A stretch of DNA of 64,000 nt from Trueperella pyogenes (lineage in GTDB: Bacteria > Actinomycetota > Actinomycetes > Actinomycetales > Actinomycetaceae): assembly GCF_900460345.1 (NCBI RefSeq), contig NZ_UHHW01000002.1:1984001-2048000 (forward strand). The letters are read 5' to 3'. Of the stretch, positions 1-64,000 are shown one piece after another. The notes under the pieces are model-generated. The model saw only the letters and a program-made list of their open reading frames with translations, was not told where the DNA came from and ran no database searches. Every line of letters begins with the position of its first letter. Position 1 is the stretch's first letter. Made by a program: the position numbers and the translations under genes.

Positions 1-1060
1 CCACCGCAAGGAACAACGTGGATTTGAACAGCGCGTGGGCGACCAGCATCCCCAAACCGGCCAGCAACATCGCCTGACTGCCGTAGCCCACCATGAGCAA
101 AATAAGGCCCAGCTGGGAGACAGTGCCAAACGCAAGTACCAGCTTGAGGTCGTACTGCTTCAAGGCGCGATATCCGCCCACAAGAAGAGTGCCCATTCCA
201 CCGATGAGGATCATGTACCGCCACGCGGCCACATCCGAAAAACCCGGAGCGAGTCGCGCTACCAAGTACACGCCCGCCTTCACCATCGCGGCGGCATGGA
301 GATACGCCGACGTCGGCGTCGGCGCCGCCATCGCAGCCGGGAGCCAAAAATGGAAAGGAATAATCGCTGACTTCGCCATCGCGCCGATCAACACCAGCAC
401 AACGGCCGTGACGATCACGGCGCGCGCAGTGGAATTCGCGGAGATCGTCTCCACGCCAAGCCTGCCCTCTTGAACAGCCACAACAAGTTCAGAGATGACA
501 TAAGATCCGCCAGGAATGTTGCCGAGAGTGATCAAACCAGCGAGCATGGCCAGACCGCCCGCCGTCGTGACCATAAACGCCTGCATGGCCGCCCGGCGCG
601 AGGAACGCTTCTCATAACTAAAACCGATCAACAGGAAGGAGAAAACCGAGGTCAACTCCCAGAACAGGTATAGTGCCAGCGTGTTATCCGTGGTAACCAG
701 GCCCAGCATCGCCCCGGCAAATGCCACAAAAATGCCCGCGAAACGGCCCATGCCTCTAGCCGACGCAGAAAAATAGCGCGCACAGTACACCAACACCGCC
801 GTGCCCACACCAGTCACAATGAGCGACATCACCCACGACAGGTAGTCCAAACGGAACGTCAGCTCCAAACTGACCTGCGGCACCCAGGCATAACCCTCCA
901 CAGGGAAGTCCGCGCGCATTACCGCCGATACATGAGCCAACAGGTACACGAACGACGACGCCGGAATCGCCGCGAGCACAACATAGCCAAGCCGACCGAG
1001 CCGCATGATCGCAGGCGCCACAAGCGCGCCGATCGCAAAAGCGGCCAACAAAATCAGCAT
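1..1060 (-). CDS. mrpA: Na+/H+ antiporter subunit A (MrpA/MnhA), 5' part only
   Basis: Reading the minus strand from ATG at 1060 gives an open frame of about 353 residues that runs off the window start, so the C-terminus is missing. It is strongly hydrophobic with many membrane segments and carries the signature LFWELTSVFSFLLIGF (about residue 130) of MrpA and related NuoL-like proteins. MrpA is the large subunit of the multi-subunit Mrp cation/proton antiporter in the cytoplasmic membrane. A GGGGAG ribosome binding site lies just upstream of the ATG. It follows dcd on the same strand at 117 bases. The remaining mrp genes should lie beyond the window edge. The choice of MrpA over NuoL or MrpD is inferred from this motif. 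Confidence 0.85.
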   Translation of the reverse strand, partial: MLILLAAFAIGALVAPAIMRLGRLGYVVLAAIPASSFVYLLAHVSAVMRADFPVEGYAWVPQVSLELTFRLDYLSWVMSLIVTGVGTAVLVYCARYFSASARGMGRFAGIFVAFAGAMLGLVTTDNTLALYLFWELTSVFSFLLIGFSYEKRSSRRAAMQAFMVTTAGGLAMLAGLITLGNIPGGSYVISELVVAVQEGRLGVETISANSTARAVIVTAVVLVLIGAMAKSAIIPFHFWLPAAMAAPTPTSAYLHAAAMVKAGVYLVARLAPGFSDVAAWRYMILIGGMGTLLVGGYRALKQYDLKLVLAFGTVSQLGLILLMVGYGSQAMLLAGLGMLVAHALFKSTLFLAV

Positions 1061-1177
1061 GTTTCTCCCCACGACGCGCAGTCGTTCAAGCGCGCACGTC
1101 ACCTACCATTTTAGAGACAGACAGGCCAATTGTCGCCCGCAGTCGCTCAGCGTGTAGGAGGAAAACAGGCCGCTATC

Positions 1178-1771
1178 TCACTCAAAGTGGTGATCGGCAA
1201 CATCAATCCGATGGAAATTCAGATCCGAGCGCGACGCCGTCGGACCACGCTGCCCCTGGTAGCGCGAGCCATGCGCGCCCTGACCGTAAGGAGCCTGCGC
1301 CGCCGAGGAGAGCTGGAAGAAACAGAACTGGCCCACCTTCATCCCCGGCAACAGCATGATCGGCATGGTAGCGGTGTTAGATAGCTCAAGCGTGACGTGC
1401 CCGGAGAACCCCGGATCGATAAATCCCGCCGTGGAGTGCGTCAGCAAGCCAAGACGCCCCAAACTGGACTTTCCCTCGAGACGGGCCGCGACGTCGTCGC
1501 CGAGAGTGATCTGTTCGTAGGTGGAGCCGAGCACGAACTCGCCCGGATGGAGGACGAGACTGCCGTCAGCCGGCACCTCAACCAGGCGCGTGAGCTCCGG
1601 CTGCGGCTGGGAGGGGTCGATCATCGGATACTTGTGGTTGTCAAAAAGACGAAAAAAGCGATCCAGATGGATATCGACCGACGACGGCTGCACCATCTGC
1701 GGGTCCCACGGGTCGATGGAAATTTTACCATCGGCCACAAACGCACGAATGTCACGATCTGAAAGAAGCAT
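1178..1771 (-). CDS. dcd: dCTP deaminase
   Basis: This 197-residue protein is full length for Dcd. It converts dCTP to dUTP; mycobacterial homologues are bifunctional and go on to dUMP, which feeds thymidylate synthesis. The core motif at residues 100-130 ([10 protein letters not shown], then [14 protein letters not shown], then TLEL) holds the substrate-binding Ser/Arg residues and the catalytic glutamate. The C-terminal [11 protein letters not shown] closes over the nucleotide. The close match to the mycobacterial sequence makes bifunctionality likely, which is an inference. It stands alone upstream of mrpA, with tRNA-Gly divergent beside it. Confidence 0.95.
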
Positions 1772-1928
1772 GCCCCAATTCTGTCACGGCATCGGGTTTG
1801 CTATGCAAGTATTTTGCCGCGCGAGTATTGGGTCGAGGCAGCGTTTTGCCACGTTAGTATGACAAATTAGGGCGTAGAGATCCCGGATTGGCACGAACGC
1901 CGTCTGCTAGTTAAGATGGTTCTACCCC

Positions 1929-1999
1929 GCGGGCGTAGTTCATCGGTAGAATGGCAGCTTCCCAAGCTGCAGAGGCGGGTTCGATTCCCGTCGCCCGCT
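1929..1999 (+). tRNA. tRNA-Gly (CCC)
   Basis: A 71-base cloverleaf with acceptor stem GCGGGCG/CGCCCGC, T-arm GGGTTCGATTCCC and anticodon loop TTCCCAA, giving anticodon CCC. No CCA is encoded. It is followed at once by a strong hairpin, and then by a phage terminase fragment, as expected near a tRNA that served as an integration site. Confidence 0.97.
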
Positions 2000-2004
2000 C
2001 CGCT

Positions 2005-2041
2005 GATGTCCCGCGACACAGTTCCTGTGTCGCGGGACATC
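2005..2041 (+). terminator. 17-bp perfect hairpin after tRNA-Gly
   Basis: GATGTCCCGCGACACAG pairs perfectly with its complement across a TTC loop. It begins five bases after the tRNA. There is no clean T run, only ataattaag. Almost the same hairpin follows tRNA-Pro at 36997-37031, so it is probably a tRNA terminator or processing element. Confidence 0.75.
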
Positions 2042-2080
2042 ATAATTAAGATTTAAAACTGACATTTTCCGTGAAATAAC

Positions 2081-2299
2081 AACAAGAAACCCAAATTTAA
2101 GACCCACTTTTCGACGCTTAGCCCCAACATTCACGTGCGCACCGATCCAGCGGGTAACATCAAACCCGACAAGCACAAATCCACCGGGAAAATCGACCGC
2201 GTCGTCGCCACCTTCATGGCCTTAGACCGCGTCATCCGATGCGGCAACGCCAAAACCGGAACCTCGGTTTATGACTCGCGCGGGCTACTGGTTTTGTAA
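2081..2299 (+). pseudogene. Phage terminase large subunit, C-terminal fragment
   Basis: The plus frame ending at TAA 2297-2299 reads RTDPAGNIKPDKHKSTGKID, then VVATFMALDRVIRCGN, and ends SVYDSRGLLVL. This is the C-terminal nuclease-domain end of HK97-type phage terminase large subunits, usually KPDKxKSTxKIDGVVALIMALDR. Nothing upstream supplies the ATPase domain or a start, so this is a roughly 70-residue remnant of a lost prophage. Its 3' end overlaps the 3' end of the opposing HXXEE gene. Confidence 0.75.
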
Positions 2300-2754
2300 A
2301 CCTTGCTGGCGATGAGGTGCATGAGAGCGAGGTTCGCGATCATGGCGGTAGTCATGATGAGGCAAGCAGTGAGTAGATCGGCCTTCCCGTCTGTTGGCAT
2401 CCACAGAATGAGGCCTATTGCTAACGGCAGTTGAATTGGTGCGCTCCACAGTGGCAATAGGAATCCTTTTGCCCATGTCACAACGAGCTGTCCGCAGTGA
2501 AGCGCTAAATGGATGGTGTAAGCGGTTGTTGCTGCTTTGAGCCATACCGAGTCGAGGAACAATCCGACCACAACGATGCAGATCAGTTCTTCTACCGCGA
2601 TCAAGGTGAAGTGTTGTCGGTTCATCGTGATGCGTCTAACCGGGGCAGGTAGTCGGGAACGGTTAGCTGCGAACCACGGCACCAAGACGACATACTCCTC
2701 GATTTCGTGCCACACGAACAGGCAGACAAATGCAGCTAGTAACACCACTATCAT
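2269..2754 (-). CDS. HXXEE domain membrane protein
   Basis: The 161-residue protein has about four predicted membrane segments and carries HEIEE at residues 16-20, the H-x-x-E-E signature that names the family. The conserved His and Glu residues suggest a metal site in the membrane, but the function of the family is not known. An AGGTGG ribosome binding site precedes the ATG at 2754. The terminal repeat of a decayed IS3 element lies 21 bases upstream, so the native promoter may have been displaced. The C-terminus overlaps the terminase remnant on the other strand. Confidence 0.75.
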   Translation of the reverse strand: MIVVLLAAFVCLFVWHEIEEYVVLVPWFAANRSRLPAPVRRITMNRQHFTLIAVEELICIVVVGLFLDSVWLKAATTAYTIHLALHCGQLVVTWAKGFLLPLWSAPIQLPLAIGLILWMPTDGKADLLTACLIMTTAMIANLALMHLIASKVYKTSSPRES

Positions 2755-2796
2755 CCACCTCCATGCACGCTCACTGAAGTGTCCCAGGTGTTGTTC

Positions 2797-3695
<899 letters not shown>

Positions 3696-3716
3696 GATAC
3701 CTATCGATGAACGTAA

Positions 3717-4028
3717 TCATTTTCGACGTTGTGGGTCGAGTTGGGATGCGAAAAAAGCCGATGCTGCTTTCAACAACTCGTTCGTGTCGCCAAGCTCTTG
3801 ATTTTCGCGCCGTAGCCTGGCATTTTCTGCTTCCAAGTCCTCGGGCAGGTGTTGAGGAACGTGTCCTTCACGTCGAGCTTTCTGGATCCATTGGCAGGCT
3901 GTGTGCCACGATATTCCCAACTTCGGCGCAACAACCTGACAAGCGGCCTGCATAGAAAGCCCCTCAGCGAGGATCCGATCCTCCACCAAGCCAACTACCC
4001 GATCCTTCGCACCCTGACCAAACTTCAT
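3717..4028 (-). CDS. IS3-family transposase OrfA
   Basis: From the likely start MKFGQGAKDRVV this is a 103-residue OrfA. It has an N-terminal helix-turn-helix (about residues 20-50, ACQVVAPKLGISWHTACQWI) and a C-terminal leucine-zipper coiled coil (LEAENARLRRENQEL) of the kind that dimerises OrfA and joins it to OrfB by programmed frameshifting. A longer frame extends upstream to 4127 but passes through the inverted repeat, so the shorter start is preferred. With OrfB destroyed it is a relic, although this frame is intact. Confidence 0.75.
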   Translation of the reverse strand: MKFGQGAKDRVVGLVEDRILAEGLSMQAACQVVAPKLGISWHTACQWIQKARREGHVPQHLPEDLEAENARLRRENQELGDTNELLKAASAFFASQLDPQRRK

Positions 4029-4129
4029 GCAGCTAACCAGATTTCCCCATCCATCCAAACGGAACAAAACCTGGGACAGTTCACGTACTAAGCACGTCAA
4101 TCGCCATAAGAGGAGGCACAGCTTCACCG

Positions 4130-4837
4130 CTACTTCCTTGTTGTAATCGCAGGATCCACTTTGGAAAGAAAAGTATGTTCGACCCCATCAAGGATCACGG
4201 AAAGCACGAGGTCGTAGTATTTCCTGGACATCTCCTCTTCCTTTTCCGGGTGCGACAGAGGCTCCAGATAAGAACTCACTATGTTGGCCAGACCCACTGA
4301 TTGCGCCTTCAGCGGCTCAAATCTGTCCAACATCTGGTGCAGGTCGTGGCGAGGCTGCGTTTGGTTTAATGCCCGAAGATTGCGCGCACCGATCGTGTGG
4401 ATCAACGAGTTCGCGATAATCGTGTATACGACAGCCGCGTTATCACCAAAACCAGCTTCTTGTAGCTTGACCCATGCCCCATCTAGCATCGGCAAAAACT
4501 GTTTAGTGAATTTACCGCGCGCAAATCTATCGGTAATACCAGGATAGGCCAACAACGTGGGGCGGAAGCTATGAGCCATGCATCGAAACCAATCTTTCCA
4601 GTCAAGATCCGGGTCAGGAACTTCAATTCCCTCGCACACCCGATCTACGACCGCATCACAAATAGCTTCCTTGTTTGAAAAATAATGGTAGATCACCGAG
4701 GGGACCACCTCGAGTTCGCGGGCGATATCACGCACCGACCATCCTTCAACGCCGCTCAAGGAGCTCAATTCCACGGCTTTTTCCACGACCAGATCGCGCG
4801 ATAGCCCAGCCCTTCGCCCCGTAGACACAGCTTCCAT
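4130..4837 (-). CDS. TetR-family transcriptional repressor
   Basis: A 235-residue protein with a TetR helix-turn-helix near residues 35-65 (VRDIARELEVVPSVIYHYFSNKEAI) and a long helical C-terminal ligand domain. It is transcribed divergently from an MFS exporter 92 bases away, the classic arrangement in which the repressor controls itself and the pump and is released by a pump substrate. The shared intergenic region holds an inverted repeat suited as operator. The ligand is unknown. Confidence 0.9.
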   Translation of the reverse strand: MEAVSTGRRAGLSRDLVVEKAVELSSLSGVEGWSVRDIARELEVVPSVIYHYFSNKEAICDAVVDRVCEGIEVPDPDLDWKDWFRCMAHSFRPTLLAYPGITDRFARGKFTKQFLPMLDGAWVKLQEAGFGDNAAVVYTIIANSLIHTIGARNLRALNQTQPRHDLHQMLDRFEPLKAQSVGLANIVSSYLEPLSHPEKEEEMSRKYYDLVLSVILDGVEHTFLSKVDPAITTRK

Positions 4838-4870
4838 TAGGCATCCCTCACTTTAGTCCTTATCCACCCG

Positions 4871-4913
4871 TAGAACACTATTCTACAATTACCTCGAGTG
4901 AAACAGTGTTCTA
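4871..4913. promoter_or_regulatory. Candidate TetR operator between repressor and MFS gene
   Basis: TAGAACACT at 4871-4879 and its exact complement AGTGTTCTA at 4905-4913 form an inverted repeat inside the divergent promoter region. The left arm is also part of a short palindrome, TAGAACACTATTCTA. Position and symmetry suggest one or two repressor dimers; this is inferred. Confidence 0.55.
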
Positions 4914-4929
4914 GTAGAGGAGTGTAACC

Positions 4930-6156
4930 ATGCCTGATCCGCACAGCGATAAGCCAGCCCAGAGCCCGATTGATCCAGGATCCCAAGCAAACCTGGTGGT
5001 AGGAATCGTGTTTCTTGCCTACATGGGTCAAATGATCCTCAACCCGATCATTGCACCCTTGTCACGGCAAATGGGTCTCCAAGAATGGCACATCGGCGCT
5101 ACTATCTCTTTAGCCGCGATCGTATTAGCGAGCTTGAGTGCTTATTGGGGGCGCGCCTCCCAGCGCCTAGGAGCTAAACGCGTGCTCACTACCGGATTAG
5201 CAGTTGCGATCATTGCACTCAGCGCGTTCGGCGTCGTCTCCTACCTTGGGATGAATCAAGGGCTCAGCGGCATAGGTCTGGTCTTCGGCGTCGTCATTAC
5301 GCGCGGACTACTGTACGGGGCCGGAATTTCGGCGATTGCCCCCACCGCGCAAGCCCACCTCGTCACGCATACCACCAGCGAGAACGGGCGGGTGAAAGCG
5401 CTCGGAATGATCGGAGCAGCCCAAGGCATGTCCTCCATCGTCGGCGGCGTAGCAGGCGGAGCGTTGGCTGCCGCAGGCGGCCTGATCTTACCCTTGGCCG
5501 TCATGCCCGTCGTGATGGCACTCGGGCTGATCGTTCTCTTGGTGAGTTTTAAACCTCAGGGCCAAGGTCTAATCGTCGAAAAGCCTAAGCGAATTCGCTT
5601 CACCGACCCACGTGTATTGCCCTGGTTGGTCAGCGGCTTGGTCATGTTTCTCGTGTTTTCCTCGCTCGCCACGATTTTCGGATTCACAGTCCAGGATCGC
5701 TTCGCCCTTTCTGCCACCACGACCGCTGGTATCTCCGCGATATACCTGACAGTCATGGGCATCACCATGATCATTGCCCAAGCCATGATTGCCCCCAAGA
5801 CCGGCTGGAGTGCAGCAAAACTCTTACGTACCGGCCTCATCATTACCCTGGTCGCAACCGTACTCATCTGGCCCACACCTTCACACGCCCTCTTGACCGT
5901 CGGATGTATTCTGCTGGGCTTAGGCATGGGATTGGCCATGCCCGGATACAACACCGGCCCCACTTTAAAGATGACCACCGACGAACAAGGGGCAGTCGCC
6001 GGCGTCATCAATGCCAACAATGGGCTGGCCTACGCCGTCGCTCCGCTGGCCTCTACAGCCCTGTACGGCTGGAGCCCCGTCGCACCCTTCGTCATCTCCA
6101 TCGCCTTGCTCGCAGTAGCCGTCGTATATACCCACATAACACCTTCCCTGCGCTAG
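4930..6156 (+). CDS. MFS transporter, probable drug exporter
   Basis: A 408-residue, strongly hydrophobic protein with about 12 membrane segments and two duplicated halves typical of the major facilitator superfamily. The segment after helix 2 (SAYWGRASQRLGAKRVLTTG) matches the cytoplasmic loop 2-3 motif of the family. An AGAGGAGTG ribosome binding site precedes ATG 4930. It is divergent from the TetR repressor that probably controls it. The substrate cannot be told from sequence; the pairing suggests export of a toxic compound. Confidence 0.88.
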   Translation: MPDPHSDKPAQSPIDPGSQANLVVGIVFLAYMGQMILNPIIAPLSRQMGLQEWHIGATISLAAIVLASLSAYWGRASQRLGAKRVLTTGLAVAIIALSAFGVVSYLGMNQGLSGIGLVFGVVITRGLLYGAGISAIAPTAQAHLVTHTTSENGRVKALGMIGAAQGMSSIVGGVAGGALAAAGGLILPLAVMPVVMALGLIVLLVSFKPQGQGLIVEKPKRIRFTDPRVLPWLVSGLVMFLVFSSLATIFGFTVQDRFALSATTTAGISAIYLTVMGITMIIAQAMIAPKTGWSAAKLLRTGLIITLVATVLIWPTPSHALLTVGCILLGLGMGLAMPGYNTGPTLKMTTDEQGAVAGVINANNGLAYAVAPLASTALYGWSPVAPFVISIALLAVAVVYTHITPSLR

Positions 6157-6257
6157 AACCAGGATGCACGACGCCGACCACTGCATCACCCAACTCGTTT
6201 CCGAGGTAATCGCTGACCCAGCGACGCATAAGGCCTTGTCGCATATAGAATAGAGAC

Positions 6258-6809
6258 ATGCCAAGGCCGACAACGAAGAACGAGCTACTGACCGCAGCGA
6301 ATCTCTCCTTCGAGAAACTCACAAAGCTGTGGGACGGGTTCACCGCCGAACAAGCTCATCGCCCCTTTCCTGCAGCGCTGTTGACGAGTGGCACCCAAGC
6401 GCATTGGCAGCGCGACAGGCGCCTGCGCGACGTCGTAATCCACCTGCATGAATGGCACAACCTCCTTGTAACGTGGGTCAACGCCAACCAGACTGGTACC
6501 CCCACAAGCTTTTTCCCTGAGCCATACACGTGGCGCAACTACGCCGCGCTCAACGAACAGTTCGTGTGCCAACATCAAGACACAACCTACGAAACAGCCC
6601 GTAGCCTCTTGGCAACGTCGCATTGCCGCGTGCTCGAGATGATCGAAAGCTTCAGTAACGATGAGCTTTTCACCAAGAAATATTTCACCTGGACAGGCAC
6701 GACCAGCTTAGGTTCATACTTCGTGTCAGCGACCAGCTCCCACTACGAATGGGCAGCCAAGAAGACTCGAGCTTACGCGAAAATCCTTGCACGCGAAGAT
6801 GAACTGTAG
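6258..6809 (+). CDS. ClbS/DfsB (DUF1706) family protein
   Basis: The 183-residue protein starts TTKNELLTAANLSFEKL and has HLHEWHNLLVTWVNA and FPEPYTWRNYAALNEQF, matching the DUF1706 four-helix-bundle family (DinB-like fold). Family members include ClbS, the self-resistance hydrolase that opens the colibactin cyclopropane. Most members outside colibactin clusters have no known substrate. No polyketide or peptide synthase is nearby, so resistance to a genotoxin or a general protective role is only inference. It lies 101 bases after the MFS exporter on the same strand. Confidence 0.8.
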   Translation: MPRPTTKNELLTAANLSFEKLTKLWDGFTAEQAHRPFPAALLTSGTQAHWQRDRRLRDVVIHLHEWHNLLVTWVNANQTGTPTSFFPEPYTWRNYAALNEQFVCQHQDTTYETARSLLATSHCRVLEMIESFSNDELFTKKYFTWTGTTSLGSYFVSATSSHYEWAAKKTRAYAKILAREDEL

Positions 6810-7028
6810 CGGCCCGCGTAAACTACCTCCTACAGGCGCGCGTCGTCAGTTCGTGAGATATCCACGCAGAAATGATGGCCCGGAGCCCATTATGAGTGCT
6901 TGTTTGAAGTGTGCACTGAGAAAACCTCATACAACATCAGCAATACCCATCGATATAAAAAGTTTGCACTATGTGTAGCGAGGTCTTCTGTAAAATCGAA
7001 ACCGTAGCAAAAATTGGCATGGTTTAAG
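6810..7028. other. Non-coding stretch after the ClbS-like gene
   Basis: I find no gene, RNA or convincing hairpin here. Composition is more AT-rich from about 6890. It leads into transposase debris. Confidence 0.5.
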
Positions 7029-7150
7029 GCGTTCGCCTACGCCGTCCTCGTCACCGACACCTATAGCCACAAGATTGTAGGATGAGTCTCGCCAGATTCG
7101 ATACACGCCGAAGCTTTACCACCGCAAACCTCAACCAAGCGATTGCATCA
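7029..7150 (+). pseudogene. Transposase fragment, IS3-type integrase core
   Basis: The plus frame reads FAYAVLVTDTYSHKIVG, then a TGA where IS3 OrfB proteins have Trp, then VSPDSIHAEALP. This is a fragment around the second Asp of the DDE core (usually FAYVAFVTDVYSRKIVGW). Both ends are missing. It lies in the opposite direction to the next remnant. Confidence 0.6.
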
Positions 7151-7186
7151 GCGAGGGGATGTCACGGCTGGTGCACTAGGTCGGGC

Positions 7187-7600
7187 TAGTTTTTATGACC
7201 GTGCGGTTTGAGTGCCTTCCTGGGTTTGGTGCCATTAGTTGGCGTACTCAGTCGGCGGGATAAACCCTAGGCTCGAATGAGGGTATTATAGCGCTCCGAC
7301 CACAGTCGCAGGCAGCGCGACGCATGGGCAGGGTCTCGAACATCTCGTCTTCTAGCAGCTTGTCACGTAGCCGGTTGTGGAAGGAGTCCACAAACCCGTT
7401 ATGCCAGGGCATTCCCGGTGGGATGAACGCTTCGACGGTGTCTTGTTTGGCTGCCCATTGGGTCAGCTCATGGCTGATGAACTCCAGTCCGTTATCCATA
7501 CGCAACGCCCGAGGCCCTCATCGACCGGGCTTTACCGAGCTTGGCCACAATCTGCTCAGGGGTGTGCTTCGAAAACTTCTGGATGATTACTAGTCTTCCT
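7187..7600 (-). pseudogene. IS3-type element with internal deletion
   Basis: On the minus strand an OrfA N-terminus (KHTPEQIVAKLGKARSMRASG) runs directly into the OrfB C-terminal part (RMDNGLEFISHELTQWAAK, IPPGMPWHNGFVDSFHNRLRD). The end is frameshifted (IPPTEYAN, stop, WHQTQEALKPHGHKN). The middle of the transposase is deleted, leaving a fused relic of about 400 bases. It is not the same element as the one at 2775-4083. Confidence 0.7.
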
Positions 7601-7740
7601 GCCCAACACGGGCTGTCACGGAAGACACGATCAAATCGCATGGTCTATTTAATCCAGCCCAGATTACCCGTGCACATTTTTTGTGCGAATGACTGTCGTA
7701 ATGGCTGTCAAACCCCGATTTTTGACCCTCAGACATGAAG

Positions 7741-7776
7741 AACCCCGTCACCGTTTTTCGTTGCGGTGACGGGGTT
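7741..7776 (+). terminator. Rho-independent terminator
   Basis: AACCCCGTCACCG and its complement make a 13-bp stem with a 10-base loop, followed by ttcctt. It faces plus, with no intact gene directly upstream, so it is probably left from deleted DNA or from the IS relics. Confidence 0.75.
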
Positions 7777-8049
7777 TTCCTTCTGGAGACTGAGACGTCG
7801 AAAATGATAAGAAGGTCAGACGGTTCAGAACCGCCCCTGACTAGCGGTTCTGCTGGTTTCCTGTGTGATTAGAGCTGAGCTAGTCGCCCTCAGTATGGCG
7901 GTTTCTGTGCTGAACTCGTGGCTATTTTATGCTGAGACTGGTCGAGGGGAGGGAGTTTTGGCCTTCCGTTGGCGGGTATCGCCAGAGGGGTGCTCTCGAT
8001 ACGCTCGGGGAAATGGGCTAATACTTTATGGTCGAAGAGATGAATTTTG
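7777..8049. other. Non-coding stretch before the iterons
   Basis: No credible gene; the short open frames on both strands overlap each other and lack family features. Confidence 0.5.
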
Positions 8050-8141
8050 TTGCAAAGCTTCAACACAATATGTTGCAAGAGTTCAAGCAACAGTATTGCA
8101 AGAGTTAAATTGAAATAATTGCAAGAGTGCAAAAAGGCTAG
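8050..8141 (+). repeat. Four 23-bp iterons upstream of the ATPase gene
   Basis: TTGCAAGAGTT-like motifs begin at 8050, 8073, 8096 and 8119, an exact 23-bp period. The first copy is TTGCAAAGCTT and the last TTGCAAGAGTG. Units continue TCAA, TCAA, AAAT and CAAA, so the first 14 or so bases of each unit are conserved. The array ends 20 bases before the GTG start of the downstream gene, a place fitting an operator. Confidence 0.8.
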
Positions 8142-8161
8142 TCAGGGGGTAGGCTAGAGGT

Positions 8162-9409
8162 GTGACGTATATCGATAGAGCTGTTGACTATTCAGTCTCT
8201 GCAGATCTGGCAGTAATGGGGGCCGTCTTGCTGGAAGGCGTTCGTGGCTGCGGAAAAACAGAGACTGGCTTTCAGCATGCCAATTCGCAGTTTCGGGTTG
8301 ATCAAGCGCAGAACCGTCGACTTGCAGTACTTAATCCTTCTGCCGCACTCGAAGGTGCTATGCCGCGGTTAATTGACGAATGGCAGCTCGCCCCCAATTT
8401 GTGGAATGAAGTCAGGCATGAGATTGATGCCCGCAGAGAGCCGGGACAATTCATACTTTCTGGATCCGCGACGCCCGCCGATGATGTCACCAGGCATACC
8501 GGTGCGGGGCGTATTTCCAGGATTCGAATGCGGCCGATGGCCCTTGGTGAAACATACCCACAGGAGCAGCGTGTCACACTTTCACAGTTGCGTAGCATGG
8601 ATTATCTGCCTGCTCTAACTGGGCACCTTTCGTATCGGGATCTTGCAGTTGAGGCGGTGCGCGGCGGTTGGCCATTTCTGATATCGACTAAGCAACCGGG
8701 CTTCGTGCGTTATGTCCGCAATTATTTAGAGAACATTGTTCACGCTGACATCTCGCAGCTAGGAACCGAATATTCACCCATGCGGGTGCGCAGACTGCTG
8801 TCGAGCGTAGCTAGAAATATTTCCTCTGAAGCGGCAGCAACTACGCTGGCGGCCGACGTGTCTGCTGACGGTGGCAAATTGAGTGCGGCTAGCGCACGCG
8901 AATATTTAGATGCGCTCACGCGAATATTTGTTCTAGAAGAACTGCCTGCTTGGAGCGGTTCTTTACGGTCAAAGACCAGATTGCGCCAGCAACCCAAGCT
9001 GCACTTCTGCGACCCGTCTCTTGCCTGCGCTGCCCTCAGGATCACGCCTGAAGCTCTGGCGAATGACCCGGAATATTTTGGTCAAATTTTCGAGTCCATG
9101 GCTGTTCGCGATCTGCGAGTCTATGCCGACCAGATTGACGCCTCATGTTTCGGCTACCGAGATGGTGCCGGTCTAGAAGTCGATGTTTTGATCGAATTCG
9201 CTGAGGGTGGCTGGGCAGGTGTAGAAGTGAAGCTCGGTGAATCAGACGCAGTAATCAGGTCAGCTGAAAAGAATCTTTTGAGGCTAGCTAATTACCGGAT
9301 GACCACGAATCCAGAATTCTTAGTGGTAGTAACAGGCGGCAGTAGCGTCTTTACTCTGCCCAGCGGGGTTCACATTCTGCCGCTCAGTGTGCTTGGCCCA
9401 ATTCGCTAA
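8162..9409 (+). CDS. AAA-type ATPase with DUF4143 domain
   Basis: A 415-residue protein starting at GTG 8162 behind AGAGG. It has an AAA_14 ATPase domain with Walker A GVRGCGKT (about residues 27-34) and Walker B-like LIDEWQLAP. Its C-terminal DUF4143 domain resembles PD-(D/E)xK nucleases (EVDVLIEFAEGGWAGVEVKLG, near residues 340-360). These ATPases are common, often mobile, and of unknown role. It sits between transposase remnants and a beheaded serine recombinase, and its start directly follows four iterons. Codon use looks less GC-biased than in the core genes. Acquisition by transfer is inferred. Confidence 0.85.
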   Translation: MTYIDRAVDYSVSADLAVMGAVLLEGVRGCGKTETGFQHANSQFRVDQAQNRRLAVLNPSAALEGAMPRLIDEWQLAPNLWNEVRHEIDARREPGQFILSGSATPADDVTRHTGAGRISRIRMRPMALGETYPQEQRVTLSQLRSMDYLPALTGHLSYRDLAVEAVRGGWPFLISTKQPGFVRYVRNYLENIVHADISQLGTEYSPMRVRRLLSSVARNISSEAAATTLAADVSADGGKLSAASAREYLDALTRIFVLEELPAWSGSLRSKTRLRQQPKLHFCDPSLACAALRITPEALANDPEYFGQIFESMAVRDLRVYADQIDASCFGYRDGAGLEVDVLIEFAEGGWAGVEVKLGESDAVIRSAEKNLLRLANYRMTTNPEFLVVVTGGSSVFTLPSGVHILPLSVLGPIR

Positions 9410-9411
9410 CC

Positions 9412-10404
9412 AAAGTCAAGTATAGGAAAACCGAGGCGCCCAACCACCGCCTGATCTACCAGCTCTTCCTTGATGGTAGGGCGATCAGTGAAATCCGTGC
9501 CGGACTCCAACAGCGCGGAATCCTGACACCGCGCGGTACAACCCGATGGTCAACCTCGACAGTGCGTTTGATCCTGTCTAACGAAAAATACAAAGGTGAC
9601 GCACTCCTACAGAGAACATTCACCGCCGACTTCCTCACCAAACGGATCGAAGTGAACGAGGGCGAAGTACCGCAGTATTACCTGACCAGCAATCACGAGC
9701 CGATCATTGAGCCGAGAGTGTGGGATCAAGTCCACTACGAACTGGCGACCCGGCACGGGAACATCAAAACCTCAAAAGTCGGCCTGTTTTCAACTCGCCT
9801 GAAATGCGGTGAGTGCGGGGCGTGGTACGGGCGGAAAACGTGGGCGTCGACCACGAAATACAAATACATGGTGTGGCGGTGCAACGCCAAATACGACCAC
9901 GACCAACCCTGCAAAACCGCCACCCAGCGTGACGAACAGATACAGGACGCGTTCTTGCAAGCGCTGAATCAACTCAGCAAACAGCATCGAGGGCAGAACC
10001 GACTACCGCAGACAATCACCGACACGTTCGACACTGCCAGTCTCGAGGCTGAATCTACTTCTCTCGATGAAAAGATTCGTGACCTTGCCGATCAGATCGA
10101 GGAGTTGATTGCGGAAAATCAGCGGGTTGCTCCAGACCAAGACCTCTTTCAAGCCCGCTACACCGCGCTGGACGCGAAATGCCAGAAAACTGTCGCCCGC
10201 AAACAGGCTATTGATGCTGAGATCGCTGCCAGACAGGCGAAACTCACCGCGATCAAGACCGCCTACAAGCAGCTAGCAGACAAACCCGTCGAACGGCTCC
10301 AGCCGTCCCAGCGGACAGCCCTGATAGATCACGCCGTGGTCAGGGAATCCGAGATTCGATTTGTATTCCGAACCGGCGACACCATTCGGGCTGCACTTAC
10401 CTAA
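9412..10404 (+). pseudogene. Large serine recombinase, catalytic domain missing
   Basis: The open frame matches the recombinase domain (RLIYQLFLDGRAISEIRAGL, then STVRLILSNEKYKGDALLQ), the zinc ribbon (LKCGECGAWYGRKT and WRCNAKYDHD) and the C-terminal coiled coil of large serine integrases. The N-terminal resolvase domain with its catalytic serine is absent; the frame starts right after the ATPase stop codon. ATG 9562 could start a 280-residue product without catalytic activity. It is most likely the 3' remnant of a phage or integrative-element integrase cut by the junction at 9411. Confidence 0.85.
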
Positions 10405-10488
10405 GTATGACCGGCGTACCTGTTCAGCGTTTCTCTATTTCTTGGATGTTGAATCGTAACCGAAACTATTTTAGGTCACCTTCGTCAT

Positions 10489-10572
10489 ACCCGATAACGC
10501 TCTGACTAGGGGAAATGCGCACCCGATAACGCAAGGCAATTTTCACACCCCCTACGCTGTACTCGCTAACGC
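10489..10572 (+). repeat. Short repeats ACCCGATAACGC
   Basis: ACCCGATAACGC occurs at 10489-10500 and 10521-10532, with a variant ACTCGCTAACGC at 10561-10572. They lie between the recombinase remnant and tRNA-Thr. They may be old attachment-site or operator sequences; the rest of 10405-10603 shows nothing else. Confidence 0.45.
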
Positions 10573-10603
10573 AAACGGGTGTTTATCATTATCGACGTCA
10601 TAG

Positions 10604-10679
10604 TGGAGCCGCCTGTGGGAATCGAACCCACGACCTTCTCATTACGAGTGAGACGCTCTACCGACTGAGCTAAGGCGGC
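10604..10679 (-). tRNA. tRNA-Thr (CGT)
   Basis: A minus-strand cloverleaf of 76 bases including an encoded CCA. The acceptor stem is GCCGCCT/AGGCGGC, the anticodon loop CTCGTAA gives anticodon CGT, and the T-arm is GTGGGTTCGATTCCCAC. It marks the right edge of the accessory region. Confidence 0.97.
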
Positions 10680-10681
10680 CT

Positions 10682-10709
10682 GCTGCAGTTCAATGTATCG
10701 AACTGCAGC
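10682..10709 (-). terminator. Hairpin between peptidase gene and tRNA-Thr
   Basis: GCTGCAGTTC pairs with GAACTGCAGC around an 8-base loop, 37 bases after the stop codon of the peptidase gene. No T run follows, so its role as terminator is uncertain. Confidence 0.4.
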
Positions 10710-10745
10710 CACGTTTTCCAAATAGGAAGACGTGATCTACACCGC

Positions 10746-12287
10746 CTACTCCTTGGCTTTGCATGTGAGGCCGTCCTCTGGCGCCTCACCAGTAAGAAGA
10801 TACTTGTCCAGGGCACTCTTGATACAGTTGCCTGCTCGGCCGTATGCAGTGTGTCCCTCGCCTTCCCATGTGACGAACCTGGAGTTCTCCAGGTTCTTCG
10901 CGAAAGCTTTGCCCCACTCGTATGGGGTGGCCGGGTCGCCCGTCGTTCCGACGACGACGATCGGAGCCGAGCCCGCTGCGACGAACGGTCCGAGTGGACC
11001 GTCTTGGCCGCCGGGCATGAGCTGGCAAGCGTACTGAGAGTATCCCAAGGCCTCGCCGAAGACTGGTGAGATTTCTTTCAATTCTTCGGCCTTTTTCTCC
11101 CAATCGCTTTCTGTTCCCTCGACGAAGGTGTCGGCACAGCTGATAGCGAAGTTGGCCTCGAACATGTTGTTTTTGAAGGTGTTGCCCTCGCGCCCGCGAT
11201 ATTGGTCATAGAGAAGGGCAAATATGTCGCCCTTATTATGATTGATGAGTTCCTCGAATGCGGCGTCCAACGCAAACCATGCGCCGTCCTCATAAAGCGG
11301 TGCGATTATGCCGTAGAAGAGTCCTGTCCCGCCCAGCACACGATCTGCGCCCGCTGGAACCGGCTTATTCTTGACGCTCTCCGCGAGTTCCTTCAGTGTC
11401 GCCCATCCCTCGTCGACAGTTGCGCCAAGAATGCACGAACCACCGGCAACGCAATGGTCTAAGTATGCGCCGAAGGCCTTCTCGAAGCCTTTAACTTGTG
11501 CTTTGGTCTGTTCGAATGCAGGAATCGCATCATCCACTGCACCATCGAGGATCATGCGCCCGACGTTCTTCGGGAAAAGCTCGGCGTACATGCCTCCGAG
11601 CGTAGTGCCGTAGGAAAATCCCACATAGTAGAGCTTTGGATCACCTGCAAGATGACGCATGACGTCCATATCTTTGGCGGCCTCACGCGTCCCTACGAAT
11701 TTCAACAGCTCGCCCGTTTTATCTACACATCCTTGGACCAGTTTTTCTGCGTCCCGCTTCTGGTCCAGCTTTCCTTCGGGCGACGACGGGTACGACTTAT
11801 CGAACAGAGCAGCAAGATCGGCGTCGTCTAAACAATCGACGGGGCTAGATTCTCCGACGCCGCGCGGGTCGAATCCGAGGACGTCGAAATTATCGCGGAT
11901 GTTTTCTGAGAAGTAGTGGGTGACATCACTGACCATTTCCAGGCCCGATGCTCCCGGACCTCCCGGATTGACGATCAGGGTGCCGAGCGCCTTCTTACCC
12001 GCCTTGGCCTTCTTCAGTGAGAGCGTGATTTGCTTGCCCTGCGGGTTGTCGTAATCCATGGGTACGGCGATGGTCGCGCAGTCGAAACCGGTACCGCACT
12101 CTTCCCAGGCCACGTCCTGGTTGTAGAAATTCTCCAGGCCTGCGGGAATCGCGGGCATCTCGGCCTGGATCGGCGTCGTGCTGGAAGCGACGGTGGTATT
12201 ACGGGCCCCGCCGGGTCCAGTCGATGTACAGGCGGCAAGTGACAGAGTCGCAGCCAAGCACAAGGAGAGTATCTGTAGTTTCTTCAC
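10746..12287 (-). CDS. Secreted alpha/beta hydrolase, tripeptidyl aminopeptidase-like lipoprotein
   Basis: The 513-residue protein begins with a lipoprotein signal peptide and lipobox LAAC (Cys20), so it is exported and anchored to the membrane. It has an S33-type alpha/beta hydrolase fold: oxyanion region NPGGPGASG (108-115), DPRGVGES, nucleophile elbow GFSYG (Ser225), and C-terminal GDPATPYEWG and GEGHTAYG supplying Asp and His. The TAP-like C-terminal domain matches actinobacterial tripeptidyl aminopeptidases such as SlpD/E. It probably trims peptides outside the membrane. It is transcribed alone, 91 bases after holB. Confidence 0.88.
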   Translation of the reverse strand: MKKLQILSLCLAATLSLAACTSTGPGGARNTTVASSTTPIQAEMPAIPAGLENFYNQDVAWEECGTGFDCATIAVPMDYDNPQGKQITLSLKKAKAGKKALGTLIVNPGGPGASGLEMVSDVTHYFSENIRDNFDVLGFDPRGVGESSPVDCLDDADLAALFDKSYPSSPEGKLDQKRDAEKLVQGCVDKTGELLKFVGTREAAKDMDVMRHLAGDPKLYYVGFSYGTTLGGMYAELFPKNVGRMILDGAVDDAIPAFEQTKAQVKGFEKAFGAYLDHCVAGGSCILGATVDEGWATLKELAESVKNKPVPAGADRVLGGTGLFYGIIAPLYEDGAWFALDAAFEELINHNKGDIFALLYDQYRGREGNTFKNNMFEANFAISCADTFVEGTESDWEKKAEELKEISPVFGEALGYSQYACQLMPGGQDGPLGPFVAAGSAPIVVVGTTGDPATPYEWGKAFAKNLENSRFVTWEGEGHTAYGRAGNCIKSALDKYLLTGEAPEDGLTCKAKE

Positions 12288-12378
12288 ATAGCAAACCTAT
12301 CTCATCTGGGCTGTCATGCCAGTTAGCAGCGAGCATCGTGTGAACCTTGGTGACGCCGACCAGGCCTGTGGAAAAGTT

Positions 12379-13578
12379 TTAATCAGCTCCCACGCGCATC
12401 GCAGACAGCGCTGCCTCCATGAGCAATTGCGGCGCCACGTTGCCACGCATACGCTCACGCGCTTGGCTGAGCACATCGAGACGGTTTAATGCTTCGACGG
12501 GGCCAATCGCTGCGGCTATCCGGGAGACGCTTTGCTCGTAGTCGGCGTTGATGAGCGCGACGCCGGCCTGAAGTTGTGTGGCCACAACATCACGGTAGAA
12601 AGAAATCATGTAGACGAGCTCGCGGTCGATCATGTCGTGGAGGTTGCGAGTGGCCCGTCGCTTCGAATCGACGCTAGCCGCCTTCACCTGGCTACGCACG
12701 GACGCAGGCACCCGGCCGCCCGCTTCAAGGCCGAGCGCTGCGAGACGCTCCGCTTCCTCTTTCGCTTCACTGTCTTTATCTCGCTTAGTCCCACTTACGC
12801 CCATGAGTTCTGGATCTACAAGCATCCAGGCCGCCACAGCGGCGTCGCCGACCCCCCGGATCGATACCAGCGCATCCAGAGTCTTCTTTCGCACACCGGC
12901 AGCCTGCGGATCAGTAGCCAGCGCTTTGGCGACGCCGATGTGAGACTGTGCTGCCTGCGCGGCCACCATGGCCTCGGCCGGTTCCACCGATTCCCGCTCC
13001 ACGAGCAGGCGTGCGACGTCTTCGATCGCTGGCGTGACTAGGTTGACGTTACGGCAGCGGGAGCGGATGGTTGGTAACACGTCGGCCACCGCCGCCGTAC
13101 ACAACACCCATACGGTGCGCGGGCCAGGCTCCTCTATTGCTTTGAGGAGAACATTTGTGGTGCGCTCGACCATGCGGTCGGCGTCTTCGATGATGAACAC
13201 CTTCCACGCACCCGTGCCCGGGGCCTGGTACGAGCTGGCCACATAGGCGCGCACTTCCTCAGCCTTGATCGTCACCAGGTCGGTGGATAAGGAGCTGACA
13301 TCCGGGTGTTGGCGTCCCATGACTGATTTACATTGAGCACACTCACCGCATCCGGGTGTTGCCCCAGTACACTGGAGGGCGGCCGCGAAGGCGCGCGCGG
13401 CAAGGGATCTGCCCGAACCAGGCGGGCCGGTGATAAGCCAAGCGTGGCTCATGGCGGAGTTCCCGGACTGGATTGGCATGTCGAAGCTGGCCTTGGCGAT
13501 GTTGCGTGCCGCAACGGCCGCACGCATGAGGTCGGCTATCGCTTCCTCTTGACTGACCAGATCCCGGAAGACACTCAC
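12379..13578 (-). CDS. holB: DNA polymerase III subunit delta'
   Basis: Delta' is part of the clamp loader that places the sliding clamp on DNA. The protein has Walker A GPPGSGRS (about residues 51-58), a cysteine cluster (CTGATPGCGECAQC) typical of the zinc module, an IEDADRM motif and the SRC motif (IRSRCR) that supplies the arginine finger. The start chosen is GTG 13578, which overlaps the tmk stop as GTGA and gives SVFRDLVSQEEAI at the N-terminus; the frame continues upstream without family similarity. Coupling to tmk and closeness to topA match the order in mycobacteria. Confidence 0.92.
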   Translation of the reverse strand: MSVFRDLVSQEEAIADLMRAAVAARNIAKASFDMPIQSGNSAMSHAWLITGPPGSGRSLAARAFAAALQCTGATPGCGECAQCKSVMGRQHPDVSSLSTDLVTIKAEEVRAYVASSYQAPGTGAWKVFIIEDADRMVERTTNVLLKAIEEPGPRTVWVLCTAAVADVLPTIRSRCRNVNLVTPAIEDVARLLVERESVEPAEAMVAAQAAQSHIGVAKALATDPQAAGVRKKTLDALVSIRGVGDAAVAAWMLVDPELMGVSGTKRDKDSEAKEEAERLAALGLEAGGRVPASVRSQVKAASVDSKRRATRNLHDMIDRELVYMISFYRDVVATQLQAGVALINADYEQSVSRIAAAIGPVEALNRLDVLSQARERMRGNVAPQLLMEAALSAMRVGAD

Positions 13579-14267
13579 GCGCGCCCACCTCGCATAGCCG
13601 CCTGATCGCCGCACTCGACGAACGTGCCATCAGCACGCGTTTCTTCCCGCCGCTCTTCGAGCAGCCCCACCACGACTTCACGGATCTCCGCGGCCAGATC
13701 CGTGATGGGGCGGCGTCCGTCCAGCCGGTAAAAGCGTTGCGGTTCGCGCCGGGCAAGCAGGCTATACTGTTCCTGGACGGCGTCGTGAAATTCCTTGCCT
13801 GCACGTTCGAGCCGATCGAGACCGCCGGTGCGCAACTGAGCGCGCTCGAAGCCGGCGGAGGCGGGCAGGTCGAGGAGGAAAGTGATGTCGGGGAGGAGCC
13901 CGCCCACTGCCCAAAGTGAGAGGTCGCGCACCTCGTCGATGCCGAGCTCCCGCGCAGCCCCCTGGTAGGCCACAGAGGAGTCAAGATAGCGATCCGTTAT
14001 CACGATCGCCCCACGCGCAAGCGCCGGGCGGATTTTAGATTCGACGTGGTGAGAGCGATCCGCGGCATACAGCAAGGCCTCGGCGCGTGGGCCCATGTCC
14101 TCCCCGTGCAGGAGGAGCTCACGGATCGATGCCCCCATCGCGGTGCCACCGGGCTCGCGCGTCACGACGACGTCGTGGCCAGTATCTTCCAGCCAGGCCG
14201 AAAGCGCACGCGCCTGCGTGGATTTACCGCTGCCGTCTCCGCCTTCGAAGGAAATAAACAGGCCCAT
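13575..14267 (-). CDS. tmk: Thymidylate kinase
   Basis: A 230-residue dTMP kinase that makes dTDP for DNA synthesis. It shows the P-loop FEGGDGSGKST (7-17), the DR motif VTREPGG, the substrate region YAADRSHHVESKI and the DRYLDSSVAYQG motif. It follows topA at six bases and overlaps holB by four, so topA, tmk and holB form one operon. The C-terminus is slightly longer than in E. coli. Confidence 0.95.
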   Translation of the reverse strand: MGLFISFEGGDGSGKSTQARALSAWLEDTGHDVVVTREPGGTAMGASIRELLLHGEDMGPRAEALLYAADRSHHVESKIRPALARGAIVITDRYLDSSVAYQGAARELGIDEVRDLSLWAVGGLLPDITFLLDLPASAGFERAQLRTGGLDRLERAGKEFHDAVQEQYSLLARREPQRFYRLDGRRPITDLAAEIREVVVGLLEERREETRADGTFVECGDQAAMRGGRA

Positions 14268-14273
14268 GTTCGC

Positions 14274-16979
14274 CTACTTCTTCGCCGTTTTCTTCGTAGT
14301 GGCCTTTTTGGCGGTGGACTTCTTTGCTAAAGAGCGCACTGTTTTCTTCGCCTTGTTGCGCGCCTTCGGCCCGCCTTGTTCAGCGATCTTCAGGCGCCGT
14401 TGGACGAGGAGTTCTTGGGCGCGTTCTGGGGTGATCTGGTTGATGTCCTCCGAGCGTGGCAGGGAAGCGTTCGTTTCACCGTCTGTCACGTAGGGACCAA
14501 ACCGGCCGTCCTTGAGCAGGATGTTTCCGCCCGAGACCGGATCTTTGCCGAGTTCGGCAAGCGGCGGGCGGGCCTGGCGCTGCCCGCGTACTTTCGGCTG
14601 CGCGAAAATGGCCTCTGCTTCTTCGAGTGTGATGGAGAAGATTTGCTCTTCGCTCTCTAACGAGCGCGAGTCTGAGCCGCGTTTCATGTAAGGCCCGTAA
14701 CGGCCATTGGTGGCCACGATCATTTCCCCATCCGATTCGCCCACCTCACGCGGCAGGGAGAGCAGTCTGAGCGCGTCCTCGATCGTCACTGTCTCCGGGC
14801 TCATTGACGCAAACAACGACGCCGTCCTCGGCTTCGGCTTGACCTTCGAGACCTTGCCAGTGGGCGTGTAGGCCACGGCGTCGTCGGGCAGTACTTCGGA
14901 AACGTAGGGGCCAAAGCGGCCGTCTTTGACAACGATTGAGTAGCCGGTTTCTGGATCCTTGCCCAGTTCGCGATCCTCCTGCATCGCTGCGTCGAGTAGT
15001 GCTGTGGCCTTGGCGAGCGTCAGCTCGTCGGGAGTGACTTCGGGCGGGATGTTGGCGCGCCGCGTGACGGTATCTCCGGAGCTTTCTTCGAGGTAGGGCC
15101 CGTAGCGGCCAACGCGCACGGCGATCGTGTCCGAGAGGTCGATGGTGTTGACCGCGCGCGCGTCGATGTCGCCCAGGCCGTCGACCAGCCCATGTAAGCC
15201 CTTGATCTCATCCGTGCCGTAGTAGAAGCCGGCCAAGTACTCAACGCGGCTCTTTAGACCTGCAGCGATCGCGTCGAGATCCGATTCCATGTCCGCAGTG
15301 AAGTCATAATCGACCAGCTCAGGGAGGTTATCCTCGAGGAGGCGAACCACGGAGAAAGCGGTCCAGGTGGGTACGAGGGCGTTACCCTTCTTGTCGATGT
15401 AACCGCGGTCGATGACAGTCGAAATCGTGGACGCATACGTGGACGGACGCCCGATTCCCCGCTCCTCGAGCGTGCGAACCAGCGAGGCTTCCGTGTAACG
15501 CGGCGGTGGGGTGGTCTCGTGGCCGTCAGCCGAAGCCTCCACGTTATCCACGTGTTCGCCTTCCACAAGATCGGGCAGCCGGGACTGGGACTCATCCTCG
15601 TAACGCTTCGTGTCCTGGCCCTCTTCATAGGCCGCGAGGAATCCGCGGAACGTGATGATCGTTCCCGACGCCGCCAACGTGGCTTCCTGGCTAGCTCCAG
15701 CTACCTGGATGTCGGCAACAAGGCGCACCGATGCGGTCGACCCCGTGGCATCGGCCATCTGGGAGGCGATCGTGCGCTTCCAGATCAGCTCGTATAACTG
15801 AAATTCGCGGCCACGCAGCTGGTTTTCCACCTGTTGTGGGGTACGGAAGTGGTCCCCGGCGGGACGGATGGCTTCGTGGGCTTCCTGCGCTCCCTTCGCC
15901 TTCGCAGCATAGATACGCGGTGTCTCTGGCAAGGACGCCGCACCGTACAGCTCCTTTATCTGGCGGCGGGCTGCGGAAATCGCCTCGTCGGAGAGGTTTG
16001 TCGAATCCGTTCGCATATAGGTGATGAAGCCGTTTTCGTACAAGGACTGCGCCACGCGCATGGTGTCACGCGAAGACAGATGCAGCTTGCGGGAGGCTTC
16101 TTGCTGGAGCGTGGAAGTGGTGAACGGCGCCGCCGGGCGACGCCGGTAGGGCTTCGTCTCCACCGAAGAGACCCACGCCTGCCCGCCTTGCAATGCTTCA
16201 GCCACGGCCGTCGCCGTTGCGGAGTCGAGCGTGCGCACGCCCGCCTTTTCAGCCTTAGCTGTCAGCTGGCCGTCGTCGCTGAAATCCTTGCCCGAGGCAA
16301 TTCGGGCGCCATCTAACGCGTAGAGCTTGGATTCGAAAGCCTGCCCGTCTTTCGTGTGCTGCACGGCCACATCCCAGTAGGAGGCGGGCACGAACGCCAT
16401 TCGCTCCCGTTCGCGCTCGACGACGAGGCGGGTGGTCACGGACTGGACACGGCCGGCGGACAGGCCGGGCGCAACCTTGCGCCACAGCAGCGGGGAGACC
16501 TCATAGCCCACGAGGCGATCGAGAATGCGGCGCGTTTCCTGGGCATCGACTAGCTGTTCGTCGATGTCGCGAGTGGCATCGAGCGCGCGGGTGATCGCTT
16601 CCTTCGTGATCTCGTGGAAGACCATGCGCTTGACCGGGATCTTCGGTTGAAGCACCTGAAGCAGATGCCATGCAATGGCCTCACCTTCCCGATCCTCATC
16701 GGTTGCCAGGTAGAGGGTGTCGGCATCTTTGAGCGCTTTCTTCAGCTCAGATACCTTTTTCTTCTTGTCCGCGTTCACCACGTAATACGGATCGAAATCG
16801 TGGTCGATATCCACGGCGAACTTGCCAAAAGAGCCCTTCTTCATTTCGGCTGGGAGCTCCGATGGGCGCGGGAGATCGCGAATATGGCCAATGGATGCTT
16901 CAACCACGAAGTCGGAACCCACATAGTTCCCAATCGTGCGAGCCTTGGCAGGAGACTCGACGATGACAAGCTTCGTCAT
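14274..16979 (-). CDS. topA: DNA topoisomerase I
   Basis: A 901-residue type IA topoisomerase that relaxes negative supercoils. The N-terminal TOPRIM domain starts TKLVIVESPAKARTIGNY and has DEDREGEAIAWH near residues 94-105. The catalytic tyrosine lies in GFITYMRTDST (Tyr321). Four C-terminal repeat modules of the DGRFGPYV type are visible. No zinc-finger cysteines are present; instead the protein ends in a Lys/Ala/Thr-rich basic tail, as in other actinobacterial TopA proteins, where it aids processivity. It heads the topA-tmk-holB operon. Confidence 0.96.
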   Translation of the reverse strand: MTKLVIVESPAKARTIGNYVGSDFVVEASIGHIRDLPRPSELPAEMKKGSFGKFAVDIDHDFDPYYVVNADKKKKVSELKKALKDADTLYLATDEDREGEAIAWHLLQVLQPKIPVKRMVFHEITKEAITRALDATRDIDEQLVDAQETRRILDRLVGYEVSPLLWRKVAPGLSAGRVQSVTTRLVVERERERMAFVPASYWDVAVQHTKDGQAFESKLYALDGARIASGKDFSDDGQLTAKAEKAGVRTLDSATATAVAEALQGGQAWVSSVETKPYRRRPAAPFTTSTLQQEASRKLHLSSRDTMRVAQSLYENGFITYMRTDSTNLSDEAISAARRQIKELYGAASLPETPRIYAAKAKGAQEAHEAIRPAGDHFRTPQQVENQLRGREFQLYELIWKRTIASQMADATGSTASVRLVADIQVAGASQEATLAASGTIITFRGFLAAYEEGQDTKRYEDESQSRLPDLVEGEHVDNVEASADGHETTPPPRYTEASLVRTLEERGIGRPSTYASTISTVIDRGYIDKKGNALVPTWTAFSVVRLLEDNLPELVDYDFTADMESDLDAIAAGLKSRVEYLAGFYYGTDEIKGLHGLVDGLGDIDARAVNTIDLSDTIAVRVGRYGPYLEESSGDTVTRRANIPPEVTPDELTLAKATALLDAAMQEDRELGKDPETGYSIVVKDGRFGPYVSEVLPDDAVAYTPTGKVSKVKPKPRTASLFASMSPETVTIEDALRLLSLPREVGESDGEMIVATNGRYGPYMKRGSDSRSLESEEQIFSITLEEAEAIFAQPKVRGQRQARPPLAELGKDPVSGGNILLKDGRFGPYVTDGETNASLPRSEDINQITPERAQELLVQRRLKIAEQGGPKARNKAKKTVRSLAKKSTAKKATTKKTAKK

Positions 16980-17056
16980 TCATTCCTCTTTCTATGCGCT
17001 CCGCGGCAGTTTTCGGTCAATGGCGCGGCGCCGCATGGTGCAGCCCCGCGGCGCGA

Positions 17057-18550
17057 TTACTCGCGCACCGGTTCGACGAAAGTCAGCATACCCAACTGTT
17101 TGAGCAGAGCAACTTTCGGTATCAGATTATCCATCAGCATATCCTCGTCCTCCGACAATAATTCCGCGAGCGCGCAAACGATTTGCGCGGTAGTCAGCTC
17201 CCCGTCAGCAACCGACATGAAACCGGCCAACGCAGTGTCCGCTTGTACCTCCTCACCAAAACCATTGGTCTGGGTGAATTTGATGATCCACGGCTCATCT
17301 GCGCCCGGATAAAAGAATCTGTGCTCGACGACGTCGGTGGCCACCGGCGCCATCTGCGCCAGTTCTGTCAGCCGTAGCCCGCCCCAGATTCGTTCCATGT
17401 ACGCGTGCAGATTGGCCGGTGCTATTCCACGCAGCTCCTGGGCGAGCACGACGCCGTCGCCCCGCCCGGCAGCCAGATATCCCATCCCGATGTGGGTCAC
17501 GCCGCGCGCGTCAAAATCTTCGAGCCACACCCGGTAGGAGTCCGCGTAGTCGGGATGAGCGGGGGTAAGGCCGCCGTCGCGCAACCACATCTCGATGTAG
17601 GCGGTTACCGGAAGTTGCTCGCGCATCACGAGGTGGAGATCGAGGGTGGTGCCCGCCCAGGTCTTGACCGGCGCGTATGGCTGAGCGGTGTCCGCAATCT
17701 CCCAGTTCGTTAACATCCACGCGCGGCCGGTGTCGGTAAGGTGTTCGGCCAGCGCCCGCACGACCTGCGCGGAAAGTTGGTCGCCCACTAGGCCGGCGTC
17801 GCGGTAGTCGAGCCTGCCCACGCGCTGGCGCGCCGCAGCCGGCGTGATGACGAATGGCGGGTTGGAGACGACGACGTCGAAACGCTCCGGCGTCGGCTCA
17901 AAGAGGGAACCGATGCGGAAGTCGATTGCGCCACCCACGCCGTTGATTTCGGCGTTGAAGTGTGCCATCTCGAGAGCAGACTCCGAGATGTCGGTGGCAA
18001 CCACGCGTGCCCCGCTGAGCGCGGCGAGTATTGCGTGAATGCCGGAGCCCGTGCCGAGGTCGAGGACGGTCTGCCCAGGTTCGTAGGCCGCGAGCGCCGC
18101 GAGTGTGCGGGTCGCACCCCCGACTCCCATGACGAAGTGTTCTGCGTGCCGGGCACCCTGGAGCGCTCCGGGCGAGGAGGCGATCCACACAGTATCGGCG
18201 TCGATATGTCCGCCTGCCGCAGTAGTGAGGTGGGAGGGGACGTCAACGGGCACGATCTGCCAGCGGCAAAACCAACTATCCGCCCGAGAAACGAGGTATG
18301 CGGCAACCTCGGGCGGCATTTCGCCGTCGCAAAACACCGTCGGCAGCGCCACCTGCAGCTCCTTTATCCCCAACCCCTCGCCGAGCCAAAACAGTCGGGT
18401 GAGCTGATGAATCTGCCCGCCATCGGCGCAGGCGAGGGATGCGGGCACTGCGACGTCGCGGTCGAGGGCCGCGAGCGCGCGCTCACCAAGGTGCTGCGCG
18501 ATGGTGGCGCGTGTCCACCCGGCAAGGTCGGCGCGAAGAGAATCTATCAT
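17057..18550 (-). CDS. Class I SAM-dependent methyltransferase
   Basis: From ATG 18550 (IDSLRADLAGW) this is a 497-residue protein with a helical N-terminal domain (DUF7059-like), a Rossmann methyltransferase domain with SAM motif VLDLGTGSGIHA and catalytic motif SNPPF, and a C-terminal domain of unknown fold. The NPPF motif is found in enzymes that methylate the exocyclic or amide nitrogen of bases or glutamine (HemK/RsmC/TrmN6-like). The frame runs further upstream, but that part lacks homology and crosses the divergent promoter region. A nucleic acid or protein substrate is likely; it is not identified. Confidence 0.8.
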   Translation of the reverse strand: MIDSLRADLAGWTRATIAQHLGERALAALDRDVAVPASLACADGGQIHQLTRLFWLGEGLGIKELQVALPTVFCDGEMPPEVAAYLVSRADSWFCRWQIVPVDVPSHLTTAAGGHIDADTVWIASSPGALQGARHAEHFVMGVGGATRTLAALAAYEPGQTVLDLGTGSGIHAILAALSGARVVATDISESALEMAHFNAEINGVGGAIDFRIGSLFEPTPERFDVVVSNPPFVITPAAARQRVGRLDYRDAGLVGDQLSAQVVRALAEHLTDTGRAWMLTNWEIADTAQPYAPVKTWAGTTLDLHLVMREQLPVTAYIEMWLRDGGLTPAHPDYADSYRVWLEDFDARGVTHIGMGYLAAGRGDGVVLAQELRGIAPANLHAYMERIWGGLRLTELAQMAPVATDVVEHRFFYPGADEPWIIKFTQTNGFGEEVQADTALAGFMSVADGELTTAQIVCALAELLSEDEDMLMDNLIPKVALLKQLGMLTFVEPVRE

Positions 18551-18642
18551 GGGGCAATTCTGACACGGGTTCTTGCCGCCTGGCGCATTCATCCACAGGG
18601 CGCTACCAGCTTCTTGCCCCATCCACCACAATGGTATATCGT

Positions 18643-18666
18643 TTATCGATAACATCGATTTTCGAT
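18643..18666. promoter_or_regulatory. Candidate operator with repeated ATCGAT motifs
   Basis: TTATCGATAA (18643-18652) is a perfect 10-bp palindrome. It is followed by a second, ATCGA-TTT-TCGAT (18654-18666), just before the ribosome binding site AAGGAG. This AT-rich block in a GC-rich genome is likely bound by the HTH protein encoded two genes on. Confidence 0.5.
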
Positions 18667-18677
18667 AAGGAGTGATC

Positions 18678-19268
18678 ATGACACGTTGGGAAAAGATCCC
18701 CCTCTGGGCAGCGGTGAGCATCATATGGCTCGGCACCTCTGTCTTCCTGCTCGGTTTTCTCGACCACCTCTTTGCGCTGGCCACGGGCACTCACCCCCTC
18801 GGCGCCATCCCCGTCTCCGCCTGCGATCTTTCGCATTTCTGCATGAATGGCGAGTCCGCCGTCTCGATCACCTGGGTATCGCCGAAGACGATCTATTGGA
18901 CGATCGCCTACGACGCCGTCGTCATCCTCACGCTCGCAACCGCACTTATCGTCGGCACAGGAGTCATTCGCAGGATTAGCCGCGGCCAGCCTTTCCATAC
19001 TGCGACATTGCGCCGCATGAGTACTGTGGCTGGCACACTGATGGGCGGCGGCGCGCTGACATTTGTGCTCAACAACGTAGCGTTTGGCCACGTCACTAGG
19101 GACACAACTGCCTTCCAAGAGGCTACATATCCCGACGGCATCACCATCGCTGCCGAGCCAGACATGTTGCCCGGCGCGATCGTATTCGCCGGTATCCTCG
19201 CATTGGCGTTCTGGGTGGCATTCCGCCAGGGCACGCGTATGCAAGAGGAGCTCGATTATGTCGTCTGA
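18678..19268 (+). CDS. DUF2975 membrane protein
   Basis: The protein of about 196 residues has four predicted membrane helices and resembles DUF2975 proteins, which typically lie beside a small Cro/C1-type regulator. ATG 18678 is preferred because AAGGAG sits at the right distance; the GTG at 18672 lies inside that site. Its last bases overlap the start of the HTH gene, so the two are made together. The molecular role of DUF2975 is unknown. Confidence 0.75.
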   Translation: MTRWEKIPLWAAVSIIWLGTSVFLLGFLDHLFALATGTHPLGAIPVSACDLSHFCMNGESAVSITWVSPKTIYWTIAYDAVVILTLATALIVGTGVIRRISRGQPFHTATLRRMSTVAGTLMGGGALTFVLNNVAFGHVTRDTTAFQEATYPDGITIAAEPDMLPGAIVFAGILALAFWVAFRQGTRMQEELDYVV

Positions 19269-19476
19269 AAAGGATCATCGCATCATCTGTACTCTCGATT
19301 CTGTTCTTGCCAACCGTTCCATGACCCTCACCGAGCTCTCCGAACGAACTGGCCTGACCATGGCCAACCTGTCCATCCTGAAAACTGGCAAGGCGCGTGC
19401 CATCCGTTTCACCACCCTCACGGTGATCTGCGACGCTCTTAGCTGCGAACCTGGCGATCTTTTCACCCTCGGTTAG
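19258..19476 (+). CDS. Cro/C1-family HTH regulator (YozG-like)
   Basis: A 72-residue protein that is almost entirely one helix-turn-helix domain (LTELSERTGLTMANLSILKTGKARAIRFTTLTVICDALSCEPGDLF). It matches the small YozG-type regulators that travel with DUF2975. The start overlaps the DUF2975 stop by 11 bases. It probably represses its own operon through the ATCGAT palindromes upstream; this is inferred. Confidence 0.85.
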   Translation: MSSEKDHRIICTLDSVLANRSMTLTELSERTGLTMANLSILKTGKARAIRFTTLTVICDALSCEPGDLFTLG

Positions 19477-19496
19477 CGAGATGGCACACTGAGACC

Positions 19497-21872
19497 ATGT
19501 TTCTCAAGACTGCCCTACACTACGGCGGTGAGCAGCTCACCGGCCACGTCGTCGTCCCTGCGCGCGCCGCCCGCTTCGGCGTGTGGGGGCAGTGGGTCTC
19601 CCCCGCGGTTCGCCAAGCGCTGGAGGCCATCGGCGCAGGCCGACCGTGGATCCATCAGGCGAGAGCCGCAGACGCCGCACATGCCGGCCACAACGTGGTT
19701 CTCGCCACCGGTACCGGGTCTGGCAAGTCGCTCGCCGCGTGGGTGCCGGCTCTGTCGGCAATAGCCACCGCCCGCGCGCGAATCACCTCACTCGCTACGG
19801 CACGCTCTCGCCCCACTGCCCTCTATCTCAGCCCGACAAAAGCGCTCGGCGCCGACCAGGAAAACTCCTTAAGCAAACTTGCCGCGTTAGTAGACCCACA
19901 CATCGGTATCGCCACCGTGGACGGCGATGCCGACGGCCCTACCCGCAGCTGGGCTCGGCAAAGCGCAGACATCGTGCTCACTAACCCCGACTTCGCCCAC
20001 TTTGGACTCCTCGGCCGCCATGAGATGTGGCAGCGACTGTGGCGCGGCCTGCAGTTCATCGTCGTCGACGAATTCCATTCCTACCGCGGAGCTTTCGCTG
20101 CCAACGTCGCGCTGATAGTGCGCAGGCTAATGCGCGTAGCTCGCCACTACGGCGCCGACCCGCGGATCATTTTCCTCTCCGCCACTGCCTACGAGCCTGC
20201 CGTTTCGGCCCAGCGCTTCCTGGGCCCGGCCTTCGGGTCAGTCACGGCCATCGTCGAGGACGGTTCACCTGCTGGGCAGCGCGACATCCTCACACTGGCC
20301 TGCCGCGAGATCGAGGGCAAGGAGAAAGTGATCGACGACGAGGGCAACATCGACGTCCGACGTCGCGCGGCCAACACCGAGGCTGGTGAGCTGACCGCCA
20401 CCCTCGTCGCAAACGACGCCCGCGTGCTCACCTTTGTCCGCTCCAGACCCGGCACTGAGCGGGTAGCCGAAGTCTGCCGCGAGTACCTCCACGAGAGCGC
20501 ACCCCACCTCGAAGGCAGCGTAGCCGCTTACCGTGGCGGATACCTCCCCGAGGAGCGCCGCAACCTGGAACATCGGCTCCGCACTGGAGACCTGCGCGCT
20601 TTGGCTACCACCTCGGCGCTCGAGCTCGGCATCGATATCTCGGGCCTGGACGCCGTGATCCTCACCGGCTGGCCAGGCACGACGGCGTCGTTCCACCAGC
20701 AGATCGGACGCGCCGGGCGCGCAGGCAGTAACGGCCTGGCGATACTCATCGGGCGAGACAACCCGCTCGACCAGTACATCCTCAGCCATCCCGACACCCT
20801 CACAGCCAACCCCGAGATGAGCGTATTCGACCCGGCCAACCCGTGGATCTTGCCCGGCCACCTCTGCGCGGCGGCCACGGAGGTGGCGCTGACCGAGGCA
20901 GACCTGGAGATCTTCTCCCTGCCGTCCGCCGCACTCTTGGAAGAGCTCGAAGAGGCAGGCCTGCTCAAGCGCCGTCCGCGCGGCTGGTTCTGGAACCCAT
21001 CGCTGCATGTCAATCCGCACGATATGGTCGATATCCGCGGTGGCGGCTCCACCGTGTCGATCATCGATTCCGAATCAGGTTCGCTGCTCGGCACGGTCGA
21101 CGAGGCGCGCGCAGATTCCACTGTTCACCCCGGTGCCATCTACCTCCACCAGGGCGTGGCCTACATGGTCGAGACCTTGGAAGAGGAGGTGGCGCTCGTC
21201 CATCCACACCGCGATGAGGAGATCCGCACCTTCCCGCGCGAAGAGACACAGGTGGAAATCCTCTCCACCGAGGAGGAGATCGCACTACCAAACGGGACGT
21301 GGTGCCGCGGCCAGATCGTCGTCCAGTCTCGAGTAGTCGGATACGACGTCCGCCGCGTCTCGGACGGGGTGTATCTGGGCACTTTCCCGCTGTCCATGCC
21401 CACCCGTAGCCTGCGCACCACCGGTGTGTGGCTGACAGTGACGAACGACGCCGTCAGGTCGGCTGGCATCCGCATGGCAGATCTCCCCGGCACGCTTCAC
21501 GCCGCCGAGCACACGATGATCGCGCTACTGCCACTTTTTGCCACGTGTAGTCGCTGGGATATCGGTGGCCTGTCCACAGCCATGCATGGCCAAACCGGTC
21601 TGCCCACTATCATCGTCCACGACGCCATGGCTGGCGGTTCCGGCTGTGCAGACCGCGGCTTTGCGGCGCAAGAACGCTGGCTGCGCGCCACGCTCGACAC
21701 CCTCGATTCCTGCGATTGCACCCACGGCTGCCCGCGCTGCGTCCAGTCACCAAAGTGCGGCAACAACAACGAGCCGCTCGACAAGCACGGAGCCGCCACG
21801 CTATTGCGCTACCTGCTGGGATCCTGGCCCACCAGCCCTACGGACCGCGCGCTGGACCAGCTACAGCGCTAG
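19497..21872 (+). CDS. DEAD/DEAH-box helicase with DUF1998 (MrfA/Rv3649-like)
   Basis: A 791-residue superfamily 2 helicase. Visible motifs are TGTGSGKSLA (motif I), IVVDEFHSYRG (motif II), LSATAYEPA (III), ATTSALELGIDI (V) and QIGRAGRAG (VI). The C-terminal DUF1998 domain carries four cysteines in CDCTHGCPRC and PKCGNNNEPLD. Bacillus MrfA of this family takes part in repair of mitomycin damage, and the mycobacterial orthologue Rv3649 is also next to the Tad genes. The 3' end overlaps the opposing last Tad gene by 35 bases. Confidence 0.9.
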   Translation: MFLKTALHYGGEQLTGHVVVPARAARFGVWGQWVSPAVRQALEAIGAGRPWIHQARAADAAHAGHNVVLATGTGSGKSLAAWVPALSAIATARARITSLATARSRPTALYLSPTKALGADQENSLSKLAALVDPHIGIATVDGDADGPTRSWARQSADIVLTNPDFAHFGLLGRHEMWQRLWRGLQFIVVDEFHSYRGAFAANVALIVRRLMRVARHYGADPRIIFLSATAYEPAVSAQRFLGPAFGSVTAIVEDGSPAGQRDILTLACREIEGKEKVIDDEGNIDVRRRAANTEAGELTATLVANDARVLTFVRSRPGTERVAEVCREYLHESAPHLEGSVAAYRGGYLPEERRNLEHRLRTGDLRALATTSALELGIDISGLDAVILTGWPGTTASFHQQIGRAGRAGSNGLAILIGRDNPLDQYILSHPDTLTANPEMSVFDPANPWILPGHLCAAATEVALTEADLEIFSLPSAALLEELEEAGLLKRRPRGWFWNPSLHVNPHDMVDIRGGGSTVSIIDSESGSLLGTVDEARADSTVHPGAIYLHQGVAYMVETLEEEVALVHPHRDEEIRTFPREETQVEILSTEEEIALPNGTWCRGQIVVQSRVVGYDVRRVSDGVYLGTFPLSMPTRSLRTTGVWLTVTNDAVRSAGIRMADLPGTLHAAEHTMIALLPLFATCSRWDIGGLSTAMHGQTGLPTIIVHDAMAGGSGCADRGFAAQERWLRATLDTLDSCDCTHGCPRCVQSPKCGNNNEPLDKHGAATLLRYLLGSWPTSPTDRALDQLQR

Positions 21873-22272
21873 CCTCGTGGCCGCCAGTGACCCATGTGAA
21901 GGCCGATTGCTTACCCAGCGTGACCCGCACAGCCTGGCCTTCCACCGCGCATTTCACGGCGTAGCCTTTGGCCAAGGTCTCTGCCCGCGTGCACGCCTCT
22001 TGCGGGGAGCCCGTATCCCGGTAGGTGATTGCCGCCGAGATTGCGCACAGGTCCGCGACGTTTTGCGTCTCCATCCGCTCACCCACCGCATAGACCACCT
22101 GGAGCAGTAAAGTAGCGGTGAGCGCGAGCGCGAGCATCGCACCTGCCACGGCAACGCTGGCGAAGCCGGGCTCGCGTGCCAGCCGATACCGCGCAGCCAG
22201 GCAGGCCGCTGTCGAGCTTGCACTCCCCGGACCCGAATTGAACCTGACGGTATTCGCGTTGTGCTTATTCAT
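21838..22272 (-). CDS. TadE-like pseudopilin, helicase/secretion neighbourhood (Rv3654c-like)
   Basis: From ATG 22272 (MNKHNANTVRF) this protein of about 144 residues has one membrane helix after EPGFASVAVAGAMLALALTATLL and conserved ADLCAISAA. It matches the small actinobacterial proteins found only between the Tad genes and the Rv3649-type helicase. Unlike the two upstream pilin-like proteins it lacks the Glu at +5 after the Gly. It overlaps the preceding TadE gene by eight bases and the opposing helicase gene by 35. It is probably a minor pseudopilin. Confidence 0.75.
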   Translation of the reverse strand: MNKHNANTVRFNSGPGSASSTAACLAARYRLAREPGFASVAVAGAMLALALTATLLLQVVYAVGERMETQNVADLCAISAAITYRDTGSPQEACTRAETLAKGYAVKCAVEGQAVRVTLGKQSAFTWVTGGHEASAVAGPARGP

Positions 22273-22696
22273 TGCCCAGACCTCTCGCACTATGGGCTGA
22301 TCCAGGTTCCATGACGACGCGATGCTGACCAGTGAGTTCCATATCAACCCAGCTGTAAATTCCGCGTCCAGGGCGGCGGACGGTCACGGTCAAAATCTCC
22401 CCATCAAGAGACATTTTCACGTCTGCGCCGCTGCCCTCTGCTTGCGCAGCCAGTTGAGTCTCGCCCTTGATCGACACTTCACGGGCGATCTCCCTGGCCT
22501 CATTTGCGATGGCAACGTGTTGCCAGCCCAACAAGATCAGCGACGTCAGCACGAATCCCAGGAATACAAAAACCGGAGTGATGATGGCGAATTCAGCCGT
22601 GACCATGCCATCTTCACTACTGTGCAGCTGCTTGGCCTCGCCCCGTCTGCCAATCCTGGCCGATTCGGATCGAGCCCTGTTTCCCGTATTCCTCAT
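22265..22696 (-). CDS. TadE-like pseudopilin
   Basis: From ATG 22696, behind a strong AGGAGG, this 143-residue protein has a charged N-terminus, then EDGMVTAEFAIITP followed by a hydrophobic helix. The G/MVTAEF site has the Glu at +5 and Phe at +6 used by TadV-type prepilin peptidases. TadE proteins are minor pilins needed for Flp fibre assembly. It lies between the DUF4244 pilin and the Rv3654c-like gene in the usual order. Confidence 0.82.
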   Translation of the reverse strand: MRNTGNRARSESARIGRRGEAKQLHSSEDGMVTAEFAIITPVFVFLGFVLTSLILLGWQHVAIANEAREIAREVSIKGETQLAAQAEGSGADVKMSLDGEILTVTVRRPGRGIYSWVDMELTGQHRVVMEPGSAHSARGLGNE

Positions 22697-22762
22697 ATCT
22701 GCCTCCTTTCGCATCCATGAATTCGGCGAGTGAGTGGGCGGGTTTCCCCGCCCACCCGGCGA

Positions 22763-22945
22763 TTAACTGAATTTGAAAATGAGTTTGAAGATGGCAACAA
22801 GGCCGTCGCGGAACCAGTCCTGCTGAATGATCCAGATCAGGAGCCCAGCGATGGAAGTGGTTGCGACCGTGCCCACCGCGTACTCGGCCGACACCATTCC
22901 GGACTCCGCCTGGGGAACCAACATTTTCTTCATGTGTTTCATCAT
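22763..22945 (-). CDS. DUF4244 Flp-type pilin
   Basis: A 60-residue protein starting at the first of two ATGs (22945), with ESGMVSAEYAVGTVATTSIAG and a single membrane helix ending in KLIFKFS. G/MVSAEY is a good prepilin peptidase site with Glu5-Tyr6, as in Flp pilins. Its size and place after tadC match Rv3656c. It is probably the main subunit of the Tad-like fibre. Confidence 0.82.
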   Translation of the reverse strand: MMKHMKKMLVPQAESGMVSAEYAVGTVATTSIAGLLIWIIQQDWFRDGLVAIFKLIFKFS

Positions 22946-23105
22946 GACCAACTCTCTCTTGATATTTTCTGCCCCTCGGGGCTGCCACCGTGTGTGACAC
23001 AGCCAGTCTGCGCAAACGAAAAATCTCATGACGCCGATAATCAGCGATCGTGAATTGGCCTCCCGCAAGGACTCTTGTGGACATCTTTTCCGGCTTAGGA
23101 TCGGT

Positions 23106-23696
23106 TCACAGCAGCGCGCTCGCCGCGCCGGCGATGACCGGCACAATTCCCAGCAAAATAAATGCCGGCAGGAAGCATAGCCCGAGCGGCATCACCAGCT
23201 TCGCCCCGAGCCGCGCAGCTGCCTCTTTCGCCTTGCGTTGCCGTTGCAGGCGCAAGCTTTGCGCGCTTCGCTCGACGAGCGGCACGGGTGCGGCTCCGTC
23301 AGTCCAGGCAGCGCGCAGAGCCTCCCGCAGGCGCTCGTTCGCCGCTCCTTCCCACGCCTCATCCCATTTCGCCCCCATGAGGAGCAGGTTCGCAGTTTGT
23401 GTTCGCGCTTGCCCGCCCGCGGCCACGTCGAGAGCTTTCAGGGTGCTCGGTATCGATAGCCCGGAGCCCAACGCCGCCGCGGCAAGATCAAGCACGACGG
23501 CGGTATCCACCGCGAACTTTGCAGCAGGGGTGCCTTCCTGGCCGTCGGGGGATGACCACTTCGATACCCGCGTCCAATTCCGGCGCGCGCCCCGCTGAAC
23601 ACCGGCCAATCGGTCGGTGGGTCCTCCGCGCGAGCGAACCTGCCACGGCGTCCAGGCCGCCACGAGTAGCGCCGCTACGAACGCAAGAGCCAGCAT
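23106..23696 (-). CDS. Type II secretion F-domain protein (TadC-like)
   Basis: About 196 residues from ATG 23696, which overlaps the tadB-like stop as TAATG. The protein has an N-terminal membrane helix, a soluble part with the F-domain helices (LAAAALGSGLSIPSTLKAL) and two C-terminal helices (LGLCFLPAFILLGIVPVIAG). TadB and TadC form the inner-membrane platform on which the TadA ATPase works. It is shorter than the proteobacterial protein but fits actinobacterial versions. Confidence 0.82.
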   Translation of the reverse strand: MLALAFVAALLVAAWTPWQVRSRGGPTDRLAGVQRGARRNWTRVSKWSSPDGQEGTPAAKFAVDTAVVLDLAAAALGSGLSIPSTLKALDVAAGGQARTQTANLLLMGAKWDEAWEGAANERLREALRAAWTDGAAPVPLVERSAQSLRLQRQRKAKEAAARLGAKLVMPLGLCFLPAFILLGIVPVIAGAASALL

Positions 23697-24358
23697 TATT
23701 CCTCCTCTACCCGTGCGCGTGCGACCATCCGGTGCGTCCACACCACGCCCACCGCCTCGAATGCCACCCCGGCAGCGAGGGTGAGGTGCCCGAGCGGCGT
23801 CGTGAAGAGGAAGTCCAGCGGGTCAGCGCCCAGCGCAAAGCCCAGCAGCAACCCGAAAATGGGCAGGACGGCCAGCATTCGCGCCGACGTCTGCGGCCCG
23901 GCCAACGCCACCTCCCGCGCGCTCTTCGCCTCGCCGGATTCGGTAATTCCGGCCGCGCATGCCTCCAACACTTCGGCCATGGGGGCGCCTGTCCGAGAGC
24001 TCATCGTGCACACGGCGTAGGTGGCGGGCAGGGTGTGCAAGACGACGTCGTTGACCCCAACCCGCCGCCGCTCCCGCCACCTCATGTGTTCAAGCTGGCG
24101 CAAGGCGAGCGGTACGCCGTCGGTGTCTAGCACCGGATCTGTGACGGGTAGGCCGGCATGCTCCAGGGTTTGCGACCAGGCACGCTCCGGTGTCGATCCG
24201 GAGCGCAACCGCGTGGCGACTTCGGTGACGATCGCTCCCATGTCGAGGCTCGGGCGGGCCGCTTTTGGGGTTCGTGCCTTTGGCCGACGCCGCCTTGCCA
24301 CGTTGCGCCGCGGCACGCTTACGAACCCGACGAGAAGGAGGGCGATCGCCCAGATCAC
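23696..24358 (-). CDS. Type II secretion F-domain protein (TadB-like)
   Basis: The likely start is GTG 24358, which overlaps the TadA stop as GTGA and gives 220 residues beginning VIWAIALLLVGF. It has an N-terminal helix, a soluble region with F-domain features (GAPMAEVLEACAAGITESGEAKSAREVALAGP) and two C-terminal helices. It is the second platform protein of the Tad-like machine and is translated with TadA and TadC. Confidence 0.82.
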   Translation of the reverse strand: MIWAIALLLVGFVSVPRRNVARRRRPKARTPKAARPSLDMGAIVTEVATRLRSGSTPERAWSQTLEHAGLPVTDPVLDTDGVPLALRQLEHMRWRERRRVGVNDVVLHTLPATYAVCTMSSRTGAPMAEVLEACAAGITESGEAKSAREVALAGPQTSARMLAVLPIFGLLLGFALGADPLDFLFTTPLGHLTLAAGVAFEAVGVVWTHRMVARARVEEE

Positions 24359-25503
24359 GGCGTCGTCTCCAGGCCAAGGCGGGCAGCGAGTGCCGGCCAT
24401 CCTTCGGCGTACTCCACCCGCGCGTGCTGCCCCGGCTCGGAAGCGCGCAGCGCAATCGGGGCAAGTAGCTCCCCGCCGCGCCGCGCGAATACCGCGATCT
24501 CTGATACGAACCGCTGCCCGCCCGCGCGTCGCACGTGGATCGCCGCGTCCAGACCGGCGGCAGCCTGCGCGGCCACGGTCGCCTCATTCATGCCCGCGAG
24601 CGCGCCAAGCGCAACGAGACGGGCGGGAATGTCGGCGGTGGAATTGGCGTGAAGGGTGGCCCAGCCGCCCTCGTGGCCGGTATTGAGGGCGCCGAGGACG
24701 TCGCGCACCTCGGCTCCGCGGCATTCGCCAAGCACGATGCGGTCGGGGCGCATGCGCATTGCGGCCCGCACGAGGTCGCTCATCGTTACCTCTCCGGCTC
24801 CTTGCACGTTGGCCTTGCGCACCTGGAGGTGGATCACGTGGGGGTGGTTGGGCCGCAGTTCGGCCGACTCCTCGATGACCAAAATGCGCTGCTCGGCTCC
24901 AATCAGGGAGAGCATGGCGTTGAGGAAGGTGGTTTTTCCCGCTCCCGTCGCACCGGAGATGAGCACGTTCGCGCGCTGGCCCACGAGGAGACGCACCACA
25001 CGTGCAACCTCGCTCGCCACCGAGCCGCCCGCCTGCAGTTCCGCTAGCGTGAACACGCGGGCGCGGTGGGTGCGCAGCGAAATGAGTGTCCCTTCAGCGG
25101 ACAGCGGCGGGATCACCGCATGTAGGCGCACGCCGGAGGGGAATGTGCCATCGACGATCGGGCTGGCGTCATCCAGGCGCTGCCCACACGATGCCGCCAG
25201 GCGCACCGCGAGCGCCCGGGCCGCCTCCTCGCTTTCCAACTCGTCCTCGATCCGCTCCATCCCCGCTCCGCGGTCTATCCACACCTGCACGCCATTGACA
25301 ACGACGTCGGTCACCTCGCCGTCTTCCAACAGCGGCGCGATCACCGGCCCGGCCCCGATGAGTTCGCGCCTGATCTGCGCGTCCACTGCCGCTACGTCCG
25401 CGGTGAAGATGGCGCCCGGCACGGCCGCGAGCGCTCCGCGCAGGTTCTCGCCCGCCGCGAGGCGCCTGCGGATCGCAGCCAATTGCTGTTCGTTGAGGAT
25501 CAT
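24355..25503 (-). CDS. tadA: Tad secretion ATPase TadA/CpaF
   Basis: A 382-residue secretion ATPase with an N-terminal domain (EVTDVVVNGVQVWIDRG), Walker A ISGATGAGKTTFLNA, an Asp box near VIEESAEL, Walker B RIVLGECRG and the His box GGWATLHANS. It powers assembly of Flp-like fibres at the cytoplasmic face. It overlaps the CpaE-like gene upstream by ATGA and the TadB-like gene downstream by GTGA, so the whole locus is one tight operon. Confidence 0.93.
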   Translation of the reverse strand: MILNEQQLAAIRRRLAAGENLRGALAAVPGAIFTADVAAVDAQIRRELIGAGPVIAPLLEDGEVTDVVVNGVQVWIDRGAGMERIEDELESEEAARALAVRLAASCGQRLDDASPIVDGTFPSGVRLHAVIPPLSAEGTLISLRTHRARVFTLAELQAGGSVASEVARVVRLLVGQRANVLISGATGAGKTTFLNAMLSLIGAEQRILVIEESAELRPNHPHVIHLQVRKANVQGAGEVTMSDLVRAAMRMRPDRIVLGECRGAEVRDVLGALNTGHEGGWATLHANSTADIPARLVALGALAGMNEATVAAQAAAGLDAAIHVRRAGGQRFVSEIAVFARRGGELLAPIALRASEPGQHARVEYAEGWPALAARLGLETTP

Positions 25504-26465
25504 GCCCGCCCCTCTTTGAGATGCGCGAGAACTGCTCGCACGTCCCGATCCGCGCCTGAGCGTTTGCGATCGCCGGGGGCGACTCCGTGGTCGGTATCCC
25601 CGCGAGCCGAGCGCATGTTTCGCACGGGAAAGAGTGTGGGTGCGCCGATGACGCCCGCGAGGTGAGCCGCCTCCATCTTCGTGCCCACCGTCGTCCCCAC
25701 CGCGATCACCTGCCGCCCTAGCTGTGCGCGGCGGACGCGGGCGTGGGCGAGGGAGACGGCGTCAGGCCGGGTGACGAGGATGAGCGAGTCGCACCAGTCC
25801 AGGAGTGCGCGGTCGGGGGACGTCGGCAGCGTGGCGCTCACCGGCAGGTCGAGCACTGTCCACGGGTGCGTCTGCGCAAGCGCGGTGATGACGCGGATCG
25901 CAGCGGCGGCGTCGGGCACGCCGCCGCGATCGTCGGCGGAAACGACGTGGACGTCGTGCCAGCGTGGCAGTACCCGCGTCAGCCGACCGGGGAGGATCGC
26001 GCCTTCCCCAGCGAGGTCTGCCCAGCGTTCGCCGGGCTCGGCATCGATCGCCAGCAGGTGGTCGATGCCTGCAGATACCGGGTTCACGTCGACCAGCGCG
26101 CACTCTTCATCTGCGGCGATGAGCCGCGCCAGCCAGGCCGCCAGCGTGGAGGTGCCCGCCCCGCCATGCGCACCCACGACGCCGATCACCCGCCCGCGCC
26201 TGGTCAGGCCAACGGCCGCCATGAGTTCGAGCACGTCGGCTGATTCGTTGGGATTCAGCCGCACGTGCCCGCGTGGAAAGTAGGGACTGTACATGTCGTG
26301 GAAGTGGGCGTCGAGGAAGCCGGGGGTGTCGGCGTCGTCGAACATGAGGACGGCTGAGGTATTGGCCCATACAAAATCTATCCCGACCAGCTCAGCCAGG
26401 CGCGCAAGCTCCTCCCCGGTTGCCTTATCCGCGCCCCGATAGGCCACCGAACGCATACTCTCCAT
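25500..26465 (-). CDS. CpaE/Ssd-like MinD-family protein
   Basis: Resembles the CpaE/TadZ ATPase-like localisation factors and mycobacterial Ssd (septum site determining protein, Rv3660c). An N-terminal receiver-like part precedes GVVGAHGGAGTSTLAAWLA, where the deviant Walker A lysines of MinD are replaced (GGAGTST), as often seen in actinobacterial members. The start could be ATG 26465 or 26456; the latter has GGAG three bases upstream. It heads the Tad operon. Two inverted DnaA boxes lie just upstream. Confidence 0.82.
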   Translation of the reverse strand: MESMRSVAYRGADKATGEELARLAELVGIDFVWANTSAVLMFDDADTPGFLDAHFHDMYSPYFPRGHVRLNPNESADVLELMAAVGLTRRGRVIGVVGAHGGAGTSTLAAWLARLIAADEECALVDVNPVSAGIDHLLAIDAEPGERWADLAGEGAILPGRLTRVLPRWHDVHVVSADDRGGVPDAAAAIRVITALAQTHPWTVLDLPVSATLPTSPDRALLDWCDSLILVTRPDAVSLAHARVRRAQLGRQVIAVGTTVGTKMEAAHLAGVIGAPTLFPVRNMRSARGDTDHGVAPGDRKRSGADRDVRAVLAHLKEGRA

Positions 26466-26515
26466 GCCGCGAGTCTGGCAAAAACGGCACACTCGGCACA
26501 GTCTCTGCGCCAATC

Positions 26516-26540
26516 TGTGGATAATCTTGGGTTATCCACA
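26516..26540. promoter_or_regulatory. Two inverted perfect DnaA boxes
   Basis: TGTGGATAA (26516-26524) and TTATCCACA (26532-26540) are both exact matches to the consensus DnaA box, in opposite orientation and separated by seven bases. They lie in the divergent region between the cpaE/ssd-like gene and the membrane protein gene. Confidence 0.75.
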
Positions 26541-26618
26541 CAGGCACGCCGCAAAGTTCTGGCTCATTTGCACGCTTTCTCGTTAGGCTGGATCCAGAAC
26601 TGTCAAAAGGAGGCACCC

Positions 26619-27656
26619 GTGTCCACTCCCACCGATCCGTATAACTCCAGCTCCCGCCGTCCCTTCGACGACGACGATTCCATCCTCGAGCCCCTGCCGG
26701 AGCCAGCTGAGCAAGCCGAAGCGCCGCACGCCCTCGATAAGGAGGAGGCGGCGGCTGATGGACACGACGAACCCGCGCCCGATGCAGCCAGTCCCGCCGA
26801 ATCACCCAGCCCGTGGGCGGCTGAGGCGCCCGCGCCGACTGACCGGCCTGAACAGACTGAGCAGCCCACCGATCTACCCGCGCCCGCTGAGCCTGTGGCG
26901 GCCGCCCAGCCGGAACACCGCGGCCCGACCCGCACCTCCGTCATGAGCGCCACGACGATCGGCGCCTTCGCCGCCGCTCCGAGCGCTGCGCCGACCGCGG
27001 CCAGCCCCGACTCGACGGCGAGTCCGGCCACAACGATCTCAGAGCCCGCGTTCATCGCCGCAACCGACACCGACGAGCGCCGCGAGCGCTGGTCTAACGA
27101 CCCCGGCGACGACGTTCTCACCGAAGACATTCCCGCTGAGCCCAAGAAGCGCGGCCTAGCGCACGTCGGCACGTTCTTCCTCACCCTGCTCCTCCTGCCT
27201 GTGGCCTGGTATTTCATCTCCGACGCCGGCGCGCGCCTCGCTGTCGTGCCTGGCAACCCGTGGCTGACCGGCTCCGTGCAGCTCATGCCGCTGGGCGAAC
27301 TGCTGGCGGGCATCGTCGTCGTCGGCGTGATCTGGCTTGCGGCGCGCGCGTCTTCGCTCGGCGCGCAGGTGCTCGGCACGATTGTGTTCCTCGCGGGCGC
27401 GGCGGCGCTGGTGGTGCCGCAGCTCGCCCAGAACCTCATCGCCCAGCTCAACATCGCTATCGGCAGCTACAACGCCTTTACCGGCAACGTCGTCTACCAC
27501 CTGACCAACGATCTCGCCAGCGGCCGCCTCGCCGTCTTCGGCGCCTTGCTGCTGCTCACCGGCCTGGTCGCGCACGGTTCACGACGCCGCGGCCAGACCT
27601 ACGCCACCGCCCTCACGCGCCGCCACTACCTGCTCAAAGAGTCTGATGCCAGCTGA
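26619..27656 (+). CDS. Conserved membrane protein with disordered N-terminus
   Basis: The start is GTG 26619 behind AGGAGG, giving 345 residues. Roughly the first 190 are rich in Pro, Ala, Glu and Asp with little predicted structure. After a KKRGLAHVG segment come about four membrane helices (TFFLTLLLLPVAWYF, LAGIVVVGVIWLAARA, LGTIVFLAGAAALVVPQ, RLAVFGALLLLTGLVAHG). I do not recognise a family. The 3' end overlaps the start of the hydrolase gene by 11 bases, so the two are co-expressed. A role at the cell envelope is a guess from topology. Confidence 0.75.
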   Translation: MSTPTDPYNSSSRRPFDDDDSILEPLPEPAEQAEAPHALDKEEAAADGHDEPAPDAASPAESPSPWAAEAPAPTDRPEQTEQPTDLPAPAEPVAAAQPEHRGPTRTSVMSATTIGAFAAAPSAAPTAASPDSTASPATTISEPAFIAATDTDERRERWSNDPGDDVLTEDIPAEPKKRGLAHVGTFFLTLLLLPVAWYFISDAGARLAVVPGNPWLTGSVQLMPLGELLAGIVVVGVIWLAARASSLGAQVLGTIVFLAGAAALVVPQLAQNLIAQLNIAIGSYNAFTGNVVYHLTNDLASGRLAVFGALLLLTGLVAHGSRRRGQTYATALTRRHYLLKESDAS

Positions 27657-28560
27657 CACTACCTGCATCACGCTGCCCGGGCCGTGGCGCCACGAGCACA
27701 TACAGGCCAACGGGGCACAGTTCCACGCAGCGATCGCCGGTTCGCACACTCCCGATAAGCCGCTCGTCTTACTCGTTCACGGTTTCCCACAGTACTGGTG
27801 GGCGTGGCGCCACCAGATCGAGCCGCTGCAGAAGGCCGGCTACCACGTGGTCGCTGTAGACCAGCGGGGAATCGGCGGCTCGGACAAAACACCGGGCGCC
27901 GAGGACGGGCTGACCCTCGCCTCCGACCTCATCGCAATCGTCCGGGCCCTCGGCGCGCGCAAGGCCGTGATAGTCGGCCACGGGCGCGGCGGCGCACTCG
28001 CCTGGAGCGCGGTCTCCATGGAGCCAGATCTCTTTGCCGGACTCGTCACCATCTCCTCCCCGCACCCGCGCACTCTCCACCGCGTGGGTTTGCACGTGAC
28101 ATTCAAAACCTGGCGCCACGTCCTCACCTCTGCCTTCACTCCTATCAGTGGACGCAGCCTCGCCCGCGAAAAAGTGGTGCGCCAGCTGCTCAAGGAATGG
28201 TCCGCGCCCGGCAACGACGGCGCGACCAGCCAAGCTGGCATCTACACTCAAGCCATCAATCTGCCCGGCGCCGCAAAGATCGCCATCAGCCAACTGCGCT
28301 GGACGTGGAGCGCCCAGCGCACGCCGTCGGGACGCACCTACCTGCGCGAATCGGCCAACTCGGTGCGCATTCCCGTCCTCGCCATCCGCGGCGAAGCCGA
28401 CCCCCTCCTACCTGACCGCGCGTGGGACAAGGACCTCGAATTCGCCACCGGCCCCTACCACAGGGTGCGCGTCGCCGACGCCGGCCACTTCGTCGCGGAA
28501 GAACAACCCGACATCACCACTAAACTACTGCTCGACTTCCTCCAGGGAATCGAGTCCTAA
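27646..28560 (+). CDS. Alpha/beta hydrolase, epoxide-hydrolase-like, nucleophile replaced
   Basis: A 304-residue protein of the epoxide hydrolase/haloalkane dehalogenase type, equivalent in place to mycobacterial ephE. Seen are the oxyanion motif [11 protein letters not shown] (45-55), DQRGIGGSD and a C-terminal [11 protein letters not shown] with the catalytic-type His, plus [10 protein letters not shown]. The nucleophile elbow reads VGHGRGG: residue 113, normally Asp or Ser, is Gly. The enzyme should therefore lack normal hydrolase chemistry unless another residue serves. Its 3' end overlaps the converging nth gene by four bases. Confidence 0.85.
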
Positions 28561-29204
28561 AACCTCTCAGCCGACGGGCACACATCAGCCAACACGCACG
28601 CCCCACACTCCGGCCTGCGCGAATGGCACACCTGCCGACCGTGGAAAATGATCCGATGGCAATCCATCGTCCACTCTTCCCGCGGCATCACGTCCATCAG
28701 CTCACGCTCGGCCTTCACCGGGTCGGTCTGTTTGGTCCACCCCCACCGCCGCGTCAGCCGCCCCACGTGCGTATCGACAGTGATTCCCGGAACCCCAAAC
28801 GCATTGCCCAGGACGACGTTGGCTGTCTTGCGCCCGACACCTGGCAACGCAACCAGCTCTTCGAGCGTTCGCGGCACGACGCCGTCGTGAACCTCCACCA
28901 ACGCCCTTCCCACACCGGACAGCGATCGCGCCTTGGCCCGGAAAAAGCCCAGCGGGTGCAAAATCTCCTCGAGCTCCGAAAGCGTGGCCCCCGCGAGCGC
29001 GACGGGATCCGGGAAACGCGCAAATAGCTGCGGGGTAACCTGATTGACGCGAGCATCGGTGGTTTGCGCGGACAGGATAGTGGCGACCAGAAGCTCAAAT
29101 GGGTTGGTGAAGTTGAGCGCGCACTCGGCGTCGGGATACTCGCGCGCCAGACGCGCCAATATTTCCGCCACCTGCTCGCGGCTACCTGGCACTATCGTCC
29201 CCAT
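28557..29204 (-). CDS. nth: Endonuclease III
   Basis: A 215-residue DNA glycosylase/AP lyase for oxidised pyrimidines in base excision repair. It has the helix-hairpin-helix [14 protein letters not shown] with the catalytic Lys, the catalytic Asp in [12 protein letters not shown], and the C-terminal [4Fe-4S] cysteines with C-x6-C-x2-C-x5-C spacing in [17 protein letters not shown]. It is divergent from crp, as nth and crp also lie close in mycobacteria. Confidence 0.95.
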
Positions 29205-29391
29205 CGCGGCGGCCTCCTACGTCTCTTCGCAAATCCGCCACCAGAATATCGTGAAAAATGCGGCGAAGACCGTGCGTTTAGCGTTCTGGCGTGGCAAGAT
29301 GTATTGTGTATGACCTCACAAGCTTGGCCAGCCACACTGCTCCGACCGTCCACCGGCGAGACACCGCGGCCCTAGATAGAAAGGTATTCGG

Positions 29392-30069
29392 ATGGATTCC
29401 AGCATCCTTGCCAACGTTGAGCTGTTCAAGGAGCTCGGCGACGACGAACGTGACGCCCTCATGGAGCTCATGTCGGAGACCAGCCTCAAGCGCGGCGAAT
29501 CGCTCTTCCACGAAGGCGACGCGGGTGACCGCCTCTACATCATCGTCGAGGGCAAGGTAAAGCTCTCTCACACCTCCGACGACGGCCGCGAAAACCTCAT
29601 CGCCATCCTGGGACCTGGCGAGATTATCGGCGAGCTCTCCCTCTTTGACCTCGGTGCACGATCCTCCACCGTGACTGTGATCGCACCTTCGAAGTTCCTC
29701 TACCTGTCCCACAAGGACATGATGACCTACATCGACGAGCACCCGAAGATGGCCAAAGCCCTGCTCCGCGAACTGGCCACCCGCCTGCGCAATACCAACG
29801 ACCAGATGGCCGACCTCGTCTTCTCTGATGTGCCCGGCCGCGTTGCCAAAGCCCTGCTCGATCTCGCCGAACGCTTCGGCGAGCGTACCCCTGAAGGCAT
29901 CTATGTTGCCCACGACCTCACCCAGGAAGAACTCGCTCACCTCGTGGGTGCCTCCCGTGAGACGGTCAACAAGTCGCTGGCTGATTTCACGGCCCGCGGC
30001 TGGATCCGCCTCGAGGGTCGCGCTGTCCTGCTTATCCAGGTAGGCCGTTTGCAAAGGCGCGCCCACTAA
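29392..30069 (+). CDS. crp: Crp/GlxR-type cAMP-responsive regulator
   Basis: A 225-residue regulator. The N-terminal cyclic-nucleotide domain carries GEIIGELSLFDLGARSSTV, the cAMP phosphate-binding cassette, and the C-terminal winged helix has LTQEELAHLVGASRETVNKSLADF. The sequence is close to actinobacterial GlxR/Crp, a global cAMP regulator of carbon and respiration genes. Ribosome binding site AAAGG precedes ATG 29392, and a strong terminator follows. It is likely expressed on its own. Confidence 0.93.
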   Translation: MDSSILANVELFKELGDDERDALMELMSETSLKRGESLFHEGDAGDRLYIIVEGKVKLSHTSDDGRENLIAILGPGEIIGELSLFDLGARSSTVTVIAPSKFLYLSHKDMMTYIDEHPKMAKALLRELATRLRNTNDQMADLVFSDVPGRVAKALLDLAERFGERTPEGIYVAHDLTQEELAHLVGASRETVNKSLADFTARGWIRLEGRAVLLIQVGRLQRRAH

Positions 30070-30095
30070 GAAGCGAGTAGCTTCCGCATTCAGTT

Positions 30096-30117
30096 CAAGC
30101 CCGCTTCGGCGGGCTTG
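30096..30117 (+). terminator. Terminator after crp
   Basis: CAAGCCCGC pairs with GCGGGCTTG over a TTCG loop and is followed by tttctttt, a standard intrinsic terminator 26 bases after the crp stop. Confidence 0.92.
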
Positions 30118-30326
30118 TTTCTTTTAGACTGGCCTAGTATCGACGCTACTTGAAGGTATCTACCTACTGCCAAAGAGAGACTCGCGACGTCGGCGTCGTC
30201 TAATCCCTAAAAGGCGAGATTCTCACAAAATAGAGAGCGACTAACACTCGCCTTATTTACAATAATCGCGATTCTTATAAAATTGATCTCAGAAATTAGG
30301 CAGCCAATTGATGGGGAATTGACAAG
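30118..30326 (+). promoter_or_regulatory. AT-rich region upstream of the Fic gene
   Basis: It is distinctly AT-rich and contains two similar blocks, GCGAGATTCTCACAAAAT near 30214 and CGCGATTCTTATAAAAT near 30267, which may be binding sites. TATAAA at the second copy could be a -10 element. No gene is seen. Confidence 0.4.
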
Positions 30327-31586
30327 ATGGCCAACTATACATCGCTAAAGACAATCTTCCACCGATCGTCTGGCGATTCACGGCACGCTGTCCAAAACGA
30401 GCTGGATGCCCGACGTTCCAGCGCGGCAACACTGAGGTACCCCTACCTTGTTGGAGATGAGCAGCTCTTTGTCGTTATGCACCTCGAACTCCAGGCGCAG
30501 ATGGAACGAGTGTGGCGAAACGAGCTAATCATCGAACAGCTATGGACCAGTCTTCCTCGCGCGGCACAGGATCACTATCTGATTTCCCTTCTCGTTGAAG
30601 AAATTCACTCAACAAACGAAATCGAGAATGTTCACTCGACCCGACAAGAAGTCGAGGAAGCACTTCATGCAGTATCACGTCCCGCCACAGCGCATTCGAG
30701 CCAGAACAAACGGTTCCACGAGATGGCCCGCACGTATCACCTCTTGTTCGCTGGCCAACATGGCACCCCCGACACACTCCCGCGCTCGGTCGAGGAACTT
30801 CGCAAGCTCTACGACAAGTTACTCAGTAATGAGATATCTTCCGAGAATCGACTCGATGGCCGACTGTTCCGTGCCGGTTCCGTTGCCATCTGGGATGGGT
30901 CACATCAACCAGCTCACCGTGGCATAGCTGGCGAGAAAGACATTATTTCTCGCCTGGAGATCATGCTAGATATCAGCAATCCGGAACGTAGCCATGGACT
31001 CGTCCACGCCATCGTTGCACACTTCATGCTCGAACATATCCACCCGTTCTACGACGGCAACGGCAGGTTTGGACGTTTCCTTCTCGCCCTGCAACTGCGC
31101 ACTCTATTATCGGTGCCAACGGCGCTTTCACTCACTGCGGAGATCATGCGTCAAAAACGATCCTATTACAAAGCCTTCACCGATCTTGAAAACCCGATGT
31201 ATAAGGCAGAGGCTTCGTTCTTCGTCGCCAGCATGCTGACCATGCTCGTCAATGCACAAGCACAACTCGAAGAATCCCTTCGGGAACGCCTAGTGAAGCT
31301 CGATCGGCTGTGGAAGACGACTAAGGTGCTGCGCACTGATGAACACAATGGGCTCACCGACCGTCAGATGGACATCCTCTTCCTCCTGGGACAAATTCAC
31401 CTGTTTGGTCCGCGCTCTGGTGCAAACCTCGATGAGGTTGCCGGTTTCATCGAGAAGTCAAAACAAACCGTGCGGCAAGATTTCAAGGATCTCACCTCGG
31501 CTGAGTACGTCACCACTCTGAGCAAGAAACCACTCGTCTTCACGCTGACCACCCAAGGCCAAGAGCTTCTGGGCCTCGACAAGTAG
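30327..31586 (+). CDS. Fic family protein (class II, self-inhibited)
   Basis: A 419-residue Fic protein, usually transferring AMP to a target hydroxyl. The catalytic motif HPFYDGNGRFGR (239-250) is complete with His239. Ahead of it lies the inhibitory helix motif (S/T)xxxE(G/N), here TNEIEN (96-101), which marks class II enzymes whose own N-terminal helix blocks ATP. A C-terminal winged-helix region (DEVAGFIEKSKQTVRQDFKDL) suggests DNA binding. It is inserted between crp and the DUF4177-ridA pair, which lie close together in mycobacteria. The target is unknown. Confidence 0.9.
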   Translation: MANYTSLKTIFHRSSGDSRHAVQNELDARRSSAATLRYPYLVGDEQLFVVMHLELQAQMERVWRNELIIEQLWTSLPRAAQDHYLISLLVEEIHSTNEIENVHSTRQEVEEALHAVSRPATAHSSQNKRFHEMARTYHLLFAGQHGTPDTLPRSVEELRKLYDKLLSNEISSENRLDGRLFRAGSVAIWDGSHQPAHRGIAGEKDIISRLEIMLDISNPERSHGLVHAIVAHFMLEHIHPFYDGNGRFGRFLLALQLRTLLSVPTALSLTAEIMRQKRSYYKAFTDLENPMYKAEASFFVASMLTMLVNAQAQLEESLRERLVKLDRLWKTTKVLRTDEHNGLTDRQMDILFLLGQIHLFGPRSGANLDEVAGFIEKSKQTVRQDFKDLTSAEYVTTLSKKPLVFTLTTQGQELLGLDK

Positions 31587-31841
31587 GAACACAATAAAGC
31601 TGCGACGTGATAAAAGCCGAACCATACCGACCCGACAGGATCTCTGCCCAGTGTCGAAAACAAATAGGCTACTTTTCGACCGTCACTCACAGGCACGGGT
31701 GCCAGTGATTTCCGAGATTGCCATATATCCAACTGCGCGGTGCCTCATACCACTTCGAGCACACGAGGTGAGCCACGCTCAATATAGGTACAGAACGCCG
31801 AGGTGTTGCTCGACGTCGGCCCGCCTCACTACGCTAGAAGC
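31587..31841. other. Intergenic region after the Fic gene
   Basis: No gene or clear terminator is seen; it should hold the promoter for the DUF4177-ridA pair. Confidence 0.4.
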
Positions 31842-31997
31842 ATGACTACTTGGGAATACGTAACTGTGCCGCTCCTGGCGCATAACACGAAGCAGATCCT
31901 CGACACTTGGGGCAAGGACGGCTATGAGCTCGTCGCCGTCATCCCCGGCCCGAATGGCACTAACCCCGTTGCTTACATGAAAAGGCCCGCTCAATGA
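31842..31997 (+). CDS. DUF4177 small protein
   Basis: From ATG 31842 this is a 51-residue protein: TTWEYVTVPLLAHNTKQILD, then TWGKDGYELVAVIPGPNG. It matches the DUF4177 family (WEY start, WGxxGYELV core) and the small gene that precedes ridA in mycobacteria (Rv3678A). It overlaps ridA by ATGA. Function is unknown. Confidence 0.85.
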   Translation: MTTWEYVTVPLLAHNTKQILDTWGKDGYELVAVIPGPNGTNPVAYMKRPAQ

Positions 31998-32458
31998 CCA
32001 CTACGATTTCACAAGCCCTGGCCGATCTTGGACTCGAGCTGCCCGATGTGGCTTCGCCAGTGGCAGCTTATATTCCCGCCAAGCGCATCGGCGACGAGGT
32101 TCGCACCTCCGGCCAACTCCCCTTCGCAGCTGGCCAGCTCCTGGCAACGGGGAAAGTCGGCGACACGGTTTCTCCCGAGGACGCGCAGGCGCTCGCAGCT
32201 CAGTGCGCGCTTAACGCGCTGGCGGCGGCTGCGGCAGTGGTCGGTGGCGTCGATAACCTGGCAGCGGTGTCACACGTAACCGGTTTCGTCTCCTCCACCC
32301 CCGACTTTTTCGGTCAACCTGGCGTTGTTAACGGCGCCTCCGAGTTGCTAGCCAAGGTTTTCGGCGAGGCCGGAGCTCACACCCGATCCGCAGTGGGTGT
32401 GGCTGCACTCCCGCTGAACGCACCCGTGGAAGTGGAAATCACTTTTATCGCTCGGTAG
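31994..32458 (+). CDS. RidA family protein
   Basis: A 154-residue YjgF/YER057c/UK114-type protein. Classical RidA deaminates reactive enamine/imine intermediates from amino acid metabolism. Conserved patterns are RTSGQLPFAAGQLLATGKVG and a C-terminal VEVEITFIAR, as in the longer actinobacterial subgroup (Rv3678c). The RidA catalytic Arg found in PYSQA/SPAR-type motifs is not obvious here, so the activity may differ. It is coupled to the DUF4177 gene by ATGA. Confidence 0.85.
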   Translation: MTTTISQALADLGLELPDVASPVAAYIPAKRIGDEVRTSGQLPFAAGQLLATGKVGDTVSPEDAQALAAQCALNALAAAAAVVGGVDNLAAVSHVTGFVSSTPDFFGQPGVVNGASELLAKVFGEAGAHTRSAVGVAALPLNAPVEVEITFIAR

Positions 32459-32535
32459 AGTTCGGGCTGGACCGTGGCCTCGCCCTGGTCAGGCAGAGCC
32501 AGGCAAGTGGCGCCTGCTCACTCGCACCTGCTAGC

Positions 32536-32571
32536 GGGTCTGCCTGCCGATCTGCCTGCGGGTCTGCCGCG
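32536..32571. repeat. 12-bp GC-rich tandem repeat, three units
   Basis: GGGTCTGCCTGC, CGATCTGCCTGC and GGGTCTGCCGCG follow each other and abut inverted-repeat element A. Confidence 0.75.
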
Positions 32572-32674
32572 CGTTCTCGTCACCTACTTGCGGTTCTCGG
32601 TACCTAACGACGGCTGTCGTCCCCGAACTACAGTGGTTTAGGTACGTACAACCGTCGGAAGGTGCTGAGAAACG
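32572..32674. repeat. Dispersed inverted-repeat element, copy A
   Basis: It begins CGTTCTCGTCACCT and ends AGGTGCTGAGAAACG, with an inner arm GGTTCTCGGTACCTAACG. It aligns with copy B (40606-40686) over CTCNGTACNTAACG, GTCGTCCCC and the AAGGT-CTGAGAAAC end. It fills the gap between ridA and the converging whiB4 gene; the rest of 32459-32789 holds nothing I can identify. Confidence 0.8.
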
Positions 32675-32789
32675 CGTAGTGCATAGCCGAAGCCGAAGCG
32701 CCGAGGTGACTGGCAGGCAGCCGCGCTCTGCCTGTACAAGGCAACAACGCTCTACCCTATGTTGGGTTGGCATTTTGCTATCGTGGCAC

Positions 32790-33128
32790 TTATCGCGCCG
32801 CAGGGCGCCGGGATAGGCGTGGGATGCGCCCCGCGCGAAGCTCAACAGCTACCGGATCGTCCGACTGAGTGAGGTATTCCCACCAATCCGTCACATTTGG
32901 AAAACGGCGCACGAGCGCCCGGCGTTCCCGCTCAGTCATACCGCCCCAGATGCCGAAAGACATATTCGAATCGAGCGCATCGGCGAGGCACTCAATCCGA
33001 ACCGGGCAGGAGAAACACATTTGGCGCGCATCGGCCTGTGCAGAGCCACGGACAAAAAGCGAATCTGGATCGATGTCAGCGCATAGTGCCCGCACTGCCC
33101 AAGTCTGATCCTCATATACCTGCGTCAT
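32790..33128 (-). CDS. whiB4: WhiB-family Fe-S regulator (WhiB4-like)
   Basis: From ATG 33128 behind GAAGGGA this is a 112-residue WhiB protein. The four cluster cysteines are at 16, 38, 41 and 47 (ALCADID, then MCFSCPVRIEC), followed by the GIWGGMTERERR turn. WhiB proteins hold a redox- and NO-sensitive [4Fe-4S] cluster. Divergence from a ponA2-type gene matches whiB4 in mycobacteria. A GTG further upstream could give a longer protein but lacks family support. Confidence 0.9.
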   Translation of the reverse strand: MTQVYEDQTWAVRALCADIDPDSLFVRGSAQADARQMCFSCPVRIECLADALDSNMSFGIWGGMTERERRALVRRFPNVTDWWEYLTQSDDPVAVELRAGRIPRLSRRPAAR

Positions 33129-33351
33129 ATAACTGTTCCCTTCAACGAAAGCGCCATTGCTCCCGAATTGCGTGACGACGGTCACCTACAAACATGGTAC
33201 AGAAGACTTTCCACAATTTCACATCCGCTTTCGTCAGCACACTTGTATCGCTCCAGCTCATAGTGTCTGGCTCTGAGATGACTTCACCACTTTCGCGCCG
33301 ACATGGCTCAGTTCACGTTATTTTGTCGGAGACAGCCACTATTGTTAAAAC

Positions 33352-35775
33352 ATGAGTAATTCTGGTCGAAAGATGACTATCCGGCAGATCATCGTCGCCT
33401 TCCTCAGCTTCCTATTGCTGACTGGAGTAGGTGGCGGAGTTCTCGCGGCCACTGCGCTGCCCGCCGTAGTAACCGCAGGTACTCTTGCCAACGCAGGCAC
33501 CCGTGTCTTTGACGATCTGCCAACGGACATTGACTTCACCAAGCCGTCCGAGCAGTCCGTCATCCTTGCAGCTGACGGCTCTCTCTTGGCCACTTTCTTC
33601 GCCGAGAACCGGATCGTCGTCGCTTCGGACCAGATTTCTCCGCTACTCAAGCAGGCCGCTGTCGCTATCGAAGACGAGCGCTTCTACACCCATAACGGCA
33701 TCGACGCCCAGGGTCTACTCGGTGCTGCCTTCAATAACTTCACCGGCGGGCGCTTGGCCGGCGGTTCGACGATCACTCAGCAGTACGTCAAAAATGCCCT
33801 CATCGAAAAGGGCCGTATCCTTGGCGATTCCTCCGTGATCGCATCGGCAACTGAGCGCTCGATCGCCCGTAAGCTGTCCGAAGCACGCTACGCGATCGCC
33901 GTCGAGAACAAGCTGACGAAGGACGAGATCCTCACCGGCTACCTTAACTTGGCGCAATTTGGCCCGTCGCAGTGGGGTGTGGAGGCTGCGTCGCGTTATT
34001 TCTTCGGCGTCTCTGCGAAGGACGTCTCCTTGCCGCAAGCGGCCATGATTGCCGGCATCACGCAGGCGCCTGGTAAGTGGAACCCGATTACCAAGCCGGA
34101 AGAGGCCAAGCGTCGTCGTGATACCGTGCTCGGCAAAATGTATGACCTCGACATGATCACACGCGAAGAACTCGAAGCTGCGGTCGCAGTCCCCATCGCC
34201 GACATGCTCAAGGTCACCGACGTCCCCAACGGCTGTGGCGTCGCCGGAATTTCAGCCTACTTCTGCGAATGGGTGGTCAAGGACGCGCTCAATGACCCCG
34301 CCCTGGGCAAGACTCGCGAGGAGCGCGTCGCTGCTCTCTACCGCGGCGGTATCGTCATTCGCACCACTATCGACCCGGCCGAGCAGAAAGCCGCGTACGA
34401 CGCCGTCGTGAAAAGTGTCCCCGTGGATGACCCGTCGTCGATTAACATGGCGCTGAGCTCGGTCGAACCCGGAACCGGCCATATCCGCGCGATGGTGCAA
34501 AATACGCCGTTCGGCAATCCGAGCGCCGAACGCCCCAACGACATGACGCTCAACCTCAACGCCGGCATGGACATGGGCGGCGGTTCGGGCTTCCAGTCCG
34601 GATCGACGTTCAAGATTTTCACGCTGATGGAATGGCTCAAAGAAGGGCGTGGGTTGCTTGAGCGCGTCAATGGCACGCCGCAAAAGTTCGCCCCCAACTC
34701 ATGGAAGATTAGTTGTGCGCCCGGGGCTCGACCGGGCGAACCGTGGGGTCCTGGCACACTCGAAGGCCTGGGTACCGGCATGATGACTGTCCTGGAAGCG
34801 ACCAGGCAGTCTATCAACCCTGCCTTCGGCCACATGGCTAACCAACTGGACCTGTGCAACATTATGAATCTTGCGCGTGACCTCGGCGTCGAACGCGGGC
34901 GCGTGGCCGTCGACGGGGATGCCGAACTGCGCCAGATTCAAAAGCTCAATCTTCCCTTCAAGATGGGCAAGCCCCTCCCGCTCATGCCGAACCCGGCAGC
35001 CATTATCGGCAGTAACCCGGTCACCCCGCTGTCGATGGCCAACGCGATGGCTACTCTCGCCGCGGAGGGCAACCGTTGCGAGCTGCAGTCTTACACCCGG
35101 ATCGAGGACTCGAAGGGCAATCTCATCTCGGAGCGCAAACCGGAGTGCCGTCAGGTTATCGACGCCGAGCTGGCACGCCGCACGACGTCGGCGCTGCAAG
35201 AGGTGGTGCAAACCGGCGCCACGGGCGCAAAAGCTCAGCTCGCTGGTGGTCGCCCCGCAGCTGGCAAGACTGGTACCGCCAACCAGGACTATCACGCCTG
35301 GTTCGTAGGCTACACCCCACAGTTGGCCACCGCCGTGTGGCAGGGGCATCACGAAGGTTACATCTCGATGTTCAATTCGATCATCAAAGGCGTGTTCCAT
35401 CGGGAGGTCTTCGGCGGCCTGTATCCCGCGATGACATTCAAGAGCTTCATGGATGCCGCGCTTGCCGACGAACCGGTCAAACCCTTCACCAAGCCAAAGA
35501 CAGATCCGCGCACGCTGCGCGCTCCCCGCGACCACAAGAACGACGCCAACCAGATAGCCGAGCCCGCCGATGACGGTCAGGGCAAGGCTGTCCCTTCACT
35601 CGTCGGCATGACGAAGGATGAGGCACACGCGGCCGCTCTCGCCGCCGGCTTCGGCTACGTCACCCGTGCGGAACGGTCGGATAAGCCCGCAGGCACAGTC
35701 ATTCGCCAGAATCCAGAAACGGGGACGAGCGCCAGCTCGGGTCGTATCGAGATCTGGATTTCGTCCGGCAACTAG
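33352..35775 (+). CDS. ponA2: Bifunctional class A penicillin-binding protein with PASTA domain
   Basis: An 807-residue cell-wall synthase: an N-terminal membrane anchor, a glycosyltransferase domain (EDERFYTHNGID and GGSTITQQYVKNAL), and a transpeptidase domain with SxxK (GSTFK), SxN (SIN in RQSINPAF) and KTGT (AGKTGTANQDYHAWFVG). The C-terminus holds one PASTA domain (VPSLVGMTKDEAHAAALAAG). It polymerises and cross-links peptidoglycan outside the membrane. The order whiB4, ponA2, phosphoesterase is as in mycobacteria. Confidence 0.94.
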   Translation: MSNSGRKMTIRQIIVAFLSFLLLTGVGGGVLAATALPAVVTAGTLANAGTRVFDDLPTDIDFTKPSEQSVILAADGSLLATFFAENRIVVASDQISPLLKQAAVAIEDERFYTHNGIDAQGLLGAAFNNFTGGRLAGGSTITQQYVKNALIEKGRILGDSSVIASATERSIARKLSEARYAIAVENKLTKDEILTGYLNLAQFGPSQWGVEAASRYFFGVSAKDVSLPQAAMIAGITQAPGKWNPITKPEEAKRRRDTVLGKMYDLDMITREELEAAVAVPIADMLKVTDVPNGCGVAGISAYFCEWVVKDALNDPALGKTREERVAALYRGGIVIRTTIDPAEQKAAYDAVVKSVPVDDPSSINMALSSVEPGTGHIRAMVQNTPFGNPSAERPNDMTLNLNAGMDMGGGSGFQSGSTFKIFTLMEWLKEGRGLLERVNGTPQKFAPNSWKISCAPGARPGEPWGPGTLEGLGTGMMTVLEATRQSINPAFGHMANQLDLCNIMNLARDLGVERGRVAVDGDAELRQIQKLNLPFKMGKPLPLMPNPAAIIGSNPVTPLSMANAMATLAAEGNRCELQSYTRIEDSKGNLISERKPECRQVIDAELARRTTSALQEVVQTGATGAKAQLAGGRPAAGKTGTANQDYHAWFVGYTPQLATAVWQGHHEGYISMFNSIIKGVFHREVFGGLYPAMTFKSFMDAALADEPVKPFTKPKTDPRTLRAPRDHKNDANQIAEPADDGQGKAVPSLVGMTKDEAHAAALAAGFGYVTRAERSDKPAGTVIRQNPETGTSASSGRIEIWISSGN

Positions 35776-35804
35776 CTGAAACCAAACAGCATCTAGGAGG
35801 CATG

Positions 35805-36782
35805 ATGCGTAAAACTCTTGCGACCCTAGCGGCCGGCGGCGCCGTTGTCGCCGCCGGCCTCGGCTGTGCAACTTACGGCCTCATTCACGCCCACAGCTTC
35901 GTGCTGCGGCGTCGTTCATTACTCGTCCCCTCGCAGGGAGCCGAGCCGTTGCGCATCTTGCACATTTCTGACGCCCACACGCTTGCGCGCCACACGAAGC
36001 GGCTCGCCTTTCTTCGCGACCTGGCTGACACGATGCCCGATCTCGTGATCATAACCGGCGACATGATCGCTGAAGCCAAAGCCATCGGCCCTGTACTCGA
36101 TGCGCTCGATAAGCTCCTCGACGTCCCCGGCGTGTTCGTGTTCGGATCGAATGATTACGTGGAGCCCACGTTCAAAAACCCGTTCTCCTATCTGGCTGGC
36201 CCGTCCAATCGCGCTGCTTCGCATAGTGCCACTCGCAGGCCCCTTCCGTGGCGTGACATGCGCGCCGCATTCATGGAGCGCGGTTGGGTAGATTTGACGA
36301 ACACTCGTGCATCGCTATCGGTGGGCGGTTGGGATCTGGACTTCGTCGGCGTCGACGACCCTCACATGCACCTCGACCGCTTCCCCAAACCCGTTCCGGC
36401 TGCCCCCGAAAGTGGGCCGAGGATGCGGATTGGCGTGTCGCATGCGCCTTACCAGCACGTGCTCAACCACATGGTTAGCGACGGTTGTTCGCTTATCTTT
36501 GCAGGTCACACGCATGGAGGGCAGGTGTGTCTGCCTCCGAATCGCGCACTCGTCTCCAATTGTGATCTGGATGCGTCCCTCGCTTCCGGTCTGTTTGATT
36601 GGCCGCGAACCCCGGATTCCGAACCGGCGATGAAGGGCGACGGCGCCGCGATCGCCAAAGAGGAAGCTGGCGCGGCCTGGGTTCAGGTATCTGCCGGGGT
36701 TGGATCGGCCACTTACATGCCGCTGCGCACATTCTGCCCGCCGGAGGCGATTTTGCTCGACGTCGTGCCGATGCGGAGTTAA
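35805..36782 (+). CDS. Calcineurin-like metallophosphoesterase
   Basis: About 325 residues with an N-terminal membrane anchor and the phosphoesterase motifs ILHISDAHT (Asp/His), ITGDMI, FGSNDY (Asn, in place of GNHD), GVSHAPYQ and AGHTHGGQ. It resembles the membrane-associated group that follows ponA2 in actinobacteria (Rv3683) and YkuE-type lipid phosphoesterases. AGGAGG is at 35795-35800, so the second of two adjacent ATGs (35805) is slightly better placed than 35802. It is likely co-transcribed with ponA2. Confidence 0.88.
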   Translation: MRKTLATLAAGGAVVAAGLGCATYGLIHAHSFVLRRRSLLVPSQGAEPLRILHISDAHTLARHTKRLAFLRDLADTMPDLVIITGDMIAEAKAIGPVLDALDKLLDVPGVFVFGSNDYVEPTFKNPFSYLAGPSNRAASHSATRRPLPWRDMRAAFMERGWVDLTNTRASLSVGGWDLDFVGVDDPHMHLDRFPKPVPAAPESGPRMRIGVSHAPYQHVLNHMVSDGCSLIFAGHTHGGQVCLPPNRALVSNCDLDASLASGLFDWPRTPDSEPAMKGDGAAIAKEEAGAAWVQVSAGVGSATYMPLRTFCPPEAILLDVVPMRS

Positions 36783-36915
36783 CGCAAAAGTCCCATAGTT
36801 TCCGTGCCAGTTGGTGAACTGGCTGCTTACTATCTCGTGTGAAATCGGGCGCAGTGGCCTGCATGATTTCAGATTCGGGCGCGTAGCGACTACTATTTAT
36901 TCAGTCGAAAGACGC

Positions 36916-36992
<77 letters not shown>

Positions 36993-36996
36993 TGTG

Positions 36997-37031
36997 ATGT
37001 CCTGCGACACAGTTCCTGTGTTGCGGGGCAT
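36997..37031 (+). terminator. Hairpin after tRNA-Pro, like that after tRNA-Gly
   Basis: ATGTCCTGCGACACAG and CTGTGTTGCGGGGCAT enclose TTC. Every difference from the perfect tRNA-Gly version leaves a G-U pair, so the RNA stem is kept. It is followed by ttttc, fitting a terminator. Confidence 0.8.
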
Positions 37032-37086
37032 TTTCGGCTTTCAGCGAGCTATATCTGTTTCTGACGCGCAGCGTCGGCGTCGCGCT

Positions 37087-37165
37087 CTTCTCGGTACTCT
37101 CCGACGTTCGTCGTCACCTCTACCACTGTTTTGAGTACGCCCAACCGTAGTTAGGTGACGAGAAA
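37087..37165. repeat. Dispersed inverted-repeat element, copy C
   Basis: It runs from CTTCTCGGTACTC to TTAGGTGACGAGAAAG and includes TCGTCGTCACC and CAACCGTAG, matching copies A, B and D. It lies between tRNA-Pro and the GH13 gene. Confidence 0.75.
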
Positions 37166-37168
37166 GCC

Positions 37169-37206
37169 GGGAGGCTCGCCAGGAGGTTCGGCCAGGAGGC
37201 TCGGCG
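37169..37206. repeat. 12-13-bp GC-rich tandem repeat, three units
   Basis: GGGAGGCTCGCC, AGGAGGTTCGGCC and AGGAGGCTCGGCG follow copy C directly. Confidence 0.7.
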
Positions 37207-37272
37207 GGTCACCTGCCAGTACAGCGACTCCGCCCACGCGGTAGCCTAGAGGCAACGAGCAAAGGAGTTACC

Positions 37273-38505
37273 GTGCTGGAGCATGCGATTTGGTGGCAGG
37301 TCTATCCTCTTGGCGCGTTCGGCGCTCCGATCCGGGAGGATTGGCTAGACGACGGCGTCGAGCACCGGCTGCGCAAGATCGGGCCGTGGCTGGATTATGT
37401 CCGCGACCTCGGCTGTAACGGCATCCTTTTCGGCCCGCTGTTCGAATCGACCACCCACGGCTACGACACCACAAACCACCTGCGCATTGATCCGAGCCTT
37501 GGCACGAACGAGGACTTCGATTGGCTGGTAGCTGAGTGCCACAGCCGCGGTATCCACATCATCCTCGATGGTGTCTTCAATCATGTAGGCGTGCGCCACC
37601 CGCTCACGGAGGCGGCGCTGCGTGGGGAGCCTTCGCCGGTGCTCATCGCCGCAGACGGTTATCCGCAGCATTGGGAGGGCCACCTGGATCTCGCCGAGTT
37701 GGATCATTCCGATCCGGCCACCGAGGACCTCGTCGTACAAGCGATGGAGTACTGGCTCGAGCGCGGTATCGCGGGTTGGCGCCTCGACGTCGCGTACTCC
37801 GTCCCCACGGATTTTTGGGCTCGCGTCACGGATCGCGTTCGCGCCCGCTTCCCGCATGCGGTCTTCGTCGGCGAAATTATCCACGGCGATTATCTCAGAC
37901 TCATCGACGACGGCCACCTCGCCTCCGCCACCCAGTACGAGCTGTGGAAGGCCATATGGTCCGCGGTCAATGACCGCAATCTGTGGGAGCTGGCTCATGC
38001 GCTCGAGCGGCACCAGGCTTTTTCTGAGCAGCACATGTTGCAGACGTTCGTGGGCAATCACGACGTCACTCGCATCGCTTCCGTCATTGGCGACGACGGC
38101 GCCGCCATCGCAGCCTCTATCCTGTTTTCGCTTCCGGGGATCCCGTCGGTTTATCAGGGCGATGAGCAGGCCTTTCGCGGGGAGAAGGGCGAGGGGCGGG
38201 CTTCGGATGACCAGATTCGTGCTACCCTGCCGGCGTCGCCAGCGGATCTGGGCGAGTTCGGGTGGTGGATGTATCGGCATTACCAGAGGCTTATCGCTGC
38301 ACGACGTCGTCACCCCTGGCTCGTCGACGCCCGCGTGGAAGTGGGTGAGAAGGCCAACGAACGGCTGGTTTATCGCGTCATCGCCCGCGAAGGCGGAAAT
38401 CTGGGGCAGGGTTCGCTCACGGTGTCGATCGATCTGACCGTGCCGTCGGTATGTTTACAGTTCGACGACGGCGACACCCTCACCTACACCGGACCGCGGC
38501 CATAA
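37273..38505 (+). CDS. GH13 alpha-amylase family glycosidase
   Basis: A 410-residue (beta/alpha)8 glycosidase. The four GH13 regions are DGVFNHVG, GWRLDVAYSV (nucleophile Asp), FVGEIIHGDY (acid/base Glu) and FVGNHDVTRI (transition-state Asp). The protein is short, cytoplasmic (no signal peptide) and has only a small C-terminal beta part. It probably acts on small alpha-glucans or disaccharides; the exact substrate is not clear. Start 37273 is a GTG behind AAAGGAG. Confidence 0.88.
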   Translation: MLEHAIWWQVYPLGAFGAPIREDWLDDGVEHRLRKIGPWLDYVRDLGCNGILFGPLFESTTHGYDTTNHLRIDPSLGTNEDFDWLVAECHSRGIHIILDGVFNHVGVRHPLTEAALRGEPSPVLIAADGYPQHWEGHLDLAELDHSDPATEDLVVQAMEYWLERGIAGWRLDVAYSVPTDFWARVTDRVRARFPHAVFVGEIIHGDYLRLIDDGHLASATQYELWKAIWSAVNDRNLWELAHALERHQAFSEQHMLQTFVGNHDVTRIASVIGDDGAAIAASILFSLPGIPSVYQGDEQAFRGEKGEGRASDDQIRATLPASPADLGEFGWWMYRHYQRLIAARRRHPWLVDARVEVGEKANERLVYRVIAREGGNLGQGSLTVSIDLTVPSVCLQFDDGDTLTYTGPRP

Positions 38506-38565
38506 CTTCTGCAAAATCGGCTGTATATGCGATCGAACCCGACCAACCTCGTGAATCCGCAGGGG

Positions 38566-39291
38566 TTAGGGACGTCGACACTCGCTAATTTCGACCTGGC
38601 ACACGCCCGGATGGCGCAGAGGCAGCAGTTCCCCGTTGGCGTTTGGGCCGTATGCGCATTCCGTGATGCGTTCGACGAGGCCGGCGTGCATCTGGCAGAT
38701 CAACGGGTCGACTGTGCCGTCGCGCGTCGCAAATGGGCACGAGCGCAGGTCGATGACGCGCGGATTCGTCTTGTTGATCGCAGCTGCGGTGCCGAGCGAG
38801 GTAAACAAGACACGCATTTGAGAGATGCGGGCATCGATATCGATTTTGGCCTGCACCTGCGGATCCATACAAGCGTCCGCCTGCAATTCAGTGATGACTT
38901 GATCGCCCCAGGCGCGCCCGATGCGGCGGGCTTCGGCGTCGGGATCGTCGAAGGCACCGCGCAAGGTTCCGCAGAAGAGGTGGGCGAGTTCGACCATCTG
39001 GGCGGCGGCGAAGGCCGCGCTATCGGGTGCGAGGGCGAAGTACCCCCACGACGGGCGGCCGCGCCCGCTTCTGCGCAGGACCTGGCGGTCGATTAACTGC
39101 ATCTGCATGAGGGAGTCGAGGGTGGTACGTACCGAGTTTGAGTGCAGTTTGAGAGATTTGGAGAGCTCAGTGACGGTGACGGGATCAGTGGATTTGGATA
39201 TTTCGGTGAGCATTGTTTGTTGCGCTGGGGAGAGCGCAGCGATGGCGGCATAGATCGCTCCCGCGTGGGTAGGAGCCGGGTTGCCCGTCAT
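38566..39291 (-). CDS. HTH regulator with SufR-like cysteine cluster
   Basis: From ATG 39291 behind AAGGAG this is a 241-residue regulator. The N-terminal winged helix (VTVTELSKSLKLHSNSVRTTLDSLMQMQLIDRQVLRRSGRGRPSW) is like DeoR/ArsR-type SufR proteins. The C-terminal half has Cys185, 199, 212 and 231 in RSCPFATRDG, LICQMHAGLVERITEC and HPGVCQV, recalling the C-x12-C-x13-C-x14-C Fe-S site of SufR, though the spacing here is 13, 12 and 18. It is divergent from moaA, so it may control cofactor synthesis in response to redox, NO or iron. This role is inferred. Confidence 0.78.
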   Translation of the reverse strand: MTGNPAPTHAGAIYAAIAALSPAQQTMLTEISKSTDPVTVTELSKSLKLHSNSVRTTLDSLMQMQLIDRQVLRRSGRGRPSWGYFALAPDSAAFAAAQMVELAHLFCGTLRGAFDDPDAEARRIGRAWGDQVITELQADACMDPQVQAKIDIDARISQMRVLFTSLGTAAAINKTNPRVIDLRSCPFATRDGTVDPLICQMHAGLVERITECAYGPNANGELLPLRHPGVCQVEISECRRP

Positions 39292-39504
39292 AACTTTCTC
39301 CTTCTCAGAGGCTGCAAACCCCGTCGTTTTTAGGATTCGATCCAGAATCACACATATACACAGCATTCTAGGCCAAAGGAAAGCGGGCTTATCGCACAAA
39401 CGGCCCGAATTTTGCACATAATTGCACCCTGCTGTGTTGAACTCGCACAGGCCAAAACGTAACGTGGATTCGTCGGTACTCGATGAGACGTGGGCGTGAG
39501 GATT

Positions 39505-40539
39505 ATGAGTCAGACATTCGCTGAAGCGCTGGTTTTGCGCGACCAGTGGGGTCGCGTGGCTCGCGATCTACGCATTTCGCTCACGGATCGGTGCAATTTG
39601 CGCTGTTCGTATTGTATGCCTCCCGAGGGCTTGGCTTGGCTCCCCTCGGAGGATACGCTCACCGACGCCGAGGTCATGCGCCTCATGCGCGTCGGCGTCG
39701 AGCTGTTGGGTATCGAAGAAATCCGTTTTACGGGCGGTGAGCCGCTCTTGCGCAGATCTCTCGCGGAGATCGTGAGGTTTGGCGCGGGCCTGGTGACGGC
39801 GTCGGGGCGTAAGCCAGAGATGTCGTTGACGACGAACGCCCTCGGCCTGGACAAGCGCGCGACGGCGCTGGCGGAGGCGGGGCTCGACCGGGTGAATGTG
39901 TCGATGGACTCGGTGGACCCTGACATTTACCACCACATCGCTCACCGCGACCGCCTGGAATCCGTGTTTGCCGGAATCCGCGCCGCGTTCGCCGCGGGGC
40001 TGACGCCGGTGAAGGTGAATGCGGTGGCCATGCGGGGTGTCAACGACGCCGGTTTGCGCGACTTGTTGCGTTACTGCCTGCGAGCCGGTGCGCAGCTGCG
40101 GATTATTGAGCATATGCCGCTTGGCCCGCGGGAGACGTGGTCGCGGGAGAATATGGTGCCGCAGGACGAGATTCTCGACTACCTGGGCGCGGAGTTTGAG
40201 CTGACGCCGCTGGTCGGGGACCCGTCGGCGCCAGCGAAGCTGTGGAGCGTGGCGCCGGGAATAGATCACCCGGGCGGCTCAGTGGGCATCATTGCGTCGG
40301 TGACCAAGCCGTTCTGTGCAGACTGCGATCGAACGAGGCTGACCGCCGACGGCCAGATCCGCAACTGCCTTTTTGCCCGCACAGAGACGGATTTGCGCGG
40401 TCCGATGCGCTCCGGCGTCGACGACGACGAGCTCGCCCGCCTGTGGGCCGACGCCATGTGGGAGAAGAAGCCAGGTCACGGGATTGACGACCCAGAGTTC
40501 GTCCAGCCCGCGCGCTATATGTCCGAAATTGGCGGTTAA
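39505..40539 (+). CDS. moaA: GTP 3',8-cyclase MoaA
   Basis: A radical SAM enzyme for the first step of molybdenum cofactor synthesis, GTP to cyclic pyranopterin precursor (with MoaC). From ATG 39505 it has 344 residues: the SAM cluster CNLRCSYC (Cys30, 34, 37), GGEPLLR, a second C-terminal cluster CADCDRTRLTADGQIRNC, and the C-terminal Gly-Gly needed for activity. An earlier GTG at 39490 is possible but has no better ribosome site. It opens the Moco island. Confidence 0.95.
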   Translation: MSQTFAEALVLRDQWGRVARDLRISLTDRCNLRCSYCMPPEGLAWLPSEDTLTDAEVMRLMRVGVELLGIEEIRFTGGEPLLRRSLAEIVRFGAGLVTASGRKPEMSLTTNALGLDKRATALAEAGLDRVNVSMDSVDPDIYHHIAHRDRLESVFAGIRAAFAAGLTPVKVNAVAMRGVNDAGLRDLLRYCLRAGAQLRIIEHMPLGPRETWSRENMVPQDEILDYLGAEFELTPLVGDPSAPAKLWSVAPGIDHPGGSVGIIASVTKPFCADCDRTRLTADGQIRNCLFARTETDLRGPMRSGVDDDELARLWADAMWEKKPGHGIDDPEFVQPARYMSEIGG

Positions 40540-40550
40540 CAGCGCGGCAG

Positions 40551-40610
40551 GGTGCTGCGCTGCTCACCCCGCCCGGTTCCGGTGCTGCGCTGCTCGCCCC
40601 GCCCGGTTTC
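40551..40610. repeat. 30-bp tandem duplication
   Basis: Two 30-bp units, 40551-40580 and 40581-40610, both beginning GGTGCTGCGCTGCTC and differing at two positions. The second runs into inverted-repeat copy B. Confidence 0.85.
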
Positions 40611-40686
40611 TCAGTACTTAACGCCGGTCGTCGTCCCCATAAACGCCGTTTATGGCACCGAGGAACGTCGCAAGGTACTGAGAAAC
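40606..40686. repeat. Dispersed inverted-repeat element, copy B
   Basis: GTTTCTCAGTACTT and AAGGTACTGAGAAAC form the ends of an 81-bp inverted repeat. A second palindrome, CATAAAC-GCC-GTTTATG, lies at 40638-40654. It is between moaA and the converging moaE. Four GC-rich repeats of about 10 bp (CCGGCGCACAG-like) follow at 40696-40745. Confidence 0.85.
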
Positions 40687-40761
40687 TAGAGTTGGCCGGC
40701 GCACAGCCGGCGCACAGCCGGGCACAGCCAAGCGCAGCCGGGCACGCCCGCAACCAACGCA

Positions 40762-41187
40762 CTACGCCGAGCCGACCCACTCATGCGTACCATCAGTAAA
40801 GATTTGGCGCTTCCACACCGGCAGCTTCTCTTTGACCGTGTCCACCACGTCCGCGATAGCGGCGAAGGACTGCGCGCGATGCGGGCTCGCCACGACGGCG
40901 ACCATCGCCAACTCCCCGATCGCGAGCTCGCCCACGCGATGCACCACTGCCACCCGGCATTCGGGATGGCGCTGCGCCACTTCGGCTGCCACCTCGTCAA
41001 CTACCTGCGCAGCGGAGGGATGGCAGCTGTATTCGATGCCGGTGACGCCGCGCCCGTCGTCGTGGTTGCGGACGATTCCTTCGAAGACGACGAGGGCGCC
41101 GGCGGCGTCGTTGCGGATGGAGTCGGCGATCGTGGGGGTATCGAGTGGGGTGTCTTGCACGCCGGTCAGGCCGATGCGTTCATTCAT
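40762..41187 (-). CDS. moaE: Molybdopterin synthase catalytic subunit
   Basis: From ATG 41187 behind GGAGG, 141 residues. MoaE moves sulfur from the MoaD thiocarboxylate to the pyranopterin to make molybdopterin. Conserved features are RNHDDGRGV, LEYSC-like IEYSCHPSA, HRVGELAIGE and KEKLPVWKRQ with both active-site lysines. The matching MoaD is 14 kb away (55374-55634). It converges on moaA and diverges from moaC. Confidence 0.93.
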   Translation of the reverse strand: MNERIGLTGVQDTPLDTPTIADSIRNDAAGALVVFEGIVRNHDDGRGVTGIEYSCHPSAAQVVDEVAAEVAQRHPECRVAVVHRVGELAIGELAMVAVVASPHRAQSFAAIADVVDTVKEKLPVWKRQIFTDGTHEWVGSA

Positions 41188-41274
41188 AAGTCCTCCGAGG
41201 CTCGCTAGTTCGGTGCCGCCGAAAACACTAGCATGGGTGTGTTGGCTCCGCGATGGCACTGGGAAAGGACTCTT

Positions 41275-41772
41275 ATGGAACTGACTCACCTAAATTCTGC
41301 TGGCGAGGTCTGGATGGTGGACGTGACGGGGAAGGAGCCGACTGTGCGTTCCGCGAGTGCGCAGGCGAAGGTGGTGTGCTCGCCCGCGGTGATGAGGGCG
41401 TTGCGCGAGGGCACGGTTCCGAAGGGCGACGTCCTGGCGGTGGCTCGCGTGGCCGGAATTGCGGCGGCGAAGAAGGTGCCGGACCTGCTCCCTCTCGCGC
41501 ATACGATTGGTGTGCATGGCGCGCAGGTGGCGGTGTCGCTGGAGGCTGACCACGTGCTCATCCGCACCACAGTTCGCACGGCGGATCGCACGGGGGTGGA
41601 GATGGAGGCGTTGACGGCGGCGTCGGTGGCGGCGCTGGCGGTGGTGGATATGGTCAAGGGCGTGGATCGTTCGGCCATGATCACCGACCTGCTCATTACT
41701 GCAAAGTCCGGCGGCCGCTCCGGTACGTGGGAGCGTCCCGGTTTCGAGTCCGACCATTCAATCGACGCTTAA
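41275..41772 (+). CDS. moaC: Cyclic pyranopterin monophosphate synthase
   Basis: From ATG 41275, 165 residues. MoaC converts the MoaA product to cyclic pyranopterin monophosphate. It has KKVPDLLPLAHTIGV (substrate-binding Lys and His), TGVEMEALTAASVAAL and VVDMVKGVDR, all conserved in the family. It lies 9 bases before moeA and forms an operon with it. Confidence 0.94.
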   Translation: MELTHLNSAGEVWMVDVTGKEPTVRSASAQAKVVCSPAVMRALREGTVPKGDVLAVARVAGIAAAKKVPDLLPLAHTIGVHGAQVAVSLEADHVLIRTTVRTADRTGVEMEALTAASVAALAVVDMVKGVDRSAMITDLLITAKSGGRSGTWERPGFESDHSIDA

Positions 41773-41781
41773 GGAGTTCTC

Positions 41782-43038
41782 ATGCCTGTCACTCCGGAGG
41801 ATTATCTCGCCGCCGCCGTCGCCCATCTTCGGCCTGCCCGCCTCGACACCGAGTCCGTCCCGCTTTTTGACGCGCTTGGACGCACCCTCGCCAACGACGC
41901 CGTAGCTCGGCTTTCCGTCCCGCCCTTCGACAACTCGGCCATGGACGGTTTTGCCGTGCGGGTGGAGGATGCGGCGGGTGAGGAGCCGTGGACTTTCGCG
42001 GTGATCGCGGAGATCGCGGCAGGCTCGGTCGGCCAAAATTCTGCGCACGATGCCTGTTCCGCGCATGACGGCGCGCCCGCCCTTCCCCAGGCTGCCCGCA
42101 TCATGACCGGCGCCCCGGTGCCTGCCTGGGCGGATGCGGTGGTGAAGGTGGAGGACACGGATGCCCCAGCTGGAGCCTCCGAGTTGCCCGACACCGTCAC
42201 CATTCACGCCACCCCACAGCCCGGCCAGAATATCCGCCGGGCGGGCGAGGACCTCGTGGCTGGAGCGCTCGCATTGCCGTCCGGGGCGGTGCTCGGCGCA
42301 CGCTCGCTTTCGGCGCTCGCTTCGGTCGGCTTTGGCGAGGTGGAGGTGGTGCGCCGCCCGCGCGTGGCGGTGATCGCCACCGGTTCGGAGCTGGCTGCTC
42401 CTGGTGAGACGCTTGAGCCAGGCATGATCCCGGACTCGAACTCCGCGCTCATTTCGGGGCTGGTGCGCGAGGCTGGCGGCGAGCCGGTTGTGGTGCGCAC
42501 GGTCGCCGACACCGCCGACGCTTTCGGCCAGGCCCTCGTCAGCGCCGATGCGCTCGGCGCTCGGCCGGATCTCATCGTCACTTCCGGGGGCGTCTCGATG
42601 GGCGCCTTCGACCCGGTCAAGGAATACGGGCTCACCCGCGGCTGGACCTTCGAAAAGGTGGCGATGCAGCCTGGCAAACCGCAAGGTCACGGGCTTAGCC
42701 CGGCCGGCGTGCCGGTCATGTGTCTGCCGGGAAATCCGGTCTCGGTTGCGGTGTCCTTCCGGCTTTTCGTCCGCCCGTTGCTGGCGCTCCTGCTTGGCCA
42801 GCCCCACGACGCCGCCCGGCGCCTTCTACCCGCAGGCGCGGCATGGAAGAGCCCTGCGGGTCGGCGGCAATATGTGGCCGCGAAGGTGGTACGGGACGGA
42901 GCCGTTGTTCCTGTGCACGAGTTGGGTTCGGGCTCGCATCTGGTGGCGTCGCTGCATTATGCCGAGGTGCTCGCGGTCGTCCCGGCAGACAAAGAGGAGG
43001 TCCACCCAGGGGACCTCCTCGACGTGTTGACGCTCTAG
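41782..43038 (+). CDS. moeA: Molybdopterin molybdenumtransferase
   Basis: A 418-residue MoeA, which inserts molybdate into adenylated molybdopterin. Domain order is as in the family: N-terminal region with FDNSAMDGFAVR, a central part with GQNIRRAGEDL, the MPT-binding domain (TGSELAAPGETLEPGMIPDSN and TSGGVSMG) and the C-terminal domain with CLPGNPVSVAVSF. It follows moaC directly. Confidence 0.95.
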   Translation: MPVTPEDYLAAAVAHLRPARLDTESVPLFDALGRTLANDAVARLSVPPFDNSAMDGFAVRVEDAAGEEPWTFAVIAEIAAGSVGQNSAHDACSAHDGAPALPQAARIMTGAPVPAWADAVVKVEDTDAPAGASELPDTVTIHATPQPGQNIRRAGEDLVAGALALPSGAVLGARSLSALASVGFGEVEVVRRPRVAVIATGSELAAPGETLEPGMIPDSNSALISGLVREAGGEPVVVRTVADTADAFGQALVSADALGARPDLIVTSGGVSMGAFDPVKEYGLTRGWTFEKVAMQPGKPQGHGLSPAGVPVMCLPGNPVSVAVSFRLFVRPLLALLLGQPHDAARRLLPAGAAWKSPAGRRQYVAAKVVRDGAVVPVHELGSGSHLVASLHYAEVLAVVPADKEEVHPGDLLDVLTL

Positions 43039-43055
43039 TGTCAGTGCTGGTGACC

Positions 43056-43547
43056 TCAGTGATCGCCGCCGCGCATCTGTTCAACGGCGTGCGGGAGGAT
43101 CGGCAGCACGACTTCCATGCCGTCCTCGACTCCCCCGACCGAGCCGGGCAGGTTGATGACGAGGGTACGGTTGCGTCCCATGACCATGACGCCGGCGCGC
43201 CCGCGCGAAAGCATCGCGCTCGGGATGCCTTTCTGGATGCCGTGGAGGCGGATCGCTTCGGGAATGCCGGGGATGTCGAATCGCAGGAGCGGATCCATTG
43301 CGCGGACGGTGTAGTCTTGTGGGGTGATGCCGGTTCCGCCGGTGGTGATCACGACGTCGACCTCGTCGTAGGCGACGGTTTGGACTGCTTCGGCGATGAC
43401 TCGGACGTCGTCGTGGACTATGGCTGTTTCGATGACCTCGATGCCGGCCTCTTCGAGGAGGCGCACGGCGGTCGGGCCGGAGACGTCTTCGCGCAGGCCT
43501 TGTGCGCTTCGGTCGGAGACGGTGATAACGGCAGCTTTGATATCCAT
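43056..43547 (-). CDS. mogA: Molybdopterin adenylyltransferase (MogA/MoaB family)
   Basis: A 163-residue protein with VITTGGTGITPQDYT, the acidic residue pattern around it, and NLPGSVGGVEDGM. It adenylates molybdopterin before MoeA acts. It converges on moeA and diverges from modA, so it shares the 82-base promoter region with molybdate uptake genes. A TATAAT sequence lies there at 43556-43561 on the plus strand, though spacing to a -35 box is poor. Confidence 0.92.
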   Translation of the reverse strand: MDIKAAVITVSDRSAQGLREDVSGPTAVRLLEEAGIEVIETAIVHDDVRVIAEAVQTVAYDEVDVVITTGGTGITPQDYTVRAMDPLLRFDIPGIPEAIRLHGIQKGIPSAMLSRGRAGVMVMGRNRTLVINLPGSVGGVEDGMEVVLPILPHAVEQMRGGDH

Positions 43548-43628
43548 AGCATCACTATAATCTAGGTAAAAAATTAGTCAAGAAAATGCCGGATATTGGC
43601 ATGAGTCCATTACTCGCAGGGGGGGATT

Positions 43629-44396
43629 ATGTTTCGCAAGATCGCCGCGTTAGCCATGCTCGCTCTCGGCCTCGCCGCGTGCTCGACTGGGGCGTCTGGC
43701 AGATCCGCGTCCGCCGACGGCGGTGAGCTCACTGTCTTCGCCGCTGCCTCGCTCAACGCCGCCTTCCCGGAGATTGCCGAGCGAGTCTTCGCTGCCGACT
43801 ACCCGCACACGAAAGTCAATTTTTCCTTCGAGGGCTCGTCTTCCTTGGCGGAAAAGATCCTGGCTGGCGCTCCCGCCGACGTCTTTGCCTCGGCAAACAC
43901 GAAGAACATGGACAAGGTCGCCAGCCTCGCCGTCGCGCCCGCCGAGTTCACGAAGAATACGCTTCGCCTCATCGTCCCCGCCGGAAACCCGGCAAGCGTC
44001 ACAGATCTGGCTTCGGCGAGCGCGGCGAAGCTGGTGGTGTGTGCCCCGCAGGTGCCGTGCGGGGCGGCGACGGCCAAGCTCGAGCAACACCTCGGCGTCG
44101 AGATCAGGCCCGTCTCACAGGAGCAGTCTGTGACCGACGTACGCACGAAAGTGGAGACCGGGGAAGCCGACGCCGGGTTGGTCTACCTCACGGATGCGCT
44201 ACTGGCCGGAGAGCGCGTGCAGGTGGTGGACGTACCCCGGATCACCGATGTGGGCACGTCCTATATGCTCGCCACGCTCGCCGAGGCACCTAGTCCGGAG
44301 GCAGCCAGAGCTTTTGTCGATGCGGTTAGGTCCCCTCGAGGTCAGGAGATCCTGGCCAAGCACGGGTTCGGCACGGGAGAGGGCGAAAAGCGATGA
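43629..44396 (+). CDS. modA: Molybdate-binding lipoprotein ModA
   Basis: A 255-residue periplasmic-type binding protein with lipobox LAAC (about residue 18), so it is tethered outside the membrane. VFAAASLNAAF and FSFEGSSSLAEKI carry the residues that bind the tetrahedral oxyanion, and DAGLVYLTDAL is typical of ModA. It overlaps the modBC gene by ATGA. Start 43629 follows GGGGGGA. Confidence 0.94.
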   Translation: MFRKIAALAMLALGLAACSTGASGRSASADGGELTVFAAASLNAAFPEIAERVFAADYPHTKVNFSFEGSSSLAEKILAGAPADVFASANTKNMDKVASLAVAPAEFTKNTLRLIVPAGNPASVTDLASASAAKLVVCAPQVPCGAATAKLEQHLGVEIRPVSQEQSVTDVRTKVETGEADAGLVYLTDALLAGERVQVVDVPRITDVGTSYMLATLAEAPSPEAARAFVDAVRSPRGQEILAKHGFGTGEGEKR

Positions 44397-46288
44397 GGCT
44401 GCGCGCGATCCCCACGGGCTTCTGGCTCCCGGCGAGCATGGCACTCGTCATGCTCACGCTGCCGCTGATCGGCATGGCCTCGCGCGTGCCGTGGGGCCAA
44501 CTCGGGCCGATTCTTTCCTCCGAGGCCTCCGCCGCCGCACTCCTGCTCTCCCTGCGCACTGGCGCCATCTCCACCGCGGCATGCCTCCTGGTGGGCACGC
44601 CACTGGCGCTGATCCTGGCGCGCGCCGCCGAGCTGCCCCGCCGACCCTGGTGGCTCACGCCGTTGCGCGCGCTCGTGTTGGTCCCGCTGGTCATGCCGCC
44701 GGTGGTGGCGGGCCTGGCTCTGCTCGTGACCTTCGGTCGGCGCGGTCTCCTCGGCCCGGCCTTGGAGGTGGCCGGGCTGCAGATTCCATTCACGACGACG
44801 GCAGTGATCCTCGCCCAGGTCTTCGTCTCCTTGCCCTTCTTGGTGATGACGGTCGAGGGCGGCGCGCGGGCCGCCGGCTCCGATCTTGAGCACGCCGCTC
44901 AAGGCCTGGGGGCGAGCAAGTGGGTGCAGTTCAGCCGGATCACGTTGCCTGTTTTGGCGCCGTCGGTGGCCTCGGGCGCGGCGCTGGCCTTTGCCCGTTC
45001 GCTCGGCGAATTCGGCGCCACGATCACCTTTGCCGGTTCCATGCAAGGCGTGACCCGCACGCTGCCCCTCGAGGTCTACCTCCAACGCGAGCAGGATCCC
45101 GACGCCGCCCTCGCCCTCGCCCTCCTCCTGATCATCATTGCGCTGCTCGTCACGGCCGTCACTACGGCTATAGAAGCACGAAACGGGCGCCGCACGGAGG
45201 TCAACGACGTCGCCGAGCAACCCACCGCGCCGGTTGAGGTGACGCGAGTGAGCCACCCGCCGGTCGGTTTCTCATTGCGCGCCGACGTGCCCGAGCGGGG
45301 TGTGGACTACGAACTCACGGGCCGACCTGGGGAGACGATCGCGCTGATCGGCCCCAACGGCTCGGGCAAATCGACGGGCGTACGGCTCCTGGCCGGGGAC
45401 ATCACGAGCCCGCAGTCGCGTGTGGACAGGCCGTCCGCGGTGGGCTTCCTGGACCAGTCGCCGTCGTTGTTTGCGCACATGTCCGTGCTCGACAACGTCG
45501 CTTTTGGGCCGCGCTGCGCGGGCATGGCGAAAGACGCCGCACGGGAGCGGGCGCTCGCGGAGCTGGCTGGAGTCGGGCTGGCGGGGCTCGCCGAGCGCTC
45601 GCCGCGTGAGATTTCCGGCGGGCAGGCGCAGCGCGTGGCGCTGGCTCGCGTGCTGGCGGTGGACCCGCAACTGTTGCTGCTTGATGAGCCTTTCGCGGCG
45701 CTCGACCGTTCGGCCGCCGCGCAGCTGCGCGCAATCATCGCCACACGCGCCCGCGACATCACCACGGTGCTGATCACGCACGATCTCGTGGACGCCGTGA
45801 CTCTCGCCGACCGCGTTGCGGTGCTCGACGCCGGTCGGCTGGTGTCGCTCGAACCGCTGCAAGCGGCCTTGCACAGGCCGGCCACCCCGTTTGTGGCCAG
45901 CTTCGCCGGGGTGAATATGCAGTTCGGTACCCTAGGTGGCGCGGGGCTCCAGGTTGGGGGCGTAACGTTCCAAGGCGTGACCGACGGCCTGGGCGAGGGC
46001 GAGCCGGGCGCCGCCGTCTTCGAGCCGACGGCGGTATCCTTGCGCCGCGAGCGCGCGCACGGTTCTCCGCGTAACGTGTTCGAGGCGCGGGTGCGCGACA
46101 TTCGCGCAGACGCGCTGGGCGCGACGGTCGAACTCGACATCGGTTCGGGCCGGCCACTGTATGCCACGATCACCGCGGCCGCCGTGGCCGAGCTCGGGGT
46201 CGACGTCGGCACTGTGTTGTTTGCCGAGGTCAAAGCGGTACAGGTGCGGCTCATTCCCACCCCGAACCATTCAGCTACGGGCAATTAG
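44393..46288 (+). CDS. modBC: Fused molybdate ABC permease-ATPase (ModB-ModC)
   Basis: One 631-residue chain combines the ModB permease (about residues 1-260, EFGATITFAGSMQG following the family EAA loop) and the ModC ATPase with Walker A IGPNGSGKST, signature ISGGQAQRVALARVL, Walker B LLLLDEPFAALD and the switch TTVLITHDLVDA. A C-terminal Mop/TOBE-like domain (ARVRDIRADALGATVELDIG) follows. ModB and ModC are usually separate; here the ATPase starts with a shortened first strand after a linker rich in polar residues. The three functions of molybdate import are thus in two genes. Confidence 0.92.
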   Translation: MRLRAIPTGFWLPASMALVMLTLPLIGMASRVPWGQLGPILSSEASAAALLLSLRTGAISTAACLLVGTPLALILARAAELPRRPWWLTPLRALVLVPLVMPPVVAGLALLVTFGRRGLLGPALEVAGLQIPFTTTAVILAQVFVSLPFLVMTVEGGARAAGSDLEHAAQGLGASKWVQFSRITLPVLAPSVASGAALAFARSLGEFGATITFAGSMQGVTRTLPLEVYLQREQDPDAALALALLLIIIALLVTAVTTAIEARNGRRTEVNDVAEQPTAPVEVTRVSHPPVGFSLRADVPERGVDYELTGRPGETIALIGPNGSGKSTGVRLLAGDITSPQSRVDRPSAVGFLDQSPSLFAHMSVLDNVAFGPRCAGMAKDAARERALAELAGVGLAGLAERSPREISGGQAQRVALARVLAVDPQLLLLDEPFAALDRSAAAQLRAIIATRARDITTVLITHDLVDAVTLADRVAVLDAGRLVSLEPLQAALHRPATPFVASFAGVNMQFGTLGGAGLQVGGVTFQGVTDGLGEGEPGAAVFEPTAVSLRRERAHGSPRNVFEARVRDIRADALGATVELDIGSGRPLYATITAAAVAELGVDVGTVLFAEVKAVQVRLIPTPNHSATGN

Positions 46289-46381
46289 TCCTACTAAACC
46301 CTACTCTGAATGCTCAGTGGTTGTTATAATGGACGAAGCACCACCCGATATCCGGATGGGAAGAACCCGAAAGGATTCGAC

Positions 46382-46642
46382 ATGTTCAACATTATTGGCA
46401 CGATTATCTTCGGAGCCGTCATCGGCTTCCTCGCCCGTTTCATCCGCAAGGATGCCCCAATTTCGGTTCTTGCTACTGTCGGACTCGGCGTCGCCGGCGT
46501 CGTGGTGGGCAACCTCGTCCTGCAGCTCTTCAACTACCCGGCCAACACCCCTGGTATTGACTGGATCCGTTGGGCGGTCGCCACGGTATTTGCGATCATC
46601 TTCATCGGCATGTACATGGGTGTGAGCGGCAAGAAGCGTTAA
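46382..46642 (+). CDS. GlsB/YeaQ/YmgE family membrane protein
   Basis: From ATG 46382, 86 residues with three membrane helices (FNIIGTIIFGAVIGFLARFI, VLATVGLGVAGVVVGNLVLQ, AVATVFAIIFIGMYMG). It matches the transglycosylase-associated/GlsB stress protein family. The family name is historical and no enzymatic activity is shown. It is followed by a perfect terminator. Confidence 0.85.
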   Translation: MFNIIGTIIFGAVIGFLARFIRKDAPISVLATVGLGVAGVVVGNLVLQLFNYPANTPGIDWIRWAVATVFAIIFIGMYMGVSGKKR

Positions 46643-46657
46643 TTTTTGCTCTTAATG

Positions 46658-46690
46658 TAAGGGGTGACAGGCTCGGCCTGTCACCCCTTA
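46658..46690 (+). terminator. Terminator after the GlsB-like gene
   Basis: TAAGGGGTGACAGGC pairs perfectly with its complement over a TCG loop, followed by tttgttt. Confidence 0.92.
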
Positions 46691-46732
46691 TTTGTTTGGC
46701 ATATAGATCGGTGATGTGAAACTTGGCTGATG

Positions 46733-46767
46733 CCTTGGGGGCGCCCGCGCTGCGGGCGCCCCCAAGG
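46733..46767. terminator. 16-bp GC hairpin at the end of the pilus operon
   Basis: CCTTGGGGGCGCCCGC pairs perfectly across GCT, 32 bases beyond the stop codon of the tip adhesin gene (minus strand). There is no T run, but the stem is very stable and lies between converging genes. Confidence 0.7.
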
Positions 46768-46798
46768 TCTGGCATTTTAGATTGGCGAGTGGTTCACC

Positions 46799-49700
46799 CT
46801 AGGCGCGCTGTTTGCGTTGTGCCCAGGTGAGGCCTGCCAGCACGAGTAGTCCTCCGATGCCGCCGAGCCAGGCGACGCCGGCGCCGCCGGTGCGCGGCAG
46901 AGTACCGGTCGAAACATTGGCAACCTGAATATAAGCTGCAGTTTTCGAAGGCTCATCATTACGCTGGAATACGTTAATCAGAGCATCTCCGCCAATTTTT
47001 GCGTGTTTCTTCGAATCATAGAATTGCACCTGCTGGTAACCGTCGTTGTCAGGGTAGATCTGGAATAAGATCGGCTCGGGAAGCAACTGGTATCTCTCTC
47101 CAGAATCTTGTTTCACCGGATTGGGGGCCCTCGTCTCTACGAGGTAATAGAACGTGTTTGTTTTCAAGGATGCTGAATAAAACGCGCTTGTCCCCTCGGG
47201 TACTGTCATGATAATCCCCGAGTTCCAGTCAATCTTCATATTCTGGTCGGCCCGATAAATCGTAAACTCGGCACCCGTTAAAGGTAGGGTCTTATTCTTG
47301 AAATCCACCTTCTGAACTTGCAGGTCCACGTCTAAACCAGACGGAGGAATAGTCACACATGCATCATTGTCATCCCACGCGTCCTGAGGCTCGCCGGCAA
47401 GGCTGACCAGGTTGGGGACGCCGTCCGGTGAGACATTACCGCCCTTGGCATCCGAACAAGTTGATACTTTCTCCCAATCAGTGAAGGTAATACTCTTCAT
47501 CGGTCGGAGATGGACTCGCACGGGATAGCTGATTTGCGTGCTAGCTTCTAATTCTACCCCTTCGGAAATAAGGTAGGATTTATCTTTAGCGAGAGGAATA
47601 TGTAACTTATCAATAATCCCCCGGTAAGGAGCCACTTCATTTTCGGCAATCTCAACTTTTATGATTTCAAATCCGGACGGAACAACTGGGTGATCCAATA
47701 CTTGTCCAGAAGTACCTTTTTTATCTGAAACATTTGCGACCGTCACAATGTAATCAGCAACGTAGTGATCATCACTTATCTTTGACGCAGTTTGGTTGGC
47801 GGCTTCCTTTTTCACCAGGAAGGACGCCTGTTCGCTCGGGGGACATGGATTAGACTCGCTCGGAGAGGTAAGACCCCAATTCGCAACATTTCCGTTTTGT
47901 GTCACTATCATCTCGGACGTTGCGTTTGGGTATCTAACAAATCCGTGCGTGATAATAGTTGAGTTGTAAATTTTTTCAGGACCGTTTTTGAGGGAAGGAA
48001 TTTCATCGAGTTTCGAAACGCCCTTTACTTTCTTGAGCACCTCTTCATAAGTTAACTTTGGATCATTTGGCTTTGTAGCAGGTTGCGTATAGAAGGCTGA
48101 ATTGCGCAAGAAATCGTCAACAAAGATCACAGAACCACCAGCATAAGCTAGACCCATTGGATAAGTTCCGGTATCGGCGCGTTTAAAATCGTCATGATCG
48201 CCGAGGGAAGCATAACGCCCTTCAACGCCGCTTATTTTTCCTACCCGCATTGGAGTTCCTTCCGGTTTTCCCGGCCACATTACTAGGTAACCATCCATCT
48301 GGGCAGCTAGAGTTTCTCCACTCGGAAGGGTAATAAAGTCTCCTCCCCAGTTAGTATTGCCGGAGGTCTGAGCAATTCTCCTTACATTATTGGGCTGTGG
48401 AATACCTTTTTCATCGAGTGATATTTCGAATACCGGGGATGGCGATGTTGGCATACGATGCTCTACAACTGTGTGTTTGACAGCGCCTAAGTATAGACTC
48501 TTACCTCCGGGCGCCATAGACAAAGAGTTAAACCCTTTAACGCTTTCCCCAGCAGGTAAACGCACTGATATATTCCTAGTTAGTTTGCCAGTCTCGATAT
48601 CGTAGACGTACAGATTTGCACCGGACTTTGTATCTAATGCAACGGCGTACATCGTCTTATTATCGGCGCTTACCGCAATATCGGAGCTTGCGGAGATTGC
48701 CAGTTGCAGCACACGTCCGGTTTCTTTTCCATCTTTGAACTCGACGGCGTAATCACCTTGATAAATCTTCCCGTCATTTAATCTTAGAAAGCCTGACTGC
48801 GGTTTTGCTGATACCCAATAAATCCCAGGATCAGCTCCGCACGTCGATGGTGAGCCCGGACCCGGCACAATAAAATCTGCTGTGTTCACAGGTGCAGATA
48901 AAGCTTTCTTCGTGGCTCCACACAGCTTGAGACCAAATTGTTTAATCGTTGGACTGCCCGAAAGCTGCGCTGAGGCAGTGATTTCAGCCCCTTTGGGAAC
49001 TACCGCAGACTGAAGGCGCACGCCATCTCGCACAGGGTAAAACTCAACTTCAATGTAATCTGCAGAAATCTTTACAACACGTCGTTGTAGAGAAACACCA
49101 TCTTCAATTTGGGATATGTTCACCTGATAGGCTTCTCGGGCCAAGATGCTGTTAGGCGCTTCCACTCGCAGAATCGCTTTCTCAAAACTCCCTTCTTCTG
49201 CGATACTAGCTTTAACGCTCGGTGAGCTGCCCCGAACAAACGTAGGTTCATTAGTTTTCAACGTCCCACATTTGGTATCAACCCAATACACCGAGTCGCC
49301 ATGAGATGTGGTGAGATCCGGATTTCTATTGTTCACGTCGTCGCGAGGTGAGGGCGCTTGGGCGCCGTCCTTGGCTGTATTCTGTTTGGCACCATCATGC
49401 GCGCCGGACGGTAGGCCGGTGCCAGGCTGAGACCGTTTAATTTCTGAGGCTGAATCCGTTGACTGCATAATAGGATCGGGGGTGGGTGTTTCAACTTGCG
49501 CGAGTATGGAGACGTCCTTCTTGACGGTGTGCAAGGAAGGCGATTTTTTCCACGTAAGCTGTATTTTTGTCTGTGCTCCAGCTGGGAGCGTGATTGGGCG
49601 TGAAGGCTTGAGCGTGACTTTGATACCGGACTGGCTAACCGATAGGAAGTTAGGGGATGCTGTCGAATTATGTGCCACAGCTTCACCGTTGACAAAAACA

Positions 49701-49966
49701 ACGTTCTTGGCACTGTTCTCTTTAACTTCCTTGCCTCCGAAGGCACTGGATGTCAGCGTGATAGACGTTAATTCTCCCGCGATCTGGGTATTTCCTGTGA
49801 ACTGCCAATTACCAGCTATAACTTTTACGTCGGGATTAAACTTAACACTCTCAGTAGCGGCCTGCGCATAGTTGGAAACCGACAAGAGCCCCGCAAAAGT
49901 GAGCATAACAACAGCGATCATCGCCCATATGCGCTTAGCCAAAAACCCGGTCTTAGCAATCCTCAT
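46799..49966 (-). CDS. Large LPXTG-anchored pilus tip adhesin
   Basis: A 1055-residue secreted protein: N-terminal signal peptide ending AQA, a long region with WXG/beta-propeller-like repeats in the middle, a SpaA-type domain near the end (LPLTGAEFTIYRADQ, then FYYLVETRAPNP, an E-box), the sorting signal LPRTG (1023-1027), a membrane helix and an RKQR tail. This layout fits tip pilins such as SpaC/FimQ-like adhesins. Three pilus genes precede it on the same strand, and it starts one base after the minor pilin stop. Its ligand is unknown. GC content is visibly lower than in neighbours. Confidence 0.85.
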   Translation of the reverse strand: MRIAKTGFLAKRIWAMIAVVMLTFAGLLSVSNYAQAATESVKFNPDVKVIAGNWQFTGNTQIAGELTSITLTSSAFGGKEVKENSAKNVVFVNGEAVAHNSTASPNFLSVSQSGIKVTLKPSRPITLPAGAQTKIQLTWKKSPSLHTVKKDVSILAQVETPTPDPIMQSTDSASEIKRSQPGTGLPSGAHDGAKQNTAKDGAQAPSPRDDVNNRNPDLTTSHGDSVYWVDTKCGTLKTNEPTFVRGSSPSVKASIAEEGSFEKAILRVEAPNSILAREAYQVNISQIEDGVSLQRRVVKISADYIEVEFYPVRDGVRLQSAVVPKGAEITASAQLSGSPTIKQFGLKLCGATKKALSAPVNTADFIVPGPGSPSTCGADPGIYWVSAKPQSGFLRLNDGKIYQGDYAVEFKDGKETGRVLQLAISASSDIAVSADNKTMYAVALDTKSGANLYVYDIETGKLTRNISVRLPAGESVKGFNSLSMAPGGKSLYLGAVKHTVVEHRMPTSPSPVFEISLDEKGIPQPNNVRRIAQTSGNTNWGGDFITLPSGETLAAQMDGYLVMWPGKPEGTPMRVGKISGVEGRYASLGDHDDFKRADTGTYPMGLAYAGGSVIFVDDFLRNSAFYTQPATKPNDPKLTYEEVLKKVKGVSKLDEIPSLKNGPEKIYNSTIITHGFVRYPNATSEMIVTQNGNVANWGLTSPSESNPCPPSEQASFLVKKEAANQTASKISDDHYVADYIVTVANVSDKKGTSGQVLDHPVVPSGFEIIKVEIAENEVAPYRGIIDKLHIPLAKDKSYLISEGVELEASTQISYPVRVHLRPMKSITFTDWEKVSTCSDAKGGNVSPDGVPNLVSLAGEPQDAWDDNDACVTIPPSGLDVDLQVQKVDFKNKTLPLTGAEFTIYRADQNMKIDWNSGIIMTVPEGTSAFYSASLKTNTFYYLVETRAPNPVKQDSGERYQLLPEPILFQIYPDNDGYQQVQFYDSKKHAKIGGDALINVFQRNDEPSKTAAYIQVANVSTGTLPRTGGAGVAWLGGIGGLLVLAGLTWAQRKQRA

Positions 49967-49967
49967 G

Positions 49968-50687
49968 TTATTTCACTTCCTTTTCACGCCTTACGCGCAC
50001 CAGCATCGTTCCCGCACCCAGCAGTGCCAGGCTCGCTCCACCAAGTGCCATCACCGCGGCACCCGTATGTGAAAGCGGTGGCCGGGGCGGCTGGGGCGGT
50101 TCGGGAGGAGTCGGCGTCGGCGGTGTCGGTACAGGTTTAGGCTCTGCCGAGTAGCGGGTCTTGGCCTGAATATTCACTGCGCAATCCCACGTGTCACCAG
50201 CCCCGAGTGGCACGCTGACGAGGAAGGGATCAAGGTGGGAAAGCTTGTAGTGAGGATCTTCCGGGGCAATCCCCGAAACCATGTAGAGACCAATGGGAAG
50301 GCCCTTAAACGACACTGAGGCCTGGGCGTTCGTGAGGCCGACGTGCGGCTCGCCAACAAATCCGCGAGCCTTCGCCTCGTCGGTGGTCATCTTATCTATG
50401 CCGTCCCAACCCGCGAACGACGTCAAATCCACGCCCTTAACCTGTTGGACGGTAATTTTGAAACCGGCGCCGCTCGGTTCGGGCAGATCACCCGGAGACG
50501 GCTGATCGAACGGGTTTGGCTTGGGCAGAGTGATTGTCAACGAGGTCGACTCGCAGGTCACTTGCGCCGGCACGTTTTCCGTATCTCCAATCACAGGCTG
50601 GGCGTAAGCTGCCTGCGTGCCCACCGTCAGCCCTAATGCTGAAACAAGCACGAGGCTGCCCGTAGCTAGGCCCTTCGAGATTCTCAT
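49968..50687 (-). CDS. Minor pilin with LSHTG sorting signal
   Basis: A 239-residue secreted protein with signal peptide (ending AYAQ), a pilin-type domain with FKGLPIGLYMVSG, a Pro-rich stalk (TPPTPTPPEPPQPPRPP), then LSHTG, a membrane helix and a VRVRREKEVK tail. The usual Pro of LPXTG is Ser. It is coupled to the sortase gene by ATGA. The Pro-rich stalk before the anchor is typical of base pilins. Whether the unusual signal is read by the pilus sortase or a housekeeping sortase is open. Confidence 0.82.
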   Translation of the reverse strand: MRISKGLATGSLVLVSALGLTVGTQAAYAQPVIGDTENVPAQVTCESTSLTITLPKPNPFDQPSPGDLPEPSGAGFKITVQQVKGVDLTSFAGWDGIDKMTTDEAKARGFVGEPHVGLTNAQASVSFKGLPIGLYMVSGIAPEDPHYKLSHLDPFLVSVPLGAGDTWDCAVNIQAKTRYSAEPKPVPTPPTPTPPEPPQPPRPPLSHTGAAVMALGGASLALLGAGTMLVRVRREKEVK

Positions 50688-51685
50688 TCACGCTCTCCTT
50701 GGGTGCCGAAAATAATGTCGTTGAATTGGTCTGAGTCGCTGGCGGTGGTAGTACCAGCTGTGGTTGCGGTTTCGGGTGCGACGACGGCGTCGTCCACCTG
50801 CCGCTTGCTCTTGCGCACGTACCACATCAGGGCCAGCATGGCGAGCACAGCGCCCGCGATAAACAACCACATCCACCACTGGAGAGTGAAACCGGAGGCT
50901 TCGTCTAGCTCTTGGGCGGCTTGCTCATCCATCGGGGCACGCTCGGCGTGGACGAGGAGGCGGTGGGAGTTAATGCCGTATGGTGTGCAGGTGATTAAGG
51001 TCAGGAGGTCCTTACCCTCGACCTTATATAGGTTTTGCGCTTCTTCAGGCAGGACTACTTCTGTGCCATAGACGACGTAACGTAGTTTTTCGCCATAGAC
51101 GTCAACATATATTGATGCGCCTTCCTTGACGTCTTTAAGGTTGTCGAACAGTGTGGCTGTCTGTAGGCCAGTGTGCCCGGTCAACACGGAGTGCGTATTC
51201 TTCCCGCCGATTGGCAGGTCGGTGCCGAAGAGGTGGCCAATGCCCTGCTCAAGAGTGTCCGGGCGGGTGCCGTGGAATACGGGCAGGTCGACGTGGATCG
51301 AGGGAATCACGATACGTGCCATTGTTCCCGAAAGGTTGAGCTGCTCCAAGTATTCCTTGTAGGGCTCGTTGTCGTCAGACAGGCGGGCCGTCCACGGGTC
51401 AAGAATCGGGCCAACTGTACGGTTCTTGTTGTATTCGTGGGCGCGCTTAAGAGAATCTTCCAGCTGTGCGGTATCTGCTTCTTTCACGAAACTTTTGTAT
51501 TCGCTGGCAACTTCTTGCTGCTGAATGTTATTCCACTGCGTGGCGATCACCGGGTAGAGAAGCACGGTGATGCCGATGAGCACCACAAAAATCGGCATGA
51601 GCATGCCGTTCTTTTTGGGCCGTGCGGATGTCTCCGCTCTAGGTTCGAGCTTCGGTGCCGCGTTTGCCTGAGTGGTGTCAAGCAT
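50684..51685 (-). CDS. Class C (pilus) sortase
   Basis: A 333-residue sortase with two membrane helices. The lid motif DPW (96-98) is the mark of class C enzymes. His171 (LTGHTG), Cys233 (TLITCTPYG) and Arg242 (NSHRLLV) form the active site. It cross-links the LPXTG Thr of one pilin to the pilin-motif Lys of the next and so builds the fibre. It lies between the major pilin and the minor pilin. Confidence 0.95.
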   Translation of the reverse strand: MLDTTQANAAPKLEPRAETSARPKKNGMLMPIFVVLIGITVLLYPVIATQWNNIQQQEVASEYKSFVKEADTAQLEDSLKRAHEYNKNRTVGPILDPWTARLSDDNEPYKEYLEQLNLSGTMARIVIPSIHVDLPVFHGTRPDTLEQGIGHLFGTDLPIGGKNTHSVLTGHTGLQTATLFDNLKDVKEGASIYVDVYGEKLRYVVYGTEVVLPEEAQNLYKVEGKDLLTLITCTPYGINSHRLLVHAERAPMDEQAAQELDEASGFTLQWWMWLFIAGAVLAMLALMWYVRKSKRQVDDAVVAPETATTAGTTTASDSDQFNDIIFGTQGERE

Positions 51686-51979
51686 TAAGCCTTCTCCAGT
51701 AGTACATGTTTTGTTGCTCGGGCCGTGCGCCTCGCTCCCGAGACGTTCGGCGGCGGTGGCCGGACTGTTGGGTGCCTTGGCTGTTGGGCGCTGTGGCTGT
51801 TGGGCCAGACGTTGTTACGGACTAGACGTTGTTGCGGGCCGCCTCGAGGTTCTGTCCAACTGCTCGGATATCGAACCCCGAGGCACCCCACACCTTTGCC
51901 TAATAGTTAGGCTTCGTTGATTTTGTGTGCGTGCTACTGCCCGCTAGTGGGCATGTAACCTGCGTCCGTCTTCGCGAAC
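51686..51979. repeat. Intergenic region with tandem repeats between major pilin and sortase
   Basis: The 294-base gap holds GGCTGTTGGGC-like repeats (51762-51806), then a 17-bp pair, AGACGTTGTTACGGACT and AGACGTTGTTGCGGGCC (51807-51840). A weak hairpin TGCCCGCTAGTGGGCA lies at 51938-51953 after the pilin stop and may reduce read-through into the sortase gene. No gene is present. Confidence 0.65.
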
Positions 51980-53602
51980 TTAGGCCTTCTTGGTGTTGCG
52001 CTTAGCTGCGTAAACACCGCCACCGATGATGGCAAGACCGAGGATTCCGAAGAGCGCGACGCCGGCACCACCGGTCATCGGCAGCTTCGGCTTGACCGGG
52101 ATGTTGACGACGTCGGTCGCAACGTTGATCGTCGAGCCATCCATGGTGAACAGTTCTTGAACCTTCTCATTCGTCGAGTAGTTCTTAAGTACACCATTCT
52201 CATCGTACTCAAACTTCTCAGTCTTCTTAATAACACCACCAAGCGTCACTTGAACCGGAATCGGATCGTGGCGAAGCTCGAATCCAGCTGGAGCCTTTGT
52301 CTCAACCAAGCAGTAGTTGGTTGCCTCGACATCGGCGTCGTTTTCCGCATCATTCACATGCAGGCCATCGATAGTCACGGTACCGTCAGTTTCGGTGACA
52401 AACTTGTTCTTACCGTTGATGTTCAGCGGCTCACCAGCCAGCGTACCCTTCCCGTCGACAACACCACATGCGTAGATCTGGAACTCAGCACCGTTGAGCT
52501 TTTCGCCCTTTTCATCGGTCTTCTGAATCTTCACCTTACCCCAAGCGGAGACGGTGGTGTTGGTCTTCTCCCATGGCTTCTTGGGGTTGGGTGTTTCACT
52601 GGGTTTAACAGTGCCATCGCCCTTGCCGGTGTTCTTGTAGACCTGAGCCTGGTTCGGAGCCACAGCGGACTTGAGGACCTTAGCCTTGAAGGTCAAGACG
52701 GCCTTCGCGTTGGGGTCATCCTTCTTGGCCTGGGTTGCCTTCTCGAGGCCGGACTTGGTCAGAACAACAACGAGCTCGTCCTGGCCATCCTTGCCACCAT
52801 CGATAATGTTGACGGTGAAGTGCTTGTCTTCACCCTTCTCCAGCGGGGTCTTGCCAACCGTAACGGTGACGTCGCCTTCCTTGCCGTTGATGTCGAGGGC
52901 CGGATCGAGCTTATCGTAGAACGCGAAGTCGTTGATCTTCTCGTCCTTGCCCGGGGTCGGCATCGAAGCCTCAACCGTGAAGGTCACGTCCCCACCAGCG
53001 TGGACGCCCTTATCGACGACGGACTTGACGTTCTCATCAAGCGAGTTCTTCGGGTAAACCCAGACGGCGTAGCCCTTCTCATCCATGAGCCACTTCTCCT
53101 GGTTAGCCGGATCGGTGGTCGGGAGGAAGATGATCGACGGCGCAGCACCCTTGTAGGTCTTACCGTCCTTAGCAGTCGAGTTGGTTTCCGTCAGCAGGTA
53201 AGCGCCAACAGGCAGGTTTTCGAACTTGATCGTACCGTCGGCAGCGGTATTCTGGACGCCTTTATCGACAGCCTCAAGATTCTCTGCCGGGATGTTGTTC
53301 GGATCAAGAGCAGCAGCCGCCTTCAGACCATCGTTCGTCTTGAAGTCGACGTCCTTGATCTTCTGCAGCGTGAACTGGATGCCTTCAATCGCCTTAGCAC
53401 CAACGGTGTCGTTCTTCGCACCGTTAGCCTCGATCTCGCCAACACCCTTGGAATCGTCGTACTTCGTCAGGTAAATCGTGCCGGTCTTGTTGGTATCAAC
53501 AATCGAGTCGGGGGCGGTAGTTGCGTGGGCCGCCACACCTGCGAGCATCAACGCGCCCGCTGCCAAGGCAGCAACAACCGCCTTGCGCAAATGGTTAAAC
53601 AT
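51980..53602 (-). CDS. Major pilin, SpaA/FimA type
   Basis: From ATG 53602, behind AAGGAGAG, 540 residues: signal peptide, N-terminal SpaA-like domain, pilin motif WVYPKN whose Lys is the cross-link site, a middle domain, a C-terminal Cna-B domain with GAEFQIYACG and E-box YCLVETKAPAGF, then LPMTG (507-511), membrane helix and KRNTKKA tail. Internal isopeptide bonds are expected. It is the shaft subunit and the first gene of the pilus operon, behind a region of nearly 1 kb without genes that carries an 11-base C tract. Confidence 0.93.
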   Translation of the reverse strand: MFNHLRKAVVAALAAGALMLAGVAAHATTAPDSIVDTNKTGTIYLTKYDDSKGVGEIEANGAKNDTVGAKAIEGIQFTLQKIKDVDFKTNDGLKAAAALDPNNIPAENLEAVDKGVQNTAADGTIKFENLPVGAYLLTETNSTAKDGKTYKGAAPSIIFLPTTDPANQEKWLMDEKGYAVWVYPKNSLDENVKSVVDKGVHAGGDVTFTVEASMPTPGKDEKINDFAFYDKLDPALDINGKEGDVTVTVGKTPLEKGEDKHFTVNIIDGGKDGQDELVVVLTKSGLEKATQAKKDDPNAKAVLTFKAKVLKSAVAPNQAQVYKNTGKGDGTVKPSETPNPKKPWEKTNTTVSAWGKVKIQKTDEKGEKLNGAEFQIYACGVVDGKGTLAGEPLNINGKNKFVTETDGTVTIDGLHVNDAENDADVEATNYCLVETKAPAGFELRHDPIPVQVTLGGVIKKTEKFEYDENGVLKNYSTNEKVQELFTMDGSTINVATDVVNIPVKPKLPMTGGAGVALFGILGLAIIGGGVYAAKRNTKKA

Positions 53603-53618
53603 GTCTCTCCTTATAAAA

Positions 53619-53648
53619 AGTGCAGATAGTATACGCGTCATAAGTGCA
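53619..53648 (-). promoter_or_regulatory. Possible operator upstream of the major pilin
   Basis: AAGTGCA occurs at 53619-53625 and 53642-53648, each followed by an AGTAT sequence, just upstream of the ribosome site. TATACT on the minus strand near 53629 could be a -10 element. Both are tentative. Confidence 0.35.
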
Positions 53649-53975
53649 AAGTATGCATGTCTACTTATTCAGCAAATGTCGCGAAGAGGTCGCCGACCTG
53701 TGCGCATACCTCAGTATAGATACCCAGAAAAATAAGGAAAGTCGTCACGTAGCCCTGCAACAAATACAGCCAAAGCCAATTTTCTTCACTTGGTTAGATT
53801 ATTACTAATATGCATTTATATTCACAGCTTGATAAAAAGCTGAATTTTTTAGGTCAGCCCAAACTCTCCAATATGGATAATAATTACACCCCATAAAATC
53901 CATGTATACCCAACGAAAAACATCACCCCAAGACACGATCGCTGCAGTAGCGGCTCAATAAAACCCAGAAATGCA

Positions 53976-53986
53976 CCCCCCCCCCC
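53976..53986. repeat. 11-base C tract upstream of the pilus operon
   Basis: Eleven C in a row on the plus strand (G on the pilin coding strand), 374 bases before the major pilin start codon, in otherwise AT-rich DNA. Such tracts change length by slipped-strand mispairing. The region 53603-54570 has no gene I can support. Confidence 0.9.
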
Positions 53987-54017
53987 GCCAAAAATTCGTC
54001 TGACAACCGGGATGCGG

Positions 54018-54037
54018 ATAGCCTTGAAAAAGGCTAT
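54018..54037. other. Short hairpin near the C tract
   Basis: ATAGCCTT and AAGGCTAT form an 8-bp stem around GAAA, 32 bases from the C tract. It may be part of a long untranslated leader or a small terminator. Confidence 0.5.
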
Positions 54038-54214
54038 TAATCCGACAAATGAAACAGATTACGCACTTCTTGCAAGAAATGCGGGTATTTCGGATGTCGC
54101 CACCATGGGACAACTATTAGGGCTTTCGTCTGAATACTCACGCATTAGACCCACGTTTTGTCTATTAACCCACCCTGTCAGACGGAAGCAGCGCCCGCGT
54201 TCCACCTCAGATAA

Positions 54215-54250
54215 AAAGTGGCGGGCCGCCATCCACGCTAGGCGGCCCGC
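54215..54250 (-). terminator. Terminator facing minus, downstream of moeB
   Basis: GCGGGCCGCC and GGCGGCCCGC pair perfectly over a 10-base loop. On the minus strand the stem is followed by CACTTTTTATC, giving a T run. It would stop transcription coming from the P-type ATPase-moaD-moeB operon before the pilus region. Confidence 0.75.
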
Positions 54251-54491
54251 CGGGGGCAGACGCTCCAACCTTCGCGGAGAAGACTGCACAAATTTCTTCT
54301 CCAGTCGGCGCGTCACGCTATTTTCAGCATCACACACACGAAAGGGAAACCAGGATTTCCTTAACGATGAATCCAGTATGACAACGAAGGCTTAGATATC
54401 CATTAGCACTACCTGGGAATTGTCTGGGAATTTTTCCCCTTCCCACTGTGCACATTTCAGCCACAGTCACTGCGGCTGCTGATCAAGCGGA

Positions 54492-54559
54492 AATCTATGG
54501 GATCAAATCGGACTGATCTTGGTATATACGAAGATCGGTCCAGAATCGTCCCACAGATT
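54492..54559. repeat. 68-bp palindromic element, copy 1
   Basis: It starts AATCTATGGGATC and ends ATCGTCCCACAGATT, with GGTATATAC at the centre. It is the most diverged of three full copies and begins 11 bases after the moeB stop codon. Confidence 0.85.
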
Positions 54560-54570
54560 CCCGGATAGCA

Positions 54571-55377
54571 CTACTTCCCCGCAGCGAAGGGAATTTCCTG
54601 CATACGGCCAGCCAGCACGTCAATAAACAAGACCCGCCCAACTAGCGGCCGGCCAGCGCCCGTGATCAGTTTGATCGCTTCAGCAGCCATCACCGCACCC
54701 GTCTGGCCAGGTACGGCGCCCATGAGCCCAACCTCGGCGGTTGTCGGCACCGAACCCGCCGGCGGCTCAACAGGGAACAGATCCCGCAACCGCAAACCTG
54801 GTCCGGGGAACCCTGCGGCGACCGCCCGCGGCCCGGTCCAAAAAACAGACACCTGAGCCTGCCAGCCCAACAGCGCACCCCACACCTCCGGGATGCCCGC
54901 GCGCGCCGCCGCATCCGAGATCAGATAACGGGTGGGTAAATTATCCGTCCCGTCCAAGACGAGATCCCATCCAGCAAGTATCTCATCCACGTTGGCCTCG
55001 GTCAGGCGCACCGGAAAGACCTCCACATGCAGATCTGGATTGAGCTCTTTCAGCCGACGCGCAGCCGACTCCGCCTTCAGCTGCCCAATCGCCGCAGTCG
55101 AGTGAATAACCTGGCGTTGCAGATTGGTCAGATCCACACGATCTGCGTCTACGATGCCGATCGTGCCCACACCCGCCGCCGCCAAATACAGTAACGCGGG
55201 CGATCCCAATCCACCGGCGCCGACCATCAGCACCCGCGCTCCGAGGAGTCGGCGCTGGCCAATCTCCCCGATCTCTGCCCGCGCAATGTGCCGGGCGAAA
55301 CGTTCGCGCTGCGCGTCGGTCAGCTCCGGACCTGGCTCAACGAGGGGTCTGATCGAAAATGCTGCGCCCACGCTCAC
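54571..55377 (-). CDS. MoeB/ThiF-type adenylyltransferase without cysteines
   Basis: A 268-residue E1-like enzyme that should adenylate the C-terminal Gly-Gly of MoaD. It has the ATP site GAGGLGSPALLYLAAAGVG, DADRVDLTNLQRQ with the conserved Arg, and DGTDNLPTRY. It contains no cysteine at all: the two CxxC zinc pairs of E. coli MoeB are gone (GLRLRDLFP in place of CxxCLFP) and PTTAEVG replaces the cysteine-containing segment of related E1 enzymes. Start is GTG 55377, overlapping the moaD stop as GTGA. It probably pairs with that MoaD. Confidence 0.85.
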   Translation of the reverse strand: MSVGAAFSIRPLVEPGPELTDAQRERFARHIARAEIGEIGQRRLLGARVLMVGAGGLGSPALLYLAAAGVGTIGIVDADRVDLTNLQRQVIHSTAAIGQLKAESAARRLKELNPDLHVEVFPVRLTEANVDEILAGWDLVLDGTDNLPTRYLISDAAARAGIPEVWGALLGWQAQVSVFWTGPRAVAAGFPGPGLRLRDLFPVEPPAGSVPTTAEVGLMGAVPGQTGAVMAAEAIKLITGAGRPLVGRVLFIDVLAGRMQEIPFAAGK

Positions 55378-55634
55378 CCACCTGCAAACGGCGGGAGCAC
55401 ATCAACCCGCGGATCGGCGGGCAAAACCGCCGACTCGTCCGCGTGCTTCCCATCAACCAAGAACGAGCTTAACCCCAACACTCGGGTCAGCCGATCCGGG
55501 TCAGCCGGGCATACGGCCTCGTGAACGCGAACCATGAGCTCGCCAACTGTGGCGCCCTCCGGCACCTCCACGTCGACAGCATCAGTGCCGGCCGCATCCG
55601 CAGCGGCGGCAAACAAACGAAGGTGAACGATCAT
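55374..55634 (-). CDS. moaD: MoaD-like sulfur carrier
   Basis: From ATG 55634, 86 residues of ubiquitin-like fold ending DVLPPFAGG, the C-terminal Gly-Gly that becomes the thiocarboxylate sulfur donor for molybdopterin synthase. ATG overlaps the stop of the P-type ATPase gene (ATGA), and its own stop overlaps moeB (GTGA). It should serve MoaE encoded at 40762-41187, as no other MoaD is in the window. Confidence 0.88.
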
Positions 55635-58066
55635 GCAGTCTCCCGGTCGAAGAAAGGTTCGGGCTTCCACAGTGGAGTCGGTTCGGTCGTGCTCGCCCGA
55701 ACAACCCACCACAGCGCCTCAATCAAAAGCGCCGCCGCGCCTCCGATCAGCACTGCCTGCCACATCATGGTGGCGTTAGACGAATCCAACATGAAGATCC
55801 GCTGCGTGAAATCCCAGGTAAAAATTATGCCGTAGCCGAGCAGCGGCATCACCACCAGCGCGAGCTTCCACGGCGAGAGCGGGCGAGCGATGCAGAACAA
55901 CACCCACGACGAGGGGATGATCAGCGCCGCGAGCGCCGCCGTCGACTCCTGCACATGCCTAGCAGGCACATCCCAGCCCGAGACCACCATGTAAGTCAAG
56001 AACGACGACGCCCCCACAATCACACCCGCAGGAACCGCGAAGCGCAACACCCGCCGCACGAAGTGCGGCCGTGCACGGTTGTTGTTCGGGGGCAGAGCCA
56101 GAATAAAGGCCGGAATGCCGATCGTGAACCAGCCGGTGATCGTCACGTGAATCGGCATGAACGGGAAAGGCACCGCGGCGAGGATGACCAAGATCGCGAG
56201 GATCGCCGAATAGATCGTCTTCGTCAGGAACAGATTCGCCACCCGTTCGATGTTGCCGATCACGCGGCGCCCCTCAGCCACGACGTGCGGGAGGGTAGCG
56301 AAGCGGTTATCCAGCAGCACGATCTTTGCCACGGCGCGCGTGGCCGCCGATCCGGACCCCATCGCCACGCCGATGTCGGCGTCTTTGAGGGCGAGCACGT
56401 CGTTGACGCCGTCGCCCGTCATCGCCACCGTGTGTCCCCTGCCCTGCAGCGCCTTGACCATGTCCTGTTTCTGATCCGGGCGCACGCGCCCGAACACTCG
56501 GTTGTCCGCAATAGTCTGGGCGAAAGAGTCCGCCTCAATGTAGCGTGCATCCACGGGTGTGCCCTGGTCGACGCCGAGGCGCCCAGTCACCGCGCCCACC
56601 GACGCCGCGTTGTCACCCGAGATCACCTTCACCTCCACGCCCTGCTCGGCGAAGTACTCCAGTGTGTCGTGGGCGTCGGGGCGGATCTTCTGTTCGAAGA
56701 CCAAGAGGGCGAGCGGACTGACGACGCCGGGCGCGCCATCCGCGTCGACAGCGGACTCGGCTTGGCCGAGCATGAGCACGCGCCGGCCGGTCGCGCCAAT
56801 CTCTTCGGCCTGCGCGACGGCCGGGTGATCGCCGCCCAGAACGTCGGGGGCGCCCATGACGTAACTGACAAAGCCGGCGTCGTCATCCGAGGCGGACGTG
56901 AACGTCGCCCCTGACCACTTCGTCGCCGAAGTGAACGGAGCCCGCGCGCGCACCTCCCACGCCGAGCCATCGAGCGGGAAACGCTCGAGCAGCGCCTGCG
57001 CGGTGGAATTAGGGTCGGGGTCAGTGGCGATGAGCTGCGCAAGAATCTCTTCCGTGCGCTGCTCGCTCACGCCGCAGCCCTCCACCATGACCACTTGCGC
57101 GAATTCGAGCGTATTCTCCGTGAGCGTGCCCGTCTTATCCGCACACACGACGTCGACGCGCGCCAAACCCTCAATCGCCGGCAGCTCCTGAACCAGGCAC
57201 TTTCGCTTGCCCAGCCGGATGACGCCGAGGGCAAACGCCGTCGACGTGATGAGCACCAAGCCCTCCGGAACCATCGGCACAAGCGCGCCCGTAATCTCCA
57301 AGACCACCGAACGATAGCCACTGGCGCCTGCACGGATTTGCGAATAAATCGTCAACAACCCCACCGGGATCAGCACCCAGGTGATGTACGTCAAGATCTT
57401 GTCGATGCCCGCCTGCAACTGCGAATGCGCCAGCGAAAAACGCGACGCCTCCGCCGCCAATTTCGCCGCATACGAATCCGCGCCCACCTTCGTGACCGTG
57501 TAGTCGCCCGAACCGGACACGACGAACGAGCCCGACATGATCTGATCGCCCGGCTCCTTACGCACCGCATCCGATTCGCCCGTCAGGTTCGACTCATCCA
57601 CTGACAGGTACTCCGACGTCGTCACGACGCCGTCCACCACAATTTGGTTACCGGCGCCAACCCGAACGAGGTCGTCAAGCACAAGCTCCTCTTGCCCGAC
57701 GTCCACCAGCTCGCCATCACGCCACACGCGCGGATGCTCCTCACCCACGATCGTCAGCGACTCAAGCGTGTGCTTCGCACGCAACTCCTGCACGATACCA
57801 ATCGCGGAGTTGACCACGATAAGCAAGCCAAAAGCGCCGTTGATAATCGAGCCCGTGGTCATCACCATGACAAACAGCACGAACAAAATCGCGTTAATAC
57901 GCGTAAAAACATTCTGGCGGACGATCTGCCCCACTGTCTTACCAGTGCGCGGCGGAAGCTTATTGCCCCGACCATCACGGCGCCGCTGCTCGACTTCCGC
58001 CGAAGTCAAACCGAGCGCGTCGGTCTTCGTCGTGCCGGGCTGCCCGGCACCCATAATTTCAGACAT
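55631..58066 (-). CDS. ctpE: P-type cation ATPase (CtpE-like)
   Basis: An 811-residue P-type ATPase with TGES (162-165) in the actuator domain, phosphorylation motif DKTGT (Asp310), membrane motif PEGL (267-270), GDGVND in the hinge and about ten membrane helices. It lacks N-terminal heavy-metal domains. The sequence is closest to actinobacterial CtpE, reported to transport calcium in mycobacteria. That function is transferred by similarity. It is coupled to moaD by ATGA and follows DUF1846 at two bases. Confidence 0.88.
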
Positions 58067-58068
58067 AG

Positions 58069-59586
58069 CTACTTCTTCCGATACAGAGTCTTGCGCTGGT
58101 AACGCGGCTCAGACGTGACGAGAATACCTAGGTTGCGGAAAATGCCCTCATCGACAGTGCCCAAGATCGTAGTGGTATGAACGTCACACCCCTTCAAATT
58201 GCGCAACTGCTCAAGCGCGCGGCGCGCATAAACCGAGCTAGACGCCGACACCGACAACGCAATCAGCACCTCATCCGTATGCAGACGCGGATTGCGCGAG
58301 CCTAAATGCTGAGTCTTCAACGTTTGAATTGGCTCAATCGACTCCGGAGAAAGCAAATGCACATCCGGGTCAATACCAGCCAGCTGCTTGAGCGCATTGA
58401 GCAACATCGCCGCTGAACAGCCAAGCAGGGGCGACGTCTTGCCCTGGACAATAGTGCCGTCATGCAACTCAATCGCACACCCCGGCTCACCCGTGGCCTG
58501 CGCAACCGCGAGCGCCGGCGCCACCACACGCCTATCCTCCCTGCTCACGCCGGCCTCCGCCATTATCAGCGCAATCCGGTCCGACTGAACCGAATCGAGA
58601 TCATGAGCGGCCTCGTCCACAAGCGCTTTAAAGTAGCGCCGCACGATCTCTTGGCGCGAGGCGGCCCGGACGGCGTCGTCGTCACTAATACAATACCCGA
58701 CCATATTCACGCCCATATCCGTGGGCGACTTATACGGCGACTGCCCCATCATCATCTCGAGCACCGAACGCAACAGCGGGAAAACCTCAACATCGCGATT
58801 GTAGGACGTCACCTGCTGGCCATACGCCGCCAGGTGGTACGGGTCAATAATGTTGTTATCCTCAAGATCCGCAGTCGCCGCCTCATAGGCAAGATTGACC
58901 GGATGCTCCAGCGAAATGTTCCAAATCGGAAACGTCTCAAACTTCGCATAGCCAGCGCGAATACCGCGCCTAAACTCGTGATAAATCTGCGACAGGCAGG
59001 TGGCCAACTTCCCCGAACCCGGGCCCGGCGCAGTGACAACCACAAGATCACGCGAAGTCTCCACGTAGTCATTGCGACCCAAGCCGTCCTCCGACACGAT
59101 CAACTTCGTATTCGACGGATACCCCGGAATCGTGTAATGATGAGCAACCTTCAGCCCCAGACGTTCGAGCCGATCCGAAAACTGATGCGCCTGCTGATTG
59201 TCCGGCTCCATCTGCGTCATCACTACGTTCTCCACAAGGAAGCCGCGCTCGCGGAAGACGTCGACAAGCCGTAACACATCCTCCTCGTATGTGATCTGCA
59301 AATCCGCACGCTTCTTTTGCCGCTGAATATCCTTTGCGTTAAAGCACACTACAATCTCAATTTGATCCTTGAGCTGCTCTAACATGACGATCTTGTTATC
59401 CGGCGTGAATCCCGGCAAAACGCGGGAAGCATGATGATCGTCAAACAGCTTCCCGCCCATCTCGAGGTACAACTTGCCGCCGATTTTCTCACGACGCTCG
59501 CGGATATGGGCAGATTGCATGTCAATATACTTTTGCCGATCGAATCCCACCGGGTGAATGATCGAATCCGCAAGACCTTGCGACAC
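58069..59586 (-). CDS. DUF1846 family protein
   Basis: About 505 residues, full length for DUF1846. It has [21 protein letters not shown] at the start, [20 protein letters not shown] (P-loop-like) and later [14 protein letters not shown]. The function of the family is unknown. The start is probably GTG 59586, with AAAGGA seven bases upstream; ATG 59604 would place that site inside the coding region. It opens the operon with the P-type ATPase, moaD and moeB. Confidence 0.85.
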
Positions 59587-59748
59587 AGTTATTCCTTTCG
59601 CCATTCGCACCACTGCACGTCACACGGCCAGTCACGCCAGGATACGAGGTTCACTTTGGGCCGCGCGCGGGAGCACAACCTGACGCCGCGACCTTCAACT
59701 CGCCCAGTCTAGACGGGCATGACCCCTACCGTGAAGAGGAATTTGCGT

Positions 59749-59827
59749 TGTCGTCACCTTCCGCCAAACCTCGTCACCTAGAACACTGTGTTAAGTGACG
59801 AGAACCGGCGTCAGGTGGCGAGAAAAC
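59749..59827. repeat. Dispersed inverted-repeat element, copy D
   Basis: Outer arms TGTCGTCACCTTCCGCC and GGCGTCAGGTGGCGAGAAAA enclose an inner palindrome CTCGTCACCTAGAACA / TGTGTTAAGTGACGAG. It lies between the DUF1846 start and the brnQ stop. The rest of 59587-59844 shows nothing. Confidence 0.75.
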
Positions 59828-59844
59828 TCACAGAGACCCGCGCT

Positions 59845-61191
59845 TTAAACGCGGCGCGGCATGCGGCGTCGTGCATCAAACACAAGACCCACCACAATCG
59901 CCACCAGCGCAGGAACCGTCCACGCCATCTTCAAATCCGCAAACGGCAACGCGTTCACAACCGGCTCAATCACCGAAAAACGCTCCGGCGCCGCAAGAAG
60001 ACCAGCCTCTCCAAACGCCACCACAGCAGCCGCAAACGCCCCCAGCTTGTACGCCCAGTCAAGAGCAAAAGGCAACACAAACTCGAACACACCCAACACA
60101 ATCAGCACAATCGCCACCGGATAGATGAACTGGTTCAAAGGCGCCACGACATCCAAAATTTTCTCCAGGCCCAGATTCGCCAGCGCAATCGAGATCACGA
60201 TCTGGATCGCAATCACCGCCGAACGCGGCACAACCCGAAGAAGCCGAGTGAAATACGTGGTTGACGCCGTGAGCAGGCCGATCGCCGTCGTCAAACAGGC
60301 AAGCAGTGTAATAGCACCAAAGATCACCTGACCAAGCGAACCAAACATCTGACCCGCAACACTCGCCAACACCTCAGCACCATTGGTAAAGGCCTGCCCA
60401 CCATAGCGCGAGCCCACAACCGCCAAGCCGACGTACACCAACGCCAAACATGCGCCCGCCACGAGCCCAGCAGAAACCATGCCCCGGATACGTTCCGGAC
60501 GCGTGTCAGCCCCACGCTTCTTCAGCTCGGCGACGATGACAACACCGAAAACGAACGCGCCCAAGGCATCCATCGTGTAATAGCCCTTGACAATGCCCGT
60601 AGTCAAAGGAGCAGGGTATCCACCCTCCGAAATAATCTGCGGAAGACGGACGATGGCAACCACAATCAACAGCGCGAGGAACCCGAGCAGCAGCGGGGTG
60701 AGGATACCGCCCACACGCCCCACAACGCGGGTCGGATTGAGCAGAAAGAGAGTGATAACCGCGAAAAATACCAACGTGAACACGAGCAAAGGAGTGCCGG
60801 TGGTCAACGCGGAGTCCGGAATAAAGGGGCGCGTAGACATCTCATAGGCCACCGTCGCCACACGCGGGACAGCGTAGAGCATTCCCGTCGACAAGAAGAT
60901 CGCGAGCGTAAAAAGGAAACCGGCCGGGCGGCCAATGCGCATCGCAACACCGCCAAGGCGCAACTCACGGGCGGTCTCGGTCGAGATAACAATCATCGCA
61001 AGGATCGGCAAGGCGACGCCCGTCAGAAGGAACCCGGCCAAAACCGGCAGCAAGTTCGCACCCGATTCCACGCCGATCATCACCGGGAAAATCAGATTTC
61101 CCGCACCGAAGAACATTGCGAAAAGTGCAAACCCGACGATGATCGGGGAGGGAGTCCTGGTTGTCAACTGCGAAGCTGCCTTCTTAGTCAC
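59845..61191 (-). CDS. brnQ: Branched-chain amino acid transporter BrnQ (LIVCS family)
   Basis: A 448-residue membrane protein with about 12 helices. It shows FAMFFGAGNLIFPVMIG near residue 25, the hallmark of LIVCS sodium-coupled Leu/Ile/Val importers, and GYYTMDALGAFVFG further on. It is expressed alone with start ATG 61191 and may help recover amino acids from host material. Confidence 0.93.
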   Translation of the reverse strand: MTKKAASQLTTRTPSPIIVGFALFAMFFGAGNLIFPVMIGVESGANLLPVLAGFLLTGVALPILAMIVISTETARELRLGGVAMRIGRPAGFLFTLAIFLSTGMLYAVPRVATVAYEMSTRPFIPDSALTTGTPLLVFTLVFFAVITLFLLNPTRVVGRVGGILTPLLLGFLALLIVVAIVRLPQIISEGGYPAPLTTGIVKGYYTMDALGAFVFGVVIVAELKKRGADTRPERIRGMVSAGLVAGACLALVYVGLAVVGSRYGGQAFTNGAEVLASVAGQMFGSLGQVIFGAITLLACLTTAIGLLTASTTYFTRLLRVVPRSAVIAIQIVISIALANLGLEKILDVVAPLNQFIYPVAIVLIVLGVFEFVLPFALDWAYKLGAFAAAVVAFGEAGLLAAPERFSVIEPVVNALPFADLKMAWTVPALVAIVVGLVFDARRRMPRRV

Positions 61192-61253
61192 GAAAAATCC
61201 TCGGTAGTTAGTCGGCTCATGCGTGAGTCGTGGCCGTATTCAATGCGCGTATT

Positions 61254-61297
61254 GAGACCTATCTTCGTATAGATGGAGATCGGTTCAAAATCCTGCG
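61254..61297. repeat. 68-bp palindromic element, partial copy
   Basis: GAGACCTATCTTCGTATAG and GATCGGTTCAAAATCCTGCG match the centre and right arm of the 68-bp element. The outer arms are lost or diverged. It lies between brnQ and tRNA-Ser. Confidence 0.6.
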
Positions 61298-61345
61298 TCG
61301 AATATGAGACGAGCGGTTGCCGGGCTCCGCTAGGCAGGACGGCAA

Positions 61346-61377
61346 GACTCCGGCGCGGGCTTGCCCGCGCCGGAGTC
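61346..61377 (-). terminator. Hairpin after tRNA-Ser
   Basis: GACTCCGGCGCGGGC pairs perfectly with its complement around TT, six bases after the 3' end of the minus-strand tRNA. No clear T run follows. Confidence 0.7.
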
Positions 61378-61382
61378 CTCGG

Positions 61383-61468
61383 CGGTGGAGGCGGGATTTG
61401 AACCCGCGGTAGCTATTAACTACACAGCATTTCGAGTGCTGCACCTTCGGCCGCTCGGACACTCCACC
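61383..61468 (-). tRNA. tRNA-Ser (CGA)
   Basis: An 86-base class II tRNA with long variable arm. The acceptor stem is GGTGGAG/CTCCACC, the anticodon loop CTCGAAA gives CGA, and the T-arm is GCGGGTTCAAATCCCGC. CCA is not encoded. Confidence 0.96.
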
Positions 61469-61550
61469 TCGGCACGCTATCCTAACCAAAACTAGCCCCC
61501 GCGATCAATTCGCACACGGTGACACTCGGCACCCTAGCCGCCTTGCTGAA

Positions 61551-61618
61551 AATCTGTGGGACGATTTTGGACCGATATTGGTATATACCAACATCGGTCC
61601 AAAATCGTCCCACAGATT
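61551..61618. repeat. 68-bp palindromic element, copy 2
   Basis: The arms AATCTGTGGGACGATTTTGG... and their complement match at 33 of 34 positions around the centre GGTATATACC. It ends 22 bases from the tadA stop codon on the minus strand. Confidence 0.95.
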
Positions 61619-61639
61619 CCCGCGCGAAAGGCAAAGCCC

Positions 61640-62083
61640 CTACCGCCGCGCCGCAAACCAGCCGCTCAACTGCGCCGCCGCCCGCTCCTCGGCCACGCCG
61701 CCGTGCACTTCCACCACATGATTAAGACGCGCATCACGCAACACATCACGCACAGAGCCTGCCGCTCCCGCCTTCTCATCCCACGCCGCGAAGACCACCC
61801 GCGAAATGCGCGAATTGACAATTGCCCCGGCACACATTGTGCACGGCTCCAAGGTCACGAACAGCGTGCAGCCCGCCAAATTCCACGACCCCCGTGCCCG
61901 CCCCGCCGCACGCAACGCATTAATCTCCGCATGACCTGCAGGATCATGATCAACTTCGCGCGTATTGACACCGCGGCCAACCTCCCGCCCCTGCTCGTCC
62001 ACCACAACAGCTGCGACTGGGACGTCGTCGGCCACGCCGGCGGCGAGGGAAAGCACGAGGTCAATCCATGAGGAATCAGTCAT
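61640..62083 (-). CDS. tadA: tRNA adenosine(34) deaminase
   Basis: From ATG 62083 (TDSSWIDLVLSLAAG), 147 residues. It makes inosine at the wobble position of tRNA-Arg. The zinc site is complete: HAEINAL with catalytic Glu, and PCTMCAGA with two cysteines. It is divergent from upp across 53 bases. It is unrelated to the pilus ATPase of the same name. Confidence 0.93.
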   Translation of the reverse strand: MTDSSWIDLVLSLAAGVADDVPVAAVVVDEQGREVGRGVNTREVDHDPAGHAEINALRAAGRARGSWNLAGCTLFVTLEPCTMCAGAIVNSRISRVVFAAWDEKAGAAGSVRDVLRDARLNHVVEVHGGVAEERAAAQLSGWFAARR

Positions 62084-62136
62084 GCCAATATCGTAGTCCC
62101 CGTCCATGCGGGCGGCGAACACGATAGATTAGAAGT

Positions 62137-62775
62137 ATGAAACTTCAGGTTATTGATCACCCCCTCGTGTCCCACAAGCTCACCGTCCTGCGCGACAAAA
62201 AGACGCCGTCTACAGTTTTCCGCCAGCTCGTCGAAGAGCTGATCATGCTGCTGTCCTACGAGTCCACGCGTGACGTGTCCGTGGTGGACAAGCAGATCGT
62301 CACGCCGGTCGCCCCGATGACGGGCAAGGCGATTTCCACCCCGCCGCCGATCGTGGTGCCGATTTTGCGCGCCGGCCTGGGCATGTTGGAGGGTATGATG
62401 AAGCTGATGCCGACGGCGGAGGTCGGCTTCCTCGGCCTGAAGCGCAACGAAGAAACGCTGGAGGCGGTGACGTACGCGAATCGCCTGCCTGACGATCTCA
62501 CGGGCCGCCAGTGCTTCGTCCTTGACCCGATGCTCGCCACAGGCCACACGCTCATCGCCTCCATCGACTACCTCTTAGAGCGTGGCGCCCGCGACGTCAC
62601 CGCGATCTGCATCCTGGCCGCCCCCGAGGGCCTGGCCACACTCGAGGAGCACCTGGGCGAGCGGGCGAATGTGCGCGTGGTGGTGGCTGCGGTCGACGAG
62701 CGCCTGAACGAGAAGGGCTACATCGTGCCCGGTCTCGGCGACGCCGGGGATCGGCTTTACGGTGTCATCGACTGA
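62137..62775 (+). CDS. upp: Uracil phosphoribosyltransferase
   Basis: A 212-residue enzyme of pyrimidine salvage, uracil + PRPP to UMP. Seen are [14 protein letters not shown], the PRPP loop [13 protein letters not shown] and the uracil-binding end [13 protein letters not shown]. Full length. Its stop overlaps the next start as TGATG. Confidence 0.97.
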
Positions 62776-63788
62776 TGAATGATCAACTGGGCGGGCCCGC
62801 ACCGAGCTGGCTTGGTGCGCCAACCCCGGACTACCTCGGCCCATCCTGGCGCACCTCACGTATCTATCTGCGCAACGACGACGGCGGAGCACCCCACGTC
62901 ACCGAGTTCGCCGCCCTGATCCATGAGGTTGATGCTCCGGACGTCGTCGCAAAAACGGGCATGGCCGCCCTGTGGGTGCCCGGCTTCGTCGACTCGTTCT
63001 TCCACACCGAGCAGGCGGCTGCGTGGCGGAAGGCAGGCGTGGCGCTCGTCGGCTTGGATATGCGCAGGGCTGGGCGGGCGCTGATTGGGCGGCGTCGTGA
63101 CGATGTGCGTGACATGCGCGTGCGCAACGAGGAGATAGGCCGCGCTGTGGAGGTGCTGCGGGCGTGGGGCGCGCGCAGTGTGGTGCTGATTGGGCATTCC
63201 ACCGGCGGCCTGCAGGTGCCGCTGTTTGTGGCTGCGCATCCGGTGGTGGACGCGGTTATTTTGAATTCGCCCTGGTTTGATCACAATGGCTCGGAGCTGG
63301 AGAAAAAGCAGCTGACCACACTCGTGGATCGCGTGGGTAGGCGTTTGCCGCTTTTGCCGATCAGCAAGCTCAACCCGGCTTACGCCCGCAGCCTGCACGC
63401 CGACTTTGGCGGAGAGTTTCGTTTCAATACCGAGCACAAGCCTCTTGACCCGGTGCCCGTCTACGCCGGGTTCTTCCGGGCGGTGCGCAGGGCACAAGCC
63501 GAGCTGGCCAAAGGTCTTAATATTGAGGTTCCTGTGCTTGTGGCGCATTCGAGCGCGTCAGGCAGCTTTCGCAAGCCGAGCAAGGCGGAGCTGGCAAGCA
63601 CGGATGTCGTGCTCAATGTGGCCGACATGGTTCGCTTGGCACCGTGCCTGGGGCACCGCGTGGAACTACTGACGGTGCCGGGCGGGCGGCATGATTTGGC
63701 GCTCTCGCGTAAACCGGCGCGCGATTTCTACACCGAGCGCACAATTTCGTGGGCGCTCGATATGACGGGCACGCATACGCGGTACTGA
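62775..63788 (+). CDS. Alpha/beta hydrolase (serine-type, S33-like)
   Basis: A 337-residue protein with a lipase/monoacylglycerol-lipase-like fold. The nucleophile elbow is LIGHSTGG (Ser142); oxyanion area VPGFVDSF; C-terminal VPGGRHDLALS contains the likely catalytic His. No signal peptide, so it acts in the cytoplasm. It is translationally coupled to upp. Substrate unknown. The third copy of the 68-bp palindrome begins 11 bases after its stop. Confidence 0.85.
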   Translation: MNDQLGGPAPSWLGAPTPDYLGPSWRTSRIYLRNDDGGAPHVTEFAALIHEVDAPDVVAKTGMAALWVPGFVDSFFHTEQAAAWRKAGVALVGLDMRRAGRALIGRRRDDVRDMRVRNEEIGRAVEVLRAWGARSVVLIGHSTGGLQVPLFVAAHPVVDAVILNSPWFDHNGSELEKKQLTTLVDRVGRRLPLLPISKLNPAYARSLHADFGGEFRFNTEHKPLDPVPVYAGFFRAVRRAQAELAKGLNIEVPVLVAHSSASGSFRKPSKAELASTDVVLNVADMVRLAPCLGHRVELLTVPGGRHDLALSRKPARDFYTERTISWALDMTGTHTRY

Positions 63789-63798
63789 CGCAAGCGTG

Positions 63799-63866
63799 AT
63801 TCTGTGGGACGATTTTGGGCTGATCTTCGTATATACCAACATCAGTCCAAAATCGTCCCACAGATT
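63799..63866. repeat. 68-bp palindromic element, copy 3
   Basis: It runs from ATTCTGTGGGACGATTTTGG to AAAATCGTCCCACAGATT with centre CGTATATACC. It follows the hydrolase stop directly. Confidence 0.92.
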
Positions 63867-63948
63867 TCCGGGGAGCCCGTCAAACACCGCGCCCGCGCAT
63901 TTGCTACTCTGCTGGTAGCAACCCAGCCAAACCAGAACAGGATTTCAT

Positions 63949-64000
63949 ATGGGCAAGTCAAGCCGTCGCGCCAGGCCGAAGGCACGTATCCAGTTTGTTA
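63949..64000 (+). CDS. Start of a gene cut by the window end
   Basis: ATG 63949 opens MGKSSRRARPKARIQFV, a basic N-terminus that continues past the window. CAGGA eight bases upstream is a fair ribosome site. The start resembles small basic leaders of DUF5926-type proteins, but 17 residues are too few to decide. Confidence 0.4.
   Translation, partial: MGKSSRRARPKARIQFV

What the first reader, a model, noticed from the sequence alone, without database searches (positions are those of the whole stretch)
53976..53986. Possible phase-variation switch for the pilus
An uninterrupted run of 11 C sits 374 bases upstream of the major pilin start, in a region of nearly 1 kb without genes. Homopolymer tracts of this length are typical slippage sites, and surface fibres are typical targets. 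In the present length, an ATG at 53971 reads through the tract to an early stop; one more C would put it in frame with an open stretch to 54395, so a small leader ORF could also be switched.
Basis: partly seen in the sequence, partly recalled or inferred. Interest (0 to 1): 0.75.

Follow-up and report, generated by a model that had tools for sequence, protein, structure and literature searches.

The report
Slippery G-tract upstream of pilus genes
A run of eleven identical bases sits in front of a pilus operon in a Trueperella genome; it is one of five such error-prone runs in that genome, each at the start of what looks like a surface or secreted protein gene, so it is probably a random switch for the pilus, but how it would act is not shown.

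Summary
The C11 run (53976-53986) is real and unlikely to be background. The genome holds five C/G runs of 10 or more (lengths 11-14), although shorter long runs are strongly depleted. Each of the five is a G run on the coding strand at the 5' side of a gene that looks secreted or surface-bound. A 96%-identical second copy of one tract-bearing gene start differs by its tract (G11 against G7) and by no other gap, so such tracts do change length here. Sortase-pilus genes are repeated targets: a G9 before this genome's second pilus cluster, a G13 before the orthologous pilin of T. bonasi, and G10-G12 before pilins in 4 of 7 Corynebacterium loci fetched. In five of these six loci the tract lies between -35-like and -10-like hexamers. 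The window's own tract fails that test: it lies 374 bp before the pilin start, about 260 bp upstream of a candidate core promoter shared with one relative. The plus-strand leader ORF is unsupported. The closest pilin orthologue (68%) has no tract, 27 of 30 pilin loci examined have none, and no second strain could be compared. Best reading: a slippage-prone regulatory tract of the pilus operon, mechanism unresolved; a new member of a known kind.

The parts
53976..53986 (.). Homopolymer tract, C11 on +, G11 on the pilin coding strand; the proposed slippage site
   Evidence: Sequence; one of five C/G runs of 10 or more in the genome
51980..53602 (-). Major pilin, SpaH/EbpB family, LPXTG-anchored; first gene of the operon and presumed target
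   Evidence: NF033902 318 bits; SpaA domains
50684..51685 (-). Class C (pilus) sortase
   Evidence: NF033745 271 bits; PF04203
49968..50687 (-). Minor pilin, probably base (partial match to the pilin family, below its cut-off; role inferred from size and position)
   Evidence: NF033902 54.6 bits, cut-off 95
46799..49966 (-). Large SpaA-domain LPXTG protein, probably tip pilin/adhesin (role inferred)
   Evidence: PF17802; NF033902 39 bits, below cut-off
53991..54007 (-). 17-mer GTTGTCAGACGAATTTT ending 4 bases before the tract on the pilin strand; identical at the orthologous site of relative G007; candidate regulator site
53713..53741 (-). Candidate core pilin promoter: CTTTCC, 17 bases, TATACT; aligned to TTTTCC, 17, TATAAT in G007 (inference; the consensus scan found no sigma-70-type promoter here)
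   Evidence: against:
53753..53768 (-). 16-mer TGTATTTGTTGCAGGG just upstream of the candidate promoter, identical in G007
54214..54443 (-). Conserved non-coding element ending in a GC-rich hairpin and T-rich tail; bounds the intergenic region upstream of the tract; probably an independent small RNA

Best explanation
The tract is a slippage-prone G11 run, one of a small set of simple-sequence contingency loci of this Trueperella genome, lying in cis in the non-coding region upstream of a sortase-assembled pilus operon. Replication slippage changes its length, and this most likely alters transcription of the operon and makes pilus expression differ between cells. Shown here: the tract, its rarity, the placement of the genome's other long tracts at surface or secreted-protein gene starts, a length difference between two near-identical copies of one such gene start, and tracts at pilus genes of relatives, several inside a -35/-10-like pair. 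Inferred: that the window tract itself varies, that it affects the pilin, and that it does so from upstream of the candidate core promoter (by shifting or bending the DNA next to the conserved 17-mer, or by sitting in a distal promoter or leader) rather than by frameshift or core-promoter spacing.
For: Five C/G runs of 10 or more in the genome, with G on the coding strand of the associated gene in all five: L009 5001-5012 (410 bp before a thioester-domain LPXTG gene, PF08341), L010 4992-5005 (start of a short hydrophobic-N-terminus ORF), L011 4994-5006 and L012 5026-5036 (signal-peptide regions of two LPXTG-like coiled-coil proteins, one in frame and one out of frame at present length), and the window. 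The L012 gene start has a 96%-identical copy whose only gap in 479 bp is in the tract, G11 against G7. The second pilus cluster has G9, 76 bp before its first gene, inside TAGACA-N16-TATCCT. T. bonasi, orthologous pilin (61%), has G13, 85 bp before the ATG, inside TTGACG-N20-TTTAAT. 4 of 7 Corynebacterium sortase-pilus loci have G10-G12 before the pilin, 3 of these 4 inside TGGACA/TARATT. Tracts lie in the N-terminal coding part of SpaA-domain pilus genes in G005, G008 and T. bonasi. The 17-mer beside the window tract is identical at the orthologous site of G007, within poorly conserved intergenic DNA.
Against: The window tract does not fit the -35/-10 spacer pattern (best score 3, p 0.997) and lies far from the candidate promoter. 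A scan found no sigma-70-type promoter in 53590-54560. The closest pilin orthologue (G096, 68%) and G007 (51%) have no tract, and only 3 of the 30 family pilin loci examined have a G run of 7 or more near the start (30 best of many matches in 135 of 213 genomes). Similarity of tract flanks to T. bonasi is weak (p 0.012). In the rest of the genus most of the 19 tracts of 10 or more are not at pilus genes. No strain, read or expression data were available.
Confidence: 0.55

Rival explanations
1. The tract is hypermutable but without effect on the pilus: it lies upstream of the true promoter in a spacer between the small-RNA-like element and the pilin promoter, and its length is neutral.
For: 374 bp from the start and about 260 bp from the candidate promoter; fails the spacer test; absent from the closest orthologues; unexplained tracts at other genes exist in the genus.
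Against: Long runs are depleted in this genome, and the other four of this length are at surface or secreted-protein gene starts with the same G orientation; the second pilus cluster also has a tract.
Confidence: 0.25
2. Leader-peptide attenuation as for Pil1 of Streptococcus gallolyticus: a distal promoter makes a long leader RNA with a short ORF across the tract on the pilin strand; tract length sets where translation stops and so whether transcription reaches the pilin.
For: Distal position and long leader; on the pilin strand the three frames stop at 21, 53 and 127 bases past the tract, so slippage would move the stop. Distal tracts with no promoter match also occur before pilins in Corynebacterium L104 (229 bp) and G157 L137 (429 bp).
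Against: No terminator-like hairpin on the pilin strand between tract and pilin; none in L104 either, one in L137. The only upstream start in frame is a TTG without an evident ribosome site. No distal promoter recognised.
Confidence: 0.12
3. One reading: slippage joins ATG 53971 to the plus-strand ORF ending at 54395 and so switches a small leader protein.
For: The frame arithmetic is correct.
Against: The ORF is divergent from the pilin and antisense to a conserved non-coding element with a terminator; no Pfam or NCBIfam match; frame found only in the window and G007 among nine loci by a motif scan; its frame is already open through the tract at present length but without a start codon. The G-strand rule of the other four tracts points to the opposite strand.
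Confidence: 0.03
4. The exact length is an assembly or sequencing artefact, or a consensus of a mixed population.
For: Homopolymers are hard to read; some tracts in draft genomes look dubious (G006 C85 palindrome, C146 contig end).
Against: Five separate tracts of different length with consistent placement; a run of 11 cannot be an error of one base from the usual 3-5.
Confidence: 0.05

Closest known systems
Sortase-pilus G-tract switch of Bifidobacterium breve UCC2003 (bbr_0113 and bbr_1889; PMC9187656: abstract and sections on pilus assembly and on other strains read)
   Same: Actinobacterium, sortase-dependent pilus cluster, homopolymeric G-tract on the coding strand at the 5' side of the cluster, replication slippage
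   Different: There the tract is inside the first pilin gene and joins its signal peptide to the rest; here it is 374 bp upstream in non-coding DNA and the pilin ORF is intact
Bordetella pertussis fim2/fim3/fimX promoter C-stretch (PMC1891110: passages read)
   Same: C/G homopolymer of similar length upstream of a fimbrial major-subunit gene; length polymorphic and tied to transcript level in that paper
   Different: Chaperone-usher fimbriae; there the C-stretch is part of the promoter; no such promoter was recognised at the window tract
Streptococcus gallolyticus Pil1 leader-peptide phase variation (PMC3894217: abstract and model section read)
   Same: Sortase pilus with a repeat upstream of the operon in a long leader
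   Different: GCAGA pentamers, a mapped leader peptide and a terminator; here a mononucleotide tract and no terminator-like hairpin between tract and gene
Gardnerella homopolymer tracts (PMC11287997: passages read)
   Same: Actinobacterial G/C tracts of 8 or more upstream of or in LPXTG and other surface-protein genes; length variation shown for one tract
   Different: No pilus switch described in the passages seen

Membership tests
Simple-sequence contingency locus (phase variation by slippage) | Homopolymer long enough to slip and rarer or longer than background | tested here: met
   G11; five runs of 11-14 against depletion of runs of 8 or more
Simple-sequence contingency locus (phase variation by slippage) | Tract length varies between cells or strains | not testable with these tools
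   One genome per species held. Met for another tract of the same genome between two gene copies, not for this tract
Simple-sequence contingency locus (phase variation by slippage) | Length changes expression of a gene | not testable with these tools
   Needs RNA or protein data
Intragenic pilus G-tract switch (B. breve type) | Tract inside the pilin gene, between signal peptide and the rest | tested here: not met
   Pilin ORF intact with its own start; tract 374 bp upstream
Promoter-spacer homopolymer switch | Tract between recognisable -35 and -10 hexamers of the target gene | tested here: not met
   Window best score 3, p 0.997; 3 of the 12 tracts score 9 (p 0.008-0.023, not corrected for 12 tests)
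Leader-peptide attenuation switch (Pil1 type) | Terminator between the repeat and the operon | tested here: not met
   No terminator-like hairpin on the pilin strand between 53976 and 53602
Leader-peptide attenuation switch (Pil1 type) | Translated leader ORF across the repeat | tested here: inconclusive
   Only a TTG-started frame without an evident ribosome site
Bordetella fim-type promoter C-stretch | Homopolymer between an activator site and the -10 of a fimbrial gene | tested here: inconclusive
   A conserved 17-mer lies beside the tract, but no -10 follows it and no regulator is known

The most novel reading that the evidence does not exclude
Sortase-pilus operons of Trueperella and Corynebacterium are controlled by poly-G slippage switches placed in front of the major pilin, most often as the spacer of the promoter; the window holds a distal form that acts from about 260 bp upstream of the core promoter next to a conserved regulator site, a cis arrangement that matches neither the intragenic (Bifidobacterium) nor the core-promoter (Bordetella) type.
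Probability: 0.25. Interest if true: 0.6.

Novelty: new member of a known kind. Interest (0 to 1): 0.45.

Why it matters
If the tract switches the pilus, single colonies of this animal-associated genus would be mixtures of piliated and non-piliated cells, which bears on adhesion, biofilm and how a pilus-based vaccine or diagnostic would behave. The set of surface-gene tracts in one genome, and pilin-promoter tracts in two actinobacterial genera, make phase variation in these genera directly testable by amplicon sequencing. My searches of the held library listed no report of phase variation in Trueperella or of poly-G pilin promoters in Corynebacterium; that library lacks most subscription journals, and listings were capped.

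Tried and rejected
Plus-strand leader ORF: rejected as a gene.

Core-promoter spacer model for the window tract: rejected by the bracketing test, although it fits L107, T. bonasi, a G008 lipoprotein gene and three Corynebacterium loci.

Homology of the window tract with the T. bonasi tract through flank similarity: weak (p 0.012 for 40+40 bases; another tract of unrelated context scored almost as high), so not claimed.

Class-wide search for a -35-like hexamer followed by poly-G: 8 of 394 genomes matched, and the backwards control matched in 4 as I counted them in the listing, so no enrichment. The pattern asked for nine G after four free bases and therefore missed this genome's own G9 promoter.

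Strain comparison: one pattern from the tract's flank in viral contigs gave 0 matches; the pilin in genome contigs gave no relative (the tool may leave out records near the window's genome); the sortase alignment gave 8 loci, T. bonasi and 7 Corynebacterium.

Rfam: only one weak, implausible match (a microRNA family, 22 bits against a cut-off of 100).

Full report
What is there. The window tract is C11 at 53976-53986, that is G11 on the strand of the pilus operon. The operon runs leftwards: major pilin 53602-51980 (NF033902), class C sortase 51685-50684 (NF033745), a small pilin-like protein 50687-49968 and a large SpaA-domain protein 49966-46799. To the right, a ThiF/MoeB-like gene ends at 54571. 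The 968-base gap also holds a conserved element at 54214-54443, matched in 7 of the 8 other genomes of the genus and in none of the 30 genomes outside it. It ends on the minus strand in a strong GC hairpin with a T-rich tail and has no credible Rfam match.

Which organism. 

Is the tract more than chance. The genome (2,310,711 bases in 5 contigs) has five C/G runs of 10 or more, of 12, 14, 13, 11 and 11 bases, and nine of 8 or more. A first-order model from the window expects 79 of 8 or more and 1.4 of 11 or more. Against the plain model alone the excess of long runs is modest; against the strong depletion of runs of 8 or more it stands out. The genome has 147 C/G hexamers counted in both orientations, 50 of them inside the nine runs of 8 or more, so it has at most 106 runs of 6 or more, where the model expects 1165.

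The other four tracts. I read the surroundings of each. In all four the G run is on the coding strand. L011 4994-5006 lies in the signal-peptide region of a 957-aa LPXTG-like coiled-coil protein and is in frame. L012 5026-5036 lies at the end of the signal-peptide region of a related protein and is out of frame at present length. L010 4992-5005 lies between a start codon and a hydrophobic stretch of a short ORF and is out of frame; it is followed by a transposase-like ORF. L009 5001-5012 lies before a signal-peptide-like stretch of a small ORF, 410 bp before an LPXTG gene with a thioester domain (PF08341). Signal peptides, LPXTG motifs and the transposase were judged by eye. Of the four runs of 8-9, one (G9) is at the second pilus cluster (below); the other three were not assigned to a surface gene.

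Direct sign of instability. The L012 gene start has a 96%-identical second copy at C2:193935-194409. Over 479 aligned bases there are substitutions and a single gap of four, and the gap is in the tract: G11 against G7. The orthologue in G007 (81%) has no pure G run there. This shows length change for a sister tract, not for the window tract.

Pilus genes as repeated targets. (a) Second pilus cluster of this genome (pilin NF033902, 340 bits): G9 ends 76 bp before its first gene, with TAGACA three bases before it and TATCCT four bases after it. (b) T. bonasi pilin, 61% identical over nearly its whole length: G13, 85 bp before the ATG, TTGACG three bases before and TTTAAT four after. (c) Corynebacterium sortase-pilus loci: 4 of 7 fetched have G10-G12 at the pilin; the genes are NF033902 pilins (272-373 bits). 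Three of the four have TGGACA four bases before and TAAATT or TAGATT four after (p 0.012-0.018), 110 bp before the ATG in L102 and L103; L103 and L105 are near-identical there, so these are not three independent cases, but the same promoter carries G12 in one and G10 in the others. The fourth, L104, has G10 229 bp before the ATG with no promoter match (p 0.986). (d) SpaA-domain pilus genes with a tract in their N-terminal coding part: G008 (in frame), G005 (out of frame) and T. bonasi (C10 on the coding strand, out of frame). The bracketing p-values come from shuffled flanks and are not corrected for the 12 tracts; 3 of those 12 scored 9, always with offsets 3 and 4, the third being a G008 lipoprotein gene, and the other 9, the window among them, did not.

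Results against a simple story. The window tract scores 3 in that test (p 0.997). Among the 30 best pilin loci of the family search, only the window, T. bonasi and G157 (G10, 429 bp before the ATG) have a G run of 7 or more near the pilin start; 27 do not. The closest orthologue, G096 (68%), has none. G007, whose sortase is 94% identical, has none. Of the 19 runs of 10 or more in the other genomes of the genus, four are at or in pilus genes and one more lies 437 bases from one of these; others lie in or beside genes that look like a TetR regulator, an ABC transporter, an exonuclease and a large helicase-like protein (judged by eye), in repeats, or at doubtful contig ends. The class-wide pattern search showed no enrichment.

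Where the tract sits relative to the promoter. Alignment with G007 shows three conserved islands between the small-RNA-like element and the pilin: the 17-mer GTTGTCAGACGAATTTT that ends four bases before the tract, the 16-mer TGTATTTGTTGCAGGG, and a promoter-like CTTTCC-17-TATACT (TTTTCC-17-TATAAT in G007) about 110 bp before the ATG. The strict scan does not list this promoter. If it is the pilin promoter, the tract lies about 260 bp upstream of it. The first 13 bases that matter of the 17-mer (TTGTCAGACGAAT) occur exactly once in this genome and twice in G007, one of these at the orthologous site. This makes the DNA beside the tract a candidate regulator site, which G007 keeps without the tract.

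Mechanism. I take the tract to be a slippage-prone cis element of the pilus operon (0.55). I cannot say by which step it acts. A change of spacing or bending beside the conserved 17-mer, or a distal promoter or leader, are the open options. Frameshift of the plus-strand ORF is unlikely, as is the core-promoter spacer. Leader-peptide attenuation as in S. gallolyticus (PMC3894217) is possible but lacks a terminator. Neutrality has about one chance in four.

What is known. Poly-G slippage controls sortase pili in Bifidobacterium breve, inside the first pilin gene (PMC9187656). C-stretches in promoters control Bordetella fimbriae (PMC1891110, passages). Homopolymer tracts at surface genes are common in Gardnerella (PMC11287997, passages). 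So the kind is known. Searches for Trueperella or Arcanobacterium with phase variation listed two papers each, none about this by title and abstract.

Noticed in passing
window 54214-54443 (-): Conserved non-coding element with a GC hairpin and T-rich end, 72-79% identical in 7 of 8 other genomes of the genus, no credible Rfam match; looks like an undescribed small RNA.
   Followed up: partly
window about 54488-54563, also near 61550 and 63795: Dispersed, partly palindromic repeat of about 75 bp with 10 further sites in this genome.
   Followed up: no
window 50684-53602 against L086 (G007): Sortase 94% identical but the adjacent major pilin only 51% identical between the two species: the pilin has diverged or been exchanged far faster than its sortase.
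   Followed up: no
L077 4054-4063 (T. bonasi): G10 inside a very long ORF (about 746 codons before, 968 after) that is out of frame at present length; looks helicase-like by eye, perhaps a phase-variable defence gene; the family search failed on coordinates.
   Followed up: no
L082 4026-4035 and L081 4032-4041 (G007): G10 inside a TetR-like regulator (out of frame) and G10 just before the start of an ABC transporter gene; gene names by eye.
   Followed up: no
L072 4076-4085 (G008): G10 between TTGACA and CATGGT before a lipoprotein gene: another candidate promoter switch.
   Followed up: partly
L107 6345-7082 and 7289-10639 (G000 second pilus cluster): A short copy of the N-terminal part of the large pilus protein stands just before the complete gene.
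   Followed up: no
L010 4992-5257: A tract-bearing short ORF is followed by a transposase-like ORF, as if an insertion element had cut the gene.
   Followed up: no
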